DNA of 64,000 nucleotides from Niallia sp. XMNu-256. Its GTDB lineage: Bacteria; Bacillota; Bacilli; Bacillales; Cytobacillaceae. Positions 1 to 64,000 of this stretch are shown one piece after another (position 1 is the first letter of the stretch; the number at the start of each line of letters is the position of its first letter). The DNA lies in the NCBI RefSeq assembly GCF_036670015.1, contig NZ_CP137636.1, positions 3,884,501-3,948,500 of the forward strand, given 5' to 3'. The position numbers and the translations under genes were made by a program. Below the pieces are notes generated by a model. The model did no database searches, was not told where the DNA came from, and saw only the letters and a program-made list of their open reading frames with translations.

Positions 1-98
1 TGTCAATTAACTAGTTCTAACGATCTATAAAACTATTTACTCCATTTTTCTAAAAAACAATTAAAATTTCCAATGACAAAATAAAGCATAAAGAAAAA

Positions 99-141
99 AA
101 AAGGATATGACCCCCAAAAAGTTTGGAATCATATCCTTTTT
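99..141 (-). terminator. Rho-independent terminator at the end of the EPS operon
   Basis: Arms AAAAGGATATGA and TCATATCCTTTT form a 12-bp stem around an 18-nt loop. Read on the minus strand, the stem is followed by a long T-run, so it fits the end of the minus-strand EPS operon about 80 bp past the last stop codon. A T-rich tract on the other side makes it potentially bidirectional. Confidence 0.85.
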
Positions 142-221
142 AAAATTTTTAGTACCTGCAATTTCAGACAAATGCTTGGCCTAAATGAAATAATCATTTA
201 TGTTCGAACTTTACACACTAT

Positions 222-1397
222 TTAAATTTCTTTATGTCTCAATGACCGTTTTCTTATCTTCCTCACCACCATTAGAAAAGGACGTAATGGAAAATATAAA
301 AGATGCAAATATTTAGGCAATTTGAATGTCTGTACATCAGCATAGTTAGGATAAAACAATAGTAAACCCTTGAAGAATCTATCTGCTTTGTTCATCGACC
401 ATCTATAGCGCTTATATGATTTAGTTGAACTGATAGCCGCTATTGATTCCATTCCATTGATGAATTCCATTGAATGTTGCGCCAGCTTCCTTGCATCACT
501 TCTTTCCGTTAATTCTTTCAAATCACCTTCAATTGGAGTCCTCAATAGCTCCGAGGTTAAAATAAGCGCTTGTCCGCCTACATGACCTCTGTGATATTGT
601 TTAAGTTGCTGGATGCTTTTTTCGATATCCAATCCTTTTCTTAACATTTTATCAATATCCAATAACCAACGAAGGCGAAACCATCCATGGCGAGCTCCAT
701 GTGATACGAGATACGTAAATAAATCCTCTTCCCCTAAAAAATAAACAGGCTCGTTTGTGATTACACTGACCCTTTTACGTTCCCATAATTCATTGAAAGA
801 AGGTTCTTTAGATGGAAACGGCTCTAATCTCCAATGAATTTCCAGCATCATCTGTTTTTGTGGATGATAATAAACGATATGATGCTTTCCCCATTTCCAA
901 TCGTTCAATACGAAAGGCAATACGGAAAGTACCGGTTCTTTTTCATAGCCTAAATCGATTAGAATCTCTTCAACTCTTTCAATATGTTTTATTTGTATTA
1001 ATATATCTAAGTCTTTAGATGTCCGCAGGGAAAGATCACCATAAAGATGAGCAGCAATGACCGGTCCTTTTAAAAAAAGAAGCGGAATATGATTTTCGGT
1101 GAATAACTTGCTAAGTTGCTCCATTTCCTTGCTTAATGCAAGCATTTTAAATGTATTGAGCTTGTATTCCTTATATAAGGTTTGAAGGACAAATGAGGGA
1201 ATTCCATCAATATTCTTTAGTTTTGAATAAACCATTGGATAAACACGATGATGTCTTGCTAATTGGAGAAGTATCTCCCATTCAATATCAGGTAACCATT
1301 TTTGATGAATGGGCTCATTGTCAACCCTCATGAGTTCCAGTAATAAGTTTAATTCTTTTGATACCGTGGATAAATTAAGACAATAATCGTTATTCAT
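222..1397 (-). CDS. Nucleotidyltransferase-fold family protein (NTP_transf_5-like)
   Basis: A 391-residue protein of the uncharacterised nucleotidyltransferase-fold family common at the ends of exopolysaccharide clusters. The mark is a FLKG segment at residues 108-111 followed by R125 and KDLDILI at 128-134, the G-x...-D-x-D pattern of Pol-beta-type nucleotidyltransferases. No signal peptide or membrane segment is seen. The ATG is preceded by GAGGGAG at good spacing. It is the last gene of the minus-strand capsule operon, with a strong terminator downstream. Its substrate is not known; a role in modifying a sugar or lipid intermediate is inference from position only. Confidence 0.8.
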   Translation of the reverse strand: MNNDYCLNLSTVSKELNLLLELMRVDNEPIHQKWLPDIEWEILLQLARHHRVYPMVYSKLKNIDGIPSFVLQTLYKEYKLNTFKMLALSKEMEQLSKLFTENHIPLLFLKGPVIAAHLYGDLSLRTSKDLDILIQIKHIERVEEILIDLGYEKEPVLSVLPFVLNDWKWGKHHIVYYHPQKQMMLEIHWRLEPFPSKEPSFNELWERKRVSVITNEPVYFLGEEDLFTYLVSHGARHGWFRLRWLLDIDKMLRKGLDIEKSIQQLKQYHRGHVGGQALILTSELLRTPIEGDLKELTERSDARKLAQHSMEFINGMESIAAISSTKSYKRYRWSMNKADRFFKGLLLFYPNYADVQTFKLPKYLHLLYFPLRPFLMVVRKIRKRSLRHKEI

Positions 1398-1814
1398 CTA
1401 TACTCCCTCATCAAGTTTACATAGTAAGAATCTCTATTAAATAAAAGAAAAAGTGAACGGTACAGAACATTTCGACACAAATCTACTAAATACATTTTTC
1501 AAAAACCATTTCAATTAATAGTATATAACACATTAAACTGCTATCATAGACATTTATACCTATTTAATTTAAAAAGCCCTGTGGAAATAAATCCACAGTA
1601 CTTAATCTACATCCACCTATTCTAAAAACTTTTCCATTTTTCAGGATGACGTCTAAGTCACCCTTTGTTCGTAATCCTCCCACTTTCTAATACCTGTCTC
1701 AACATACCGAGGTTTTTTTTCGAGAGCTCGGCCATTTCATAAAAAAAAGAGAATACCATTATATACACACGGTTTAGGATACGTTCCTCTACCAAGAATT
1801 TAACTATATGACCT
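1398..1814. other. Intergenic stretch inside the EPS operon, no gene seen
   Basis: About 420 bp of AT-rich sequence between the flippase stop and the nucleotidyltransferase start. A 7-bp hairpin (CTGTGGA/TCCACAG, near 1579-1600) and a weak CCGAG/CTCGG hairpin near 1708-1733 are visible. No open frame with a ribosome binding site was found. It may hold an internal promoter or partial terminator, but nothing decisive is seen. Confidence 0.5.
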
Positions 1815-3341
1815 TTAGCTATTGTAACCCCCATGAAATATTTTTTTGAAAATAATCTCCGATTCTTTTACCTTTAAAAGGAAGTTTAATATCAGGTAAA
1901 TTATTATACCTAAAACAATTGAAATAAAGAGAGATATATGAATATTAATATTTTGGCTTATAAAACTATAGGACCAATAAACTATAATACCCATTATAGT
2001 TGAAGAGATTAAAATTTTAACAAATGAAACATATAGTTGAAACAAATTTAAAGATCCTACTTTTTTTCTTAAATTAATAAACAATAATATTGAACTAATA
2101 ATTCCTGATATACTGGTCGCAAGCGCTAATCCTCCTATCCCCATATATTTAGACAAAATAATATTAAGTATTATATTTAAAATAACAGCAATACTAGCGT
2201 TAATCATTGGAGTTTTTGTATCTTGTAATGAATAAAAGGCCCTCGATAATATTTCCCGAAGTCCAAAACCTACCATTCCTAAAGAGTAAAAAAATAAAGC
2301 ATTAGAAGTCATCATAACAGCTTGCTCGTCAAACGCACCTCTACCAAACAAAGTTAGTATTAACGGTTCAGATAGCACCATTGCTCCTACTGTAGCTGGG
2401 ATAACCAAAAAATTAATAGTTCCTATTGCATTATTAACTTTTTCTTTAAATTCTATTATTTGATTATTTGCTGCCAATTTTGAAATAAGAGGATACATTA
2501 TATGAGCTATTGATAAAACAAATATTCCTTGAACAAAACCGTTTATCTTATTTGCATAAGTAAGACTAGAAATTCCCCCTGTGGCTAATTGTGAAGCTAA
2601 TGTTCTATCAATTAAAACATTAATTTGACTAATTGAGTTACTCAATAAAATAGGCATTGCAATTAAAGCTGTCTTTTTAATATTTGGATCTTTAAATTTT
2701 AAAACAAACTCATACTTGTACCCATGTTTATGTAAAAATGGAAAAAGTACGATATACTGTATTAAAACGCCCGTAACAGCTCCGACTATTAATAATTGTT
2801 CATTCCAAAATGTACTTAAAAATATAAATAGTATTACAATAGAATGACCTATAAGTCCATTAAGAGCTGGAACTAAATAGCTGCCATGCAATCTTAAATA
2901 TGCATTGAAGAGGAGTATCCCTACAGTAAAATAACCTCCTAATAAGCTAATCTTAGTAAATTCTACTGCTGATTCTAGTGTAGTTCCTTCAAATCCTGAT
3001 GCGAATACCTTTACTAGCTGCTCTGCAAATGTTAATCCTAAAATGGTAATAAGAGTGATTATAATAAATAAAATATTAAGTAAGTTGTTAGTAAACCATT
3101 TACTTTCATGCTTTCCAAATTTCTTTTCAATATTACTGTACATTGGTACATAACTAGTAGATATCGCAGAACCGAGAAAGCTGAAAACAGCTGTTGATAT
3201 AGTTAACGAGATCAAATAAACATCTGTGGTTGTGGATGCGCCGTAAAAGTAAGACAGAACGATATCCTTAACAAATCCAAATATATTAGCTACTATCGTT
3301 ATAACTATTAATAGAGTTGTGGTCTTTTTCAAATTAATCAT
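1815..3341 (-). CDS. MurJ/MviN-family polysaccharide or lipid II flippase
   Basis: A 508-residue, very hydrophobic protein with about 14 predicted membrane segments. It has the MviN/MurJ-family look: an N-terminal segment with KDIVLSYFYGAS, a central NVLIDRTLASQL region and a REILSRAFYSLQDTKTP stretch characteristic of MurJ. In this setting it most likely flips the undecaprenyl-linked repeat unit, the job usually done by a PST-type Wzx. The family includes the lipid II flippase, but the location between an acetyltransferase and the end of the capsule operon favours an exopolysaccharide role. Strongly AT-rich, like its neighbours up to about 7.3 kb. Confidence 0.88.
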   Translation of the reverse strand: MINLKKTTTLLIVITIVANIFGFVKDIVLSYFYGASTTTDVYLISLTISTAVFSFLGSAISTSYVPMYSNIEKKFGKHESKWFTNNLLNILFIIITLITILGLTFAEQLVKVFASGFEGTTLESAVEFTKISLLGGYFTVGILLFNAYLRLHGSYLVPALNGLIGHSIVILFIFLSTFWNEQLLIVGAVTGVLIQYIVLFPFLHKHGYKYEFVLKFKDPNIKKTALIAMPILLSNSISQINVLIDRTLASQLATGGISSLTYANKINGFVQGIFVLSIAHIMYPLISKLAANNQIIEFKEKVNNAIGTINFLVIPATVGAMVLSEPLILTLFGRGAFDEQAVMMTSNALFFYSLGMVGFGLREILSRAFYSLQDTKTPMINASIAVILNIILNIILSKYMGIGGLALATSISGIISSILLFINLRKKVGSLNLFQLYVSFVKILISSTIMGIIVYWSYSFISQNINIHISLFISIVLGIIIYLILNFLLKVKESEIIFKKIFHGGYNS

Positions 3342-3380
3342 TACTTTCTAATTTTATATATCCAAAGCAGTATAAACAGC

Positions 3381-4142
3381 TTAAAATAAGGTATCCATTT
3401 TATATAAAGGGATTTTTATATTTTCAGGTATATTTTTAGTAGCAAATACTACACCCCTTCCAAAATATCCCTTCGTTGAATATACTAAATGAATAGGAAA
3501 CCTTGTTTTTGGTAAATTAAGTGCGTATTCTCTGTCAACTTCACCAATAATGAGGTATAAGTTAAATTTCCGCTTTTTTACTAAAAAATAAGAGCCTTTA
3601 ATATATGAATAATATAATGAATTGTAATTGGGATTATAAGTTCTAGAAATTAGCCATTTTAAATATGAGGAATCTATTCTATCAATGTTGTTTATATCAA
3701 CTTTTGAATTGAAGAATTTATATTTCATATGTAGCGATATCTCCCAGCTAAGCTTTCTATAACCACCTAATGAATTATCATTTGGAAAGTTATATATATA
3801 GGAATCTTTGATATTCTGATTCAGAGCTACTTTGGTCATCTTCCCAAATATTCCTTTTCCTCGATATTCTTCTAGTACAGCAGTATCACAAGGTTGATAT
3901 GCTTTATTACCATGAATATCATTTCTCCAAAAAGCTCTTGCACCAATACAGCGATCCTCATAATATGCTAATACAATAATTGAAGGGCCGTAAATGTTTT
4001 CAAAGTACTTCTTTTTAAACCTTTTTATATTAAAGTTAGATTGAAATACTCTTCTTTGTATATAAATAAAATCATTTATTGCGGTTTCAGGTAATTGATC
4101 AGACCAATAGTGAAGAATCTTAATTTCGTCGGAATACTTCAT
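3381..4142 (-). CDS. GNAT-family N-acetyltransferase
   Basis: A 253-residue GNAT protein. The acetyl-CoA pyrophosphate loop is visible as EEYRGKGIFGKM near residues 92-103, the R/Q-x-x-G-x-G/A pattern. N-terminal strands carry IVLAYYEDRCIGARAFW, a normal GNAT core. The C-terminal half has no assignment. The ATG is preceded by AAAGGGT and overlaps the end of the upstream deacetylase gene by 23 bp, so the two are probably translationally coupled. Likely modifies a sugar of the exopolysaccharide or its precursor; the substrate is unknown. Confidence 0.75.
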   Translation of the reverse strand: MKYSDEIKILHYWSDQLPETAINDFIYIQRRVFQSNFNIKRFKKKYFENIYGPSIIVLAYYEDRCIGARAFWRNDIHGNKAYQPCDTAVLEEYRGKGIFGKMTKVALNQNIKDSYIYNFPNDNSLGGYRKLSWEISLHMKYKFFNSKVDINNIDRIDSSYLKWLISRTYNPNYNSLYYSYIKGSYFLVKKRKFNLYLIIGEVDREYALNLPKTRFPIHLVYSTKGYFGRGVVFATKNIPENIKIPLYKMDTLF

Positions 4143-4941
4143 TTTTATACCCTTTCGTAATAGATTTTACGTTTCTTATTACTTGATTGTATAGATTATG
4201 TTTTCCATTTATTTTTTCGATAAAAATTTCTTGGTTATCCTCATTTTCTATCCCGACCCTTCCTATTAAATATATATTATTTTTTTTCACTGGTTTTCTT
4301 CCATCAGAGGTATACAACCTTTTATACAAATTTAGTTCATCTAACAATTTAACTATCCTATTATCATACATTCCATAAGGAAAACAAAAATCATTTACAT
4401 CAATTCCCACTTTTGTAAGTATAATTTCATTAGCTAATAAAAATTCATTATCAATCCTTTGTTTATCTATAAACCTTGCATCTACATGGTTTAAAGTATG
4501 TGCCCCAAAATTAACGATACCACTTTCATTCATTTCCTTTACCATATCCCATGTTAGGTATTCATTTTTCTTACCGATTGCACCTACTTCTAAAAATACA
4601 TTAAATTTAAGACCGACATTTTTCATAAATGGATACACTAGATGATAATTATTATAATATCCATCATCAAATGTAATTAAAATATTTTTGTTAGAATTCG
4701 CCGTCTCTTTACCTTCCAAATTATTTAAGTCCTCAAAAGTTAAAGTATTGTAGTGATTATCTATTAAATAGTGCATTTGTTGTTTGAATTTTTCGAACCT
4801 TATTTTATCATAACTGAATCCGTCTTCTAAAACCACTTCGTGATAATAAATATGCTGTACATTAGTGTTTTTAGATGATGGGAGAAAATCACCTAACTTA
4901 ACTAATATACACTTAGTTATTTTTTTTATTTTCTTTTTCAT
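4120..4941 (-). CDS. Polysaccharide deacetylase family protein (NodB/CE4-like)
   Basis: A 273-residue CE4-type protein. Motif 1 is TFDDG at residues 90-94 and motif 2 is HTLNH at 148-152, whose histidines normally bind the metal. A motif-3-like FCFPYGMYD follows at about 185-193. A short hydrophobic basic N-terminus suggests membrane association but no clear signal peptidase site. These residues are intact, so it is likely an active N- or O-deacetylase acting on the polymer or an intermediate. It is coupled to the following acetyltransferase gene by a 23-bp overlap, so one locus encodes both an acyl-adding and an acyl-removing enzyme. Confidence 0.88.
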   Translation of the reverse strand: MKKKIKKITKCILVKLGDFLPSSKNTNVQHIYYHEVVLEDGFSYDKIRFEKFKQQMHYLIDNHYNTLTFEDLNNLEGKETANSNKNILITFDDGYYNNYHLVYPFMKNVGLKFNVFLEVGAIGKKNEYLTWDMVKEMNESGIVNFGAHTLNHVDARFIDKQRIDNEFLLANEIILTKVGIDVNDFCFPYGMYDNRIVKLLDELNLYKRLYTSDGRKPVKKNNIYLIGRVGIENEDNQEIFIEKINGKHNLYNQVIRNVKSITKGYKNEVFRRN

Positions 4942-4966
4942 TTAAATCCCAACTTTATACCAGATT

Positions 4967-6181
4967 TTATCGTTTCTTTTTACTCATATATTCAATCCTT
5001 GAATATAATAATAAAAGCAAAATAGCATAAACTCTTAAATTAAAGAATAATCCTGCTGTTAAACTAGTTAGAACAAAAGCAACAATTAAAAAAAGTTTAT
5101 AATTTCTATCCTGGTTTATATTTGACTTATAAAAAAAGTAAATCATTAAAGTATAAAAAACAAATCCCATTAAACCATAAAATAGCAACATATAACCTAG
5201 ATCAAAATCAGTTTGGGCAGATTCTATTATTTGATAATTATATGGTCCTAACCCAATAAAAAAATTTAGTATATTACTATTTTTAATAATGTCTAAAAAA
5301 GTAGTATATTTATATTCCAAGGAGTTATTTAAACCACTAGATACATCAAATAACCTTAAATCGGAAAAACCCAATTTTCCAAAGATTACTACCACACAAA
5401 GGATTATTATTGGCAGGATTGATATAAATAGAGTGAATCCCCTTCTTTTTAAACCTTTTCTACTAATCTGTATAATCATAGATAACACTAATAAAATTGA
5501 AGCTACAAGAAACCCCGTCCTTGATCCAGTTAAAATTAACGAAACAAGTATTGTTAAAAGCAACACAGAGAATAATTTCAAATTAATTTTTTCATTAAGC
5601 TTTAAACTCAAAACAACTCCTAAAAAAAATACTATAAACTGTCCGTAATTGTTAAAATTAATAAAAACTGAACCGGCTCTAAAATTTTCCAACGAGGAGT
5701 ACTTTGATGAAACTGATAAATGAATGCTATCCCAGTAAATTGCTCCTAAAAGTTCGTTCATTCCAAACAATTTATAATATTGGAGTACAGCGATAATGAA
5801 TATTACTGTAAAGATGCTTGACCAGAACCTTACAAAAAAAGATTCATTTATTTTTATATTACTGATAATTAGTATTATTAGTATATATATAGATACTCTA
5901 GATAGTTCCTTATATGCACTATTAATATTAAAATAAAGTGATGGTTCGATAATAATTTGTAAAAGAAGTAAAAAAATAATTGATAGAAATAAAAATGTTA
6001 GTTTAGGTACATTTAACTTCCAATTATTTCTCAACAAAATTACTATTAAAAAGAATATCATTACAAGAATATTATAAAAAGTAAACTTGGTGATCAGGAA
6101 AAAAACAATCATTATAGACATAACTATATATATGAAATGCTCTAAGTCAAAATACTTTTTGTATTTAATCATTTTATTCAA
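4967..6181 (-). CDS. Wzy-like O-antigen/EPS polymerase
   Basis: A 404-residue polytopic membrane protein with about 11-12 hydrophobic segments and a large extracytoplasmic loop around residues 150-185. SRTGFLVASILLV lies just after the mid-point; this SRTG motif is common in O-antigen polymerase/ligase families. Sequence divergence is normal for this class, so the call rests on topology, the SRTG motif and operon position between a glycosyltransferase and a flippase. Predicted to join undecaprenyl-linked repeat units on the outer face of the membrane. Extremely AT-rich, consistent with a horizontally exchanged serotype-specific gene. Confidence 0.78.
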   Translation of the reverse strand: MNKMIKYKKYFDLEHFIYIVMSIMIVFFLITKFTFYNILVMIFFLIVILLRNNWKLNVPKLTFLFLSIIFLLLLQIIIEPSLYFNINSAYKELSRVSIYILIILIISNIKINESFFVRFWSSIFTVIFIIAVLQYYKLFGMNELLGAIYWDSIHLSVSSKYSSLENFRAGSVFINFNNYGQFIVFFLGVVLSLKLNEKINLKLFSVLLLTILVSLILTGSRTGFLVASILLVLSMIIQISRKGLKRRGFTLFISILPIIILCVVVIFGKLGFSDLRLFDVSSGLNNSLEYKYTTFLDIIKNSNILNFFIGLGPYNYQIIESAQTDFDLGYMLLFYGLMGFVFYTLMIYFFYKSNINQDRNYKLFLIVAFVLTSLTAGLFFNLRVYAILLLLLYSRIEYMSKKKR

Positions 6182-6264
6182 ACTTTCTATGTGAAAACTT
6201 ATTACAATTGATTACTTCCGAAGTAGTAACAGAGTTTAATCTTTTAGTCATTACATAAACTCCT

Positions 6265-7335
6265 TTAAATATAATCAATAATTCTCTTAAAGTTGGTTTG
6301 ATTATTAATTTTATAATTTTGTTTTGTATAATTACTATCATTATTTAAAATACGATAGATTTTTTCGGCTAAATCATCCTTATTAAATGGATCGAAAAAA
6401 TCTACATTAGGATATCCATCCAATACCTCGTTTGCAAATGGTAAATCTGATGCAAGGATAAACCCCTTATGCATCATTGCCTCAAGCAATGGTAATCCAT
6501 ATGTTTCAATATATGAGGGGAATAGCAAAACTGAGTTAGTGTACATATCAAATACCCGTTCTCTTTTCATAGTTCCTTTAAATTCAACCGGGAGTTTAAA
6601 ACTCTTAACCTCATTTCTTATGTTGCATATATGATCATTTTCATCACCATTAAGCGTAAAAATGATTTTAAACTCTCCGGAATATTTCTGTTGCAATATT
6701 TTACATGCCTCAATTATTATTCCATGATTTTTATATTTTGCCGGCCCGGCTGGATAAAAAAAGGTTGAACAAGACTTTTTATTTGGAACAAAGTATTTTT
6801 TAACGGTAATTTCGAATTGGGGCGGCACCACAATAATATTCTCTTTTTTTAGTTTAGCCTTTTGTAAACACGCTTCTCTCATCCATTCTGTTTGTACTAT
6901 GACTCTTTGTGCTTTCTTCATTGAATTAGTTATACTACGTCCAATTATATTTTGATACACCCAAAGCAATCTATTTTCTTTAAAACTAAATTTATATTTA
7001 ACAAAAGGCAAAGATTGATGAACATATATCACTTGAGGCACCTTAGTTTTAGGAATCATAACATTTTGAAATGATATGATTTTGTCTACCTTATATTTTT
7101 TTACTAACCTTGGTGCTATAAGATAATCAAAAAATAGTCGATGCATCCAACTTTTTTTTATCCAGGGGAACCTTAAGACTTTTATATTTTCAGATTCATG
7201 CAATTTGGGCTTACTCAAAATAAAAAACCATTTGATTTGCTTATCATCATATGATTTAACTTCATTATAAAATTCATGTAATATTGACAAAGCCCCTCCA
7301 TGTTCTGCAGGAACATCAAAAACCATTATATTCAA
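6265..7335 (-). CDS. Glycosyltransferase family 4 protein
   Basis: A 356-residue GT-B fold glycosyltransferase. The GT4 donor-site signature is E-x7-E within SYIETYGLPLLEAM near residue 280, preceded by a typical GPAKYKNHGIIIEA segment near 190-205. The N-terminus carries EHGGALSILHEF, the usual GG-loop. It has no membrane anchor beyond amphipathic patches and should act on the cytoplasmic face, adding one sugar to the lipid-linked repeat unit. Donor and linkage cannot be read from sequence. It starts 7 bp after the CapG stop codon, in the same operon. Confidence 0.88.
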   Translation of the reverse strand: MNIMVFDVPAEHGGALSILHEFYNEVKSYDDKQIKWFFILSKPKLHESENIKVLRFPWIKKSWMHRLFFDYLIAPRLVKKYKVDKIISFQNVMIPKTKVPQVIYVHQSLPFVKYKFSFKENRLLWVYQNIIGRSITNSMKKAQRVIVQTEWMREACLQKAKLKKENIIVVPPQFEITVKKYFVPNKKSCSTFFYPAGPAKYKNHGIIIEACKILQQKYSGEFKIIFTLNGDENDHICNIRNEVKSFKLPVEFKGTMKRERVFDMYTNSVLLFPSYIETYGLPLLEAMMHKGFILASDLPFANEVLDGYPNVDFFDPFNKDDLAEKIYRILNNDSNYTKQNYKINNQTNFKRIIDYI

Positions 7336-7341
7336 TAAAAC

Positions 7342-8466
7342 CTACTCTCCCCAGACCGTTCTATTTACATAATCAGTATAAGATAAAATAATCCTAAGCA
7401 CCTTATCCGACACATTAGGCATACTATAATCTTCAACAAGCCTTAATGTACCTCTTTCTTGCGTTTCTAAAATTTCAAGTCCCTGTAAAATCCTTTCTTT
7501 CTGTAAACCAACCATCATAACCGAAGCTTCTTCCATCGCCTCTGGCCTTTCATGAGCTTGTCTTATATTAAGTGCTCTAAATCCAAGAATAGAAGATTCT
7601 TCACTGATCGTTCCACTATCACTAAGCACCGCTTTGGCCTTAGTTTGAAGTTTCACATAATCATTAAAACCTAAAGGCTTCATCGTTTCGACTAGTGGAT
7701 TAAATTCTATCCCTTTAGTATTAATCATATTTCTAGTTCTAGGATGTGTACTAACAATTACAGGTAGATTGTACTTCTCTGCAACAGCATTTAAGCTATC
7801 AACTAAATCTAGAAAGTTTATTTCCGAATTGATATTCTCTTCTCGATGAGCTGATACAACAAAGTATTTTCCTTCTTCAAGTCCCAAAGTCGCTAATATA
7901 TCTGAACTCTGAATGTCGTCTTTTCTCGAGTTTAGCACTTCAAACATCGGACTTCCTGTTTTAATTACTCTATCAGATGGGAATCCTTCTCTAAGGAGAT
8001 ATTCTCTTGCAATATCACTATATGTTAAGTTGATATCTGCTGTATGATCAACAATTTTCCTATTTGTTTCCTCTGGTACTCTCGCATCAAAACATCTATT
8101 GCCCGCTTCCATAGGGAAAATCGGAATATGCCTTCTTTTTGCAGCAATTGCACATAAGCAACTATTTGTGTCCCCAAGGACTAAAAATGCATCAGGTTTT
8201 ACCTCTTCCATAATTGGATCTATTTTAACTAAAATATTTCCTATAGTTTCTACTGCTGTTCCAGTAGCAGCATTAAGAAAGTAGTCTGGTTTTTTTAAGT
8301 TAAAATCTTTAAAAAACACTTCATTTAATTCATAATCATAGTTTTGCCCTGTATGAACAAGTGTATGTTCTATTGCATTTGACTCTTCTAGCTTATTTAT
8401 AACAGCTGACAATCTAATAATCTCTGGTCGCGTACCAACGACTGTCATGACCTTTAATTTCTTCAT
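7342..8466 (-). CDS. capG: UDP-N-acetylglucosamine 2-epimerase-type enzyme, CapG/FnlC
   Basis: A non-hydrolysing UDP-HexNAc 2-epimerase, 374 residues from the ATG at 8466. A TTG one codon earlier is possible, but the GGAGG is 8 nt from the ATG. Motifs: GTRPEI near the N-terminus, LGDTNSCL near residue 97, MEAGNRCFD near 120, SAHREEN near 206 and SDSGTISEE near 283, the usual UDP-binding set. It follows CapE- and CapF-type genes without a gap. This triad makes UDP-N-acetyl-L-fucosamine in Staphylococcus and E. coli O26, which makes CapG/FnlC more likely than plain MnaA/WecB. The last step is the C2 epimerisation giving the L-fuco product. Confidence 0.9.
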   Translation of the reverse strand: MKKLKVMTVVGTRPEIIRLSAVINKLEESNAIEHTLVHTGQNYDYELNEVFFKDFNLKKPDYFLNAATGTAVETIGNILVKIDPIMEEVKPDAFLVLGDTNSCLCAIAAKRRHIPIFPMEAGNRCFDARVPEETNRKIVDHTADINLTYSDIAREYLLREGFPSDRVIKTGSPMFEVLNSRKDDIQSSDILATLGLEEGKYFVVSAHREENINSEINFLDLVDSLNAVAEKYNLPVIVSTHPRTRNMINTKGIEFNPLVETMKPLGFNDYVKLQTKAKAVLSDSGTISEESSILGFRALNIRQAHERPEAMEEASVMMVGLQKERILQGLEILETQERGTLRLVEDYSMPNVSDKVLRIILSYTDYVNRTVWGE

Positions 8467-8469
8467 CAA

Positions 8470-9579
8470 TTATACCTCCACGAAGTAAGTATCCGGCCTG
8501 TCCGGATCAAAACATTCATTTGCCCACATTATGGTTACGAGATCACTTTCTCCTAAATTTACGATGGAGTGTGTATATCCAGTAGGAATATCTACAACCT
8601 GTAGTTTCTCTCCACTCACTCTATATTCGATGATTTCTTCAGAATCAATCTTTCTAAATTGGATTAAACCTTCTCCGCTTACAACTAAGAATTTTTCATT
8701 TTTTGTATGATGCCAGTGGTTTCCTTTTGTAATCCCAGGTTTTGAAACATTTACAGAAACTTGCCCTCTTTCAGGAGTTCTCATAAATTCTGTAAAGGAT
8801 CCTCTATGGTCAGTATTCATTTTAAGATCATAAGAAAACTGATCCTCTGGCAAAAAGCTTAAGTACGTACTATAAAGTTTCTTTGTTAAAGGATCCTCCA
8901 TATCAGGAATACTTAAATTTTCTCTGCCCTCCTTAAAGCTTTTTATAAGAGCCGCTAATTCCCCAAGTTTAATATTATGTGTTACAGGTACAACACAGTA
9001 GTCATCCCGCATAGTTGGATTCCCCTCTAAAGCTCTTAAAAACTCTTCTAAAACATCATCTATATAACAAAGGTTAAGCTCTGCATTTGGATTGTTGACC
9101 TGAATATCTAAACCTCTAGCTATGTTGTAACAATAAGTAGCCACTACAGTATTATAGTTAGGCCTACTCCATTTGCCAAATAAGTTAGGCAGTCTATATA
9201 CATAGATTTTTACATCAGTTTCTTTCCAATAATTAAATAGTAAATCTTCTCCAGCCTTTTTACTTCTTCCATAGGGATTATCCTTTTCTGCTTGAATTGA
9301 AGAAGTAATAAGAACTGGAGCCCTATTATCGTGTTTCCTTAATAATCCTAGTAATTGAGATGTTAGATTAAAATTACCTTCCATAAACTCTCTTTCATCT
9401 TTAGGCCTGTTAACTCCAGCTAAATGAAATACAAAATCACATTCTTTTGTATATGTTTCAAGTAATGAAGGATCACTTTCCCTAGTAAATTCAAATATAT
9501 TGTTATAACCTCTATTTTTAAGTTCAGCGATAAGGTTTTTCCCGACAAACCCTTTCGCTCCTGTAACAAGAATATTCAT
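8470..9579 (-). CDS. capF: Bifunctional UDP-sugar epimerase/reductase, CapF/FnlB
   Basis: A 369-residue two-domain protein. Residues 1 to about 245 are a short-chain dehydrogenase fold with GAKGFVGKN at 7-15 and a YGRSKKAGE (Y-x3-K) active site near 107. Residues from about 260 form a cupin with GNHWHHTKNEKF near 286-297, whose histidines bind the metal. This NAD(P)-SDR plus cupin layout is diagnostic of CapF, which C3-epimerises and then reduces the CapE product to UDP-6-deoxy-L-talose derivatives. The stop GTA-TAA directly precedes the capG start region, indicating tight co-translation. Confidence 0.93.
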   Translation of the reverse strand: MNILVTGAKGFVGKNLIAELKNRGYNNIFEFTRESDPSLLETYTKECDFVFHLAGVNRPKDEREFMEGNFNLTSQLLGLLRKHDNRAPVLITSSIQAEKDNPYGRSKKAGEDLLFNYWKETDVKIYVYRLPNLFGKWSRPNYNTVVATYCYNIARGLDIQVNNPNAELNLCYIDDVLEEFLRALEGNPTMRDDYCVVPVTHNIKLGELAALIKSFKEGRENLSIPDMEDPLTKKLYSTYLSFLPEDQFSYDLKMNTDHRGSFTEFMRTPERGQVSVNVSKPGITKGNHWHHTKNEKFLVVSGEGLIQFRKIDSEEIIEYRVSGEKLQVVDIPTGYTHSIVNLGESDLVTIMWANECFDPDRPDTYFVEV

Positions 9580-9595
9580 CAGTTAATACCACCCT

Positions 9596-10633
9596 TTAGT
9601 TCATTACGTGAATCTGTTTATTCCATTCCTTCAATTCATTTTGAACATAGTCTAATTCAAGTAATTTCTCTTTAATTTCCTCAACTGTTAGAATTTGTGT
9701 ATTATCTGAATTGTATTCTTCTATAGTAGTAAGCTGTTGATCTCCCTCTTCAAAATACTTATCATAGTTAAGATCTCTTTGATCCGCAGGGACTCTATAG
9801 AACCCAGGTAAATCCTCTGCTTTCACATATTCCTCTTTAGTAAGAAGAGTTTCATACCTCTTTTCACCATGACGAGTTCCAATTATTTTAATTGGATTAC
9901 TTGCATTAAACAGTTCCTTTACAGCTTGAGCAAGGTCACCAATTGTACTTGCTGGAGATTTTTGAACCATAATATCTCCCGCCTCAGCATTTTGGAATGC
10001 AAATACTACAAGCTCTACTGCCTCTTCTAAACTCATAAGAAATCTTGTCATATTAGGATCCGTAACTGTTAAAGGCTGTCCACTTTTAATTTGTTCAATA
10101 AATAATGGAATGACTGATCCACGAGAAGCCATTACGTTACCATATCGAGTTCCACAAATAAGTGTTCTATTTGGATCAACTGTTCTTGACTTAGCAACAA
10201 ATACTTTTTCCATCATTGCTTTTGAAATACCCATTGCATTAATTGGATAAGCTGCTTTATCTGTTGAAAGACAGATTACCTTTTTTACCCCATAATCAAT
10301 AGCAGCTGTTAGTACATTATCCGTACCCATTATATTTGTTTTTACAGCTTCTAAAGGAAAGAATTCACAAGATGGTACTTGCTTTAATGCGGCCGCATGA
10401 AAAATATAATCTACACCGTGCATTGCATTTTTTACACTTGCTAAATCCCGAACATCTCCAATATAAAACTTTAGTTTATCATTTTTATATAACTTACGCA
10501 TATCGTCTTGCTTTTTTTCATCCCTAGAAAAAATGCGAATTTCTCTTATTTCACTTTCTAAGAATCTTTCCATTACAGCATTACCGAAGGATCCAGTTCC
10601 ACCTGTTATTAATAAAGTTTTATCCTTAAACAC
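9596..10633 (-). CDS. capE: UDP-GlcNAc 4,6-dehydratase/5-epimerase, CapE/FnlA
   Basis: A 345-residue short-chain dehydrogenase of the inverting 4,6-dehydratase class. It has GGTGSFGNAV at 11-20 for NADP binding, STDKAAYPINAMG near 122-134 and an M-x3-K site (MGISKAMMEK) in place of the classical Y-x3-K, as known for FlaA1/CapE-type enzymes. Start is GTG with AGAGG seven bases upstream. It converts UDP-GlcNAc to the 4-keto-6-deoxy intermediate while inverting C5, feeding CapF and CapG. A second, membrane-bound dehydratase (16446-18272) makes the non-inverted 4-keto sugar, so the locus branches UDP-GlcNAc into two products. Confidence 0.92.
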   Translation of the reverse strand: MFKDKTLLITGGTGSFGNAVMERFLESEIREIRIFSRDEKKQDDMRKLYKNDKLKFYIGDVRDLASVKNAMHGVDYIFHAAALKQVPSCEFFPLEAVKTNIMGTDNVLTAAIDYGVKKVICLSTDKAAYPINAMGISKAMMEKVFVAKSRTVDPNRTLICGTRYGNVMASRGSVIPLFIEQIKSGQPLTVTDPNMTRFLMSLEEAVELVVFAFQNAEAGDIMVQKSPASTIGDLAQAVKELFNASNPIKIIGTRHGEKRYETLLTKEEYVKAEDLPGFYRVPADQRDLNYDKYFEEGDQQLTTIEEYNSDNTQILTVEEIKEKLLELDYVQNELKEWNKQIHVMN

Positions 10634-10653
10634 ATAATTACCTCTTTTCCAGG

Positions 10654-11856
10654 TTATTTAAAATGACTCATTATAATTTCATACGAGTGCTTAGCCGTAT
10701 AGTTTTCTTCCAAATATCTTCTAGCATTTATACCCAACTGTTTTCTCAATTCTATATCACATAACCGCTGTATTTTTTTATTGAACTGTTCAACATCACT
10801 GCTCTCGCACCAAAAACCAAATTTACCTTGTTCGATAACCTGTCCAATATCAGTATTTACATCAGTTGCAGCTAAAACAGGCATAGACGCCTGCATATAT
10901 GAAAGAAGTCTTGATGGAAAATTTGGTATTGTAAAACGTTTATCTAGGAAAATCAATCCTATATCACAAGAATTTGCTAGAATTTCATAATCGTCTTTTG
11001 GTAATTGAGCAAATAATTGTGCATTGGTAAGCTTTTCACTGTCAAAAAAGGTTTTAAGTTTATTAAACTCTGTCCCTGATCCAGCTATAACGAAATAAAC
11101 ATTATTATTAACTTTATTAGCCTTTAAACATTCTATTAAGAAATCAATTCCCTGCGGTTTTCCCAGGTTTCCTCCATATATAAATACCGTTTTGTCGAGA
11201 GGTATATTGTACTTTTCTCTAATTTCCCTAATCCTGGATTCATCCTTCTGTATCTTTACAGGCTCTATACTATTTGGACAAACCTCAACTGTATCAGGAG
11301 AAACTTCAGTATTATTTTTCAAGACAAAATCCACATTTGCCTTTGACATACATCCAATAAAATCTGACTGAGAATACAGCTGCTGTTCTTTCAACCTGAA
11401 ATATTTATATATAAGACTTTTTTTGCTAAACATATTTAAATCGACGGCATTTTGAGGGAAAATATCTTTTAATAAAAGATATGTTTTTGCATTATCCCTT
11501 TTTTTTACATAGCTAATCACTTTTCCAAAAGTTATCGGTGGGGTTGAGTAAATTACTAAATCAAATTTTATATCATGCAAATATTTCTTAATAGCCTTTA
11601 AAAATATGCCTTCTATCCTTAAAGTTGAAATACCTTTCTCTATAACATTTGTTTTGGTTATATTACCAATTCTCACTCGAAGAAACTTTACTCCGTTATC
11701 ACTTCCATACTCAGTCGGCTTGTTTAACCTTTTTTCTCTAGGGCTGACTACGTACACATTGTGTCCATTGTCCCTAAACTGTCTTAATAAATCTGTATAC
11801 AGCCCTCTATCCTCTATATTATTTAATCTGCCAATTGACAAAAACAAAATATTCAT
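10654..11856 (-). CDS. Glycosyltransferase family 4, WbuB-like (probable L-FucNAc transferase)
   Basis: A 400-residue GT4-type enzyme. It shows an N-terminal MNILFLSIGRL strand, a central FIYGGNLGKPQG hinge near 226-237, and a C-terminal region with PNFPSRLLSYMQASMPVLA, the pattern of WbuB-type transferases, in which a P-S/N-R-L-L-S-Y-M segment takes the place of the usual E-x7-E. WbuB-like proteins are habitually encoded next to fnlA-fnlB-fnlC and move L-fucosamine residues. The substrate assignment here is inference from that neighbourhood. Lies 20 bp upstream of capE. Confidence 0.82.
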   Translation of the reverse strand: MNILFLSIGRLNNIEDRGLYTDLLRQFRDNGHNVYVVSPREKRLNKPTEYGSDNGVKFLRVRIGNITKTNVIEKGISTLRIEGIFLKAIKKYLHDIKFDLVIYSTPPITFGKVISYVKKRDNAKTYLLLKDIFPQNAVDLNMFSKKSLIYKYFRLKEQQLYSQSDFIGCMSKANVDFVLKNNTEVSPDTVEVCPNSIEPVKIQKDESRIREIREKYNIPLDKTVFIYGGNLGKPQGIDFLIECLKANKVNNNVYFVIAGSGTEFNKLKTFFDSEKLTNAQLFAQLPKDDYEILANSCDIGLIFLDKRFTIPNFPSRLLSYMQASMPVLAATDVNTDIGQVIEQGKFGFWCESSDVEQFNKKIQRLCDIELRKQLGINARRYLEENYTAKHSYEIIMSHFK

Positions 11857-11889
11857 TCTACCATCCTCAATTATTTAAAACAGCTTTTT

Positions 11890-12900
11890 TTATAAATTAT
11901 TTCTATATGCGGGAAAATAGTCTAAGGAACTTTTAGTCCCTACTTTTTCGCAAAGTTCTATATACACCGATGGATTCCATATTTTCTTTCCAATATAAAA
12001 ATCAAATTCAGTATTCTTAGCAAAACCTTTTTTAAATTTATATAATCCATCTTCCTCAGAATTTGAACGACCACCACCATGATGAATCATTTCATAACCA
12101 TTTTCCTTCCCCCATAAAGTAACTGCATACCTTAGTATATATGCAGGTGAAAGGTGAAGGTATTCACTTAACGTTCCTGATAAATGGATGTGTATGTTCT
12201 TTCCATAAACAAAATATAGTCCCTGAGCGATTGTCTTACCATCATATATAGCTTTAACTATTATAATGTTTTCTCTAAAATAGTTTAAAATAATATCAAA
12301 GTAATCATCGTCAAAGTAGTAATAGCCAGTTGCATTATTTCTATCCATTGTAGAATAATAGATCTGTTTAAATTCTCCAATATCAGTCGGTTTTTCTGTA
12401 ACCTCAAAATTAACACCCTTATTTAGTGCCTTACGTATATTTTTACGACAACTTTTTGAGAATTCACTTTGAATCGGATCATCGTAATCTTTTAAATTGG
12501 TTCCAAGTGTTTTTCTAATACAAGAAACATCATATAGCCCTTTAAATTCATTAACATTGCCTACTAATGGATGAAATCGAATAAATTCACTTACGATATC
12601 GTTTTCCTCGCAATATTGAGAAAAGGCCTCAAAGTATTGTGAAACTAATTCATTTTTCTTACTATCAACACAATCAATTATTACCGGTCCCCCATAGCCG
12701 TTTGGAGTTACAATATCGTAATAAGTCACACTATCTATCTTTATTGGTATTTGTCTTACTATAAATTGATTCTTCACTTCACCTAATTCATTTTGAAAAT
12801 GGAAAACCTCAGATTTTCCATTTTCAACTTTCTCATATAGCCTTCCATAATTTTCATCAAAATAAATATCTTGATTCCGTCCTACTACTAAACTATTCAT
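11890..12900 (-). CDS. FemAB-like GNAT-fold acyl/aminoacyltransferase
   Basis: A 336-residue protein resembling FemAB/Acetyltransf_6 family members. RKTLGTNLKDYDDPIQ near 130, a basic helix SCRKNIRKALNKG near 150, GKTIAQGLYFVYG near 225 and HHGGGRSNSEEDGLYKFKKGF near 278-298 match the double-GNAT fold of peptidoglycan bridge formers. The ATG at 12900 is preferred because GGGGAA sits four bases before it; an in-frame TTG lies upstream. It overlaps the preceding gene by 8 bp. In this capsule context it may transfer an aminoacyl or acyl group to a sugar amine, which is inference; a wall-bridge role is less likely. Confidence 0.75.
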   Translation of the reverse strand: MNSLVVGRNQDIYFDENYGRLYEKVENGKSEVFHFQNELGEVKNQFIVRQIPIKIDSVTYYDIVTPNGYGGPVIIDCVDSKKNELVSQYFEAFSQYCEENDIVSEFIRFHPLVGNVNEFKGLYDVSCIRKTLGTNLKDYDDPIQSEFSKSCRKNIRKALNKGVNFEVTEKPTDIGEFKQIYYSTMDRNNATGYYYFDDDYFDIILNYFRENIIIVKAIYDGKTIAQGLYFVYGKNIHIHLSGTLSEYLHLSPAYILRYAVTLWGKENGYEMIHHGGGRSNSEEDGLYKFKKGFAKNTEFDFYIGKKIWNPSVYIELCEKVGTKSSLDYFPAYRNNL

Positions 12901-13966
12901 AAAATTCCCCAAGTCTCCTTATTAGATATTGGATATCTGTTTCATCATATCTTTGATCAATAACTAGGGATAACTCATTATCAAAAAAATCAGTTACTAC
13001 TTCACCTTTTAAATTAGTTGGTTTTGGCCAATGCACTGGACAATATATACTATTATTAATTAAATGCTTTCTTATCTTATTTCGTTCTTCAGTATTACTA
13101 AAAATGATAGGAATAAAAATAGGACAATCACCACTTAACAATTCAGGGAAAATAAAATCAAACCTGTCATTTCTCAACAAATTTTCATATATAATTTTTG
13201 CATTCTCTTTACGCTTATTAATAACAGATTCCAAATTTATATTTTGAAGTATTTTATAAGAATCCCGGTCAATACTATACAATGAATATTCCTTATTAAG
13301 TATTTCATTAGCAATACTGTATTTCTTTAGAAATTCTGCTTTTTCATTAGAATTATCACCATTCATATAACTTGCCTTTTCTAACATCGCCAATTTCCTA
13401 ACCCTAACCATTTCCTCAAATGTTTCTTCTTTAGACTTAATATCAAACCGACCATTAGTTTTAACAGCAAGCCCTCCACTTATAACGGGAAACCACTTTC
13501 TTAAACTAGCGACTATATAATCGGAATGAACGTTAAATGACTTGTCGGATAGAAAAGAATGTGTTGAGTCTTCAATAACAATAATATTTCGCTGTTTAAA
13601 TATCTCAATATATCTATCCATTCTCCCTTTTGAGAACCCAAAATAATTCATTGCAAAGAATATATCGCACTCTTGATTCATATTTATATTAAACTTAAGT
13701 TCCTCTTCAAACTTAACATCATAAAAAATGATATTAATACCAAAGTCAACAAATGGTTGAATCATAGATTTACAACAGTAAGAAGGAAAATAAACCGTAT
13801 TAATCTTATTATTTTTTAGTATATCCTTTAAAACAAAATGTATTGCAGTTCGTCCGGATAGGAGAAGTTTATTATCGACACCAATGTTTAACCATTGGGG
13901 ATATTCAAAATCAGTTAATTCCTCAAATTCTTGATCTAACCAAAATTCACTCCCTATTTCCCTCAT
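12893..13966 (-). CDS. DegT/DnrJ-like PLP-dependent aminotransferase homologue
   Basis: A 357-residue fold-type I PLP enzyme, divergent from standard sugar aminotransferases. A GRTAIHFVL motif near 38-46 corresponds to the phosphate-binding GTxA region, IVIEDSTHSF near 128-137 carries the pyridine-contacting Asp, and ASLRKWFPVISGG near 147-159 has the lysine expected to form the Schiff base. It overlaps its upstream neighbour by ATGA and its downstream neighbour by 8 bp, so GNAT, DegT-like and FemAB-like genes form a tightly coupled trio. A sugar 3- or 4-aminotransferase role is plausible but unproven; it is clearly distinct from the EpsN-like enzyme in the same operon. Confidence 0.78.
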   Translation of the reverse strand: MREIGSEFWLDQEFEELTDFEYPQWLNIGVDNKLLLSGRTAIHFVLKDILKNNKINTVYFPSYCCKSMIQPFVDFGINIIFYDVKFEEELKFNINMNQECDIFFAMNYFGFSKGRMDRYIEIFKQRNIIVIEDSTHSFLSDKSFNVHSDYIVASLRKWFPVISGGLAVKTNGRFDIKSKEETFEEMVRVRKLAMLEKASYMNGDNSNEKAEFLKKYSIANEILNKEYSLYSIDRDSYKILQNINLESVINKRKENAKIIYENLLRNDRFDFIFPELLSGDCPIFIPIIFSNTEERNKIRKHLINNSIYCPVHWPKPTNLKGEVVTDFFDNELSLVIDQRYDETDIQYLIRRLGEFYE

Positions 13967-14490
13967 TTATAATCACTTTTTAATAAGGAATACGAAAGTA
14001 AATCCTGATATGCACCATTTTTGAAGACACGCTTACGTAGTGTTCCTTCTAATAAAAAACCACTTTTTTCAAACAATTTTTGCGAAGCAGTATTATAATT
14101 GAGAATATTAGCAACTAGGCAGTTTAAGTTTAATTGATTAAAGGCGTAGTCGATCAACATTGTAATAGCTTTAAAGCCTATACCTTTATTTCTAATGTTA
14201 TCTTCTTTTTTTAACTTTATATTTATAGTTGCAGTTCCATTTTTATAGTCTATTCTTGTTAGTGATACTACTCCAACTGCACCAACATTATTTATATCAA
14301 TAATGAATCTGACATTATATCTATCATTGCCTAAACTATTAATCCAGTTAATTTGTTGATTCGATGAAACTGGGAAGGACCATCCTACAACCATTTTTTC
14401 AATTTCTGGGTCATTAATTAAATCCTTCAATAACTGCGTATCTTCTTGTTCAATTGCTCTTAATACTATTTCTTCTCTTAAAATATTCAT
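13963..14490 (-). CDS. GNAT acetyltransferase (RimJ/RimL-type), candidate amino-sugar N-acetyltransferase
   Basis: A 175-residue GNAT of the Acetyltransf_3/RimJ class. It shows NIRNKGIGFKAI near 98-109 for acetyl-CoA binding and the C-terminal NTASQKLFEKSGF signature near 130-142. It starts with ATGA, overlapping the stop of the initiating-transferase gene. The operon has an EpsC-type dehydratase and EpsN-type aminotransferase but no LbH-fold EpsM/PglD acetyltransferase. PseH-type enzymes, which acetylate a 4-amino sugar, are GNATs, so this protein is a good candidate for the missing step. That is inference from gene content. Confidence 0.8.
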   Translation of the reverse strand: MNILREEIVLRAIEQEDTQLLKDLINDPEIEKMVVGWSFPVSSNQQINWINSLGNDRYNVRFIIDINNVGAVGVVSLTRIDYKNGTATINIKLKKEDNIRNKGIGFKAITMLIDYAFNQLNLNCLVANILNYNTASQKLFEKSGFLLEGTLRKRVFKNGAYQDLLSYSLLKSDYK

Positions 14491-15152
14491 TTAATAAAAG
14501 TCTCCTCTTTTTCGTCGATTTGAGATTGTCTGTAAATATGGAAACTTACTATCTCCGTAGTTCCCCTTACAGCTACTCCTTCTCTTTTAAAGACCTTTAA
14601 CAGTGTTTTAAATATAATAGACACATCTAGTATAAAGCTGATATTTTTTATATAATTAATATCAAAATGAAACCGTTCTTCCCAATTTACTGTATTACGA
14701 CCATTTATTTGTGCTAAGCCTGTCAACCCTGGTCTTACTGTATGTCTTAACTTCTCACTTTGGTTATAATATGGTAGATAAATTACAGCTAATGGACGGG
14801 GACCAACTATCGACATATCACCCTTGAGAATATTAAAAAGCTCTGGTAACTCATCAAGAGATGTTGAACGTAGTAAACGACCCAACTTTGTCAGTCTAAC
14901 ACTATCAGGTAGTAGCTCTCCATTCCCATCTCGCTCATCCGTCATAGTCCGAAACTTATACATCGTGAAAATCTTTTCATTTAATCCCGGCCTTTTCTGC
15001 CTAAAAATCACCGGACTACCTAGTTTTGTTCTCACAAGTATAGCAACCACTAGTAATACCGGACTAAGGACAATAATCGCAAGTAAAGACAATATAAAAT
15101 CCATCGGCCTTTTAATAAACCTTCTATAAATACCACCCTTAGAAAGATTCAT
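14487..15152 (-). CDS. Initiating sugar-phosphate transferase, EpsL/PglC-like
   Basis: A monotopic phosphoglycosyl transferase of about 221 residues, the small type without the N-terminal transmembrane bundle. One hydrophobic reentrant segment lies near residues 17-38. It is followed by RQKRPGLNEKIFTMYKFRTM, then SLDELPELFNILKGDMSIVG and PRPL, the family's catalytic DE and UDP-binding signatures. It moves a sugar-1-phosphate (likely a bacillosamine-type sugar made by the two upstream genes) onto undecaprenyl phosphate. The ATG at 15152 overlaps the preceding stop as TAATG; a GTG 12 nt upstream is also possible. Confidence 0.92.
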   Translation of the reverse strand: MNLSKGGIYRRFIKRPMDFILSLLAIIVLSPVLLVVAILVRTKLGSPVIFRQKRPGLNEKIFTMYKFRTMTDERDGNGELLPDSVRLTKLGRLLRSTSLDELPELFNILKGDMSIVGPRPLAVIYLPYYNQSEKLRHTVRPGLTGLAQINGRNTVNWEERFHFDINYIKNISFILDVSIIFKTLLKVFKREGVAVRGTTEIVSFHIYRQSQIDEKEETFIK

Positions 15153-16267
15153 TATCTTAACCACAACTCCTTTATAATCTCACAAACTCTCTCCAAGTCC
15201 TCATCCGTCATCTTCGTATCACTCGGCAAACAAACCCCATTCTGAAACAACTTCTCCGATACACCCTCACCAACAAAATCATACTTCTCAAAGAAAGGCT
15301 GCATATGCATCGGCTTCCAAACAGGCCTCGACTCAATATTCTCCATTTCCAGAGCCTTCATCACATCAATCGGTCTAACGACACCATTCAAAGTCATTGA
15401 ACTTAACCAATAATTAGGTTCATCCCACTCATTACTTGGCATAAATTCAACACCGTCAAGTCCACCAAGCTCTCGCTTATAAAATTCATATATATATTTC
15501 TTCTTCGTAACCCTTAGGTCTAGCACTTTGAGCTGTCCTCTACCAATTCCAGCAACCACATTACTCATACGATAATTAAACCCTAATTCACTATGCTGAT
15601 AATGTCTTGCTTGGTCTCTAGATTGAGTAGCCCAGAATCTAACCTTCGCAATGCGTTCTTCATTATCAGAAACAAGCATCCCACCACCGGAGGTGGTAAT
15701 TATCTTATTCCCATTAAAAGAGAAAATCCCATAATCACCAAAAGTTCCTGTGTGTTTTCCTTTATAGTAAGTCCCTAAAGATTCTGCCGCATCCTCTATA
15801 ACCGGTACATTATGTCTCTTACAGATTTCCATAATCTTATCCATATCTGCTGACAATCCATATAAATGAACGACAATAACAGCCTTTACTTCCGGATACT
15901 TCTCAAATGCTGCCTCCAATGCCTTTGGACTCATATTCCAAGTTTCATAATCACTATCAATAAAAACAGGTACCGCATTTTGATAAATAATAGGATTCGC
16001 AGTAGCGGAAAACGTAAGAGTCGGACAAAATACGATATCCCCTTCTCCAATACCCGCTGCCTTAAGAGCCAAATGAATAGCTGCTGTACCAGAAGAAAGT
16101 GCTGCTGCAGCTTTAGAACCAACCTTTTCAGCAAGTTCTTTTTCAAATCCATTCACGTTTGCTCCAAGCGGGGCAATCCAATTTGTTTCAAATGCTTCTT
16201 GCACATATTGTTGCTCATAACCTTCATCACTCATATGCGGTGAAGAGAGGAATATTTTATCTGACAT
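15152..16267 (-). CDS. UDP-4-keto sugar aminotransferase, EpsN/PglE-like
   Basis: A 371-residue DegT/DnrJ/EryC1 aminotransferase. Clear features are SSGTAAIHLAL near 58-68, VPVIEDAAESLGTY near 154-167, and NGNKIITTSGGG near 183-194 containing the PLP lysine. It is close to EpsN/PglE enzymes that aminate the 4-keto product of EpsC/PglF, giving UDP-2-acetamido-4-amino-2,4,6-trideoxyglucose. The gene lies directly downstream of the EpsC-like gene and is coupled to the initiating transferase through TAATG, as expected if the amino sugar is the first residue of the repeat. Confidence 0.92.
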   Translation of the reverse strand: MSDKIFLSSPHMSDEGYEQQYVQEAFETNWIAPLGANVNGFEKELAEKVGSKAAAALSSGTAAIHLALKAAGIGEGDIVFCPTLTFSATANPIIYQNAVPVFIDSDYETWNMSPKALEAAFEKYPEVKAVIVVHLYGLSADMDKIMEICKRHNVPVIEDAAESLGTYYKGKHTGTFGDYGIFSFNGNKIITTSGGGMLVSDNEERIAKVRFWATQSRDQARHYQHSELGFNYRMSNVVAGIGRGQLKVLDLRVTKKKYIYEFYKRELGGLDGVEFMPSNEWDEPNYWLSSMTLNGVVRPIDVMKALEMENIESRPVWKPMHMQPFFEKYDFVGEGVSEKLFQNGVCLPSDTKMTDEDLERVCEIIKELWLR

Positions 16268-16310
16268 TGATCAAGACTTCCTTCCTTTTCCTAAATTAAA
16301 ATTTTATTTA

Positions 16311-16433
16311 GTAATATTAGAACTTGGCTGGAACAAAAATGACCTCCAACCAACTTCTAATATACTAAACTAAACCTCTAGTAAACTAAATGTATGAGGA
16401 ACGAAGTTCCGCCCTTCTATTAGAACGGAACCT
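16311..16433. other. Two stem-loops between the epsC-like and epsN-like genes
   Basis: The 178-bp gap contains two inverted repeats. One pairs TATTAGAA-TTGG at 16316-16330 with CCAA-TTCTAATA near 16350-16362 around a loop. The other pairs GTTCCG with CGGAAC near 16407-16432. No T-run follows either on the minus strand, so they may be processing or stability elements rather than terminators. Confidence 0.45.
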
Positions 16434-16445
16434 CACTCCAAATAC

Positions 16446-18272
16446 TTACAAACTTCTAACCAAAGTTTTCTGTTCTCCAAACTTCGTATTAGCAATCCCC
16501 ACAAGCGTCTCCTTCATCTCAACAGGGGTCTGATCTAAAAGGGTCTCAACAATCTCATAGAGCTCACACTTACCCATCGGTTCTGCTTTTCCAATGAAGA
16601 TTTTTGGGAAAACTTGCTCCTTCTGCACTTCATTCTCATTCAACAGTTCCTCATACATCTTCTCCCCAGGCCGCAACCCTGAAAATTGAATCCCAATCTC
16701 CTCAACAGAATAACCCGAAAGGGTAATCAAGTTCTTAGCAAGATCCACAATTTTAACAGGCTCGCCCATATCCAAGACAAACACTTCTCCCCCACGAGCC
16801 AACGCCCCCGCCTGTATCACAAGCCGCGAGGCTTCAGGAATAGTCATAAAATAACGAGTAATCTCAGGATGTGTCACTGTAATCGGTCCACCAGCTTGAA
16901 TCTGTTTCTTAAACAACGGAATTACACTTCCACGACTCCCAAGCACATTCCCAAACCGAACCGCAACAAATTTGGTTTTGCTTTCCTTCGCCAAATTTTG
17001 AATAATCATCTCAGCAAAACGTTTTGTAGCCCCCATCACATTTGGTGGATTCACAGCCTTATCCGTTGAAATAAGAACGAAATTCTTGACCCCAAAAGCA
17101 TCCGCTGCTTCTGCCACATTCCGAGTCCCAAAAATATTATTCTTCACCGCCTCGGTCGGATTATACTCCATCAAAGGTACATGCTTATGCGCTGCCGCAT
17201 GATAAACCACATCTGGTTTATGCTGTGACATAAGATCAAACATCCGCTCACGATCCTGGACATCGGCAATTATTGGTACAATCTCAAACTCACTGCCATA
17301 CTGTTTTCGGAGTTCCATATCAATCGTATAAATACTATTTTCTCCATGACCTAAAAGCAGCAGCCTCTTAGGAGAAAACCTTGAGATCTGGCGGCATATT
17401 TCTGATCCAATGGATCCACCAGCACCTGTAACTAAGACAGTTTTCCCGGTTAATTTATCCGAAATAATCCCCATATCCAACTCAATCGGTTCCCGACCAA
17501 GCAAATCTTCTACTTCCACATCACGAATTTGACTCACGGACACTTTCCCAGTTACTAAATCCTCAATTAATGGAAGAATCTTTGTTTTTGCCTTTGTTTG
17601 CGAACATTGGTCATAAATCCTTTTCATTTCTGTTTTCGTTAAAGATGGAATCGCAATGATGATATTCTGGATCTTTAACTTTTCTACAATCGAAGGAATA
17701 TCTTCCGTCTTCCCTTTTACATCAATTCCATAGATTTGTAGCTTGTACTTAAACGGATCATCATCCACAAACGCAACTGGATATAAATCGGCCTCCTTGT
17801 TTTTCAACAATTGTCTAGCCACCATCGTCCCAGCAGACCCAGCTCCAACAATCAATGTACGTTTTCGATTCGGATTGGGTGTAATAAAATGATCCCGAAA
17901 CACCCTCCATGAAAAACGAGAACCACCGATTAAAATGATATGTAGCATCCATGTAATCCCTAAAACACGGAAATATACATTATTGCCAATGATTAATTGA
18001 ATCCCTGCAGTTACCACAACGGCAAATGTAACAGCCTTTGCAATCGCAATTAACTCTCCAACACTCGCATACTGCCACGCTTTTTGGTACAGGCGATAAA
18101 TAGAAGCAAATAAATGATGACTGATCAATAACGAAATCGCACTCGCCCAGATCATCGGCTCTGTATACACATTCATCGTTGGATTTAAAAACAAATAGCC
18201 GACAAAAATAGATGTTAAGACAATCAACGAATCCAAACCAACTAAAAACGGAATCCGCTTTTTATAACTCAT
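16446..18272 (-). CDS. epsC: Membrane-bound UDP-GlcNAc 4,6-dehydratase, EpsC/PglF/CapD-like
   Basis: A 608-residue protein with about four N-terminal membrane helices (residues 10-115), a CoA-binding-like Rossmann domain with GAGSAGTMVARQL near 143-155, and a C-terminal SDR dehydratase with GAGGSIGSEICRQI near 283-296, STDKAVNPPNVMG near 395-407 and the M-x3-K-type active site. It matches the long-form dehydratases EpsC and PglF that make UDP-4-keto-6-deoxy-GlcNAc with retained C5 configuration. It is first after the structured leader RNA, the same position epsC has relative to the EAR element in Bacillus subtilis. Confidence 0.94.
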   Translation of the reverse strand: MSYKKRIPFLVGLDSLIVLTSIFVGYLFLNPTMNVYTEPMIWASAISLLISHHLFASIYRLYQKAWQYASVGELIAIAKAVTFAVVVTAGIQLIIGNNVYFRVLGITWMLHIILIGGSRFSWRVFRDHFITPNPNRKRTLIVGAGSAGTMVARQLLKNKEADLYPVAFVDDDPFKYKLQIYGIDVKGKTEDIPSIVEKLKIQNIIIAIPSLTKTEMKRIYDQCSQTKAKTKILPLIEDLVTGKVSVSQIRDVEVEDLLGREPIELDMGIISDKLTGKTVLVTGAGGSIGSEICRQISRFSPKRLLLLGHGENSIYTIDMELRKQYGSEFEIVPIIADVQDRERMFDLMSQHKPDVVYHAAAHKHVPLMEYNPTEAVKNNIFGTRNVAEAADAFGVKNFVLISTDKAVNPPNVMGATKRFAEMIIQNLAKESKTKFVAVRFGNVLGSRGSVIPLFKKQIQAGGPITVTHPEITRYFMTIPEASRLVIQAGALARGGEVFVLDMGEPVKIVDLAKNLITLSGYSVEEIGIQFSGLRPGEKMYEELLNENEVQKEQVFPKIFIGKAEPMGKCELYEIVETLLDQTPVEMKETLVGIANTKFGEQKTLVRSL

Positions 18273-18320
18273 TTTGCAACTCCCTTTTTTTAAAATATTT
18301 AAACATTAAGATTAAAACAG

Positions 18321-18376
18321 CATAGTGTCTAACGACAACCCATATTTACGAATACATACTCTCGTTAAACACTATG
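18321..18376 (-). other. Long stem-loop in the epsC leader
   Basis: Arms CATAGTGTCTAACGA (18321-18335) and TCGTTAAACACTATG (18362-18376) pair over 15 positions, the single difference being a G-U wobble in the minus-strand RNA. The loop is 26 nt. It sits about 50 nt upstream of the epsC-like start and is followed by a short T-rich stretch, so it could be a second attenuator or an mRNA-processing barrier. Confidence 0.5.
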
Positions 18377-18422
18377 ATGGGTAGCAGCTTTACCATTTCA
18401 TAAAAATGCCTTATAAGGAAAA

Positions 18423-18442
18423 CAACCGGCCATAACCGGTTG
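18423..18442 (-). terminator. Short terminator hairpin downstream of the EAR-like RNA
   Basis: CAACCGG and CCGGTTG form a perfect 7-bp stem with a 6-nt loop. The minus-strand transcript continues with TTTTCC. It lies about 40 nt beyond the EAR-like element, the position expected for a terminator that processive antitermination must override to reach epsC and later genes. Confidence 0.6.
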
Positions 18443-18483
18443 CTCTTTAACTTCTTTATCTGAAACTTCTAAACCGGGCATCC

Positions 18484-18660
18484 AACCCACCCTCACATCA
18501 CGCTCCTGACAACAAGTGTCTAAGGACTATATGGAAATAGTCCCACAGCGCAATCGAGTGCCCCCAAAGATAACGGTCAGGAGACATCACCAAAATGCTA
18601 TCCTATTTTATGTATGTCTATTACAGCCGGGCAAAACGAATAGGTTAACATGTAGTGGGT
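18484..18660 (-). ncRNA. EAR-like (epsC) antitermination RNA
   Basis: The minus-strand transcript between the phosphatase gene and the epsC-like gene is highly structured. An outer helix pairs ACCCAC with GTGGGT (18655-18660 with 18485-18490). CTCCTGAC pairs with GTCAGGAG over 8 bp (18576-18583 with 18503-18510). Inside, GGACTAT/ATAGTCC makes a 7-bp hairpin (18537-18543 with 18524-18530). Segments such as GATGTCTCCTGACC and GCACTCGATTGCGC resemble, from memory, the EAR/epsC motif. In B. subtilis EAR lies between epsB and epsC and lets polymerase read through distal terminators of the long eps operon. Position and pairing agree; an Rfam search would settle it. Confidence 0.72.
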
Positions 18661-18747
18661 ATTATTTGAAATGTTCTTCTCCCAAGAGGGGAAGCTAGTC
18701 ATCTATGTTATCAGTTATATTTTTTGTTAGGTGATTATTAGTCCAAA

Positions 18748-19512
18748 TTAAAATATCCCCAAAAACTTCTTCCTTTGCACAGGCTGGGGAATTTCCCTAT
18801 ACACCATTTTCCCCTCTACTAGCAGTTCAGCATTTTCTCGGAACATGTAAACCATGTCGATTCCATATTTTTTCTCAACCGCATCCATGGCATCAGACAT
18901 TTTAAACGTACGATTACGAACATTATGAGCATCAGATGCAATAAAATGGATCAAATCCGCCTCAATCAACTGCTCGGAGAACTTCTTGATTTTCTTTCCA
19001 AAATAGCCTGTCAGACTTCCTGCAGTAACCTGCGATAATGCTCCATTATTTATAAACTTGTAAAGCAGATCTGGATTTTCAATAATTGCCTGATTCCTCT
19101 CGGGATGGACAATGATCGGAATCAGCCCTTCTGTTTGCAGTTCATAAAATAACCGTTCTGCATAACGTGGGACACTCCCAGATGGAAATTCAACAAAAAG
19201 ATAATTGGTTTCATTTAATGGGAGTATTCTCCCGCCTGTAAGATAATCTTGAATGATTTCCCCATAAATTCGTACTTCCTGCCCAGGTAATATCGTTAAG
19301 GGAATTCCTTCATTAGAAAGAGTTTCATTTAAACGGGCGACCTTTTCTAAAATATCTCGTTTTTCATTGTTATATTGATTATTTTTATGGGGAGTAGCAA
19401 TGATTGTCGTAATCCCTTCTCTTACCGCTTCTCTTGCCATATTAATAGATTCATAGACACTTTGTGCACCGTCATCTATCCCAGGCAATATATGACAATG
19501 GATATCAATCAT
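18748..19512 (-). CDS. Tyrosine-protein phosphatase, CpsB/CapC (YwqE) family
   Basis: A 254-residue PHP-type manganese-dependent phosphatase, the length of YwqE. Metal-binding motifs: HCHILPGIDDGA at 4-15, TPH near 45, HPERNQ near 135 and SDAHN near 192. The ATG at 19512 is chosen because AGGGGGGA precedes it at proper spacing and the protein then starts MIDIHCH as in relatives. It should dephosphorylate the C-terminal tyrosines of the adjacent BY-kinase and so regulate polymer assembly. It is the last gene before the EAR-like leader. Confidence 0.94.
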   Translation of the reverse strand: MIDIHCHILPGIDDGAQSVYESINMAREAVREGITTIIATPHKNNQYNNEKRDILEKVARLNETLSNEGIPLTILPGQEVRIYGEIIQDYLTGGRILPLNETNYLFVEFPSGSVPRYAERLFYELQTEGLIPIIVHPERNQAIIENPDLLYKFINNGALSQVTAGSLTGYFGKKIKKFSEQLIEADLIHFIASDAHNVRNRTFKMSDAMDAVEKKYGIDMVYMFRENAELLVEGKMVYREIPQPVQRKKFLGIF

Positions 19513-19624
19513 TGCACTCCCCCCTTTTACTTTCACCATATTATGACAATATTCTTATGATACCACCTAGGTAATTCTTCGTAAATATTTCTACTATTAA
19601 ATTATTGTAAATGTTACTATTTTG

Positions 19625-20329
19625 TTAACTTCTACCATAATAGTAGTAATTTGAACTATCCATTTTCTTGCTATTTAAGACAACACCTAAAATATGACTA
19701 TTAGCCGCGTGCAACAATTCCTTTGCTTTCACCACTTGGTCCGTTTCCGTTTTACCGCTGCTTACAACTAAAATCGTTCCATCACATTTACTTGCCAAAA
19801 TTTGTGCATCCGTTACGGCTAAAAGTGGCGGAGAATCAAAAAAGATTATATCAAACTTCCCTTCCACCTCTTCTATTAACTGTCCCATCGCTTTTGAGCC
19901 AAGTAATTCGGCAGGGTTTGGCGGGACTGGCCCACTAGTTAAAATAAATAAATTGTCCTCCATCGATTCTTTGATGACATCTTGTAATTTGGACTGTTTC
20001 GTTAACACATTGGTTAAACCAAATGTATTAGTGCAATTAAACGTATAGTGGACGGTTGGCTTCCTTAAATCAGAGTCGATCAGCAGAACCTTTTTCCCTT
20101 GTTGTGCAAATACAACCGCTAAGTTGGCAATCGTTGTTGACTTTCCTTCTCCAGGACCTGAAGAAGTCACAACAACGGTTTTGATTTCTCTATCGACACT
20201 TGAAAATTGGATGTTCGTCCGAATTGTTCGATACTGCTCCGAAATCGGTGACTTTGGATTTTGATGCGTAATCAAACTCCGTTTTAACTCCGTCTTTTTT
20301 GATTGTTTTTTAAGAGCCAACTGTCTCAC
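19625..20329 (-). CDS. BY-kinase, CpsD/CapB/EpsB-type tyrosine kinase
   Basis: A 234-residue cytoplasmic autokinase. Walker A is [11 protein letters not shown] near 56-66, the Walker A' is [10 protein letters not shown] near 86-95, and Walker B is [10 protein letters not shown] near 164-173. The C-terminus carries a tyrosine cluster (YYYYGRS), the autophosphorylation tail. It overlaps the Wzz-like activator gene by 20 bp; in Firmicutes the two halves are separate proteins that work as one complex controlling chain length and export. The phosphatase gene follows directly, completing the kinase/activator/phosphatase module. Confidence 0.95.
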
Positions 20330-21050
20330 CCCTTACCGTTGCATGCTTCCCCTTCACGCTCTTAAGTTCTGTCTTACTATCAATCTGAGGAATTGATCCA
20401 AGAACAGGCAATTCTAGGATTCTTTCAATATCTTGTTCATTTTTGATCGTATTATCAAGATATTCTAATAGGAATGCTAAGCCCACGCCAGCCATTAATC
20501 CCACAACTAGAGCAATCGCAATGTTTAATAACGGCTGTGGCTTAATAGGAGATGGATTTTCTCCAACATTTGCCTTCGCTAAAATTTTGACGTTATCAAT
20601 ATTCATTAAGTTCACAATTTCCTTTTGGAAAACTTCCGCTGTTGTGTTCGCTATATTTGCGGCCATTTGTGGATCCGAATCTTGAACCGTTAGATTTACA
20701 ACCTGTGAATCTTGTGCACTAGCAACGGTAATTTTCTCATTCAATTGTGACGCTGTTAAACCATTCCCTAATTGTTCTGCCACTTTATCTAAGATCGCTG
20801 GACTTTTAATAATAACGTTGTAAGTATTAATCAATTGCAAGTTCGTTTGAACCGTACTTGTATTATATTCGACCTGTTCATTTTTGACTTGATTGACTAA
20901 TAGTTGCGTAGAAGCTTGATAAATCGGGGTTAGAAAAAAGTAACTAATGACTCCACTGACAATCACTGCTAATGCTGTGATGACGACAATTAAACTTAAC
21001 CGTTTTTTTAACGTCTGGAAAAGCTCTTTCAGACTAATCGTTTCTTCCAT
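20310..21050 (-). CDS. Wzz-like polysaccharide co-polymerase / kinase activator (CapA/EpsA/YveK)
   Basis: A 246-residue membrane protein with one N-terminal helix near residues 18-38, an extracytoplasmic domain of about 135 residues, and a second helix near 173-193 with [19 protein letters not shown]. The C-terminal cytoplasmic tail contacts the BY-kinase. [12 protein letters not shown] just before the second helix is the proline-rich motif of the Wzz family. First gene of the operon, 103 bp downstream of a clear promoter; the ATG has GGAGGATCC-type Shine-Dalgarno upstream. Confidence 0.93.
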
Positions 21051-21152
21051 TGGATCCTCCTATTAGTAAAAAAAAATTAGAATAGCTTTTATTCTACTAT
21101 ATTTGTAGTTTTTTTTCGTCATTTATTGTTATTTTTTTACAAAAACAAAATA

Positions 21153-21181
21153 ATTATAACATGTCTCATTGCCTTTTTCAA
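21153..21181 (-). promoter_or_regulatory. Sigma-A promoter of the EPS operon
   Basis: On the minus strand, TTGAAA (21176-21181) and a consensus TATAAT (21153-21158) are separated by exactly 17 bp, about 100 nt before the first capsule gene. The leader between them and the start codon is A/T-rich with a small CTA...TAG hairpin. Confidence 0.75.
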
Positions 21182-21327
21182 ACTGACATAATGTTATTAA
21201 ATTGTCTACGTTTCGGCTTGCCTATTTATATTAAACGATAATTAAACACTTTGTGAAGAGGAAAACATTGTATGTTTTAGATCGAATGATTTTGATATAA
21301 AATTCTACTATAAAGGAGAGATCATAG

Positions 21328-22116
21328 ATGAAGCAGATCATTGCCGTACTTTCAATCATTGCCACGATTGTTATTTTAGTTCTTGGCCAAATGCACTGGA
21401 ATAGTAAAACGACGGTGTCTGTTGCTAGTGAAGGTGTAGCTGACGGGGGAAAGAACACGGAGATTGATTCATTGTTAGCCCACACGACTCAGTGGCCTGC
21501 AGACAGTGTGAAAAAGTTTCAAGAAAAGGCTCAAGCTGGGGAACCGTTTCACATTGCCTTTTTAGGATCTAACGCCTTAAGAGAAGGCACAGACACCTGG
21601 CCAGAACTTGTCAAGACAGCCTTAAATGAAACATATGGTAAACATGTAACCGTATCTATCTTTTCTTATAATTTAACTTCAACCGTTTATGTGAACGAGG
21701 AGAAAGTAGAAGAAATCGTGGCTGTGGAGCCTGATATGGTCATTTTTGAGCCATTTACATTAAAAGATAACGGGGAGGTCGTTTCTGAAGATTCTTTAGA
21801 AAATACCGCTCATGTACTAGCCGTTATTAACGAGAGCCTGCCAGAAACAACCGTCATCCTGCAGCCACCGCATCCTATATACAATGCCTTCCATTACCCA
21901 AGACAAGTGGAAGCACTTGCTGGATTTGCTGCTGATAACGGAATCCCGTACTTAAACCACTGGGAAGCTTGGCCAGATCCTAAAACAGAGGAAATCAAAT
22001 CCTACCTCACCGAAGACGCCTCCCAACCATCCACACAAGGACATGAAGTCTGGGCGCAGTATTTAATTGATTACCTAGTGAAACGTGGGGACGGTTCTCA
22101 CGTTTCACTTAAATAA
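21328..22116 (+). CDS. SGNH/GDSL-type hydrolase, membrane-anchored
   Basis: A 262-residue protein with an N-terminal signal-anchor helix (residues 3-20) and an extracellular SGNH-like domain. Block I appears as FLGSNALREG near 76-85, with the candidate nucleophile serine in GSN rather than GDS. The C-terminal block is QPSTQGHEVWA near 231-241, keeping the His of block V while the usual Asp is not obvious. It is divergent from the capsule operon, so it may remove or add acyl groups on the polymer. The last 12 codons (VKRGDGSHVSLK) are encoded by a 31-bp palindromic repeat, so the native C-terminus has probably been replaced. Confidence 0.8.
   Translation: MKQIIAVLSIIATIVILVLGQMHWNSKTTVSVASEGVADGGKNTEIDSLLAHTTQWPADSVKKFQEKAQAGEPFHIAFLGSNALREGTDTWPELVKTALNETYGKHVTVSIFSYNLTSTVYVNEEKVEEIVAVEPDMVIFEPFTLKDNGEVVSEDSLENTAHVLAVINESLPETTVILQPPHPIYNAFHYPRQVEALAGFAADNGIPYLNHWEAWPDPKTEEIKSYLTEDASQPSTQGHEVWAQYLIDYLVKRGDGSHVSLK
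22078..22108 (+). repeat. R-type 31-bp palindromic repeat, copy R1
   Basis: Perfect 10-bp arms GTGAAACGTG and CACGTTTCAC enclose GGGACGGTTCT. It lies in frame inside the 3' end of the SGNH hydrolase gene. This is the most symmetric of the nine copies in the window. Confidence 0.95.
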
Positions 22117-22197
22117 GTTCGTTGGGTAGCCGTAGGGCATCCTCACTTTATCGTTTCACTTATTGTCTATTTTATTCGGCCTAGATAATAAATAATG

Positions 22198-22248
22198 AAA
22201 AAGGTCGGTCTTTTGTTTGCAACAGCAAACAAAAGACCGACCTTTTTT
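22198..22248 (+). repeat. H-type hairpin, copy H1, works as a terminator
   Basis: A perfect 22-bp stem runs from AAAAGGTCGGTC...GTTTGC to GCAAAC...GACCGACCTTTT with the loop AACA, followed by T residues. It lies about 90 bp after R1 and would terminate the SGNH hydrolase transcript. The same hairpin family recurs at 23981 and 33573. Confidence 0.9.
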
Positions 22249-22428
22249 AAATCCAAATGAGACATGTATGCGTTTACATAAATCCCATGTAATTACTTTT
22301 TATTTTCTTACTCCTTAAAGCTCGTAGTTTTGTGTTTTTAATAATCATATCAACTTAATCTTAACAACTCATCAAAGGCTTAATCGTTCGAGATTATAAT
22401 TGATGCCTAATAATTGATCAACTACTCG

Positions 22429-22569
22429 CTAACCAAACCTTTTAATAATTTCCTCTTTTAGTCTTTCTTTATCTTCAGCCTCCTCGTCAGTTAAAGTATG
22501 TTGAGGCCTTTTAGCCAAAATTTCATAACCCCTCAAGATTTCTTCATTTGTTAACTTTTCTAACTGGAT
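22429..22569 (-). CDS. Small 46-codon ORF with an apparent AUC start, module copy A
   Basis: The frame reads from ATC at 22567-22569 to TAG at 22429-22431, 46 codons, with AGGAGG six bases before the ATC. No ATG, GTG or TTG exists in frame upstream before a TGA. The product is charged and helix-prone (ends KEEIIKRFG) with LTDEE near 26-30. A second copy at 33815-33955 has the same length, the same ATC, an AGGAGG, and mostly conservative replacements, which suggests selection on a protein. I do not recognise the family. Alternative: a decayed gene that lost its ATG before duplication. Confidence 0.5.
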   Translation of the reverse strand: MQLEKLTNEEILRGYEILAKRPQHTLTDEEAEDKERLKEEIIKRFG

Positions 22570-23097
22570 AAAAAACCTCCTAACTTCACAATTTCAAATA
22601 CATTATGGAGCAATAATTCAAGGCTATTCTTTAATGATATGACTTACATCAAAAGAAAATCACAATTCTTATATAATTTTTTCCAATCATTAATTGGTCT
22701 TTACACTCTCCTACTAATGATAAAGCTATAGAAAATACGCCCAATTATAGTGGAGAAAGGAGCCCTAATTTTAGTAAAGAGCCACTTAGTAAACGAGAGT
22801 TTGCGAATATAAGTCAGGGCATCACTGTAACCCAGACTTACGGATGATCTTTTATTTTTAAGAAATAATATATTTTGTTCTTTTTTTAACTAAATAAAAC
22901 GAATCACATGAAGATCTCTATTTCATATCTTTAAAACAGAATTATCGTTCGGACCACTACGGCCTAAAGTACTAACCAACTATTCTAAGAATAGGCCTGT
23001 TCCCCATCCAAATTAGGCTAACCATGAATAGAATCCTCACATAAATTGCAGATATGACTAAATATTAAAAAGGGTCATTCTGGGGAGTGTATGTTTA
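22570..23097. other. Intergenic part of module copy A
   Basis: AT-rich sequence between the 46-codon ORF and the TauE gene. Apart from the diverged S element it holds no recognisable gene. The last about 60 bp (from CACATAAATTGCAGATATGAC) are nearly identical to the bases before the second TauE copy, so they probably include its promoter or leader. About 260 bp here have no counterpart in copy B. Confidence 0.5.
22815..22837 (+). repeat. S-type element, diverged copy
   Basis: CAGGGCATCACTGTAACCCAGAC is a diverged form of the element seen intact at 37365 and 39072, whose core is the palindrome GTCACTGTGAC. It lies inside module copy A, upstream of the TauE gene. Confidence 0.6.
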
Positions 23098-23862
23098 ATG
23101 GGGTTCGGGATTATTGTCATGGGCTTATTGATTGGTTTTTTGGTTGGGCTGACAGGTGTGGGAGGGGCCGCGTTATTGACTCCTATTCTAATATTATTAG
23201 GCATCAGTCCATCGATTGCGGTTGGGACGGATCTTATCTATAATTCAGTCACTAAATTCTTTGGTTCTATCCAGCATTGGCGACAAAAATCCATCAACCT
23301 CCAATTGGTTAAATACCTCGCCATTGGGAGTATTCCAAGTGCGATTTTGGCGGTCATCGTCCTTCGGGTTTTTGACTCTTTTTTTCAAAATCAAGAGCAA
23401 ATCATTGAAATTGCGCTTGGATATACCTTAATTTTGGTTGCCATTGCCACGTTGGTTAAAACGTTCATGAAGGAGAAGTATGACTCGAATCGTTTTCAAC
23501 TGAAGCCTTTAGAGGATAAACGAAAGATGACGATCTGCATTGGGGCTATTTTAGGATTTATGGTAGGCTTAACATCTATTGGTTCTGGGTCTCTATTTGC
23601 CTTAGCGATGTTATTTCTCTATAAACTCCGAGCATCTGAATTAGTCGGAACCGATATTGCTCATGCCTTCTTATTAGTATCAGCAGCAGGGTTTATGCAT
23701 GCGGGAATTGGCAATGTCGATTATTTACTCGCCTTAAATTTATTAGTCGGATCAATACCCGGTGTTATTATCGGTAGCACCATCTCCTCAAAAGTACCAG
23801 CAAAACCTTTAAGGGCAATCGTTGCATTAATTATATTAGTAAGTGGATTTCAACTCATCTAA
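23098..23862 (+). CDS. TauE/SafE family sulfite/anion exporter, copy A
   Basis: A 254-residue membrane protein with about eight helices and the TauE/SafE (DUF81) inverted-repeat layout. GLTGVGGAALLTP at 18-30 and the matching GLTSIGSGSLFALA near 161-174 are the two family motifs. Relatives export sulfite, sulfoacetate or other small anions; the substrate here is unknown. The ATG at 23098 is preceded by GGGGAG ten bases upstream. It differs from copy B (34239-35003) by only about eight residues by eye. The stop is followed after one base by repeat R2. Confidence 0.92.
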   Translation: MGFGIIVMGLLIGFLVGLTGVGGAALLTPILILLGISPSIAVGTDLIYNSVTKFFGSIQHWRQKSINLQLVKYLAIGSIPSAILAVIVLRVFDSFFQNQEQIIEIALGYTLILVAIATLVKTFMKEKYDSNRFQLKPLEDKRKMTICIGAILGFMVGLTSIGSGSLFALAMLFLYKLRASELVGTDIAHAFLLVSAAGFMHAGIGNVDYLLALNLLVGSIPGVIIGSTISSKVPAKPLRAIVALIILVSGFQLI

Positions 23863-23863
23863 T

Positions 23864-23894
23864 ATGAAACATGGGGACGGTTCTCGCGTTTCAT
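23864..23894 (+). repeat. R-type repeat, copy R2
   Basis: ATGAAACATG and CGCGTTTCAT arms (two mismatched positions) around GGGACGGTTCT. It begins one base after the TauE copy A stop codon, in the sense orientation. Confidence 0.93.
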
Positions 23895-23980
23895 TCCAAT
23901 AAGTTTGTTGGATCTGACGTAAGGACCTCTCTCTTTACCGTTTAACTTACTTGTCTCATTTATTCAATTTAAATAACAAA

Positions 23981-24016
23981 GAGTCGGTCTCTCGTTTGCA
24001 AACAAAAGACCGACCC
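23981..24016. repeat. H-type hairpin, copy H2
   Basis: GTCGGTCTCTCGTTTG pairs with CAAACAAAAGACCGAC (two mismatches) with no loop bases between the arms. It lies between the convergent TauE and CMD-protein genes and could terminate either, although no strong T-run follows. Spacing from R2 (about 90 bp) equals that between R1 and H1. Confidence 0.85.
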
Positions 24017-24032
24017 TACCATTTTTATATCA

Positions 24033-24695
24033 TTATTTTACTGAATCATAGGCATTTAAAGCATTTACACTATGTGCTACTGCTGAACCTGCTTTTAATG
24101 CGGTTGCGACCATGATTGATTCTGCAAGTTCTTCTTTCGTTGTACCTGCACGTTTTGCCCCTTTTGTATGAACGTCAATGCAATATGGACATCCTGTTGT
24201 GTGAGCAACCGCAACAGCGATTAGTTCTTTTTCTTTCACAGTTAATGCTCCTTCTTTCATTGATTTTTGATCAAAATCAACAAATGAGCCAAAAATATCT
24301 CCATTTAGTTGGGAGAATTCTTTTAATCTGTTAAAGTATGAAGCTCTGTATAAATCTTCTTCCCCATTTCCATCATAAGCGTTTAACGCATTTACACCAT
24401 GAGCTAGTGCTGAACCTGCTTTTAATGCAGTTGCAACTAAAATCGCTTCTGCCATTTCTTCCTTAGAAACTTCTTGTTTCTTACCGTTTTTCACATGAAC
24501 CTCGATGCAGTATGGACATCCTGTTGTATGTGCCACAGCAATAGCGATTAATTCTTTTACCTTTACTGATAACTTTCCTTCTGATAAGGCAACTTTATCA
24601 AATTGTGCAAAGGCTTTGAATACTTCTGGTGCTAAATCGCTTAATTCTCCAAGGCGGTTGAAATAAGACTTATTATATAATGCATCATTACTCAT
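24033..24695 (-). CDS. Two-domain carboxymuconolactone decarboxylase/AhpD-like protein
   Basis: A 220-residue protein made of two tandem CMD (AhpD-fold) repeats, roughly 1-107 and 108-220. Each keeps the redox motif TTGCPYC followed by a nearby histidine (EVH/DVH), and each ends with ALKAGSA-AH-VNALNAYD. Single-domain AhpD-like proteins act as disulphide-linked peroxidase or reductase partners; a fused version would form an internal dimer. The ATG at 24695 is preferred, with AGGAGG upstream; a TTG codon precedes it. The function is inferred as thiol-dependent peroxide defence. Confidence 0.88.
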   Translation of the reverse strand: MSNDALYNKSYFNRLGELSDLAPEVFKAFAQFDKVALSEGKLSVKVKELIAIAVAHTTGCPYCIEVHVKNGKKQEVSKEEMAEAILVATALKAGSALAHGVNALNAYDGNGEEDLYRASYFNRLKEFSQLNGDIFGSFVDFDQKSMKEGALTVKEKELIAVAVAHTTGCPYCIDVHTKGAKRAGTTKEELAESIMVATALKAGSAVAHSVNALNAYDSVK

Positions 24696-25498
24696 CAATA
24701 ATTCCTCCTAGTATGTATAAATCTTGGTTGATGAAACCTTCTTTATTTTTCCATTATTTTTAATAAAATGCAACTTAATAACTGTCGTAAACATGAAAAC
24801 AAACTAATAAGCTACTTTTTCAGTTTATGAAAGAATGGAGATGAACATCATCATAAGACTGGGCTCGGTATACTTCCCTCTTCTCCTGATCACATCGGAT
24901 CGTCCATATCTTTCACGTAAAGCTTAGTTTAAATACTAATCCCCATATAGTCAAAAGGAATAGTTTATTTTTCAAAATACTTTGTGTTTAGCTACTGGGA
25001 TAATGATTACTCCCAGTAATTGAACGAACACCGATAAAAAACTTGTTTGCAATTGATTCATAGAAGCATAACAAACGTTCCACAGCTCCGAGATTCCCTA
25101 AACGACAGATCGACTGCACCTCCTTTCTAGGCTATTCGTATGATTTTTTCAAATGCATTGACAATTATGATATCGAATAATAGAATTGTTATATCAATAA
25201 AACCAATTAATCAACTATGAATTATGAGTTAAGTTAACCAGTGGTTATTACATGATGCTATAGTTAGCATTAAAATCTAATTGCATCATTAGACCAACTT
25301 GTTTATTTTCCAATCTATAAGATTATTTTATGAGTGGAAAGATTTGATATAGTTTAAGACTATAGCAAATGATAGTTTTTAAATGTTACGTTATGATCAC
25401 GATCTAATGTTATACTTCATTCAATTCAAATTATTAAATAGTTTATAAACGTCTGAATAAGATATTTATTTTATATTTTCAACTAGGGGGAATCATCA
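24696..25498. other. 800-bp intergenic region upstream of metY, no gene seen
   Basis: AT-rich. A TACTGGGA/TCCCAGTA 8-bp hairpin lies at about 24994-25019 and a good sigma-A promoter at 25158. No S-box or T-box features (no GATAAGA/TCTTATC pairing, no TGGNACC) were found, so metY itself does not appear to have a riboswitch in front of it. Confidence 0.55.
25158..25186 (+). promoter_or_regulatory. Candidate sigma-A promoter upstream of metY
   Basis: TTGACA (25158-25163), 17-bp spacer, TAGAAT (25181-25186). It would give a leader of about 305 nt before the metY start, long enough for unseen regulation. Confidence 0.55.
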
Positions 25499-26782
25499 AT
25501 GACAAATCTAAAACCGGAAACTTTATTATTACACGGTGGACAACAGCCTGATCCAGAAACTGGAGCAATCGCTGTACCGATTTACCGTACAACAGCTTAT
25601 AGATTCAAAGATACGGCTCATGCACAACGTCTTTTCGCATTACAAGAACCAGGTAATATTTATTCACGTATTATGAACCCAACTGTGGACGTATTTGAAA
25701 AACGTGTAGCCTTGTTAGAAAAAGGAACGGCGGCAGTAGCCCTTTCATCAGGGATGGCGGCTATCGCGTTTTCGATTTTAAATGTTGCGAGAGCAGGCGA
25801 TGAGATCGTTGCAGCTGGCTCTCTTTACGGCGGGACATATAATTTATTTGCAAATACACTGCCTAATTACGGGATTACAACAACATTCGTGGATGAAACC
25901 AATCCAGAAAACTTCCGTGCAGCCATTACGGATAAAACGAGAGCTATTTTTGCAGAAACAGTAGGAAATCCAAGTTTAACGATTTTGGATATTGAAGCAG
26001 TAGCAAACATTGCCCATGAGCATGGCTTGCCGTTAATTATCGATAATACGTTCCCTTCTCCATATGGCTCAAACCCAATTGAATTTGGAGCAGATGTTGT
26101 TGTACATTCAGCAACAAAATGGATCGGCGGGCACGGGACAACCATTGGCGGGGTCGTTGTCGATGCGGGTAAATTTGACTGGACACAAGGCCGTTTCCCT
26201 GGCTTTACAGAACCAGATGAAACGTACCATGGATTACGTTATGGAATTGACACAGCGGATGCTGCATTTGCTACAAAACTGCGTGTTCAATTATTACGTG
26301 ATTTCGGTCCAACATTAAGCGCGGATGCTGCATTTAATTTCCTGCAAGGTTTAGAAACGCTTCATTTACGTGTGACGAAACAAAACGAAAATGCACTTAA
26401 AGTAGCTGCGTATTTACAAAATCATCCAGCGATCGAATTTGTAAACTACAATGCGTTTGAAGACTTCCCGTCCCATCATCTTGCCAATAAATACTTAAAA
26501 AATGGCTACGGCTCAATTTTAACATTTGGCATTAAGGGTGGCCGTGAAGCAGGCAGCCGTCTCATTGATAGCGTAGAATTATTCTCACATGTAGCAAACG
26601 TCGGGGATGCAAGATCGTTAATTATTCACCCGGCTTCTACGACTCACCAACAATTATCTGCTGAAGAGTTAGAAATTGCAGGCGTATCTGAAGGGCTTGT
26701 TCGCTTAGCTATTGGACTCGAAGCCGTAGAAGATATCATTGCTGATTTAGATCAAGCTATTGCAAAAGCACAACAGGTATAA
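25499..26782 (+). CDS. metY: O-acetylhomoserine sulfhydrylase (MetY)
   Basis: A 427-residue Cys/Met-metabolism PLP enzyme of the O-acetylhomoserine aminocarboxypropyltransferase type. Motifs: YSRIMNPTVDVFEKR near 55-69, SSGMAAIAF near 83-91, and SATKWIGGHGTTIGG near 204-218, which carries the PLP lysine. The length and the GTTIGG sequence after the lysine separate MetY from the shorter MetB/MetC enzymes. It makes homocysteine from O-acetylhomoserine and sulfide in the cytoplasm. ATG with AGGGGGAA upstream. It lies about 50 bp before an S-box riboswitch that points away from it, towards the next operon. Confidence 0.94.
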   Translation: MTNLKPETLLLHGGQQPDPETGAIAVPIYRTTAYRFKDTAHAQRLFALQEPGNIYSRIMNPTVDVFEKRVALLEKGTAAVALSSGMAAIAFSILNVARAGDEIVAAGSLYGGTYNLFANTLPNYGITTTFVDETNPENFRAAITDKTRAIFAETVGNPSLTILDIEAVANIAHEHGLPLIIDNTFPSPYGSNPIEFGADVVVHSATKWIGGHGTTIGGVVVDAGKFDWTQGRFPGFTEPDETYHGLRYGIDTADAAFATKLRVQLLRDFGPTLSADAAFNFLQGLETLHLRVTKQNENALKVAAYLQNHPAIEFVNYNAFEDFPSHHLANKYLKNGYGSILTFGIKGGREAGSRLIDSVELFSHVANVGDARSLIIHPASTTHQQLSAEELEIAGVSEGLVRLAIGLEAVEDIIADLDQAIAKAQQV

Positions 26783-26834
26783 ACACTATAGACACTATTA
26801 ATAAATTTTTATAAGAAATGAACTCAATAAAATA

Positions 26835-26944
26835 TTCTTATCCAGAGTGACGGAGGAAACAGGTCCTATGAAGTCCGGCAACCTACAAGTGTTCTCTTGA
26901 AAAGGTGCTAAATCCTGCAGGTATTCATTACCTGAAAGATAAGA
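26835..26944 (+). ncRNA. SAM-I (S-box) riboswitch aptamer
   Basis: The classical S-box core is complete. P1 strands are TTCTTATC and GATAAGA, with CAGAGTGACGGAGG, then ACAGGTCCTATGAAG, CCGGCAACC, AAGGTGCTAAATCCTGC and a P4-type GCAGGTATTCATTACCTG hairpin. The kink-turn and SAM-binding segments can be recognised by eye. It is followed at once by an intrinsic terminator. It lies between metY and the acetoacetate-CoA ligase operon and can only control the latter in cis. Confidence 0.96.
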
Positions 26945-26948
26945 TGAG

Positions 26949-26980
26949 GTCCCCTCTTCTTATGAAGCGGGGACTTTTTA
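26949..26980 (+). terminator. S-box expression-platform terminator
   Basis: GTCCCC and GGGGAC form the stem, with TTTTT following. The 3' side of P1 (ATAAGATGAGG) can instead pair with CCTCTTCTTAT inside the terminator, giving an antiterminator. High SAM should therefore stop transcription before the downstream operon. Confidence 0.9.
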
Positions 26981-27106
26981 ATAGGACGAACAAACAAAAA
27001 AATGTTGGACTTTATTAACATAGAGGAAATTGAGACGCGCGCAGCATAGCAATCGTTTAGCATCAGGAAATTGCGTCAACGGGGACAAGAGAGGAAGGTA
27101 GCAATC

Positions 27107-29074
27107 ATGTTAAAACAAGCAAGTTTATCAGAAGCAAAAGTTTTATGGCAGCCAAGTGAGGCTTGGATTTCTAATTCCAATTTGATGAAGTTTACCCATC
27201 AAATCGGTTTCTCATTCTCAAGCTATGACCGCCTTCATCGCTGGTCGATCGCAAAACCAGAAGAATTTTGGTCAGCAATGTGGGATTTTGCTGAAGTGAT
27301 TGGTGAAAAAGGTGACAAGGTCATCGTTCCTCCAGAAGATGGCGGCATGCTTGGTACGAAGTGGTTTCCTGATGCTTCATTGAACTTTGCTGAAAATCTT
27401 TTACGCGGTGACGACAAGCGTAGAGCGGTCATTGAAGCAACGGAAAATGGAGTTTCACGTACGATTTCTATGGGAGAACTAAGGGAAATGGTTGCTCATG
27501 CCCAAGCAGGATTGCGTAAATTAGGGGTGAATAATGGCGATCGGGTTGCAGGCGTAGTGACAAACGGAGTTGAAGCTTTAGTGTCATTATTAGCCACAAC
27601 TGCTTTAGGAGCGGTTTGGACTTCCTGCTCACCTGATTTTGGTGCAAAAGGGATTATCGATCGGATCGGACAAGTGCAGCCTAAAGTATTAATCGCTTCA
27701 TTAGACTATCAATACAACGGCAAGCCCTATGATATCAGAGATAATGTTGCAGCTGTCTGCGAAGTACTTGACGGTGTTTCTGCGGTTGTCACCTTGAATG
27801 ATCACGATGGTCTTTCAATCAATGAAAAAATCACGGTGTTGAGCTGGGATGATTTTACTGAAAGTGGACCTTCTTTACCAGAGTTTACACGCGTTCCATT
27901 TGATCACCCCCTCTATATCCTTTACACATCAGGGACGACTGGTCTGCCAAAAGCGATTGTACACTCAGCTGGCGGAACGTTAATCCAGCATTTAAAGGAA
28001 CATCAATTACATTGTGATGTAAAGTCTGACGAAGTCCTGTTTTGGTACACAAATACCGCATGGATGATGTACCCTTGGTTAGTTTCCGGATTAGCAAGTA
28101 ATGCAGCCATCCTTCTTTATGACGGATCCCCATTGCCGAAAAAGAATACCGGCGTTCTTTGGGAAATTGCTGAAGAGATTGGCTTGAATCACTTCGGAAC
28201 CAGCCCTAAATATCTTGATACTCTAGCAAAAGCGGGTTATGGAGTAGGTGCGGAACATGACTTATCTGCCCTTCGTACGTTACTTTCTTGCGGCTCACCG
28301 TTAATGGCTGAACAGTATGATTGGGTCTATGAAACTATTAAAGAGGACATCATGTTAGCCTCCATTTCGGGCGGTACTGAGATTATCGGATGTTTTGTCA
28401 TGGGTTCTCCCTTACATCCTGTCAGACGAGGCGAGATTTCATGTAAAGGGCTTGGGATGGCTGTTGATGTTCTTGATGAAAGAGGCGCATCTGTCTACGA
28501 AGAAAAAGGGGATTTAGTATGTACAAAGCCATTTCCAAGCATGCCAATCACATTCTGGGGCGACGATGGGGATCAACGCTATTTTTCCGCTTATTTTGCA
28601 GAAAGAAAAGGGATTTGGACACATGGAGATTTAGCAGAGCAAACCATTGACGAAACGATCGTTATTTATGGAAGAGCCGATACAACCTTAAATCCTGGTG
28701 GCGTTCGCATCGGCACAGCGGAAATCTACCGAGTGGTTGAGCAAATCCAAGGCATTAAAGATTCCATCGTTTTCGGGTTTCCTATTGACAACGATGAAGA
28801 AATTGCCCTTTGCATTGTGCTTGAGGATGGAGCTGAACTCAATTCCGATTTAGTCAATCAGATTCGTCAGGAAGTACGTAAAAAGGCGTCACCAAGACAT
28901 ACGCCAAAACGAATTTACACCGTTAATGCAATTCCTTATACGATTAATGGTAAAAAAGTAGAAGGCGCTGTGCGGTCAACCGTACTTGGAACCCCTGTTA
29001 AAAACAAAGGCTCCCTTTCTAATCCTGAATCTCTCCATGAATATACGAACTTAGTTGAAAGGAGTTATCATTGA
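27107..29074 (+). CDS. Acetoacetate-CoA ligase (acetoacetyl-CoA synthetase)
   Basis: A 655-residue ANL-superfamily acyl-CoA synthetase of the acetoacetyl-CoA synthetase type. The P-loop is YTSGTTGLPKAIVHS near 282-296. TKPFPSMPITFWGD near 480-493, WTHGDLAE near 512-519 and GGVRIGTAEIYR near 539-550 are typical. A lysine of the C-terminal NGKKVEGAVR motif near 622-631 should catalyse adenylation. It activates acetoacetate or a similar keto acid with ATP and CoA. The ATG at 27107 has GAGGAAGG upstream and gives the family length; an in-frame TTG at 27071 is less likely. It is the first gene behind the S-box riboswitch. Confidence 0.93.
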   Translation: MLKQASLSEAKVLWQPSEAWISNSNLMKFTHQIGFSFSSYDRLHRWSIAKPEEFWSAMWDFAEVIGEKGDKVIVPPEDGGMLGTKWFPDASLNFAENLLRGDDKRRAVIEATENGVSRTISMGELREMVAHAQAGLRKLGVNNGDRVAGVVTNGVEALVSLLATTALGAVWTSCSPDFGAKGIIDRIGQVQPKVLIASLDYQYNGKPYDIRDNVAAVCEVLDGVSAVVTLNDHDGLSINEKITVLSWDDFTESGPSLPEFTRVPFDHPLYILYTSGTTGLPKAIVHSAGGTLIQHLKEHQLHCDVKSDEVLFWYTNTAWMMYPWLVSGLASNAAILLYDGSPLPKKNTGVLWEIAEEIGLNHFGTSPKYLDTLAKAGYGVGAEHDLSALRTLLSCGSPLMAEQYDWVYETIKEDIMLASISGGTEIIGCFVMGSPLHPVRRGEISCKGLGMAVDVLDERGASVYEEKGDLVCTKPFPSMPITFWGDDGDQRYFSAYFAERKGIWTHGDLAEQTIDETIVIYGRADTTLNPGGVRIGTAEIYRVVEQIQGIKDSIVFGFPIDNDEEIALCIVLEDGAELNSDLVNQIRQEVRKKASPRHTPKRIYTVNAIPYTINGKKVEGAVRSTVLGTPVKNKGSLSNPESLHEYTNLVERSYH

Positions 29075-30237
29075 TGTCAAAACGTAGAGTAGCTAAAGCT
29101 GCCATCATTGGGATCGGAGAACTTAAACCGGTTCGTTACTCTGAAGGAATGACCACTCTTGGATTTATTGCTGAAGCTGTACGTTTAGCTGTTCAGGATG
29201 CGGGTCTTGAAAAAGGAGCCATCGATGGTTTATTAATCGGTCCGCAAGTGGGTGAAACGCCCCAACATTTACCTGCAACGGTCTCGGAATACTTAGGGAT
29301 TCAACCAACCATGTCAAATGTGGTTGACCTTGGTGGCGCAACAGGCGCTGGAATGGTTTGGAGAGCGGCAGCAGCCATTGAAGCCGGCATGTGTGAAACG
29401 GTTGTTTGTGTTCTTGGCAATAAGAATGAAAAAGGGAATGCTTTACGCTCCCCTAACCGTAATCCGATTCGGGAATTTGATGTTCCGTTCGGTGCATCGG
29501 GAGCGAATACTTCTTATGCCTTGCTTAAGCAAAGACATATGGCGGAATACGGGTCCACCCAAGAGGACTTTGCACAGATTGCTTACTGGGCACGGAAAAA
29601 TGCGCAGCTCAATCCGAATGCAATTTTCTATGGCAAGCCCGCTTCTGTCGAAGACATATTAAACTCACCGATTATTGTCGATCCTATGCATTTACTCGAA
29701 ATTGTGATGCCTTGTGCAGGTGCTGCAGCAGTAGTCGTTACGGCGGCGGAACATGTTTCTTCCAACCGACATCGACCGGTCTATTTAGTGGGTGCAGGTG
29801 AAAAGGTTACTCACCGCGCTGTCAGTCAAGCACCTTCTTTAGAAGCAGCACCTTTAAGCTTTGCGATTCCACACGCTCTGGAGCAAGCCGGTCTTTCTAT
29901 TAATGAGATGGATCTACTTTCACTCTATGATTGTTATACAAGTGTAGTTGCACAAACTCTAGAAAATGCTGGATTATGTGCTCCAGGACAATTTGGTTCT
30001 TGGATGAAGGATCACTCCTTCGGTCATGATGGGGATTGGCCATTAAATACACATGGCGGACAATTAGGATTTGGTCAAGCCGATCTTGCTGGCGGAATGT
30101 CTCACATTATCGAGGCTGTACGACAATTACGTCATGAAGCCGATCAGCGTCAAATAGCTAATGCCCAGCACGCACTGATCACTGGGAACGGAGCAACATT
30201 AAGTGAAGCGGCCGCTTTAGTATTGGGGGTTAAATAA
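29074..30237 (+). CDS. SCP-x-type thiolase-like protein lacking the N-terminal catalytic cysteine
   Basis: A 387-residue thiolase-fold protein of the lipid-transfer (SCP-x/Ltp) branch. At the place where thiolases carry the CxS nucleophile it reads VVDLGGATGAGM (near residues 84-95), with no cysteine. The C-terminal half has LYDCYTSVVAQTLE and NTHGGQLGFGQA, as in the Ltp2-type aldolases and related DUF35-partnered proteins. It starts with TGATG coupling to the ligase stop. Together with the following DUF35 gene it probably forms a heteromeric complex acting on a CoA thioester, perhaps a retro-aldol or condensation step rather than ordinary thiolysis. That is inference. Confidence 0.85.
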   Translation: MSKRRVAKAAIIGIGELKPVRYSEGMTTLGFIAEAVRLAVQDAGLEKGAIDGLLIGPQVGETPQHLPATVSEYLGIQPTMSNVVDLGGATGAGMVWRAAAAIEAGMCETVVCVLGNKNEKGNALRSPNRNPIREFDVPFGASGANTSYALLKQRHMAEYGSTQEDFAQIAYWARKNAQLNPNAIFYGKPASVEDILNSPIIVDPMHLLEIVMPCAGAAAVVVTAAEHVSSNRHRPVYLVGAGEKVTHRAVSQAPSLEAAPLSFAIPHALEQAGLSINEMDLLSLYDCYTSVVAQTLENAGLCAPGQFGSWMKDHSFGHDGDWPLNTHGGQLGFGQADLAGGMSHIIEAVRQLRHEADQRQIANAQHALITGNGATLSEAAALVLGVK

Positions 30238-30660
30238 ATGCAAGACATATTTGAAAATTTGTCCGTACCTGGTCCTACCATTACTCCTGATTCCAAACCT
30301 TTCTGGGACGGAATTGCGAGACATGAATTTCTTTTGCAAAAGTGTAAGGATTGTAACGAATGGATCTTTTATCCGCGAAATATATGCCCGCATTGCTGGA
30401 GCAACCAGTTAGAATGGCTGCCCGCTTCTGGAAAGGCAACCCTGAAAACATGGTCGATTGTCCACCGTCCAGGACACCCGGGTTGGCAAAGTGTTGCGCC
30501 GTATGTGCTTGGGGTGATCGAATTAGAAGAAGGTCCAACGATGTTGACCCATCTGTTGGTCGATTCTCATGAGGAATTAAAAATTGGGCTGCCATTGCAA
30601 ATTTCTTACACGAAAATCAATGATGTGTGGTTACCTTTTTTCAAAACTAACAACAACTGA
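30238..30660 (+). CDS. DUF35 zinc-ribbon/OB-fold protein, partner of the thiolase-like protein
   Basis: A 140-residue two-domain DUF35 protein. A zinc ribbon C-x2-C...C-x2-C is visible (CKDCNEW near 34-40, CPHC near 49-52), followed by an OB-fold with VHRPGHPGW and LLVDS segments. Such proteins bind SCP-x thiolases or Ltp2 aldolases and help bind CoA substrates. The ATG follows the preceding stop codon with no intergenic base, supporting equimolar production with the thiolase-like protein. Confidence 0.9.
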   Translation: MQDIFENLSVPGPTITPDSKPFWDGIARHEFLLQKCKDCNEWIFYPRNICPHCWSNQLEWLPASGKATLKTWSIVHRPGHPGWQSVAPYVLGVIELEEGPTMLTHLLVDSHEELKIGLPLQISYTKINDVWLPFFKTNNN

Positions 30661-30685
30661 CGATATACATAAGGGAGTGAAATAG

Positions 30686-32014
30686 ATGGCAACAGCAACA
30701 GTTAATCAAGGGGACCAAGGAAAAGAAGGCAAAGGGTTCTCGAAAGAACACCGTAAAGTGGCGATGTCTAGTTTTATCGGTACGACGATTGAGTGGTATG
30801 ATTTCTACCTATACGGAACAGCAGCGGCACTCGTCTTCCCTGCCTTGTTCTTTCCAACGTTTGATCCGATCTACGGAACATTAGCGGCATTCGGTTCTTA
30901 TGCAGCAGGTTTCATCGCTCGTCCACTCGGCGGAATCGTATTTGGACACTATGGAGACAAAATTGGACGCAAGAAAACCTTAACGATTTCCCTCTTAATG
31001 ATGGGAATTGCAACGGTTTTAATGGGACTTGTCCCAAGCTATGAATCGATCGGAATCATGGCTCCATTATTAATTAGTCTTCTTCGCGTCATTCAAGGTT
31101 TTGCGGTTGGAGGAGAATGGGGCTCTGCCGTCGTTATGACGGTTGAACATGCTCCAAAAGGCAAACGCGGGTTGTACGGAAGCTTTCCACAATTAGGTGT
31201 TTCTGCTGGACTCTTATTATCAACTCTCGTATTCTCTATTTTTTCCACTAATATGTCCAATGAAGCCTTTCTATCATGGGGCTGGAGAGTACCGTTTTTA
31301 TTAAGTTCTGTATTAATTATCTTTGGTCTTTACATCCGCTTGCGGGTTAGTGAATCTCCTGTGTTCGAAGAGATTTCAGCAAAGAATGAGATCGAAGAAA
31401 AACCGATTGTTACCGTCATGCGGACTCAGAAAAAACCATTATTTTTAACTATTGGAATGAAGCTCGTACAAAATGCAGTCTTCTATATCTACTCTGTCTT
31501 CGTTTTAACATACTTAGTAACGACACATGATATGGACCGCTCCGTTGGGTTAAATGCAGTGATGATCTCTTCTGTCGTCGGATTTATCACCTTGCCGTTA
31601 TGGTCGATTCTATCCGACAAAATCGGACGGAAACCCGTTTACTTATTCGGTACAGTTGCTTCAACCTTGTTCATCTTCCCGTTTTTCTGGTTTATGGATA
31701 CGGGTTCAGTCGTATTAATTACGATTGGAATTGTACTTGGCTTAAATGTCCTGCATGATGCTGTCTACGGACCACAGGCCGTTTATTATGCAGAGTTGTT
31801 TGGCTCAAAAGTTCGTTTAAGCGGGGCTTCGATCGGTTACCAAATTGGCGCTGTTTTAGCAGGTGGATTCTCACCTTTAATTGCCACTTATTTACTCGCT
31901 GAATTTGATGGTCAATATTGGCCGATTGGCATCTACTTAACAATTCTTGGGGTAATCAGTATTATTTCGACCCTTTTGGCAAAAGAAACGTATAAGGGAT
32001 CGTTGAGAAATTGA
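30686..32014 (+). CDS. MFS transporter, metabolite:H+ symporter (MHS) family
   Basis: A 442-residue, 12-helix MFS transporter. The N-terminal region SSFIGTTIEWYDFYLYGTAA and the loop GHYGDKIGRKKTL after helix 2 are hallmarks of the MHS branch (ShiA, ProP, KgtP relatives), and SDKIGRKP repeats the motif in the second half. MHS proteins import organic acids or zwitterions with protons. In the operon it probably brings in the acid activated by the acetoacetate-CoA ligase. GGGAGTG lies upstream of the ATG, and a strong terminator follows the gene. Confidence 0.92.
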   Translation: MATATVNQGDQGKEGKGFSKEHRKVAMSSFIGTTIEWYDFYLYGTAAALVFPALFFPTFDPIYGTLAAFGSYAAGFIARPLGGIVFGHYGDKIGRKKTLTISLLMMGIATVLMGLVPSYESIGIMAPLLISLLRVIQGFAVGGEWGSAVVMTVEHAPKGKRGLYGSFPQLGVSAGLLLSTLVFSIFSTNMSNEAFLSWGWRVPFLLSSVLIIFGLYIRLRVSESPVFEEISAKNEIEEKPIVTVMRTQKKPLFLTIGMKLVQNAVFYIYSVFVLTYLVTTHDMDRSVGLNAVMISSVVGFITLPLWSILSDKIGRKPVYLFGTVASTLFIFPFFWFMDTGSVVLITIGIVLGLNVLHDAVYGPQAVYYAELFGSKVRLSGASIGYQIGAVLAGGFSPLIATYLLAEFDGQYWPIGIYLTILGVISIISTLLAKETYKGSLRN

Positions 32015-32016
32015 TG

Positions 32017-32055
32017 AAAAAAGGCATCTTTCTAGTGAGGAAAGATGCCTTTTTT
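32017..32055 (+). terminator. Rho-independent terminator after the MHS transporter
   Basis: Arms AAAAAAGGCATCTTTC and GAAAGATGCCTTTTTT make a 16-bp stem with a 7-nt loop, immediately after the stop codon. It closes the S-box-controlled operon. Confidence 0.93.
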
Positions 32056-32157
32056 ATGGAAAAATGATGTTGTTTTTGAATGAGTTCGACCGTTTTATAT
32101 GTGTCCTACACCATATTTGGAAACTAACATATTATATGGTCTTTCGGGTGATTTCAT

Positions 32158-33321
32158 TTACCATCTTTCAGGGACTTCAATGAGGATCGCCATTCCTTGG
32201 CCCCCGCCCCCGCATAGTGAGGCAATGCCTTTTCCGCCGCCGCGTCGTTTTAATTCGTGGGCTAACGTTAAGATGAGACGGAAACCTGTACCGCCAAGTG
32301 GGTGACCGATTGCAATCGCCCCGCCATTTACGTTTACTCGACTATAATCGATGCCTAAATCACGACAGCTTGCAATGGCAACACTTGCAAAAGCTTCATT
32401 GATTTCAAACAAATCGATGTCATGAATACTCAACTGCGTTTTCTCTAGTACTTTTTTTATCGCCTGAGCCGGTTTTAAATGTAAGCTCGTATCTGGCCCT
32501 GCGATTTCACCCCATCCAAGAATACGGGCAAGAGGTGTTTTTCCTAGTTCATGGGCTTTTTGTTCGGTTGAGACAATCCCAAGACTCGCACCGTCAGACA
32601 TTTGTGATGCATTTCCAGCTGTAATGGTGCCATCCGCGAGAAAAGCAGGACGCAGTTTAGCTAGCTTCTCAATGGTTGAGTTTGTGCGAATCCCTTCATC
32701 TTCTTCAAGTGTAACCCCATTATAATGAACAGGAACAATTTCACTGGCTAGTCGCCCATTTTTTCTCGCATCTGCCGCCCGGGTTTGTGAGAGGAGAGCA
32801 TATTCATCTTGCCCTTCACGAGTGATCCCAAGCTCTTTATTTTTATGATCGGTTAAGTCCCCCATTGATTGATCGTTCAAGGAACACCAAAGACCATCAT
32901 ATAAAGTATCATAGAATTCAACCGAACCAAGGGAAAGTTCACGTCGGATTGGAGCAACATGCGGTGCATTTGTCATCGAGTCAAATCCACCTGCAATATA
33001 AAGACTTCCTTCTCCATATTGAATTCGTCGTACCGCATCATTGACTGCGGAAATTCCAGCAAGGCACACATTATTCAACGTTGTGGCAGGAGTACTAAGA
33101 GAAACTCCTGCATTTGTAGCAACACTTCGAGCCGGATTTTGACCTTGTCCCGCTTGGATCACCTGTGCCAATAAAACCCCATCAGCCTCCGCCGCTTCGG
33201 GTACCCTTGCAAGCAACTCTTTCAATGCATACGTTCCTAATTCCTTTCCGCTAAGAGGAGACAAGCTCCCCTTCCATTTCCCAAATGGAGTCCGTAAACC
33301 ATCTAATATCACTGCACTCAT
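32158..33321 (-). CDS. Acetyl-CoA C-acetyltransferase (thiolase)
   Basis: A 387-residue classical thiolase with all catalytic elements: the nucleophile C86 in NNVCLAGIS, NEAFASVA near 307-314, GHPLGGTG near 342-349 and the second cysteine in SLCGGGGQG near 371-379. It is convergent to the S-box operon and is the most obvious candidate for cleaving acetoacetyl-CoA made by the upstream ligase to two acetyl-CoA, or for running the reverse reaction. No SCP2 or DUF35 partner is needed by this class. The upstream leader (33322-33420) carries a small AGGATA/TATCCT hairpin. Confidence 0.93.
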   Translation of the reverse strand: MSAVILDGLRTPFGKWKGSLSPLSGKELGTYALKELLARVPEAAEADGVLLAQVIQAGQGQNPARSVATNAGVSLSTPATTLNNVCLAGISAVNDAVRRIQYGEGSLYIAGGFDSMTNAPHVAPIRRELSLGSVEFYDTLYDGLWCSLNDQSMGDLTDHKNKELGITREGQDEYALLSQTRAADARKNGRLASEIVPVHYNGVTLEEDEGIRTNSTIEKLAKLRPAFLADGTITAGNASQMSDGASLGIVSTEQKAHELGKTPLARILGWGEIAGPDTSLHLKPAQAIKKVLEKTQLSIHDIDLFEINEAFASVAIASCRDLGIDYSRVNVNGGAIAIGHPLGGTGFRLILTLAHELKRRGGGKGIASLCGGGGQGMAILIEVPERW

Positions 33322-33468
33322 TTTTCACAAGCCATCCCTTCATCTTTAAATAATAAAAAATCCTCTACCCCATACTAGGATAGAAGACGTATCCTCGACT
33401 CCTGACAAACTATCAAAATATTAAGTAACTAACCTTTATCATAGCAAAGGGGTAAAGTGTGAGTCAAT

Positions 33469-33499
33469 GTGAAACGTGGGGATGGTTCTCGCGTTTCAT
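33469..33499 (+). repeat. R-type repeat, copy R3
   Basis: GTGAAACGTG, then GGGATGGTTCT and CGCGTTTCAT; one change in the core (ACGG to ATGG). It opens module copy B, as R1 opens module copy A, but lies behind no plus-strand gene. Confidence 0.92.
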
Positions 33500-33504
33500 T
33501 TTCG

Positions 33505-33535
33505 ATGCAACGGCGGGACGGTTCTCCTGTTTCAT
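33505..33535 (+). repeat. R-type repeat, degenerate copy R3b
   Basis: A second unit starting 36 bp after R3. It keeps GGGACGGTTCTC and TGTTTCAT but its left arm is degraded (ATGCAACGGC). Confidence 0.8.
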
Positions 33536-33572
33536 TTTTAAGGGCGTCACTTTTGTTCCGGACACATATGAA

Positions 33573-33616
33573 AGGGTCGGTCTCGCGTTTGCTGTTGCAA
33601 ACAAAAGACCGACCCT
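33573..33616 (+). repeat. H-type hairpin, copy H3
   Basis: GGGTCGGTC...GTTTGC and GCAAAC...GACCGACCC make a 19-bp stem with two mismatches and the loop TGTT. It lies about 75-105 bp after R3/R3b, preserving the R-then-H order of copy A. Confidence 0.88.
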
Positions 33617-33814
33617 GGCATTTTGATAGACTATATTTTAATCCTTATGAGGCATGGGTGCAGTTCTACCTGTCCCGTATACTACCTTTTATTTTTATTA
33701 CACCTAAAAAGCTCATAGTTTGTGTATTCATTGATATCTGCTTCATCATTACGACCCATCGAAGACCTCATCTGTTCAGGTATAAGTATTGCATCATAAT
33801 TTTTGAACCGTTTG

Positions 33815-33955
33815 CTAACCAAACCTTTTGATAATTTCCTCCTTTAGCTTTTCTTTCTCTTCCGACTCCTCGTCAGTTAAATTATGTTGAGGTCTCCTAG
33901 CTAATCTTTCATAAGCTTTCAGGATTTCCTCTCTCGTTAATTTTTCAAACTGGAT
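33815..33955 (-). CDS. Small 46-codon ORF with an apparent AUC start, module copy B
   Basis: Same length and frame as the ORF at 22429-22569: ATC at 33953-33955, AGGAGG seven bases upstream, TAG at 33815-33817. The sequence differs at about ten of 46 positions, mainly K/R, D/E and other mild changes, with no stop or frameshift, while the flanking non-coding bases diverge more. LTDEE and KEEIIKRFG are identical. No standard start codon exists in frame. Function unknown. Confidence 0.5.
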   Translation of the reverse strand: MQFEKLTREEILKAYERLARRPQHNLTDEESEEKEKLKEEIIKRFG

Positions 33956-34079
33956 AAGATAACCTCCTAACTTCAGATTTCAAATACAGATGGAGCAATA
34001 AATTCAAAGCTATCCTTAATGATATGAATCAAACCAAAAGATAATCACAATCCTTATATAATTTTCGTCCGTCATAATT

Positions 34080-34102
34080 CGGGATGTCACTGTGACGCGG
34101 AC
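34080..34102 (+). repeat. S-type element in module copy B
   Basis: CGGGATGTCACTGTGACGCGGAC contains the intact core palindrome GTCACTGTGAC, followed by a partial copy (GTGACACGGGCATGACCC). Confidence 0.75.
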
Positions 34103-34238
34103 GTGACACGGGCATGACCCAGATTAGAATAGGCCTGTTTCCCATTGAAATTAGGCTGACCACGGACAGAAAGCTCACATAAATTGCAGATATGACTAAA
34201 AAATTTAAATAGGGTCATTCTGGGGAGTGTATGCTTTT

Positions 34239-35003
34239 ATGGGTTTCGGCATTATTATCATGGGCTTATTGATCGGTTTTTTGGTTGGACTGACAGGTGT
34301 AGGCGGGGCGGCTTTATTAACTCCTATTCTCATATTATTAGGCATCAGTCCATCGATTGCGGTTGGGACGGATCTAATCTATAACTCAGTAACTAAATTC
34401 TTCGGTTCAATTCAGCATTGGCGGCAAAGATCTATTAACCTCCAATTAGTCAAATACCTTGCCATTGGGAGTATTCCTAGTGCAATTCTGGCGGTTGTTC
34501 TCCTTCGGGTTTTTGACTCTTTTTTTCAAAATCAAGAGCAAATCATTGAAATTGCGCTTGGATATACCTTAATTTTAGTTGCCATTGCCACGTTAGTTAA
34601 AACGTTTATGAAGGAAAAGTATGACTCCAATCGTTTCCAACTCAAGCCTTTAGAGGAAAAACGGAAAATGACGATCTGCATCGGGGCTGTTTTAGGATTT
34701 ATGGTAGGCTTAACATCGATTGGATCTGGATCTCTATTTGCCTTAGCGATGTTATTCCTCTATAAACTCCGAGCAACTGAATTAGTCGGAACCGATATTG
34801 CCCATGCGTTCTTATTAGTATCAGCAGCAGGGTTTATGCATGCGGGGATTGGAAATGTCGATTATCTGCTTGCCTTAAATTTATTAGTCGGATCGATACC
34901 CGGTGTCATTATCGGCAGCACCATCTCCTCAAAAGTACCAGCAAAACCATTAAGAGCAATCGTTGCATTAATTATATTGGTTAGTGGATTTCAACTTATC
35001 TGA
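34239..35003 (+). CDS. TauE/SafE family sulfite/anion exporter, copy B
   Basis: Near-identical paralogue of the protein at 23098-23862, 254 residues from the ATG at 34239, with GGGGAG upstream. A GTG four codons earlier is also in frame in this copy only. Differences seen by eye are few and conservative (for example K/R, I/V, D/E, S/T), while many third codon positions differ, so the duplication is not brand new and the protein is under constraint. Its TGA stop codon lies inside repeat R4. Eight-helix TauE fold with both conserved glycine-rich motifs. Confidence 0.92.
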   Translation: MGFGIIIMGLLIGFLVGLTGVGGAALLTPILILLGISPSIAVGTDLIYNSVTKFFGSIQHWRQRSINLQLVKYLAIGSIPSAILAVVLLRVFDSFFQNQEQIIEIALGYTLILVAIATLVKTFMKEKYDSNRFQLKPLEEKRKMTICIGAVLGFMVGLTSIGSGSLFALAMLFLYKLRATELVGTDIAHAFLLVSAAGFMHAGIGNVDYLLALNLLVGSIPGVIIGSTISSKVPAKPLRAIVALIILVSGFQLI

Positions 35004-35030
35004 AACGTGGGGACGGTTCTCGCGTTTCAT
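35000..35030 (+). repeat. R-type repeat, copy R4
   Basis: CTGAAACGTG, GGGACGGTTCT, CGCGTTTCAT. The TauE copy B stop codon TGA is formed by the second to fourth bases of the repeat, so the repeat supplies the gene end. Confidence 0.93.
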
Positions 35031-35040
35031 TCCAATTATT

Positions 35041-35063
35041 CGGGGCGTCACCGTGACTTGGAC
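35041..35063 (+). repeat. S-type element after R4
   Basis: CGGGGCGTCACCGTGACTTGGAC, ten bases after R4. The same R-then-S order follows R5 and R6. Confidence 0.75.
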
Positions 35064-35116
35064 TTGGTGATCAACCAATAAGACTGGCAAACACATGTTT
35101 CAAATATTCACAATTC

Positions 35117-35150
35117 GTTAAAGTCTTCTCTAAGCGAAGAAGACTTTAAC
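35117..35150. other. 13-bp perfect stem-loop
   Basis: GTTAAAGTCTTCT pairs with AGAAGACTTTAAC around an 8-nt loop. No T-run follows on either strand. Possibly a transcript 3' end for TauE copy B or an RNA stability hairpin. Confidence 0.6.
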
Positions 35151-35433
35151 TCTGTATATTGAAAAAGATTATATCAAGTCCGATTAAGTTTTAGTTTCCC
35201 TCACCTTCCCTTTCCTTCCTTTATTTTTCGATAGGTTTCACACTAATGATATTATGTTTAAATTTATAAAATCTATGCTCATTCCTGTTTGGATAAGCAC
35301 TAAAATTTTTTCCATACACACGCCATTAAGATATTGAAAAAGTAAAAAAGCGACCCTATATATTAACCTTGCTAAATACTCGATTCCAGTGTAAAGAGTT
35401 TAAAATATAGCTGTTTATCATCCTTCGTTCAAT

Positions 35434-35455
35434 AAAAAACCCCCAATATAGGGGG
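35434..35455 (-). terminator. Terminator-like hairpin on the minus strand
   Basis: CCCCC/GGGGG with a 6-nt loop. On the minus strand it is followed by TTTTTT. No annotated minus-strand gene lies upstream of it, so it may end a small transcript starting near 35,590. Confidence 0.6.
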
Positions 35456-35567
35456 CGAGAAAGGAAAAACTCTTAATACTTGTTGCTAGTCCTGTTAATA
35501 GAATTTGACTGTTTTTATTATTTTATACGAAAAATAACCATCACCGCCTCGCTCCTTTTATTGGCAT

Positions 35568-35588
35568 TTATCCCTAAGTTAGGGATAA
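35568..35588. promoter_or_regulatory. Perfect 21-bp palindrome, operator candidate
   Basis: TTATCCCTAA-G-TTAGGGATAA is a perfect inverted repeat about 120 bp before the YitT-like gene. On the minus strand it falls between TTGAAA and a GATAAA box, the place where a repressor would block a promoter. Confidence 0.45.
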
Positions 35589-35705
35589 TCTTTCAATCCT
35601 ACTTTGCAGTCCACGGATGTTTCCTTTTCGTCCATTTTTCCGTCCTTCCTGTATTCTGAACTTTAAACTGCCGACATATGATTAAATGAAAAAATACGGG
35701 ACAAG

Positions 35706-36287
35706 GTGATGGTTGTTATTGTTCAAAAGTTAATGGCTACATTTATAGGCAGTATTTTAGTAGGAACCGGAGTTAATGGGTTTTTAGTTCCTTTTCATTT
35801 AATCGATGGCGGTATCCTTGGGGCCGCCTTATTAATCCATTATTTTTTTCACCTTCCAGCAGGTTTGATCATGATCGCATTAAGCATTCCAATTTGTATC
35901 TTTTCCTCCATTCATCATAAAGAGTATTTCCTTAGTAGTTTGCAAGGTTTGCTTGTTTCTTCCCTATTTATTGATCTACTGGCACCGCTTCGTTTCCAAT
36001 TTGCCATTCCCCCACTTCTAAGTGCACTCATCGGAGGTGCCATCATTGGAGTAGGTATCGGCCTCATGCTGCGATATAAGACAAGCACAGGAGGAACAGA
36101 CCTCTTAGCCAAAATGATTGCTGAAACCTTTTCATTTAACCTTGCATTAGTCATGATCTTTATTGATGGGTTGATTGTTTTAGCAGGTTTGACTGTACTA
36201 AGCTTAAATGCTTTCATCTATTCGTGTTTCGCGATTGCCACTGTGGGTGTGACCACATCCTTGATTGAAAGAAATGAATCTTTTTAA
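35706..36287 (+). CDS. YitT-family membrane protein (short form)
   Basis: A 193-residue membrane protein with five or six helices of the YitT/DUF161 family. GTGVNGFLVPFHLIDGGILGAA near 19-40 and KTSTGGTDLLAKM near 123-135 are the two repeated G-rich family motifs. It lacks the C-terminal DUF2179 domain of full-length YitT proteins, which makes it resemble the YczE/short type. The start is either GTG at 35706 or the adjacent ATG at 35709. Function is unknown for the family. Confidence 0.85.
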   Translation: MMVVIVQKLMATFIGSILVGTGVNGFLVPFHLIDGGILGAALLIHYFFHLPAGLIMIALSIPICIFSSIHHKEYFLSSLQGLLVSSLFIDLLAPLRFQFAIPPLLSALIGGAIIGVGIGLMLRYKTSTGGTDLLAKMIAETFSFNLALVMIFIDGLIVLAGLTVLSLNAFIYSCFAIATVGVTTSLIERNESF

Positions 36288-36355
36288 AAGAGACATAATT
36301 CAATGGTTGATGGGAATTTTAAAATTATTAGAATATCTCAAGGAGGATGTTTACG

Positions 36356-37354
36356 TTGAAAAACAATGCCCTATTTCTAATCATGTTTTTAAGCATTTTT
36401 ATGCTTATAAATAATGTTAAACCCAGTCATACAGCTGCCATGACTATCGACTCCGATACGCCAACTCAAAAAGAAGAAAATGATGAACTTTACAAAAAAA
36501 TTCAAGCATACAGGGATGAACATAAAATTGAACCCATTAACGCAATCGTTGATCGGGTATGGAAAGCGATTCCCGGATACAACGGGATCGATGTAGATGT
36601 TACAGCAAGTTATGAAAAAATGAAGAAAGATGATTTATTTGATGAAAACAAAGTGGTCTTAAAAGAAATACCTCCAAGTATTCATTTGGGAGATTTAGGT
36701 CCACACCCCATCTACAGAGGTAATCCACAAAAACCAATGGTAGCTTTATTAATTAATGTCGCCTGGGGGAATGAATACATTCCGAAAATCCTTACAACTC
36801 TAGACGAATCCAACGTAAAGGCAACATTTTTCTTCGACGGCAGCTGGGTTAAAAAGAATCCTGATTTAGCTAAAATGATCCATCAGAAAGGCCATGAAAT
36901 TGGAAACCATGCTTATAGTCATCCCGATCTTCAAAAGCGATCTAAAAATGATACGATACTGGAGTTACAAAAAACAAATAATGTGATTGAAGAAACTCTT
37001 GGTATCAAACCCAAATGGTTTGCACCTCCAAGCGGAAGTTTCAATGGTGTTACTGTTCAAGTAGCTGATGACCTGAATATGAAAACCATCTTATGGACGG
37101 TTGACACAGTCGATTGGAAAAAGCCTCCGGCAGCAGAAATGGCAAGGCGCATTATCACCAATGTAGATAATGGCTCAATGGTTCTTATGCATCCAACACA
37201 GCCTGTTGCAGAAGGATTAGAGTCAATGATAGAAGGAATTAAGGGGAAAGGCTACCAACTTGGTACGGTGAGTGATCTAATGAGTGAAAAACGAATAGAA
37301 ACGACTCAATCAAAATTAATGAAACATGGGGACGGTTCTCGTGTTTCATTCTAG
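36356..37354 (+). CDS. YlxY-like polysaccharide deacetylase homologue, secreted
   Basis: About 332 residues with an N-terminal signal peptide. The TTG at 36356 is preferred since AGGAGG lies nine bases before it; the ATG at 36347 directly abuts the Shine-Dalgarno. The NodB-like domain (about 125-320) has LLINVAWGNEYIP where active CE4 enzymes have TFDDG, and keeps H-x3-H as NHAYSH. This matches B. subtilis YlxY, thought to be inactive. The last eleven codons (MKHGDGSRVSF) come from the R5 repeat, which also gives the stop a few bases later. Confidence 0.88.
   Translation: MKNNALFLIMFLSIFMLINNVKPSHTAAMTIDSDTPTQKEENDELYKKIQAYRDEHKIEPINAIVDRVWKAIPGYNGIDVDVTASYEKMKKDDLFDENKVVLKEIPPSIHLGDLGPHPIYRGNPQKPMVALLINVAWGNEYIPKILTTLDESNVKATFFFDGSWVKKNPDLAKMIHQKGHEIGNHAYSHPDLQKRSKNDTILELQKTNNVIEETLGIKPKWFAPPSGSFNGVTVQVADDLNMKTILWTVDTVDWKKPPAAEMARRIITNVDNGSMVLMHPTQPVAEGLESMIEGIKGKGYQLGTVSDLMSEKRIETTQSKLMKHGDGSRVSF
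37319..37349 (+). repeat. R-type repeat, copy R5
   Basis: ATGAAACATG, GGGACGGTTCT, CGTGTTTCAT. It lies in frame at the end of the YlxY-like gene, using the same reading frame as R1 does in the SGNH hydrolase. Confidence 0.93.
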
Positions 37355-37364
37355 TAAGGTTATT

Positions 37365-37390
37365 CGGGGCGTCACTGTGACCCGGACTTA
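37365..37390 (+). repeat. S-type element after R5
   Basis: CGGGGCGTCACTGTGACCCG followed by GACTTA. The core GTCACTGTGAC is a perfect palindrome and the CGGGG/CCCGG flanks extend the symmetry. Confidence 0.8.
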
Positions 37391-37442
37391 CGGGGTAGCA
37401 TTTTAAGTGGGGAGTTGCTGGGGTGTCACCTGGGGTCAGACA

Positions 37443-37475
37443 GGGATGGACTTCCATCCCTACGTGTTTTTAAAC
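37443..37475 (+). terminator. Weak terminator-like hairpin
   Basis: GGGATGG-ACTT-CCATCCC followed after five bases by TTTTT. It may end the transcript of the YlxY-like gene. Confidence 0.45.
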
Positions 37476-37555
37476 TCAAAAGTTGGATTCTACTCTAAGA
37501 ATAGATCATCATATAAAACATCTCCGATTTCAAATGATATGAAACGGTTTGATAC

Positions 37556-37723
37556 TTAATTAATGCTGTTCCAAATTCTACTTAGATCCAAGGGAACATA
37601 TACCTTTTCACCATGAATTTCCTTATGTACAAGCGGATTTCTAAAACTACCCTCAACAAAAATATTCTTATGTCTAGCTCGTGGTTCGGACCCTAAAACA
37701 ATCTCTTTGATTTCTTTATACAT
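37556..37723 (-). CDS. Small hypothetical protein (55 aa)
   Basis: A 55-codon frame from ATG at 37721-37723 to TAA at 37556-37558, with GAGG about ten bases upstream. The product begins MYKEIKEIVLGSEPRA and has balanced composition with EGSFRNPLVHKEIHG and VYVPLDLSRIW, looking like a small folded protein rather than random translation. No family recognised. It is the only coding-like signal in the 700-bp gap between the YlxY-like and 84-residue genes. Confidence 0.45.
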   Translation of the reverse strand: MYKEIKEIVLGSEPRARHKNIFVEGSFRNPLVHKEIHGEKVYVPLDLSRIWNSIN

Positions 37724-37849
37724 ATTTCGTAAACCTCGCTTTTATTATTTACCACCTTAACTAATTAAAATAACTTTTTCATTCCCCCTCAAACTTTATA
37801 AAATTAGTTTTTCCAAAAAGGCCAAAATATTACATATTTTGATTTTCAA

Positions 37850-37880
37850 ATGAAACATGGGGACGGTTCTCGCGTTTCAT
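37850..37880 (+). repeat. R-type repeat, copy R6
   Basis: ATGAAACATG, GGGACGGTTCT, CGCGTTTCAT. Not directly behind a recognisable gene. Followed by two S-like segments. Confidence 0.92.
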
Positions 37881-37914
37881 TCAAGTAAGGTTCGCTTCGG
37901 GGTGTCACTTTTTT

Positions 37915-37937
37915 CGGAGCATCACTGTGACTCGGAC
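37915..37937 (+). repeat. S-type element after R6
   Basis: CGGAGCATCACTGTGACTCGGAC; a partial copy CGGGGTGTCAC lies just before it (about 37898-37908). Confidence 0.7.
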
Positions 37938-38064
37938 AAAAGTTTATTAAGAATTAATAAACTTTGTTAAGTTTCCCTTAAAATTCGACAAAATGAGTCA
38001 CCTACTGATCCCTTTTCTTTATAATAGGATTTATCAGGGATTTTATTAGAGGAGTTAAACAACG

Positions 38065-38319
38065 ATGAATTTATACGAAAAGTTACCGACTGATACTTTG
38101 ATTGCCTTTTACCATGAAGTATGGAGAAATATTGAAAATGGATTTTTAACGAAAAATATGTACTATGAATTAGGTGTAATGATCTCAGCCGCTAGTCAAA
38201 GAGGGATTACCTTAGGCAAACCGTCTGATTTTGACTATGTTGTCGACCAACAAACGTTGGATGACTTTATTAAAAGTACGAGTAGATTTCATGAGGTAAA
38301 CAATTCCTTGACCATGTGA
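38065..38319 (+). CDS. Small hypothetical protein (84 aa)
   Basis: An 84-residue soluble protein with GAGGAGT ten bases before the ATG. It is helix-rich with aromatic-containing segments (LIAFYHEVWRNIENG, MYYELGVMI) and an acidic middle. I do not recognise a family. Codon use is like the neighbouring chromosome genes, and the good ribosome binding site makes it a real gene. A sporulation or regulatory role is only a guess. Confidence 0.7.
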   Translation: MNLYEKLPTDTLIAFYHEVWRNIENGFLTKNMYYELGVMISAASQRGITLGKPSDFDYVVDQQTLDDFIKSTSRFHEVNNSLTM

Positions 38320-38327
38320 TCCCAAAA

Positions 38328-38368
38328 TAAAAAAAATTCCTATATTATCAAGTTGTAATACAGGAATT
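38328..38368 (-). terminator. Terminator shared by the 84-aa gene and the Spo0E-like gene
   Basis: AAAATTCCT...AGGAATTTT with extra TATTA/TAATA pairing makes a long stem. Both sides have A/T runs, and the minus-strand side is an eight-T run. It lies between convergent genes. Confidence 0.85.
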
Positions 38369-38371
38369 TTG

Positions 38372-38548
38372 CTAAACGGGTTCTCTATTTTTCAGTTTTA
38401 ATTTTTGATATTTTATAATGAGCTCATCTAACTTCTGACTGTAATAAAGGGTGTTATCGCTATTTAAGCCACTATCTTTTGCAATAAGAATTAAATTTTT
38501 TCTCATACAATGAATTTTCTTTTGTAATTTTTCAATTTCTGCGCTCAC
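38372..38548 (-). CDS. Spo0E-family aspartyl-phosphate phosphatase
   Basis: A 58-residue protein from GTG at 38548 to TAG at 38372, with AAGGAG ten bases before the start. It has the Spo0E two-helix layout: an N-terminal EIEKLQKKIHCM helix, a turn, and the signature YYSQKLDELI (S-Q-x-L-D) near 35-44. Relatives dephosphorylate Spo0A~P and so delay sporulation. The signature residues are intact. Its minus-strand terminator directly follows. Confidence 0.85.
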   Translation of the reverse strand: MSAEIEKLQKKIHCMRKNLILIAKDSGLNSDNTLYYSQKLDELIIKYQKLKLKNREPV

Positions 38549-38862
38549 AGCCTCTAGTCTCCTTAACTAATAATCATACACACCCTTACCATTATGCACA
38601 ATATTCTAGATAATCGGAATGCTTATTGCAAAATTTTCTCACAAAATGAATAAAAATGCATGTTTTAAGCTTGGAACTTTAAATCAATTCTTTCGACAAT
38701 GGTTGGATGGACATCAAAACGACACACCCCCCTTCGTTTTCCCTTTTGAATCGAGTATTAGGGTAGATAGTAATTACCCCTTCCATATTTGGTATAAACA
38801 ACTATATTTAACACAAAATAAAGTAGCAATTAAATGACTGATGAGGAAAGGTGGGGAATCCA

Positions 38863-39015
38863 ATGGCGAAAAATAAAGGGAAAGCACCAATGGTATCAGG
38901 AAGTTTCCAAGTGGTTGATGATGAACACCGTACAGAATCGTTAGAACAAATGAGAAAAGACAACCATTTAGACGAACAAACCGAACACTACGCACGAATT
39001 TTTATGGAAGATTAA
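38863..39015 (+). CDS. Small hypothetical protein (50 aa)
   Basis: A 50-codon gene starting at ATG 38863 with GAGGAAAGGTGGGG upstream and followed at once by a good terminator. The product is hydrophilic and charged (starts MAKNKGKAPMVSG, ends HYARIFMED). No domain recognised. The compact gene-terminator arrangement supports expression as a monocistronic small mRNA. Confidence 0.72.
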   Translation: MAKNKGKAPMVSGSFQVVDDEHRTESLEQMRKDNHLDEQTEHYARIFMED

Positions 39016-39024
39016 ATGATCTGA

Positions 39025-39055
39025 GGATGGTGCTTGCTAGCATCGTCCTTTTTTT
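39025..39055 (+). terminator. Rho-independent terminator after the 50-aa gene
   Basis: GGATGGTGCT-TGCT-AGCATCGTCC, with one G-T pair, followed by seven T residues. Confidence 0.88.
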
Positions 39056-39071
39056 ATTCGGGGCGTCAATT

Positions 39072-39094
39072 CGGGGCGTCACTGTGACCCGGAC
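39072..39094 (+). repeat. S-type element with a tandem partial copy
   Basis: CGGGGCGTCACTGTGACCCG plus GAC; an incomplete unit CGGGGCGTCA lies just before it at about 39059-39068. Confidence 0.8.
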
Positions 39095-39104
39095 GACTTT
39101 TTTA

Positions 39105-39144
39105 CATAAAAATACAGGCAAGGGATTTGAACTTCCCCTGCCTG
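39105..39144 (-). terminator. Terminator of the TcyP-like gene
   Basis: ACAGGCAAGGGA and TCCCCTGCCTGT pair around a 7-nt loop; on the minus strand the stem is followed by ATTTTTATG. It lies about 90 bp past the symporter stop, after the two R repeats. Confidence 0.8.
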
Positions 39145-39157
39145 TTTTGAAATAATG

Positions 39158-39188
39158 ATGAAACGTGAGAACCGTCCCCATGTTTCAA
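39158..39188 (-). repeat. R-type repeat, copy R7 (minus orientation)
   Basis: Reads as the complement of the other copies (ATGAAACGTG, AGAACCGTCCC, CATGTTTCA). It is the second of two copies behind the minus-strand symporter gene. Confidence 0.92.
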
Positions 39189-39196
39189 ATTAGACG

Positions 39197-39227
39197 ATGA
39201 AACGCGAGAACCGTCCCCATGTTTCAC
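39197..39227 (-). repeat. R-type repeat, copy R8 (minus orientation)
   Basis: Complementary-strand copy starting seven bases after the symporter stop codon, so it is in sense orientation relative to that gene. R7 and R8 are 39 bp apart. Confidence 0.92.
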
Positions 39228-39233
39228 CATGTT

Positions 39234-40619
39234 TTACTTCGCTTCCAAAATTTCCGGTCGACGGTAGACTTCTTCTTTTAGGTCTCCGTTGATTTTGCTT
39301 GTTAGTACTCCGGCTACCATGCTGCCGCTTACGTTTAGTGCGGTACGTCCCATGTCGATTAATGGCTCGATTGTTACCATTAAACCAACGATGGCTACTG
39401 GTAGGTCCATGACGGAGAGTACGATTAAGGATGCGAATGTAGCTCCTCCACCGACTCCCGCTACTCCAAATGAACTGATGATGATCACGACGATGAGAGT
39501 AAGTAAGAATGAAATGCTTGTTGGATCGATCCCTACTGCTGGTGCTGCCATGACGGCAAGCATCGCCGGATAAATCCCCGCACATCCATTTTGCCCGATC
39601 GATAATCCGAACGGTCCGGCGAAGTTGGCCACTCCTTCTGATACGCCTAAATCATCCACTTGGCTTTTAATATTGATCGGCAAGGTCCCTGCACTTGAAC
39701 GGGACGTGAACGCAAACGTTAAAGGCGGCATCGCTTTTTTCAAAAAGTGAATCGGATTTAATTTCGCTAATGCCAAAAGCAATAAATGCACCATAAACAT
39801 GAGAATAATTGCTACATAGTTGGCAATGATAAATTTCCCTAAGCTGACGACCGCGTCGTAGTTGCTTGTTGCTGCTACTTTTGCCATTAAAGCTAAAATT
39901 CCGTATGGTGTCAGACGCAGAACGAGCGTCACGATTCTCATGACAATCAAATAGATCGAATCAATCAATTTAGCAAAAACATCCGCTTCATCTGAGTGCT
40001 TTCGCTTCACTCCAAGGAATGCCACTCCGATAAAGGCAGCGAAGATCACGACTGCGATCGTTGAAGTTGGACGAGACCCAGTTAAATCCGCAAATGGATT
40101 GCTTGGAATCATCTCCAACATTTGCTGTGGAATGGTGATATTCTCAGCAGTTTCTACTCGATCCGCTAATGATTCGTTACGGGCTCTTTCTGCTTCCCCC
40201 TCAACGATCTGCGTTTGGTCCAAACCGAAACTTAGAGTTGTACCAATTCCAATGACTGCTGAAATCCCGGTTGTAAATAGTAAAATTCCGATAACAAGTG
40301 CACTGATTTTTCCAAGATTTTTTGTAATCTTTAACTTAGTAAAAGCGCCAACGATGGAAATGAACACTAGTGGCATAACGACCATTTGCAATAATTTCAC
40401 ATAGCCGGTACCGACAATGTTTAACCAATCAATCGTTCCCGTTGTCACCTCAGATTCCGTTCCGTAGATCAGGTGAAGTATAAATCCGAATAAAAGTCCT
40501 AATCCTAAACCAGCAAAGACCCGTTTAGAAAAGGAAACATGCTTTTTCTGCATCCGAAAAAGGACAAATAGCAAAATAAGAAATACGAATAAGTTCGCAA
40601 TGATAAGAAATGGATCCAT
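39234..40619 (-). CDS. tcyP: L-cystine/dicarboxylate-type sodium symporter, TcyP-like
   Basis: A 461-residue DAACS-family symporter, the length of B. subtilis TcyP. About eight helices plus reentrant loops are seen. The substrate loop TSRSSAGTLP near 318-327 and NFAGPFGLSIGQNGCAGIYP near 346-365 are TcyP-like (glutamate transporters have SSSAATLP). It should import cystine. The neighbouring ABC importer with cystine-type homology supports a sulfur-amino-acid locus. The leader shows no S-box. Confidence 0.88.
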   Translation of the reverse strand: MDPFLIIANLFVFLILLFVLFRMQKKHVSFSKRVFAGLGLGLLFGFILHLIYGTESEVTTGTIDWLNIVGTGYVKLLQMVVMPLVFISIVGAFTKLKITKNLGKISALVIGILLFTTGISAVIGIGTTLSFGLDQTQIVEGEAERARNESLADRVETAENITIPQQMLEMIPSNPFADLTGSRPTSTIAVVIFAAFIGVAFLGVKRKHSDEADVFAKLIDSIYLIVMRIVTLVLRLTPYGILALMAKVAATSNYDAVVSLGKFIIANYVAIILMFMVHLLLLALAKLNPIHFLKKAMPPLTFAFTSRSSAGTLPINIKSQVDDLGVSEGVANFAGPFGLSIGQNGCAGIYPAMLAVMAAPAVGIDPTSISFLLTLIVVIIISSFGVAGVGGGATFASLIVLSVMDLPVAIVGLMVTIEPLIDMGRTALNVSGSMVAGVLTSKINGDLKEEVYRRPEILEAK

Positions 40620-40852
40620 CTTATCCCTCCTCTTTTTAATTATTATTCTAATATATGATCAAAATATTAGCCCAATAATTCCTACCCGTCAAGTAAGTTT
40701 TTATAAAACTTGGTTTCCTTACCTTTTTTCACCAATTAGTCAATTTTACATTGTTATTCTCAAAAACCTTTCCAATCTACTAAATCCGATTAAACAACTC
40801 ATAATTATTGACTAACCGCTTTTACTCTTTTAAAATAGTTCCTATCAAAACT

Positions 40853-40870
40853 TGACTGACTCATCAATCA
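40853..40870 (+). promoter_or_regulatory. Candidate TetR operator
   Basis: TGACTGA-CTCA-TCAATCA is an 18-bp near-palindrome (one mismatch) 33 bp before the TetR start codon. Its TGAxTGA...TCAxTCA layout resembles operators of Bacillus TetR regulators such as FadR. Probable autoregulation. Confidence 0.5.
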
Positions 40871-40903
40871 GGAGCAAAAAGAAACGTCCAGAAAGGGTGA
40901 AAA

Positions 40904-41533
40904 ATGATTACAGACGATAAAATTCAGGATACGAAAGAACAAATTCTTAACACGGCTCTTCAACTTTTTGCAGAGCGTGGATATCATAAGACGAAAGTTT
41001 CCGACATTGTGAAGGCGGTCGGCGTCGCACAAGGGACCTTTTACTGGCATTTCAAAAGCAAAGAGATGATTGCGTTAGAGGTGATCAAAAACGGCCAGGA
41101 GAAATTGCTCCAATTTATTGCGCAAGGCTACCGTCAAGAAGACGGAACCGTTGAAGATGCGGTTGCAGCATCAAAAAAATTATTTGAGGACTTCTTTACT
41201 TTTTCAAAAAATAATAAAGCCTTAATGATCCTGCTTTTTAAAGGAATTGAAACGGAGGAATCTGTACATAATGCGATTTTGGAAACTCGTCAAAAGCTAG
41301 AAGAAGCGTTTCAACAAAACATTAACCGAGCGAGAGAGCTTGGAATTCTGCCAAAAATAGACCCAAATTTAAAATCAGCTTTATTAATGAGTTTGATTGA
41401 GGGAATGCTAATGAGGTGGCTATTCAGTTCAGCGTCAATTCATCATCATTTAAAACATAAATCAGCGAAAGAGTTGGCCCAAGACGTTGTGACCTTTGAG
41501 TTTTTCGGCCTGCTTGGAAAAGGAGACAATTAG
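40904..41533 (+). CDS. TetR/AcrR family transcriptional regulator
   Basis: A 209-residue TetR regulator. The N-terminal HTH (about 10-56) has ILNTALQLFAERGYHKTKVSDI and GVAQGTFYWHFKSKE, the canonical HTH signature. The C-terminal ligand domain is helix-rich without a recognisable ligand motif. It overlaps nothing but ends one base before the substrate-binding protein gene (stop TAG, then C, then ATG), so it is in one operon with the ABC importer and probably controls it. Ligand unknown; an amino acid or fatty-acyl signal is possible. Confidence 0.93.
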   Translation: MITDDKIQDTKEQILNTALQLFAERGYHKTKVSDIVKAVGVAQGTFYWHFKSKEMIALEVIKNGQEKLLQFIAQGYRQEDGTVEDAVAASKKLFEDFFTFSKNNKALMILLFKGIETEESVHNAILETRQKLEEAFQQNINRARELGILPKIDPNLKSALLMSLIEGMLMRWLFSSASIHHHLKHKSAKELAQDVVTFEFFGLLGKGDN

Positions 41534-41534
41534 C

Positions 41535-42365
41535 ATGAAGAAAAGAAAGTTATTTTTTATCGCAGTCATAACGATGATCTTTACTTTAGTATTAAGTGCC
41601 TGTGGTGGAGCGGCCAACGAAGGGACGGACAAAGCCGATCAAGAAACAAGCTTGCTACAGGAAATTAAAGACCGTGGCGTGATGAAGGTTGGGGTTATGG
41701 GAACGTATCAACCGTACAACTTTTTAAATGAAAATAAAGAAATGGACGGCTTTGATGTCGATATTGCCAAGGAAGTAGCGAAACGTCTTGGCGTTGAAGC
41801 GGAGTTTGTGGCCCAAGAATTCTCCGGAATGATTGCCGGTTTGCAGGCGGAAAAGTTTGATGTTGTTATTAGCCAAATGACGATTACCAATGAACGGAAA
41901 GAACAAATGGATTTTTCAAATCCGTATATTACGAATAACGTAAAAATTATTGTTCAAGATGACAATAACACGATTACGAAATTAGAAGATTTTAAAGGGA
42001 AAAATATTGGGGTTGCACTCGGAACGAACGACGAAACATATTTGCGTACAGTTGCTCTCCCTGAAGTCGGCGATTTCAACATTCGTACGTACGATGACGT
42101 AGTTACAACGCTTAAAGATTTAGACGCTGGCCGAATTGATGCAACGATTAATAACATGTATGCACTGAAACCGGTTGTGGAAAAGCAAGGGTTTAAAATA
42201 AAAGCAGTTGGCGAACCGATCAAATCCGATCGAGCTGGAATTGCGACACGTAAAGGAAATGAAGAATTCATTACCGAGGTGAACCGAGTTTTAGACGAAA
42301 TGAAAGCGGACGGCACCCATGCTGAGATTCATAAAAAATGGTTTGGAGAAGAACCACAGGAGTAA
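41535..42365 (+). CDS. Polar amino acid ABC transporter, substrate-binding lipoprotein (cystine-type)
   Basis: A 276-residue lipoprotein: signal peptide with the lipobox LSAC at about residue 21, then a two-lobed SBP_bac_3 domain. GVMKVGVMGTYQPYNFLN near 48-65 and EMDGFDVDIAKEVAKRLG near 69-86 are family signatures. The ATG at 41535 is chosen because AAAAGGAGA precedes it; a frame upstream overlaps the TetR gene. Captures a polar amino acid, by context probably cystine, at the membrane surface for the permease and ATPase encoded next. Confidence 0.93.
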   Translation: MKKRKLFFIAVITMIFTLVLSACGGAANEGTDKADQETSLLQEIKDRGVMKVGVMGTYQPYNFLNENKEMDGFDVDIAKEVAKRLGVEAEFVAQEFSGMIAGLQAEKFDVVISQMTITNERKEQMDFSNPYITNNVKIIVQDDNNTITKLEDFKGKNIGVALGTNDETYLRTVALPEVGDFNIRTYDDVVTTLKDLDAGRIDATINNMYALKPVVEKQGFKIKAVGEPIKSDRAGIATRKGNEEFITEVNRVLDEMKADGTHAEIHKKWFGEEPQE

Positions 42366-42410
42366 TTTTCAAGCTTTGACTTGATAATGGAAAGGACTTT
42401 TTAAACTAAA

Positions 42411-43055
42411 ATGGATATTGTCATTGAAAACTTGCCATTTTTATTACAAGGAGCGTATTATACGCTCCTTATCACCGTTGTATCGATGTTCTTCGGCTCG
42501 ATCATTGCGGTTATCACTGCGATTGCTCGATTAAAAGGAAACAAACTGGTCAGAGGAATCGCCCGCGTTTATGTATCGATTATCCGCGGGACACCGACAT
42601 TGGTACAAATTATTATTGTTTATTATGGGCTTGTCGATTATGGAATTAAGCTTGAACCATTGATGGCAGCCTATATTTCTTTAAGTATTAGCATTGGTGC
42701 GTATTTATCAGAAACCTTGCGGGGAGCGCTGCTTTCCATTCCAGAAGGACAACTCGAAGCGGCTTATGCGTCAGGGATGACTCCTTGGCAAACGATGCGC
42801 CGAATTGTGATTCCTCAGGCTCTTCGGATCGCGATCCCGCCTGCTGGGAATACATTTATCGGCATGCTCAAAGAAACGTCACTCGTTTCCGTCATTACGG
42901 TAACCGAATTACTCCGAGCTGCTGAGTTATTAATCGCCCAATACTATATTTACATGCCATTCTACTTGGCGATTGCCCTTATGTACTGGGTGATGAGCAC
43001 AGGCTTCTCCTACCTTTTACAAAGATGGGAAAAACGTCTGTCTGTCTATTTATAA
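42411..43055 (+). CDS. Polar amino acid ABC transporter permease
   Basis: A 214-residue permease of the HisM/GlnP class with five helices. The N-terminal GAYYTLLITVVSMFFGS motif and the EAA loop LEAAYASGMTPWQTMRRIVIPQA near 117-139, which contacts the ATPase, are typical. It probably works as a homodimer, as only one permease gene is present. It is separated from the ATPase gene by 176 bp with two large stem-loops, an unusual gap within such an operon. Confidence 0.94.
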   Translation: MDIVIENLPFLLQGAYYTLLITVVSMFFGSIIAVITAIARLKGNKLVRGIARVYVSIIRGTPTLVQIIIVYYGLVDYGIKLEPLMAAYISLSISIGAYLSETLRGALLSIPEGQLEAAYASGMTPWQTMRRIVIPQALRIAIPPAGNTFIGMLKETSLVSVITVTELLRAAELLIAQYYIYMPFYLAIALMYWVMSTGFSYLLQRWEKRLSVYL

Positions 43056-43065
43056 AGTGAAACTT

Positions 43066-43102
43066 CCATCAGTGGGGGTTTTCTTTCATCCCCCACTGAT
43101 GG
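43066..43102 (+). repeat. 13-bp perfect stem-loop between permease and ATPase genes
   Basis: CCATCAGTGGGGG and CCCCCACTGATGG pair perfectly around an 11-nt loop, starting 11 bp after the permease stop. No T-run follows. Confidence 0.85.
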
Positions 43103-43127
43103 TTAGTTGAACCAATTGGAGCTTTAT

Positions 43128-43194
43128 GGGCAGTTGATCCCCCACCTATCTTCTTTTATTTTACTCAGAATCTTGTGGTGGGGGTCTACTGCCC
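43128..43194 (+). repeat. Second large stem-loop between permease and ATPase genes
   Basis: GGGCAGT-TGA-TCCCCCACC pairs with GGTGGGGG-TCT-ACTGCCC around a loop of about 30 nt. It shares the CCCCCAC/GTGGGGG arm element with the preceding stem-loop, so the two could also pair with each other in alternative folds. Confidence 0.8.
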
Positions 43195-43231
43195 GTTAAG
43201 CCTGATAAAAAAATAAGTTGTTGGAGATTTA

Positions 43232-43972
43232 ATGATGATTACGATAAATAAGTTAGTCAAGCATTTCGGAAATCTTGAAGTATTGAAAGACATTAACGTA
43301 CAAGTTGAAAATGGAGAAGTGGTGGCCATCCTTGGTCCAAGTGGATCTGGGAAAAGTACCCTGCTTCGCTGCATGAACGGGTTAGAAGAAATGACAAGCG
43401 GGTCGATCGAATTAGCCGGAATTGTCTTGGATTCTAAACAACCGAAAAAAGAACAGCGGAAAAACATTCGTCAAATCCGTCTACATACTGGGATGGTGTT
43501 CCAACAATTTAACCTCTATCCCCATAAAACTGCGTTGCAAAATGTGATTGAAGCACTGCTAGTCGTGAAAAAAATGCCTAAAGACCAAGCTGTCCAAAAA
43601 GGTGAAGCGTTACTAGACCGGGTCGGCTTGTTGGAAAAGAAAGACGCCTACCCTTCTAAATTATCAGGCGGTCAGCAACAACGGGTTGCCATCGCCCGTG
43701 CTTTAGCAATGGAACCGGATGTCATGCTTTTTGACGAACCGACCTCTGCTTTAGACCCTGAATTAGTTGGTGAAGTATTAGCCGTTATGAAGGAACTCGC
43801 TAAAGAAGGAATGACGATGGTCGTCGTCACCCATGAAATGGAATTTGCCCGCGAAGTCGCGGATCGGATTATTTTTATGGCAGACGGAAACATTATCGAA
43901 GAAGGAACCCCAGAAGAATTTTTCACCCATACAACAACCGAACGGGCCAAGAAATTTTTAAAGAAAATGTAA
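43232..43972 (+). CDS. Polar amino acid ABC transporter ATP-binding protein
   Basis: A 246-residue ABC ATPase. Walker [13 protein letters not shown] near 35-46, the Q-loop [14 protein letters not shown] near 87-100, the LSGGQQQR signature near 144-151, and Walker [15 protein letters not shown] near 166-179 are complete. It matches the GlnQ/TcyN class. Two adjacent ATG codons are possible, both with GGAGA upstream. It energises the importer formed with the two preceding gene products. Confidence 0.95.
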
Positions 43973-43985
43973 TGGAGGAAAAAGA

Positions 43986-44408
43986 ATGAATGTAAAAACA
44001 ACATGGACGGGAAAACGCTCCTTCACCGCTGTCGGTGATTCCGGTTACGAAATGAAAATGGATGCAACACCTGCCTACTTCGGCGATGGAAACGGCGTAA
44101 CCCCAACCGAAATGCTGCTCGCCTCTGTCGCAGGCTGCATCGGCATTGACGTAACAATGATTCTGAGACCTCATCTCGATAAGTTGTCAAAAATCGAGAT
44201 CGAAACAAACGGTACTCGCAAAGAAGAAGCACCAAAAGGATTCACCTCCATCGACGTCACCTTTAATGTTGAAGGGGAACTTGCAAGCAAACACATCTGG
44301 AGAGCTATTAACCTTGGGAAAGAAAAATATTGTGCTGTCTCTGATTCACTAGAGGCAGATATTACCTTCCACCTCATCTTGAATGGAGAAAAGGTGGAGG
44401 TGGAGTAG
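43986..44408 (+). CDS. OsmC/Ohr family protein (YhfA-type)
   Basis: A 140-residue OsmC-fold protein. The N-terminal half has GVTPTEMLLASVAGCIGIDV near 38-57, carrying one conserved redox cysteine; the second cysteine is in EKYCAVSDSL near 117-126. OsmC proteins are thiol peroxidases against organic hydroperoxides, though YhfA-type members are less defined. It follows the ATPase gene by 13 bp with GGAGG upstream, so it is co-transcribed with the amino-acid importer, suggesting a link between cystine uptake and thiol/peroxide balance. Confidence 0.9.
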   Translation: MNVKTTWTGKRSFTAVGDSGYEMKMDATPAYFGDGNGVTPTEMLLASVAGCIGIDVTMILRPHLDKLSKIEIETNGTRKEEAPKGFTSIDVTFNVEGELASKHIWRAINLGKEKYCAVSDSLEADITFHLILNGEKVEVE

Positions 44409-45103
44409 ACCTGGTTGGGTCACCTCCTAGGAAGTGGGACATCGTGGAATTTTTGATGGATTGCGTTCTGAGGGTAAGAGTTCTTGGACTCTATTCTTTT
44501 CTGATGAACTTGGTGTGTCCGAAGTTGGATTTACTTCGGACACTAGCCCTCCCTGATTCGATCATTGTGTCCGATATGGCGCCTCATTCGGACTCTGACT
44601 CTGCCTATTTGACTCACTGTGCTGATATTAACCTTATCAAATCTTCCTTGCCAAGCATCATTCATAAACAAAAATGCAAAAAGGACAAGGAACTGGTTTC
44701 TTCTGAAAGATAAAAAAATCAAATTTAAGGCTTTATAGTAAGATAATTGTATGTTGTTTAACAATTATGCTTCAAAAAGAGTGGTAACCCTCTCTTTTTT
44801 ATTACGACATTATTTTTGAAACTAATAATACAAGAAGTAAGAAAACATTGAAATGTAGTGATAAAATCACGAAAAAAGGTGTATCAATAAAATAAATTGA
44901 TACACCTTACACTTTTATTATTAAACAATATCTGGTGAAAATTACTTGGATTTCTTCCTTTTCTTTGCAAGATAATCCTTCGAACTTACTTTGATATTTT
45001 TCAGCGTTATAACTTTTGTAAATCAGTACTCACACTCTCGGATTTAGCCGTTATTTTTTCCGCTCATAAGATCGTAAGCAACCATGCATCCTGACTTTAT
45101 CAG
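44409..45103. other. 700-bp intergenic region with hairpins
   Basis: Contains an 11-bp perfect stem GTGTCCGAAGT/ACTTCGGACAC (44515-44543, 7-nt loop), a nearby related half TGTGTCCGA, a weak plus-strand terminator AAAGAGTGG-TAA-CCCTCTCTTT followed by Ts (44775-44800), and the minus-strand terminator at 44872. An 89-codon plus-strand frame has no ribosome binding site and odd composition, so it is not called. Confidence 0.5.
44872..44906 (-). terminator. Terminator of the inactive NlpC/P60-like gene
   Basis: GGTGTATCAAT/ATTGATACACC, 11 bp, with a six-T run on the minus strand. It lies about 200 nt past the stop of the gene at 45104-45586. Confidence 0.85.
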
Positions 45104-45586
45104 TTATTTAATTACTCGTTTTGCACCTACATAACGATCTTTCCAATACTTTTCACTCATTTTAACAACTTTTACACCTTTTGATGTTGCCCCAGTAAAT
45201 GTACCATCTCCATTATATATACCAACAAAAGATACTTGCCACTTTGTACCGGTACTATAGAAGACTAAATCACCTTGCTTTAATTCGTTTTGCTTAACTG
45301 CTTTCCCTGTTTTATATTGTAAAGCACTTGTTCTAGGTATCGTCATTTTAGTCGCTGCATTTTTATATACATATTGCGTAAAGCCACTTGCATCAAAACC
45401 TTTTGGTGTTGTTCCGCCATATTTAAATGGGGTTCCTACAAATCTCTTTGAAACTTGTGACACTTCCTCACCATAATTAATTGTTGCTGAGGCATTTGTT
45501 GCTTGTCCAAAGATAAACGTTGCTATTAAACCTAAAATCAACAACACCGATACTCCCCATTTTGGAAAACGCAAAGACATACTCAT
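45104..45586 (-). CDS. NlpC/P60-like secreted protein lacking catalytic residues
   Basis: A 160-residue protein with an N-terminal signal peptide (to about residue 33) and one NlpC/P60 domain. The fold is clear from FKYGGTTPKGFD, LKQGDLVFY and VGIYNGDGTF. The nucleophile position reads GFDASGF, with A66 for Cys. The histidine of the usual SHVGIY is F120, and the third polar residue of F-I-H-A is G132. All three catalytic positions are therefore replaced. It cannot be a normal gamma-D-Glu-diamino acid endopeptidase; a wall-binding or decoy role is possible. The ATG at 45586 follows AGGGGGAAAAGG. Confidence 0.88.
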   Translation of the reverse strand: MSMSLRFPKWGVSVLLILGLIATFIFGQATNASATINYGEEVSQVSKRFVGTPFKYGGTTPKGFDASGFTQYVYKNAATKMTIPRTSALQYKTGKAVKQNELKQGDLVFYSTGTKWQVSFVGIYNGDGTFTGATSKGVKVVKMSEKYWKDRYVGAKRVIK

Positions 45587-46119
45587 TCCTTTTCCCCCTG
45601 CTCGCAAAAATTAATACGAATTTATTAGTTTAGGACCACTCACATCTCTTCTTCATCCTAGTTGCCAATCCGTTTATTGTTTAATCGGCATCGCCTTGAC
45701 GATAACCGTTTATACCATCTTCTTAGTTACGTTCAACTTGCGAACGATAAAAATCAGTGTCACGTTCTAATTATTCACTATCCCTAATCCGACTCATTCA
45801 ATCATCTCCTTTTTAACTTTTTTTGAGTTACACATCATTCTATGTTGGTTGTCTTTATTTACAGAACAATAAATTTATCAAAACGCAAAGAATTTTTAAC
45901 ATTGATTACGAATGTATATCCGTTAAATAGCGATAAAAAAGTGGTATTAAAATCGAAAAAAAGTGTATCAACAGATTTTGTCAATACACTCTAGAAATAT
46001 ATTGTTAAACAACATTCGTCGTCATCTATCAATACTGATTAACATTTAATAATTGTACTTTCAGCATTACATATTACCTTGTCCTTTTGCAGTGTGTCTA
46101 TTTCTATTTTAAATGAGAA
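45587..46119. other. Intergenic region, no gene seen
   Basis: 530 bp of AT-rich sequence upstream of the NlpC-like gene and downstream of the amidohydrolase gene. Only the minus-strand terminator at 45955-45990 is recognisable. The terminators at 44872 and 45955 share a GTGTATCAA arm and similar flanks (GTTAAACAA), suggesting common origin. Confidence 0.5.
45955..45990 (-). terminator. Terminator of the amidohydrolase-MFS operon
   Basis: AGTGTATTGAC/GTTGATACACT (11 pairs, two G-U) followed by seven T residues on the minus strand. Confidence 0.8.
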
Positions 46120-47550
46120 TCACCCTAAAACAGGAGTTGCTTCTTTTTTTGGTACAGGCGGTTTCACACCAGCTGGAATCCCCGGTTTGTATTCTGCTCC
46201 TTGTTTACTTGCCAGGTATTCAGCTTTTGCTTTTTCAAGAATCCCGTCTTCATTCTTCAACAAATCATAAGTGGTTAGCGCCATGATTTTTGCTGCATAG
46301 TGCATTCCCTTCAGACCGATGGATGAACCAAATGAGGCTGTAGCTTGCCATGTGTGAACTTGAACCCCAAGCGGAGCGCATACGGTCATGATTTGCCCCA
46401 TTGGCGCAATCCATGATACATCTCCTACATCTGAAGATCCGCCCATTGTTTTACCGAAATACTCCATGTTGTGGTAAAAATCTGTATCGAGTGTTTTTCT
46501 TGCATTCGCACTCATAGGGTGACTTTTTGCTCCTGCCAACACAGAAGGTTCAACCGTTTGGAGAAGCTGTTCGGCAAATTTCTCTTCCTCTTCCGTAAAC
46601 GTGAATGGTCCTGCCGCTTCTACTTGCTTATACATGAGTTCATTCAGTGTGATGTTTGGCAGCGTTTCATAGCAACCTGATTTGATTTCCCAACGTACTG
46701 AGGTTTCTGTCATCATTGCTGCTCCTTGAGCCACTTTGATTAACCTTTCCTCTAATTCCTCTACTTGCTTTCGGTTTGCGCCACGTAAGAAGTAATACAC
46801 ACTCGCCTTATCTGGCACGACATTTGGTGCCAATCCCCCGTTTGTAATTTGATAGTGGATTCGAGAACCGTCTAGAACATGCTCACGTAAATAGTTTGCA
46901 CCTACATTCATTAACTCAACAGCGTCAAGCGCACTCCGTCCAAGATGTGGAGCCGCACCAGCATGGGCTGTTCTTCCTGAGAAATAAAACTCAATAGCCG
47001 TTAATGCCTGCATACTGAAATTCGCTGTCGTATTAGACGTTGCAGGGTGCCATGTAAGGACACTATCTAAATCATCAAATACACCAGCTCTTGCCATGAA
47101 AGTTTTACCTGAAAGCAATTCTTCTGCAGCACACCCATAATAGCGAATCGTTCCAGGCAGTGCTTCTGCTTCCATTATTTCCTTAAGCGCAATCACTGCA
47201 CTTACCCCAGCAGTACCGAGTAAGTTGTGACCACAGCCATGTCCTGGACCATCTAGGACAATCGGATTATGATCTGGGGTTACGCCTTGAGACAATCCTG
47301 GCAGAGCATCAAATTCACCTAGAATCCCAATGATCGGCTTCCCAGTTCCATATTCCGCTACAAAGGCAGTCGGCACATCGCCAATTCCGGCAGTAACCTT
47401 AAACCCTGATTCCTCTAGCGTCTTGATTTGCAAGGAGGATGCAAATGATTCATTATAACCTAATTCTGGATTTTCCCAAATTTGTTTGGCTAAATCTGCA
47501 AACTTCGCTTTATTCTCGTCCATCCATTTTGTAATATTTACTTTACTCAT
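46120..47550 (-). CDS. M20D-family amidohydrolase, AbgB-like
   Basis: A 476-residue M20 metallopeptidase-fold enzyme. GILGEFDALPGLSQ near 75-88, GHGCGHNLLG near 104-113 and the dimerisation-domain segment GRTAHAGAAPHLGRSALDAV near 193-212 match the aminobenzoyl-glutamate hydrolase subunit B (AbgB) group. Metal-binding H/E residues (CGHN, AAEELL) are intact. Such enzymes release amino acids from N-acyl or aryl-amide substrates. It is transcribed after an MFS importer and opposite a GAF-PucR regulator, a typical catabolic unit. The exact substrate is not deducible. Confidence 0.9.
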   Translation of the reverse strand: MSKVNITKWMDENKAKFADLAKQIWENPELGYNESFASSLQIKTLEESGFKVTAGIGDVPTAFVAEYGTGKPIIGILGEFDALPGLSQGVTPDHNPIVLDGPGHGCGHNLLGTAGVSAVIALKEIMEAEALPGTIRYYGCAAEELLSGKTFMARAGVFDDLDSVLTWHPATSNTTANFSMQALTAIEFYFSGRTAHAGAAPHLGRSALDAVELMNVGANYLREHVLDGSRIHYQITNGGLAPNVVPDKASVYYFLRGANRKQVEELEERLIKVAQGAAMMTETSVRWEIKSGCYETLPNITLNELMYKQVEAAGPFTFTEEEEKFAEQLLQTVEPSVLAGAKSHPMSANARKTLDTDFYHNMEYFGKTMGGSSDVGDVSWIAPMGQIMTVCAPLGVQVHTWQATASFGSSIGLKGMHYAAKIMALTTYDLLKNEDGILEKAKAEYLASKQGAEYKPGIPAGVKPPVPKKEATPVLG

Positions 47551-47581
47551 TTTTTCCTCACCCTTTTCTTAAATGACTTTT

Positions 47582-48814
47582 TTAACCTGCGTCAACCGTA
47601 GATAAATTTGTTTTGGCTTGTCTCTTTTTGACTGCTGGTAAAAAACAAGCAATCACTGCAGCAACTGCACAGCATATGGTTAAGAACACGAACGCAGCTT
47701 GGTAAGTCCCTGTCGCAGCGATTAGAGCACCCATGATCATTGGTGAAAAGATACCTGCAGCTTGTCCCCCAAAATTAATGATTCCAAATGCAGTACCTAC
47801 TACCTTTTCCTCCATCATCCGGTGTGGCACTGTAAAGACAAAGCTCATAACAAATGACATAAAGATATAAGCAATGGACTGGAACATAATAACCTGATAT
47901 ACACCCGTTGCTAATGACATTAAATACAGAGAAGCTCCCGTTAAAATAATTCCAGTGATGACTCCATATTTTGCTTTTGAACCAACTTTATTAATGATTC
48001 TCCCACTAATAATCATCCCTGCTGTCAAAAACAAGGTAGGAATCGCACTGAATAACCCAACAGATTTAAGATCGATTCCAAGCCCCTGCATTAAGTAGGA
48101 AGGCATCCAGGAGATCAGTCCCCAGTTCGTAACATTCACAAAGAAGAAGATTAATAGAACTTTCCATAATATTGAATTACGGAGCAACTGTTTATATTCT
48201 TTTTTACTAGGCTTAGCTGCCACGTCAGAATTTGCGTAATTCCCAGCTTTCTTTGTGGATAAAATGAACCAAACGACAAAGACAATCCCTAACAGACCGA
48301 CGATCAAAAATACGGTTCTCCAACCAAATGCGACTAGAAGTGGAGCACAGATAATCGGTGCAAGCGCAGCACCAAAAGCATTTGATGACATCATCGTTGA
48401 CTGAGCTTTCGTCCTTTTATCAGACGGGAAGTAATCAGCTATAGCCTTCGTACTTGCTGCAGGATATCCCCCTTCACCGATTCCAAAGAGAAAACGAATA
48501 AGAATTAACGAAGTAAGAGACCATGCAAGTCCAGATAAGGCTGTAAATATGGACCAAGCAATAACTGCTGCCACGATGACCTTCCGTGAACCAAACCGGT
48601 CTGCTAGCCAGCCACCTGGAATTTGCATGAGGGCATATCCCATAAAGAAGGCACTTAGGACAATTCCTAATTTAGATGCATCCAGTGTTAAATCTTCCCC
48701 AATTTGGACAATGGCCAGACTGATGACGGTTCTATCAATATACGAGATAATCCAACCAAAATAGAGAACGATTAAAATCATTTTGCTATTTGACTTGTTA
48801 GCGTTTTCATTCAT
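47582..48814 (-). CDS. MFS transporter (ACS family-like)
   Basis: A 410-residue, 12-helix MFS transporter. YFGWIISYIDRTVISLAI at the N-terminus and GWLADRFGSRKVIV near 68-81 are typical of the anion:cation symporter (ACS) branch. GEGGYPAASTKAIADYFP near 116-133 is the family's helix-4 motif. It probably imports the organic anion or acylated amino acid that the downstream amidohydrolase hydrolyses. AAGGAGG precedes the ATG; it is the first gene after the divergent promoter region. Confidence 0.92.
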   Translation of the reverse strand: MNENANKSNSKMILIVLYFGWIISYIDRTVISLAIVQIGEDLTLDASKLGIVLSAFFMGYALMQIPGGWLADRFGSRKVIVAAVIAWSIFTALSGLAWSLTSLILIRFLFGIGEGGYPAASTKAIADYFPSDKRTKAQSTMMSSNAFGAALAPIICAPLLVAFGWRTVFLIVGLLGIVFVVWFILSTKKAGNYANSDVAAKPSKKEYKQLLRNSILWKVLLIFFFVNVTNWGLISWMPSYLMQGLGIDLKSVGLFSAIPTLFLTAGMIISGRIINKVGSKAKYGVITGIILTGASLYLMSLATGVYQVIMFQSIAYIFMSFVMSFVFTVPHRMMEEKVVGTAFGIINFGGQAAGIFSPMIMGALIAATGTYQAAFVFLTICCAVAAVIACFLPAVKKRQAKTNLSTVDAG

Positions 48815-48879
48815 TTTTAAAACCCTCCTTATTAGAAAATGAGTGTAAAGTAACTATAAACAAAATAATTTTATTTTTC

Positions 48880-48929
48880 ATTGTTAGAATATACAATGTT
48901 TTCAGAAATCCATTGTGAATTTTTACAAT
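48880..48929. promoter_or_regulatory. Two ATTGT-N8-ACAAT palindromes between divergent genes
   Basis: ATTGT-N8-ACAAT occurs at 48880-48897 and again at 48912-48929, 32 bp apart (about three helical turns), in the 166-bp gap between the MFS gene and the GAF-PucR regulator. Identical arms and spacing in both make them candidate sites of the adjacent regulator. Confidence 0.6.
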
Positions 48930-48980
48930 TTATCCGATAATGAATGAAGAGTTACACAATGAACAAAGGGGGAGAACCGT

Positions 48981-51056
48981 ATGAAACAGGAGGAATTGAT
49001 AATAAGTAACAATGAAAGCGTTTTAAGTTATCCTATTTGGATTTTGTCTTCCACAGATGAGTGGGTTCACTTAGGCCAGGTCCCACCCACCGAATTAGAG
49101 GAAACTCTATTTTCCAAAGAATATATTTGGCCTTCTCATTTAAATTGTAATGACTATTCAACTTCCTACTATCCACAGACGGGAAGCCAGTTATTCCAGT
49201 TTGCAACCGAGGTACCTGAGTCAACGACTGTCCGTGCTTGTGTCCACTCCGGCAGCACATTATCCCAACCCGAGTGTGATTATTTTGTGCTGAAAGTCCG
49301 TTATTTCTTGCTTCAACAAACATTAGATCGTTATTGGCAAGAGAATGATACATGGCTAGAAGGCTTGCATTCACTTACTTCCATGCTTGATTTGGATGAA
49401 CTTTTAAACAACATTGTGCAAAATGTATTGATTTCAATTCCAACCGTCGATCGTGGATTTCTCATGCTTTATGACACTGAAACACAAAAACTCACGACAA
49501 AAGCAAGCTTTGGTTTAGGATCGACGATCTATGATTTCAAGACCGATATAGGGGAAGGTGTTGGAGGAAAGGTATTCGAGGATGGAATCGGCCGCATCTT
49601 TACTACTGAACAAGGATTGGAAGCGATGTCTAATGTTCAGGAACACAATATGAGAAATTTACTAACTGCTATGGGTGTGAAAGTCATTACAAATACAATC
49701 GCTATGGCGGTTCCTGTTCGAATGAATAAGGAAAAGATTGGTGTAATGATTGTCCATCAAGTTACAAAAAAACGAAAGTTGACGCATGAAGATTTACGGA
49801 GGTTACAGGGTTTTGCTGATCAGGCAGCCATCGCGATTACGAACGCAAGATTTTTTTCAGAACTAAAGGAAACCAATGAATATTTAATGAAGCGAAATCA
49901 TATTCATGAAGCTTTTACAAAACTGTCTTTAAAAGATTCCGATTTGATCATGATTGCAAAAACCGTTGAAAAGATGATTAACCTCCCTGTTTCTCTTTTT
50001 GATATTTCGAAAAATGAATGGTATCCCCATTATGCACCGCTATCAAAGAAGCTAATGAACACAAATTTTTTCAATGACTGGGAGGATTCCGTAGATTCAT
50101 TGACTGTTACGATTGATGAAACTCCTATTCATTTGTATCCGATTGTTAATGAGGGAATTCCGATCGGTTATTTTGTCGTAGAGCTCAACGAGGCCTCCCC
50201 TCTATCTCCGATTGACACGGTTGTGTTAGAGCAAGGGAGTGCTTTGGTGGCCCTAAAAATGGTCAATGCTTATAGCTTGACGGATATGTACTATAAACAA
50301 TGTTATGAGTTTTTTAATGAACTTCTCCAATATAAGGAACCGACTGTACTTGCCTCCAAATCAAGAGACTTTGGCCTTTCTCCAGATCAACCATTCTTTA
50401 TTGCCGTCATGCAGCTAAGCGGGAAGGCACAAGTTGCTACGAAACTAGAAACCTATCAGAGAAAACTAATTGCCGCTCTCCATCGTGAATTGGCATCTTT
50501 TCAGTATCTCCTGTTTGGTTTTCAGGATAAAGTGACCATCCTCGTGAATGTTTCATCCGAGTCGGCACAAGAATTAGTGATTGAAAAGCTGGAGAATGTG
50601 GAAAAGTCATGGAGCGATAAGGTGGCGCCTACCCTTATAGGTGGAATCGGGAGGCTTTATCAGGGACTAGAGTCTGTTGCAAGGAGTTTTGAGGAAGCAA
50701 ATAAATCACTCGCCCATCTAGCTACCCGTCAAACATCTGGGATGATGAGTTTTGAACGGATTGGCATCAACCGCTTGTTTATCAATCAGCAAGCCGAGGA
50801 GATTAAACAATTTACTCAGGAGGTTTTCGCCCCCCTTCAATCACCTAAGGCGCTATCAAGCGATCTCGAATTAACTTTACGAACCTATGTTGCCGCTAAT
50901 CGTTCAATACCCGAAACAGCCCAACAGCTCCATATTCATCAAAATACCCTTTATCATCGGATCCGGAAAATTGAGGAGATCCTTGATGTCGATCTCAATG
51001 ATTCTGAGGATTGGTTAAAACTGCTTCTGGCATGTCATCTTAGTGAGTTGTATTGA
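48981..51056 (+). CDS. GAF-domain PucR/CdaR-type transcriptional regulator
   Basis: A 691-residue regulator. A GAF domain lies at about 130-290 (VDRGFLMLYDTE near 154-165, DLRRLQGFADQAAIAI near 269-284). A middle PucR/CdaR-like GGDEF-derived region follows. At the C-terminus (about 635-691) is the PucR HTH: ETAQQLHIHQNTLYHRIRKI and DSEDWLKLLLACHL. PucR-type proteins activate nearby catabolic genes on sensing substrate. It is divergent from the MFS-amidohydrolase operon, with two matching palindromes between. AAAGGGGGAG precedes the ATG. Confidence 0.92.
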   Translation: MKQEELIISNNESVLSYPIWILSSTDEWVHLGQVPPTELEETLFSKEYIWPSHLNCNDYSTSYYPQTGSQLFQFATEVPESTTVRACVHSGSTLSQPECDYFVLKVRYFLLQQTLDRYWQENDTWLEGLHSLTSMLDLDELLNNIVQNVLISIPTVDRGFLMLYDTETQKLTTKASFGLGSTIYDFKTDIGEGVGGKVFEDGIGRIFTTEQGLEAMSNVQEHNMRNLLTAMGVKVITNTIAMAVPVRMNKEKIGVMIVHQVTKKRKLTHEDLRRLQGFADQAAIAITNARFFSELKETNEYLMKRNHIHEAFTKLSLKDSDLIMIAKTVEKMINLPVSLFDISKNEWYPHYAPLSKKLMNTNFFNDWEDSVDSLTVTIDETPIHLYPIVNEGIPIGYFVVELNEASPLSPIDTVVLEQGSALVALKMVNAYSLTDMYYKQCYEFFNELLQYKEPTVLASKSRDFGLSPDQPFFIAVMQLSGKAQVATKLETYQRKLIAALHRELASFQYLLFGFQDKVTILVNVSSESAQELVIEKLENVEKSWSDKVAPTLIGGIGRLYQGLESVARSFEEANKSLAHLATRQTSGMMSFERIGINRLFINQQAEEIKQFTQEVFAPLQSPKALSSDLELTLRTYVAANRSIPETAQQLHIHQNTLYHRIRKIEEILDVDLNDSEDWLKLLLACHLSELY

Positions 51057-51101
51057 TCGGCATGTTTAAACCTTGCGTCGAAAAGGAAGGAAAGTCAGGC
51101 A

Positions 51102-51146
51102 TAAGAAGTTGATTTCCTATCCATTATATAGAAAATCAACTTCTTA
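51102..51146. other. 14-bp stem-loop between convergent genes
   Basis: TAAGAAGTTGATTT pairs with AAATCAACTTCTTA around a 17-nt loop, centred between the regulator and metallophosphoesterase stop codons. T-runs are poor on both sides, so it may be a weak bidirectional terminator. Confidence 0.55.
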
Positions 51147-51157
51147 CAAAAAATGTA

Positions 51158-52864
51158 TTACCCGATTGTAAATGTTGCGGAGGTTACAGCGTCATAGCCG
51201 CTTCCGTAGAAATAGATGAATTGATAAGTGCTGCCTGCTTTATAACGATCAGGATAAAAGTTTTTGCTTGGATCATAGGTAAACTGTACTTTGCCTTCCT
51301 TGACGCTTGTCCATTGCCACCAGATGGATGCGATTGAACCAGGATCTTCATTTATTTCATAGACACCGATCCAATCAGATCCTGTATTTCTAACATTTTC
51401 AACCGTCACATCGATTGTCTCATTTACGCTATTTACATGATTTTTAGAAAGGGTGATGGATGGTTCTGCTGGTTCTTGGCCGTCAAGGGTTTTCCCTAAC
51501 GTTTTTAGCGCACGAGTACTTTCATTTTCATAAGCATCAAGCGCAATTACCTCGATTTCGTATAATGTATTCGGCTTTAGGCCTTCGATCGTATAGCTAA
51601 CCGGATTAGGAATCGGATCTTTATAAAATTCTGAAAAGGCGAGAATTTCCTTTTCCACTTTCCCATTATCGGTCCGCTTGGCAATGATTTTATAATCATG
51701 TACAAGCAAGTCATCTTTCGCTTGTGTTAGCATGACGGTTAAACTGAGGGCTGTTGTTTGGTCATTCACAACTGAAATCATCGCATCATTCGGAAACTGC
51801 GGTGCTTTTTTGTTTCTTCGTTTTTCCGTATATTTAAAGTTTTGTTTGTTTGCAGGCAAATTGATTTCAAATGGTTCCCCGGTCCAGTCATTGTTATGGA
51901 TATCACGCGGTTTGATCAATACCTTATTTTTATAAACCTCTACAACCAATGCCTGATTGAGCACATCGGCTTCGGCTGGAACCTCCCCTTGAATCCGCCC
52001 TTTATCCAACCATACATAAGCTCCCGTTGACGTCCCTATACTTGTAAAATCAGCTTGATGGATGATTCTCGGGTCATCTAATGGATAATGGGTATGTCCT
52101 GAGAAAGTAATCACTTGCGGATAGGGCTTTAACGTATCGTACATTAAATCTCTATTTTTCGAAAAACCCCACTCGCTTCCATATACAGTGCCCGTCATCG
52201 GTTGATGGTGGAAGACAAAGATCGGCTTCTTCGGATCCTCCTCATGTGCCTCTTTCAATCGTTCTCCTAACCAAGAAATCTGATTAACAGAAAAGGTCCC
52301 TTCTGTTACGCCATCCTCTGTACCAAGGACGATAAAGTGATAACCTTTGATCACCTTATGAAAATAAATGGATTTCATGCCTGTTTTCGCTAAAAATCGG
52401 TTTCGAGCTCCAGAAACACTCAACCCATTCCAGTAATCATGATTCCCAATCGCCATTAACGGAACCGCATCCTTCTGTTTGTTTCCATTAAAGACGGACA
52501 TAAACCGGTCAAATTGCTCCTCATAGCCATTCTCCGTTAAGTCCCCAACTACCGCAAACGCATCCTGGTTAGGAGCAATTGCGTTTAATTGCTGTAATGT
52601 CGTCGTAAACTTATTTAAATTGCGATCGTTATTCGAATAAATATGTACATCACTAATCACCGGAAAAACAAGACTCGGCTTTTGTCCGGTCCCATTCATA
52701 ACAGAAGCACGGGAAGCCGCTTCAACCGAAAACCCCGGAAACGAACCTACTAAACTAGCACCTAAAGCCACTCCAGCCATTTTTGTTGTTTTTTCTAAAA
52801 AAGATCGTCGACATATTCCTTTCGCATTTGATTCAATTTTATTGGTAGATTTCTTATCGTTCAA
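51158..52864 (-). CDS. Tat-exported metallophosphoesterase
   Basis: A 568-residue calcineurin-type phosphoesterase with an N-terminal twin-arginine signal (RRSFLEKT, then a hydrophobic stretch with AGVALGASLVGSF). The metal-binding set is complete: SDVHIYS near 72-78, GDLTENG near 106-112, GNHDYWNG near 143-150, FHHQPM near 218-223 and SGHTHYP near 254-260. The C-terminal part (about 345 on) has fibronectin-like beta repeats. The start is TTG with AGGAGG upstream. Likely acts on phosphodiesters or phosphomonoesters outside the cell. Confidence 0.92.
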   Translation of the reverse strand: MNDKKSTNKIESNAKGICRRSFLEKTTKMAGVALGASLVGSFPGFSVEAASRASVMNGTGQKPSLVFPVISDVHIYSNNDRNLNKFTTTLQQLNAIAPNQDAFAVVGDLTENGYEEQFDRFMSVFNGNKQKDAVPLMAIGNHDYWNGLSVSGARNRFLAKTGMKSIYFHKVIKGYHFIVLGTEDGVTEGTFSVNQISWLGERLKEAHEEDPKKPIFVFHHQPMTGTVYGSEWGFSKNRDLMYDTLKPYPQVITFSGHTHYPLDDPRIIHQADFTSIGTSTGAYVWLDKGRIQGEVPAEADVLNQALVVEVYKNKVLIKPRDIHNNDWTGEPFEINLPANKQNFKYTEKRRNKKAPQFPNDAMISVVNDQTTALSLTVMLTQAKDDLLVHDYKIIAKRTDNGKVEKEILAFSEFYKDPIPNPVSYTIEGLKPNTLYEIEVIALDAYENESTRALKTLGKTLDGQEPAEPSITLSKNHVNSVNETIDVTVENVRNTGSDWIGVYEINEDPGSIASIWWQWTSVKEGKVQFTYDPSKNFYPDRYKAGSTYQFIYFYGSGYDAVTSATFTIG

Positions 52865-53003
52865 TTTGTCAGTCCTCCTAAAAGATTTCTGGAAAAATGC
52901 ACTCTATCTTAAAGGATACTGACAAACTATTAACCTCGTTTAAATAAGAAATTAATATTCTTAAAAGATTGTAAAGGTGGAGATAAGAAATCTATATAGA
53001 AGT

Positions 53004-53030
53004 AAAAGGACAAAGGTTAGCCCTTTGTCC
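53004..53030 (-). terminator. Terminator after galU
   Basis: GGACAAAGG/CCTTTGTCC, 9 bp with a 5-nt loop, followed by TTTTAC on the minus strand, 7 bp past the galU stop. Confidence 0.75.
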
Positions 53031-53036
53031 TTCACA

Positions 53037-53915
53037 TTATGCCTCGGCATTATCTAATTTTGATGCCATAAAACGCAGCAAGCCTTCTCGTAAATCCTCA
53101 TGTTGAAGGGCAAACTCAATCGTTGTTTCGATGAAGCCTAATTTTTCTCCTACGTCATAGCGTTTTCCTTCGAATTCATAAGCGAAAACACGTTGGATTT
53201 CGTTTAGTTTTTGGATGGCGTCCGTTAATTGGATTTCTCCACCTGCGCCCACTTCTTGACGATCTAAGAACATAAAGATTTCCGGTGTAAAAATATATCT
53301 TCCGATGATCGCAAGGTTGGATGGGGCTGTCCCTGGTTTTGGTTTTTCCACGAAGTTGCGCACTTGATAGTTGCGACCGTGATTTTCAAGCGGATCGATC
53401 ACCCCGTAACGATGGGTTTCCGTTTCAGGAACTTGCATGACTCCGATGACAGATGAAAGAGTTTGATCATATTGATTCATTAACTGCTTCAAGCAAGGCG
53501 TTTCTGCTTGTACAATGTCATCCCCAAGTAAAACCGCAAATGGCTCATCGCCAATGAAGTTACGCGCACACCAAACCGCATGGCCTAGACCTTTTGGTTC
53601 TTTTTGACGGATGTAATGGATATCCACCATGTTGGCAATGTTACGAACTTCCTCTAACATCTCAAACTTTTCTTTGCTCTCTAGGTTTTGCTCTAGTTCT
53701 AAGTTATGGTCAAAGTGGTCCTCAATCGAACGCTTTGTTTTTCCTGTTACGATGATAATATCTTCAATTCCAGATGCGATCGCTTCTTCGACGATGTACT
53801 GGATCGTTGGTTTGTCAACAATAGGAAGCATTTCTTTCGGCATAGCCTTTGTCGCGGGTAAAAATCGTGTGCCTAATCCTGCTGCAGGAATAATCGCTTT
53901 TCTTACCTTTTTCAA
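53037..53915 (-). CDS. galU: UTP-glucose-1-phosphate uridylyltransferase
   Basis: A 292-residue GalU. The TTG at 53915 is chosen as start because AAGGAGAGG lies at standard spacing and the product then begins [15 protein letters not shown] like relatives. The nucleotide-binding motif [19 protein letters not shown] is at 13-31, and [10 protein letters not shown] near 128-137 gives the metal site. It makes UDP-glucose for lipoteichoic-acid anchor lipid, teichoic acids and polysaccharides, and could feed the capsule locus. It is monocistronic, followed by its own terminator. Confidence 0.95.
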
Positions 53916-54412
53916 AACGTACCTCTCCTTAACGGTTAATTTTCTATTCACTATTTTTCATCATAACATGAATGGGGAGTTGAGTGAAACAGGGATACGA
54001 TTAAAAGCCAACACCTTAGGATATTGACTTTTCTTTGACGGGGGTTATTCTCTATTATTGTTCCAGTTCTAACGATCGGCTTATGATCTCTTCTATTGTT
54101 AGTAGTTTGCGGTTCCATCAGGGCATTTATTCTTTATCTAGTCTCCCTTTTATATATTATCCTAGCGTTAAATGCCAGTTAGATGTATACAACTTTAACG
54201 CCTCTTCTAAATAGAGAATAGTTTTATTTTTCTAGGTAAAAATGGATTGAGGCGAGCTCTTAAGAACGAATTAGATCTATAACCTTCGGAAACGGCTTTG
54301 AAATAAACTCTATTGAAGGGAATTTAATTTTTGACTATCGAAGACGGCCTTGAAAGCCTTTCTTTTGACCAAAACTGATTCTAAATTAGCCAGATATGTC
54401 CATGAAAATCAC
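53916..54412. other. Intergenic region upstream of galU, no gene seen
   Basis: About 500 bp with no convincing frame on either strand and no clear terminator. The TTACTCGTA repeat blocks begin at its end. Confidence 0.5.
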
Positions 54413-54515
54413 TTTACTCGTATTTATAGGCCTGTTACTCGTATTTTCTTGGACTTTACTCGTATTTTTCGAGGGGTTACTCGTATTTTTACCTCTGTTA
54501 CTCGTATTTTTCCTT
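54413..54515. repeat. 21-bp-period array, block 1 (five units of TTACTCGTA)
   Basis: The octamer TACTCGTA starts at 54415, 54436, 54457, 54478 and 54499, exactly 21 bp apart each time. Each is followed by TTT-rich sequence and about six variable bases. Because 21 is a multiple of three, all frames stay open and give seven-residue repeats (TRIF, LLVF) that are probably not real proteins. Confidence 0.95.
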
Positions 54516-54629
54516 TATTTACCTTTTTTCTGTTCAAAAACATCAAAAAATGAGTCGATCACCACGCTCGGCAATCAGCTTCCACCCTAGTCCTTCTCCC
54601 GACAAACAATATTTGTCCACGAAAATCCA

Positions 54630-54732
54630 TTTACTCGTATTTATAGGCCTGTTACTCGTAATTTCTTGGACTTTACTCGTATTTTTCGGCACGTTACTCG
54701 TATTTTTTCCCCTCTTACTCGTATATTTCCTT
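54630..54732. repeat. 21-bp-period array, block 2 (five units)
   Basis: TACTCGTA starts at 54632, 54653, 54674, 54695 and 54716, again exactly 21 bp apart. Block 2 is a tandem duplicate of block 1 with an offset of 217 bp. The intervening DNA also contains a degraded copy of the terminator that follows block 2. Confidence 0.95.
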
Positions 54733-54760
54733 TATTTACCTTTTTTCATCCAAAAACTCC

Positions 54761-54797
54761 AAAAAAAAGAGCCGATTACCACCCAGGTAATCGACTC
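54761..54797 (-). terminator. Terminator of the PbpC-like gene
   Basis: GAGCCGATTACC/GGTAATCGACTC, 12 bp with one mismatch, followed by eight T residues on the minus strand. The 21-bp arrays lie directly beyond it. Confidence 0.88.
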
Positions 54798-54812
54798 TTC
54801 CCCCTCAATCTT

Positions 54813-56789
54813 CTATTCCTCAAACACATTCCTTACTTTCTTAACGACATACTCGGAGCCGTGTTTGTCTTGGACGCCTTCGACCATCATGGCGATGACT
54901 AGATCTGGGTTATAGGCAACAAACCAGCCGATTTCATGGCCGCGTTCGCCTTGTTTGGCTTTAAATTCGGCCGTTCCGGTTTTGCCGGCAAGGTTCATGC
55001 CCTTAACATTGGCGCTAGATCCCGTGCCTTCCGGATTTTGAACGACATTTGCCAAATAACCAGAAATCTGATCCGCCTGTTCGGCACTGATGACATTCTC
55101 TTTCCAGGCAACTCCGTCTTCGTCATCCAGTAGCAGGGTCGGCTTAATAAGGTTTCCCGCATTGATAAATGGCGTATAAGTTGCCGCTAGATGGGCGATA
55201 TTCATTTCCACCTCACCTTGACCGTACCCGGAATCCGCCAACTTCACTTCGCTGTCCATCGCGCCCGTTACCGATTTCTCAAGCGGATAGGTAAATGGGA
55301 TCTCTTCTTCAAAGCCGAAATTTTTCAAGCCGTTCACGAACCGAGCCTTGCCCAAATCAAGTGCCGTTTGCGCAAAATATATATTATCTGAATAAAGCAT
55401 GGCTTTTTCCAAATCAACGTCAGACGCCTCTTTGACTCTTGTGACAAAATAATTGCCCCATGATTGATCCTTTTGCCACTGGAGGCCGCTGACGTTCATC
55501 GTTTTACTCGGATCAAGTGTCCCTTCTTTTAAACCGATAGCCGCAGTTAATGGCTTAATGACCGAGCCTGGAGCATAGTTGGCTGCGAAACGGTTCAATA
55601 ATGGCTGAAGCGGATCGTCGTCCAAGGCCTTCCATTGTTCAGCCGTTGCTCCTAATGTTAAAAGATTTGGGTCAAAACTCGGTGTACTTACTAATCCTAG
55701 TGTTTCCCCTGTTTTCGGATGAATGACAGCTGCTGTTCCCGGGTCATTTGCCAACTGATCGTATACTTTTGTTTGCATCGACGCATCAATCGTCAGCCCA
55801 ACATTTTCGCCATCTTTGACTTCTTTTTGGGCGAGTACTTCCTGGGTTCCATCGCTCTTATTAATTGTAATTTTGACTCCATTTTGGCCTTTTAATTTTT
55901 CATCAAATAATTGCTCAATGCCCCTTTTTCCGATGGAATCATTGCTGTTATAGCCTTTGCCCTTCAATTTCTTGAGTTCTTCAGCGGTAATTTTGCCAAT
56001 ATAACCGGTTAAATGGGCTGCTGCTTCTTTTAACGGATACACACGCGCCTCGACTTTTTTTGACTGAACGCCAGGCAGAGTCGTCACCTCTGCGACAAGA
56101 TCGCCTTCCTCGAGGGAAACCCGTTTGATCGGCACGAAATATTCCGGCTTGACCCATGAGGCATTTAACTGCTCATTAATTTTTTCAACCGTTACTCCTA
56201 AAAGCGACGCCATTTCGGCAATCGTTGCTTCCTTTTCTTCCCCAAGACTTCCTGGTACAATTCCAATTTCATAAACTTCCCCATTCATCGCAAGAGGTTG
56301 ACCGTTTCGGTCCTGAATTTCTCCACGTTTGGCAGGAGTTGAGCTCAGGCCAACCTTGTCACCCTCGTCCAACTGCGGGAATATGTAAGTCGTGTTCCAA
56401 TCAATGTACCAATTTTCCTCATCATTCTTCGTTTCCTTCTTTAATGAGGCCGTATGTTCAAACTCAATCTTCCCTGCAACACTTTCCATAGAAGCAGAGA
56501 ATGGATATTGCACAGACTCCTCTTTCACTTCTTCGTTCTCTGGCTTTTCAAATGCTACCTGCAAATCTCGTATTTCTAGATCGCTGTAAATCTTTTCATA
56601 GCGGTTCACAAACTCTTCCTTTGACAACGAGTCTTGTGCAGCAGCTGTTAGAAGTTCATACATTTGCGCAAATTTCTGATTATTCCAGAGCTCAACATAC
56701 TCGGATAAACGATCACTCGGCTGTGGTTCCTGATTACACCCTGTGACAATTGCTAACATCAAGATCATCATCATCGCAAACTTTTTCAT
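54813..56789 (-). CDS. pbpC: Class B penicillin-binding protein, PBP3/PbpC-like
   Basis: A 658-residue lipoprotein-type PBP, near the length of B. subtilis PbpC (PBP3). It has a signal peptide with the lipobox IVTGC (C18), an NTF2-like MecA_N domain at about 25-140, a dimerisation domain at about 150-310, and a transpeptidase domain with S409-x-x-K412 (GSVIKP), SDN at 467-469 and KTGT near 604-607. It cross-links peptidoglycan. The MecA_N domain is shared with low-affinity PBPs such as MecA, so low beta-lactam affinity is possible but not shown. Confidence 0.93.
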   Translation of the reverse strand: MKKFAMMMILMLAIVTGCNQEPQPSDRLSEYVELWNNQKFAQMYELLTAAAQDSLSKEEFVNRYEKIYSDLEIRDLQVAFEKPENEEVKEESVQYPFSASMESVAGKIEFEHTASLKKETKNDEENWYIDWNTTYIFPQLDEGDKVGLSSTPAKRGEIQDRNGQPLAMNGEVYEIGIVPGSLGEEKEATIAEMASLLGVTVEKINEQLNASWVKPEYFVPIKRVSLEEGDLVAEVTTLPGVQSKKVEARVYPLKEAAAHLTGYIGKITAEELKKLKGKGYNSNDSIGKRGIEQLFDEKLKGQNGVKITINKSDGTQEVLAQKEVKDGENVGLTIDASMQTKVYDQLANDPGTAAVIHPKTGETLGLVSTPSFDPNLLTLGATAEQWKALDDDPLQPLLNRFAANYAPGSVIKPLTAAIGLKEGTLDPSKTMNVSGLQWQKDQSWGNYFVTRVKEASDVDLEKAMLYSDNIYFAQTALDLGKARFVNGLKNFGFEEEIPFTYPLEKSVTGAMDSEVKLADSGYGQGEVEMNIAHLAATYTPFINAGNLIKPTLLLDDEDGVAWKENVISAEQADQISGYLANVVQNPEGTGSSANVKGMNLAGKTGTAEFKAKQGERGHEIGWFVAYNPDLVIAMMVEGVQDKHGSEYVVKKVRNVFEE

Positions 56790-56819
56790 AAATCCACCAC
56801 CTCTTTTATCCTATTTTAA

Positions 56820-56848
56820 CAAAAAAACCACTTCAGTCTATGAAGTGG
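56820..56848 (-). terminator. Terminator of the 49-aa gene
   Basis: CCACTTCA/TGAAGTGG, 8 bp, followed by seven T residues on the minus strand, directly after the stop codon. Confidence 0.85.
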
Positions 56849-56852
56849 ATGT

Positions 56853-57002
56853 TTACTTTGCGGAGAAAATGTAGCGTAATTCGGTTTCCATGTCTCTTAG
56901 AAGATCTTTCGTCGATAGATTGGTCTCCGATTCTCCTTTTTCATACATTTTTTTCAACAAATTTTTAAAAAGTTGGTTCTTTTTAATCTCTTGTTCGGTC
57001 AT
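56853..57002 (-). CDS. Small hypothetical protein (49 aa)
   Basis: A 49-residue hydrophilic, helix-rich protein starting at ATG 57002 (MTEQEIKKNQLF), with AAAGGTG upstream. An in-frame longer start is possible but lacks a ribosome binding site. It has a two-helix look with K/E-rich ends and LSTKDLLRDMETELRYIF. No family recognised with confidence. It has its own terminator and sits divergently from the LysM-NlpC gene. Confidence 0.7.
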   Translation of the reverse strand: MTEQEIKKNQLFKNLLKKMYEKGESETNLSTKDLLRDMETELRYIFSAK

Positions 57003-57201
57003 CACGTTTTCACCTTTCAAAAATGGTTTTCCCAAAATTTGCTAATTTGCTAGATTGATATGTAATTATATTACATAGAATCTTGAAATTTTGCAATAAC
57101 TAACAAAATTTTCACATATATCCAAGAAATGGTACACTTTTGCTAGACTGATATGTTAAGATGTTGGTATATTATGCATTTTTTTGGGAGTGATTGTCAA
57201 T

Positions 57202-58494
57202 ATGAAAAATAAGGTAGCAACATTCGCTACAGTGGCTATTGTATCATCGGCATTTGGTGCCACAACTGCATTTGCAGATAGTGATACATACACAGTTGAA
57301 AAGGGGGATACCCTGTCACAGTTAGCACAAAGGTTTAACACGACGGTATCTAATTTAAAGCAATGGAACGGTCTTAAGTCAGACAGAATTTATGTTAACC
57401 AGTCACTAATCATCTCTGAACCATCATCAGGTCAATCTCAAAGGACAACCGTGAAAGCAGCAACGACAAACACTTCAGCGGAAACATACACGGTCGTACG
57501 TGGAGATACATTATTAAAAATTGCCAACAATCATGGAGTTTCTCTAGCGGAATTAGTCACTTGGAACAATATTAAGGGCCATTTGATTTATCCAGGACAA
57601 GTCTTGAAAGTGAATGGATCCGGTTCTGCGGTGGCTTCACAGCCTACTACTGCAAAAACGGCATCTGCACCTTCCAAAGGGAACTCTTCTACTTACAAGA
57701 TTCAAAGTGGAGACACATTAGGCAAAATCGCTAAGCAGTTTGATATGACAATTGCGGAGTTAAAGACGCTCAATAACCTCAAATCTGACTTAATTTATGC
57801 GGGTGCGACGTTAAGGGTAAGCGGTCAGGGCGCACCATCTCAACCGGCTCAAACCGTAAGTATTCAGGCTGAAAAGTCAGTGGCTACCCCTACTACAGAT
57901 AATGCAAAAACAGACACATATGTGATAAAAAGCGGCGATACATTAGGGAAGATTGCGTCTAAATTTAATACAAGTGTATCTAATCTCAAGTCCCTTAATG
58001 GGTTGAGATCCGATTTAATTTTTGTTGGACAAAAGCTGAAGGTAACAGGAACAGCCCCCGCTTCGTCTGTGAATAAAGTATCAAGCGCTGAGATTGAGCA
58101 CACATCGAAACGTATAGAATCCAAAGCTAGCACTTCTGTGTCATCAGTCGTTGACTCAGCTAAAAAGTTAATTGGAGTTCCATACAAATGGGGTGGAAAT
58201 TCACCTTCAGGGTTTGATTGCAGCGGATTTATTTATTATGTATTCAATAATGCAGGTTATGACATATCAAGGACGTCGGCTCAAGGCTACTTTGATCGTT
58301 CCTACGAAGTCAGTCAACCACAGCTTGGCGACCTAGTATTTTTCGAAAATACATATAAAAAAGGAATTTCCCATTTAGGGATTTATGTCGGCAATAATTC
58401 ATTCATCCATGCCAGCTCATCAGGCGTCACAATCACAAGTTTAAGCACTTCTTACTGGAAAGACAGATTCGTAGAGTTTAAACGATTCTATTAA
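57202..58494 (+). CDS. LysM4-NlpC/P60 cell-wall endopeptidase (LytE/LytF/CwlS-like)
   Basis: A 430-residue secreted autolysin. Signal peptide to A25, then four LysM domains at about 29-72, 95-138, 164-207 and 239-282, each with a GDTL-x-x-IA or LA core, a serine/threonine-rich linker, and NlpC/P60 from about 313. The catalytic triad is intact: C340 in GFDCSGF, H391 in SHLGIY, H403 in FIHAS. It cleaves D-Glu-mesoDAP bonds for cell separation or elongation. The ATG at 57202 is preceded by GGGAGTGAT; a TTG 18 nt upstream is less likely. The domain order matches LytE/CwlS. Confidence 0.94.
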   Translation: MKNKVATFATVAIVSSAFGATTAFADSDTYTVEKGDTLSQLAQRFNTTVSNLKQWNGLKSDRIYVNQSLIISEPSSGQSQRTTVKAATTNTSAETYTVVRGDTLLKIANNHGVSLAELVTWNNIKGHLIYPGQVLKVNGSGSAVASQPTTAKTASAPSKGNSSTYKIQSGDTLGKIAKQFDMTIAELKTLNNLKSDLIYAGATLRVSGQGAPSQPAQTVSIQAEKSVATPTTDNAKTDTYVIKSGDTLGKIASKFNTSVSNLKSLNGLRSDLIFVGQKLKVTGTAPASSVNKVSSAEIEHTSKRIESKASTSVSSVVDSAKKLIGVPYKWGGNSPSGFDCSGFIYYVFNNAGYDISRTSAQGYFDRSYEVSQPQLGDLVFFENTYKKGISHLGIYVGNNSFIHASSSGVTITSLSTSYWKDRFVEFKRFY

Positions 58495-58502
58495 TAAAAA
58501 GG

Positions 58503-58546
58503 CACCACCTAAACGAGAGAGAACTCGTTTAGGTGGTGTTTTTTTT
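58503..58546 (+). terminator. Terminator of the LysM-NlpC/P60 gene
   Basis: CACCACCTAAACGAG/CTCGTTTAGGTGGTG, a perfect 15-bp stem with a 6-nt loop, followed by eight T residues. Confidence 0.95.
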
Positions 58547-58573
58547 ATTTTGAATTGGTGGAAAATGGTAATA

Positions 58574-58623
58574 TACGAGTAAAGGGCCGATTTTTACGAG
58601 TAACCATCTAAAAAATACGAGTA
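58574..58623. repeat. 21-bp-period array, block 3 (three units, opposite orientation)
   Basis: TACGAGTA, the reverse complement of the block 1/2 octamer, starts at 58574, 58595 and 58616, again exactly 21 bp apart. It lies 28 bp beyond the LysM-NlpC/P60 terminator. Relative to its upstream gene it has the same orientation as blocks 1 and 2 have relative to the PBP gene. Confidence 0.93.
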
Positions 58624-58732
58624 AACTCTCGAAATGACGGATCCCCCCTCTATTTCTACGGGTTAACCTAATTTAAAGAGAAAAAAAACCCAGTTTCCTT
58701 ATCTTTTAAAAAAATAGAACTTCCAAAAAATT

Positions 58733-59950
58733 TTATAATCCCTGCTCTGCAAAAAATCCTTTCCCGATCAGCTTTAACATTTCCTTTTTCCTGAATTCTT
58801 CATACATATCTTTTTCCCAGCGTTTCACATCCAAAGGGGTATAAAATGAAGCTGTTTCTTCCGCAAACCGGATGGGTTTTCGGGTTACGACTTCCCCTGC
58901 TTGAAGGCCTGTTTCAATCTCTACGGCTTGATTCACTTGCAATCCTTTTTGAACTTCACGCTTCTCAATCTTTCCCTCTCGAAGGACATAAAGGCCGGAT
59001 TTTCGAAGGCTTTGTTTAGGAACTGTAACGGCATTTAGGACCTCATGGGTAACAATTTTGACATCGACATGTGTTCCATGCATCAAATCCCCTACTGGCT
59101 GTGTCAGAATCGCCTCGAATGAATACGTGCTTTCCTTATCCACATTGGGTTCATCCTCAGGAATTGCCGATACCTTTCCGATCGTCCCTTCGTAAGCCTT
59201 GTTGCCATTTTTCAAATAGATAGACACGTCCAAACCAGGCTTTAGCTTTGCTTGTTCCTTCTCTGAAACAGAACCGACAACCTTTGGTTCATTGGATGCC
59301 AAGGTGATGATTGGATTGGAAAGGTCCTCATTCATGTTTTTCACGATGCCATCCATATCACTAATTTCATGAAGATACGGAAGCTTTTCATCAATCGCAG
59401 CGATCCGCTCGTCATACATCGCCAGTTCCCCTTCAAGTTTGCTAATTTCCGCTTCTGTCGAATAAAGGTCGATTTCAACCGAAGGATCTGTTGATGGATC
59501 TGGATCTACCATTGAACCGAGGAACGGGTCCTCAAACATGGTCATGCTGGAACTCGTTAAAAGGCTGCCAAGGTTCGTTCTTTTCTCCTCAAGCCCCTCT
59601 AGTTGCCTTGCCACGCGATCCCGCTCTGAGCGCAGCGCATTCACCGCATCGGTATAAGAATCTGTAGAATAGTAGAAAAGTTCGGTGCCTGCCATCACGT
59701 TGTCGCCCTCTTGAACGACAAAGCCCTCGAAACTGCCTTTATTTTCATCATAATAGACATGCTGCTCTTCCAAAGGAACCGAAACCCCATCCGTAACAAG
59801 CGTTTCTTGCAAGTCTTGCTGAACGGCTCTTACCCATTGCTGAACAAAAAGCGATCTCTCCACCTGGCTATTCTCCTTCATGATTAAAAAAAGATTGATT
59901 CCGACCAATAACAAGATCGCACCCGTAACGATTTTTGACTTCCATTTCAT
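58733..59950 (-). CDS. HlyD/RND-type membrane fusion protein, YknX-like
   Basis: A 405-residue adaptor with an N-terminal signal-anchor helix (about 5-24), a barrel-sandwich/lipoyl half, a coiled-coil hairpin (about 95-195, ALRSERDRVARQLEGLEEKR and later LEGELAMYDERIAAIDEKL), and beta-barrel regions. The ATG at 59950 is preferred, with GGGGG nine bases upstream. YknX works with YknY ATPase, YknZ permease and YknW to protect B. subtilis from SdpC. Here only a YknW-like gene precedes it and no ABC genes follow, so it may partner a transporter encoded elsewhere. Confidence 0.85.
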   Translation of the reverse strand: MKWKSKIVTGAILLLVGINLFLIMKENSQVERSLFVQQWVRAVQQDLQETLVTDGVSVPLEEQHVYYDENKGSFEGFVVQEGDNVMAGTELFYYSTDSYTDAVNALRSERDRVARQLEGLEEKRTNLGSLLTSSSMTMFEDPFLGSMVDPDPSTDPSVEIDLYSTEAEISKLEGELAMYDERIAAIDEKLPYLHEISDMDGIVKNMNEDLSNPIITLASNEPKVVGSVSEKEQAKLKPGLDVSIYLKNGNKAYEGTIGKVSAIPEDEPNVDKESTYSFEAILTQPVGDLMHGTHVDVKIVTHEVLNAVTVPKQSLRKSGLYVLREGKIEKREVQKGLQVNQAVEIETGLQAGEVVTRKPIRFAEETASFYTPLDVKRWEKDMYEEFRKKEMLKLIGKGFFAEQGL

Positions 59951-59962
59951 GATCCACACCCC

Positions 59963-60625
59963 CTATAACAACGTTTCTAGATCGATTAAGGTGATAAATG
60001 TTGAGATGAATAACAGAATGACATTAAACCCAATGACAAAAAGAGCGGTTCCTTTGGCAGGTTTACCTGCTAAAACTTTCACATATTTGTACTGCAGAAT
60101 CACAGCCCAAATTGTAAAGATCGACATTTTCGCTAAAAAGATTAAAATGAAAGGTTGATCGGTTACGTATTGACCGATGATTCCGAGTGAAAACGGATTG
60201 GATAGATGGGATGTGATTCCTAAGAAAAGAGCAAACGGAATCAGAGCCGCTTTTTCTAGTAAAAAAATCACAAGGATCTCTTGCTGCACGACAATGAATT
60301 TTTTCCATTCAATGTCTGAAATGGCCCAGAAAAATAAGGAAGGAATCGTCAAGATGAACAGGGCCTCGAACAGTTTCCATGCCATTTGTCCGATCGCAAA
60401 CAAGCTTTTCATGGCTTCAAATTCTGTCGCTAGGTGCCCATTAAGTTCTGGCGAGAGTATGTCATTGCCAATTCCATAAAACGAGGTGAAAAGGGATAGT
60501 AACAACGTAAGTCCCAGTAGAAAAAGCAGGTTTTTCCAAAACCCCGATAGGCTCTCGGCTTTTCCCAATTGCTCTGCTGTATAATGCGGTTCCTTCAATC
60601 CTTTGAAAAGCCGAACCTGAAACAT
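59963..60625 (-). CDS. Yip1-domain membrane protein, YknW-like
   Basis: A 220-residue protein with about five membrane helices from residue 30 on and a short N-terminal cytoplasmic tail. The Yip1-type layout and its place 12 bp upstream of a YknX-like gene point to YknW. In B. subtilis YknW interacts with YknXYZ to assemble the efflux complex. GGAGG upstream of the ATG is strong. The functional call is inferred mostly from the pairing. Confidence 0.75.
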   Translation of the reverse strand: MFQVRLFKGLKEPHYTAEQLGKAESLSGFWKNLLFLLGLTLLLSLFTSFYGIGNDILSPELNGHLATEFEAMKSLFAIGQMAWKLFEALFILTIPSLFFWAISDIEWKKFIVVQQEILVIFLLEKAALIPFALFLGITSHLSNPFSLGIIGQYVTDQPFILIFLAKMSIFTIWAVILQYKYVKVLAGKPAKGTALFVIGFNVILLFISTFITLIDLETLL

Positions 60626-61164
60626 ACTCTACCATCCTCCAAAAGTTGTATTCTATCCTTCTATTTTACTTTATTTTGACAGAAAATACAGGTTTTTGAC
60701 ATGTGTGTTTTGTCGGATCGTCAATCTTAATAATAAATTTACATTCTTTACAAATGTTTTTTTGCAAAATTAAACGGACCATGAAAAGGGGACTCTTCCC
60801 TTTTGCCTCTTCCCTTGACCCTAAAGGATTTTTAACAAGCGAGCAAGTGCATTTTTATGCGGAATAACGCATGACCTTAATGTGTTTAGCTGAAATGAAA
60901 AACTTGATTTAAAGGGTTATTAATGCCCATTTTCACTATTACCCCCTTGATTATGTCAACTAACTATGTATATAATATAAAAGCGCAAGGCAACTAATGT
61001 CTTCGGAGAAGATAATTTTTCTTTTTCTAACAAAAAAATATGCTCAAAAATACACATTCTGATGTACCCACAACAAGCATTCAATCTTGAACGGGTGTAA
61101 ATTGAATGTGAAAAATAAACGTAGAAAGGGGACAGGATGTGGAGAGCGACGAAAGGATGATTGC
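60626..61164. other. Divergent intergenic region upstream of the NCS1 permease gene
   Basis: About 540 bp without a convincing gene. It holds the promoter at 60947 for the permease. I looked for a purine riboswitch upstream of this nucleobase-type transporter and did not find the conserved loop sequences. Confidence 0.5.
60947..60976 (+). promoter_or_regulatory. Sigma-A promoter of the NCS1 permease gene
   Basis: TTGATT (60947-60952), an 18-bp spacer and a consensus TATAAT (60971-60976), about 190 bp before the start codon. Confidence 0.65.
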
Positions 61165-62598
61165 ATGAGTGTAGATCAAACTAAAGGTCTCCAAGAAAAA
61201 GAACAAGACGATTATTCATTTGATAGGGTTCCGGTTGAAAAACGGAATATGGGTTGGTTTAGTGTAACCAACATCACATTTGGGATTGCCACTGCAATAT
61301 TCTACTTTCAAACAGGCAGTGTGATGGCCCTTCAGTACGGTGCGATGAACGCGATTATTTCAGCGATTTATGCCATCGTGATTGCTGGAGTGTTAGGAAC
61401 AGTGATTGCCTATTTATCAGCGAAGTCAGGAATGAACGTAAACCTTATGTCAAGACAAGGGTTTGGGTATATTGGTGCTTCGTTAACTTCATTAATATAC
61501 GCATCGAATTTTATCATGTATTGCGCCTTTGAGGGAATGATTCTCGTTTCGGCAGTACATGCATTCTTCCCCTCCATTCCGCTATGGATTTTAATCATTG
61601 TTTTTGGATCCATTGTTATCCCGCTCAATTGGTTTGGGATTAAACAACTAGATAAATTACAAAAATGGTCCTTACCTATCTTCTTTATGTTTTTAATTGC
61701 CATCATTATTGTCGCTGCAAACATGCCGTCTGGATATAACGGAAACTTTTGGAGCTATATGCCAGAAGGTGTACAGATTGGTGGAACAGCTTTACTGCTA
61801 TGTATTGGAATGCAGCACGGGATTATGGGATTAACCGCTTTAATTGCATCCGATTATGCGCGTTTCCTTAAACCGAAAGATATTAAACTTGGATCAATTA
61901 TGATCGGATTTATTCCGCAAGTATTTTGTTTTGGTGTGATGGGTCTACTTGGAATTTGGTTTGGTGTCCGGTTAGGTGAATCCAATCCGGGGATTTATAT
62001 TGTCACGATTCTTGGACTAGGCGGCGTTCTTTTTACGATGTTAACTCAACTTCGTATTAACGTAACAAATATTTATAGTGCTTCCCTATCATTGTCCAAC
62101 TTTTTTGAGAATGTATTTCGTTTCAAACCCGACCGCCGCTTCTGGGTTGTCGTTTCAGGCGTCGTATCCATCATATTAATGCTTGGTGGTATTTTAGATT
62201 ATTTAGGCAGTGCGATGACTTTCCAAGGGGTTCTTTTAATGGCATGGGCCGCTATTTTAGTAACAGATGCACTTGTCGTGAAAAAGCTGCTTAAAATTGT
62301 TCCGCAAGATTATGAAGCAAGACAAGAGAAGTTATATAAATGGAATCCTGCTGGGGTTGCCCCGCTAATTATCGCAAGTGTTCTTGGAACGATTGCTGCA
62401 TTAGGATTTATGGGGACGTTCCTGCAAAATACAGCTACCTTCTTTGCAGCTTTATTAGCATCCGTGCTTACGATTGTAGTGGCTGTTTATACAAAAGGAA
62501 AATACTACAGTAAAGAGTCTGTGGAAACAAATGTAAAACAGAAATTAGAAAAAGAACGAAAAAGATCAACCATATCAAGAGAATTACCTGTTGATTAA
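61165..62598 (+). CDS. NCS1-family nucleobase/cation permease (CodB-like)
   Basis: A 477-residue, 12-helix permease of the purine-cytosine/NCS1 family. The ATG at 61165 is chosen since AAAGGATG lies upstream and the product begins MSVDQTKGLQ with a hydrophilic tail before helix 1. Conserved pieces include MGWFSVTNITFGIATAIF and SRQGFGYIGASLTSLIYASN. Related proteins carry cytosine, purines, hydantoin or thiamine precursors; no catabolic partner lies in this window, so the substrate is open. A strong terminator follows. Confidence 0.9.
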   Translation: MSVDQTKGLQEKEQDDYSFDRVPVEKRNMGWFSVTNITFGIATAIFYFQTGSVMALQYGAMNAIISAIYAIVIAGVLGTVIAYLSAKSGMNVNLMSRQGFGYIGASLTSLIYASNFIMYCAFEGMILVSAVHAFFPSIPLWILIIVFGSIVIPLNWFGIKQLDKLQKWSLPIFFMFLIAIIIVAANMPSGYNGNFWSYMPEGVQIGGTALLLCIGMQHGIMGLTALIASDYARFLKPKDIKLGSIMIGFIPQVFCFGVMGLLGIWFGVRLGESNPGIYIVTILGLGGVLFTMLTQLRINVTNIYSASLSLSNFFENVFRFKPDRRFWVVVSGVVSIILMLGGILDYLGSAMTFQGVLLMAWAAILVTDALVVKKLLKIVPQDYEARQEKLYKWNPAGVAPLIIASVLGTIAALGFMGTFLQNTATFFAALLASVLTIVVAVYTKGKYYSKESVETNVKQKLEKERKRSTISRELPVD

Positions 62599-62612
62599 TA
62601 TAGTACTTAAAG

Positions 62613-62635
62613 AGAGGGTCGCAACCCTCTTTTTT
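62613..62635 (+). terminator. Terminator after the NCS1 permease gene
   Basis: AGAGGGT-CGCA-ACCCTCT followed by TTTTT. Confidence 0.9.
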
Positions 62636-62881
62636 CTTTGGAAAAATGAACCTGTAAAACTTCATTTCCTTGATTGCTTTGAAGCCCATCCCCCTTTGCA
62701 TTTATTTTGACTCTTTATTATTAAGATGTTAGCTTGTATGTACAAATTGGGTAAGGGATTAAAAGAGTTAAGAGCAAGTAAAACCTCTTTTTGATCAGGA
62801 AAAAGATTAGATCAACGTGGCATTTTAGCTCCCCATTTAACCTTTTCATTTGTAGATTTAAACCAGCGATGCAGAAAGGAT

Positions 62882-63880
62882 ATGATGGAGAAAATGAATA
62901 CTTTTCAAGCAATGGTACTGGACAAAATCGGTGATGAGACGAAATTAGAAGTGAAACAATTAACTTTAGAGGATTTGCCAAAAGGAGACGTAACCATTCG
63001 TGTCGCTTATTCTAGCGTGAATTTTAAGGATGGTTTAGTGGCCATGCAAGGTCAATTTGTCGAGTCCTATCCTTTAGTTCCAGGTATTGATTTAGCTGGA
63101 ACGGTTACAGATTCAACCGATGAACGATTTAAGCCTGGTGATGAAGTGATTGTGACAAGCTATCAATTAGGTACCGGACATTTTGGCGGGTTTAGTGAAA
63201 TGGCACGAGTCCCTTCGGAATGGGTCGTTCCTCTTCCAAAAGGCTTGTCTTTAAAAGAAGCGATGGTCCTTGGAACCGCTGGACTCACCGCAGCTTTATC
63301 CGTGCAAAGACTTGAAGATAATGGGCTAGAACCTAGCCAGGGACCGGTATTAGTAGCTGGTGCAACAGGCGGAGTTGGAAGTATAGCCGTTAACATTTTG
63401 GCTAAAAGAGGCTATGAAGTTGTAGCGAGTACAGGAAAAGCGAATGAAGAAGCCTTTTTAAAAAAATTAGGGGCTAAACAAGTGATCAATCGGAATGACA
63501 TCATCGACTCCGATCAAACGCCGATTCGTGAGGAAAAATGGGCAGGCGCGATCGACCCAGTAGGCGGAAAAACGCTCCAGTATATTTTAAGTACTTTGAA
63601 ATATGACGGTTCTGTGGCTACATGTGGTTTAACGGGTGGAATTGAAGTCTCTACAACCGTTCTCCCTTACATTTCAAGGGGCATTAATTGGCTTGGGATT
63701 GACTCGGTTGAATTTCCAATGACAAAGCGTTTACAAGTTTGGAATCGTCTCGCCGATGATTTGAAACCAACATCGTTAAATGACGAATTAGTGAATGAAA
63801 TTTCATTGAAGGAGCTTCCAAGTGTACTAGCTAATATTTTAGAAGGAAAAGTACGTGGAAGAACGCTTGTTAAACTGTAA
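62882..63880 (+). CDS. NADPH-dependent quinone oxidoreductase, YhdH/AcuI family
   Basis: A 332-residue zinc-independent MDR reductase. NFKDGLVAMQGQ near 47-58 and PGIDLAGTV near 68-76 are typical, and the NADPH site is VAGATGGVGSIAVNIL near 158-173. The YhdH/AcuI group reduces acryloyl-CoA or quinone-like enones. Several ATGs near the start are possible (62882, 62885, 62894); AAAGGA lies just before the first two. It is expressed alone. It may link to short-chain acyl-CoA metabolism, but no such genes adjoin it. Confidence 0.92.
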   Translation: MMEKMNTFQAMVLDKIGDETKLEVKQLTLEDLPKGDVTIRVAYSSVNFKDGLVAMQGQFVESYPLVPGIDLAGTVTDSTDERFKPGDEVIVTSYQLGTGHFGGFSEMARVPSEWVVPLPKGLSLKEAMVLGTAGLTAALSVQRLEDNGLEPSQGPVLVAGATGGVGSIAVNILAKRGYEVVASTGKANEEAFLKKLGAKQVINRNDIIDSDQTPIREEKWAGAIDPVGGKTLQYILSTLKYDGSVATCGLTGGIEVSTTVLPYISRGINWLGIDSVEFPMTKRLQVWNRLADDLKPTSLNDELVNEISLKELPSVLANILEGKVRGRTLVKL

Positions 63881-63898
63881 AAAGGTCGTTTACATTCC

Positions 63899-64000
63899 GG
63901 TATGAAGGTCTTTTTCTAGTTAACAGTTTAGATTTTTGGTCTTCATCGACGGTATGAAAAACCTTTTTCTGGTTTACGATTAGGCTTTTTGGTCTTCATC
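63899..64000. repeat. 52-bp direct repeat reaching the window edge
   Basis: GGTATGAA starts at 63899 and again at 63951. Each is followed by CTTTTTCT, then GTTWAC, a TTAG-type stretch and TTTTTGGTCTTCATC. The second unit is cut by the window end, so the array may continue beyond it. Confidence 0.75.

Follow-up and report, generated by a model that had tools for sequence, protein, structure and literature searches.

Arrays of 21-bp direct repeats downstream of genes in Niallia sp. XMNu-256, compared with known intergenic elements

REP sequences and BIMEs of E. coli are intergenic, lie mostly downstream of genes and occur as several copies together (PMC6379681, PMC3733652), and the gyrase motif is described as spanning 130 bp with a phased 10-bp variation in G/C content, gyrase itself being enriched downstream of highly transcribed operons (PMC6379681). 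In B. subtilis, RacA is described as an oligomerising DNA-binding protein, with short ram sites that are dense near the replication origin (PMC6593407), and E. coli intergenic DNA is described as carrying a genome-wide dinucleotide signal with a period near one helical turn (PMC516772). In the open-access papers searched we found none on arrays of the kind described here.

The arrays described here were found in a window, by which we mean the whole stretch of 64,000 nucleotides analysed, of the genome of Niallia sp. XMNu-256 (the host genome). Like BIMEs as described, they are intergenic, lie mostly 3' of genes (a same-sense hairpin stands upstream of six of the ten host-genome arrays) and hold several copies together. 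REPs are palindromes, however, whereas the units here repeat directly, at steps of 20-21 bp, and share a conserved core; inside the window arrays inverted repeats of at least 12 bp are absent, and the folding z-scores of 12 arrays range from -1.60 to +1.17. The domain Y1_Tnp (RAYT) occurs in seven of nine genomes, including congeners that have no arrays, and is absent from the array-rich genomes G520 and G461. As to the helically phased G/C-A/T modulation over about 130 bp of strong gyrase sites, the units show a 10.5-bp modulation and the host-genome arrays are 63-126 bp long. The likeness to ram sites, also short and near the origin, is one of position, since seven of the nine host-genome loci lie 160-268 kb before a dnaA-like gene if contig C1 is circular; two loci are far away, however, and the passages of PMC6593407 on RacA and ram sites mention no 21-bp arrays. 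The E. coli signal shares with the arrays a near-one-turn period in non-coding DNA, but the arrays are discrete and have a defined core. Our best reading, by analogy, is that the arrays may work like BIMEs or gyrase sites without belonging to either, the nearest working analogue being the gyrase motif together with gyrase-binding BIMEs as described in PMC6379681.

Arrays, hairpins and genes in the window

In the window TTACTCGTA forms two runs, each of five copies at 21-bp steps (Table 1). The octamer TACTCGTA is found on the + strand at 54415, 54436, 54457, 54478 and 54499 (block 1) and at 54632, 54653, 54674, 54695 and 54716 (block 2), and it occurs 14 times in the window, whereas 100 dinucleotide-preserving shuffles gave 0.87 on average and never more than 5. 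A search for TACTCGTA-N13-TACTCGTA that allowed up to two mismatches returned 10 matches, all exact, against 0.02 expected, which confirms the octamer positions and the exact 21-bp step reported in an earlier note on this DNA. The same note had called the second block a tandem duplicate of the first at 217 bp, and this too is borne out: the blocks are direct repeats at that spacing over 172 nt, identical at 145 of 172 positions. Between arrays A and B, the last ten positions of the units agree at 49 of 50 sites and the other positions at 47 of 55. The octamers of array C, at 58574, 58595 and 58616, are on the strand opposite to the one first read and lie 3' of the LysM/NlpC gene. Tandem Repeats Finder detected A and B and missed C. 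A lone TACTCGTA stands at 38277, outside any array. Elsewhere in the window, 39143-39226 holds roughly two tandem copies of a 39-bp sequence with GAACCGTCCCC; a similar GGGACGGTTCT stretch lies beside the array at L186.

Table 1. Positions of arrays, repeat blocks, hairpins and adjoining genes in the window
Feature	Position	Strand	Remarks
Array A	54631..54735	-	Five 21-bp units, sense nnnnnnGAAAAATACGAGTAA; nearest the PBP gene
Array B	54414..54518	-	Five 21-bp units; tandem copy of array A at 217 bp
Array C	58562..58624	+	Three 21-bp units; absent from the earlier note
172-nt repeat block 1	54394..54565	none	Array B and flank
172-nt repeat block 2	54611..54782	none	Array A and flank
Intrinsic-terminator-like hairpin with T run	54761..54805	-	Between PBP stop and array A; 2 found in region, shuffle mean 0.7
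Second, weaker terminator-like hairpin	54556..54577	-	Between arrays A and B
Intrinsic-terminator-like hairpin	58498..58543	+, scores on - too	Between LysM/NlpC stop and array C; 3 found, shuffle mean 0.3
MecA_N/PBP_dimer/Transpeptidase protein, 658 aa	54813..56789	-	Gene upstream of arrays A and B; Pfam
LysM repeats and NlpC/P60 protein, 436 aa	57184..58494	+	Gene upstream of array C

Arrays A, B and C each lie directly 3' of a terminator-like hairpin on their own strand, and the module duplicated at 217 bp is therefore array plus terminator-like hairpin. The three hairpins were recovered by a tool scan as well as by the count that follows. The placement of the arrays behind a PBP gene, as first proposed, is correct, the gene at 54813-56789 (-) carrying the Pfam domains MecA_N, PBP_dimer and Transpeptidase. 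We counted hairpins with a T run within 100 bp of an array in the host genome, the G212 tract, other loci of genus g24 and G011, respectively (G numbers denote genomes, g numbers genera). Upstream in the sense of the array, hairpins were present at 6/10, 11/16, 19/44 and 0/5 arrays; downstream in sense at 1/10, 1/16, 5/44 and 1/5; upstream on the other strand at 2/10, 1/16, 2/44 and 0/5; downstream on the other strand at 0/10, 0/16, 8/44 and 1/5; and in shuffled upstream stretches at 1/50, 0/80, 3/220 and 0/25. A second script (120 bp, different stem rules) found them upstream in sense at 4/10, 12/16 and 15/44 arrays and downstream at 0, 1 and 9 in the host genome, G212 and the other g24 loci.

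Array orientation matches that of the upstream gene at six of the nine host-genome loci; L181, L182 and L185 have no same-sense gene upstream. Nine of the ten period-20/21 loci in the host tract, seven of which belong to the window's family, lie outside predicted ORFs, and repeat loci inside predicted ORFs number 1/10 in the host genome, 2/28 in G212 and 1/6 in G520. By look, the types of gap that host arrays resemble the background. A common function of the neighbouring genes was considered and rejected, the neighbours being PBP, LysM/NlpC, M20 peptidase, class-III aminotransferase, VanZ-like, ATP synthase epsilon, PrmC-like, PLD-like and ThiS genes.

Unit anatomy, possible helical phasing and the level at which the arrays may act

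Read in the sense of the PBP gene, the reverse of the strand on which A and B were first read, the unit is nnnnnnGAAAAATACGAGTAA. Host-genome arrays have three to six units, with a core of about nine bases per two helical turns and a second A/T-rich tract one helical turn from the core. Across 45 host-genome units the information content is 1.6-2.0 bits at the last nine positions against 0-0.3 bits at the first six, a contrast that is partly there by construction, the units having been picked with up to two mismatches to TTACTCGY. A/T content inside the units has a strong second harmonic, at 10.5 bp: among 26 arrays hand-picked for repeating at 21 bp, all 26 lie above the column-permutation mean and 15 do so at p<0.05. 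The mean 10.5-bp amplitude is 3.03 in these 26 arrays and 1.02 in 837 other intergenic stretches. Any genuine repeat would come out ahead in this comparison, the column permutation being the fair test.

A preference for the 21-bp spacing had been named beforehand as the test of the earlier note, and it was found: in the host genome there are 23 exact TACTCGTA pairs at 21 bp and none for the reversed pattern, and in two tracts the period peaks at 20-21 and 41-42. The proposal that all sites face the same side of the DNA fares less evenly, agreeing with the 10.5-bp A/T modulation but weakened by the 19- and 22-bp steps of G520, in which 163 of 199 spacings are 21 bp, 20 are 19 bp and eight are 22 bp. 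Since CGAGTAA in G520 also shows no three-turn gaps (31-32 bp), part of the period is accounted for by simple tandem duplication of a unit. Steps of 20 bp are common in genus g24 (23 of 70 spacings in G212). By eye, units of G520 often contain a short dyad, ACTCACGAGT.

A step of 21 bp is also open to translation, and heptad ORFs (TRIF/LLVF) had been seen in the window and taken as spurious, a judgement that holds. In the host genome one antisense frame has no stops in 35 units and one sense frame has a single stop, and in G011 one sense frame is open through 17 units, as a translated heptad-repeat peptide would have it; however, genus g24 has stops in every frame (at least 21 of 190 units), as does G520 (at least nine of 165), 20-bp steps shift the frame, and the open frame is not the same between groups, so that no frame is stop-free in all four. 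Protein coding was rejected on these stop codons and 20-bp steps, and the peptide is hardly credible. In such genomes ORF callers may create spurious heptad-repeat proteins from the arrays.

The arrays could instead act as RNA, if read-through or a 3' untranslated transcript presented repeated ACGAGUAA as a sponge that a small RNA or a protein binds. The directional core would suit such an element, as would the usual place of the array, 3' of a gene and on the sense strand, but many arrays lie 3' of terminators and the 12 arrays folded as above show no significant structure (nine z-scores are negative), so that folding gives no support to the RNA with repeated hexamers that the earlier note had listed. 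Pairing between neighbouring units was not significant in the host genome (p 0.34 across arrays, 0.81 within) and in G212 (0.55 and 0.88) and mixed in G520 (p 0.032 within arrays, 1.0 across). On this evidence an RNA element seems quite improbable. Hairpins between neighbouring units, suggested by CCCC/GGGG pairs seen by eye in the host genome, were rejected as unsupported by shuffles. At Rfam gathering thresholds the window yielded only an epsC RNA at 18475-18592 (-) and a SAM riboswitch at 26835-26945 (+), both away from the arrays. CRISPR repeats are about 23-47 bp long, with spacers of similar length; the whole unit here is 21 bp, with a core of about nine, and a CRISPR array was rejected.

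The reading that we tentatively prefer is that the arrays are non-coding DNA elements, each a helically phased multi-site platform, behind terminators, for a bending or oligomerising protein. A sequence-specific protein would bind the cores cooperatively on one DNA face; once bound, it would bend or wrap a stretch of 60-130 bp, and the fixed structure behind the end of the transcription unit could then act as an insulator, a supercoil sink or a nucleoid anchor. This platform agrees with the position of arrays behind terminators, the helical modulation and the conservation of the cores; the absence of upstream terminators from all five G011 arrays and of a same-sense upstream gene from three of nine host-genome loci argues against it. 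The earlier note had weighed an array bound by protein, a site that organises the chromosome and an RNA; its interpretation is borne out in part, the spacing preference being present and binding itself being what we infer. If the platform is real, bacteria would have an element behind terminators that carries its own ruler and that synthetic arrays, with core and spacing chosen at will, could put to the test.

Distribution, conservation and turnover

The host genome has ten arrays at nine loci, seven of them within 108 kb, a clustering never seen in 200,000 random placements of nine loci. We read the first gene of contig C1 as dnaA from its protein start and P-loop motif. At C1:3.943-4.047 Mb, six successive loci lie 18-23 kb apart (five gaps), with p 5.5e-5 for a regularity chosen post hoc and 0.016 with the preceding 4.2-kb gap. 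No 20-22-bp cluster was found in 360 kb sampled elsewhere in the host genome. A leading-strand orientation is not claimed: three of the nine host-genome loci run opposite, if the terminus lies midway. The 32 matches in G212 are + at 0.24 to 1.30 Mb and - at 4.25 to 4.92 Mb.

The exact pair occurs in none of 100 other relatives searched, four congeners included. With two mismatches 18 of 21 genomes match, with a clear excess over the reversed control only in the host genome and G011, and the four congeners match less often than that control. Triplets of TTACTCRT (up to two mismatches) occur in 16 of 193 family genomes including the host, in four of 25 genera; the reversed control matches in nine of 193 genomes, one to three times each, which makes genomes with one or two matches uncertain, and the G107 match belongs to a different core, TTATCCTGCG. 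Exact GAGTAA triplets occur in 21 of 397 genomes of the order including the host, in 15 of 136 genera (reversed control 6/397); some are plain identical minisatellites (G318), and the highest counts are in five genomes of genus g90, with 266 overlapping matches in G520. The earlier note's pointer to related Bacillaceae is only partly right: matches are numerous in some genomes of other genera (more than 200 GAGTAA triplet matches each in G520 and G461), but the four congeners lack the exact pair. In 200 kb from each of two congeners there was one 21-bp cluster, asparagine-rich and apparently coding, and none at 20 or 22. The gap between the PBP gene and what we take to be GalU was readable in three of the four congeners and holds no array there; in two of them (L233, L235) it contains a different repeat, TTAGTTGG.. 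with complementary CCAACTAACC.. stretches. As congeners do without arrays, any function is dispensable.

One G212 array stretch had no match in 72,556 plasmid records (BLAST, low-complexity filter on). Among viral contigs the exact TACTCGTA pair occurs in 38 stretches, 36 of them with a single match, and GACGAGTAA-N12-GACGAGTAA matches one. Planctomycete matches were set aside as a separate dispersed repeat, GTACTCGTACTCAGCG..., with GTACTCGTACTCAGCGNAGCGGTACTCGTACTC in many contigs (L024-L141, among the matches listed).

Conservation was compared in seven array pairs from G212 and G214, two related species, with the neighbouring genes used to match the loci. The 9-bp core is identical at 674 of 691 positions (97.5%), the 12-bp spacer at 794 of 924 (85.9%) and the flanks at 620 of 711 (87.2%). 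Each pair entered the count twice, once per direction, and cores were assigned on a single sequence with two mismatches allowed, so that the Fisher p of 1e-17 is too small; the contrast between core and spacer stands nonetheless. Most G212 arrays are copies of one element, and the G212 counts are therefore not independent: seven loci have the array within a dispersed element of about 250 bp with its own terminator-like hairpin, an eighth has part of that element, and three further loci have the array alone in common.

A serious rival to the platform, not exclusive of it, is that the arrays are a selfish or neutral dispersed intergenic repeat, minisatellite-like and non-autonomous, whose units multiply by slippage or unequal exchange, whose terminator-plus-array modules are copied in tandem and spread locally, and which persists in gaps behind terminators as the least harmful places. 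As in minisatellites or VNTRs, the 21-bp units lie head to tail, their number varies (six at L193 and five at the matching L201) and larger modules are duplicated in tandem, at 217 bp in the window and about 245 bp in G212. One array-bearing stretch of G212, about 298 bp long, is absent from the matching gap of G214, by gain or loss, between flanks about 93% identical; G520 has long homogeneous arrays, seven of nine host-genome loci crowd into 108 kb, and the distribution is patchy (among other genomes, exact pairs in 0/100, TTACTCRT triplets in 15/192 of the family and GAGTAA triplets in 20/396 of the order). Against such a repeat, cores have diverged much less than spacers, and spacers about as much as flanks; the first six bases of host units have almost nothing in common, whereas the last nine hardly vary; one unit length recurs with many cores; and no mobilising enzyme is tied to the arrays, the two of nine genomes without Y1_Tnp being the array-rich G520 and G461. 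We regard this explanation as possible, if on the doubtful side. Were it true, there would be a class of intergenic repeat that is kept close to two helical turns irrespective of the core, and this needs a mechanism of its own.

Two-turn arrays with other cores

A core-free scan for 6-mers repeated three times at period p (p = 10 to 49) was run on tracts of two genomes. In 462 kb of the host genome it gave 11 clusters at 21, one at 20, nine at 42 and at most two at any other period; in 400 kb of G212 it gave 32 at 21, 12 at 20, 11 at 41, 13 at 42 and at most three elsewhere. A few of these clusters sit in predicted genes and look like coding repeats. Period 18 appears in other tracts, with five clusters in 360 kb of the host genome and seven in G520, beside eight at 21. 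In the two tracts and in relatives more than ten different cores share the 20-21-bp period, among them GACGAGTAA, GCACAAAAC, TGTAGATAAA, AGCCAATCA, ATTCCGCC, TATCRTCC, GCGAATTT-TATCA, TACTTTCC, TTCTATTGGCG, TTATCCTGCG and TTGCACCA. The window's family (ACGAGTAA) is thus one of several with a common 20-21-bp scaffold and different cores. A second host family, with core TTGCACCA, forms two tandem blocks beside an MreB/Mbl-like gene (L247:12615-12850, C1 ~3.961 Mb). GCACAAA triplets were found in two of five genomes traced and ATTCCGC triplets in four of five, the host genome contributing a single candidate match with one mismatch.

The families may form a superfamily of two-turn arrays, in which an A/T tract, a core and variable bases make up the scaffold, cores of 7-9 bp are interchangeable and several families share a genome. 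For each core there would be a dedicated reader from one family of DNA-binding proteins that act cooperatively, and the ends of transcription units would be marked, and physically arranged, according to core type, as a nucleoid or insulation code, of which we know no description; we consider this extension of the platform unlikely. Territories by core family were sought in G212, with the positions of three families taken from the scans above, and 14 same-family neighbours were found against 11.7 expected (p 0.22).

Other repeats came to light in the same searches. The reversed control ATGCTCAT-N13-ATGCTCAT has 14 matches in G086, and the reversed control of the G212 search has 11 in G212; both may represent additional cores of the two-turn class. 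In G212, a long array that repeats about every 52 bp (L267:8318-9156) lies near one 21-bp array, and a dispersed inverted repeat, GGGGACAGTCCCC...GGGGACTGTCCCC, is found at L281:5474-5521 and at many places of the G212 tract.
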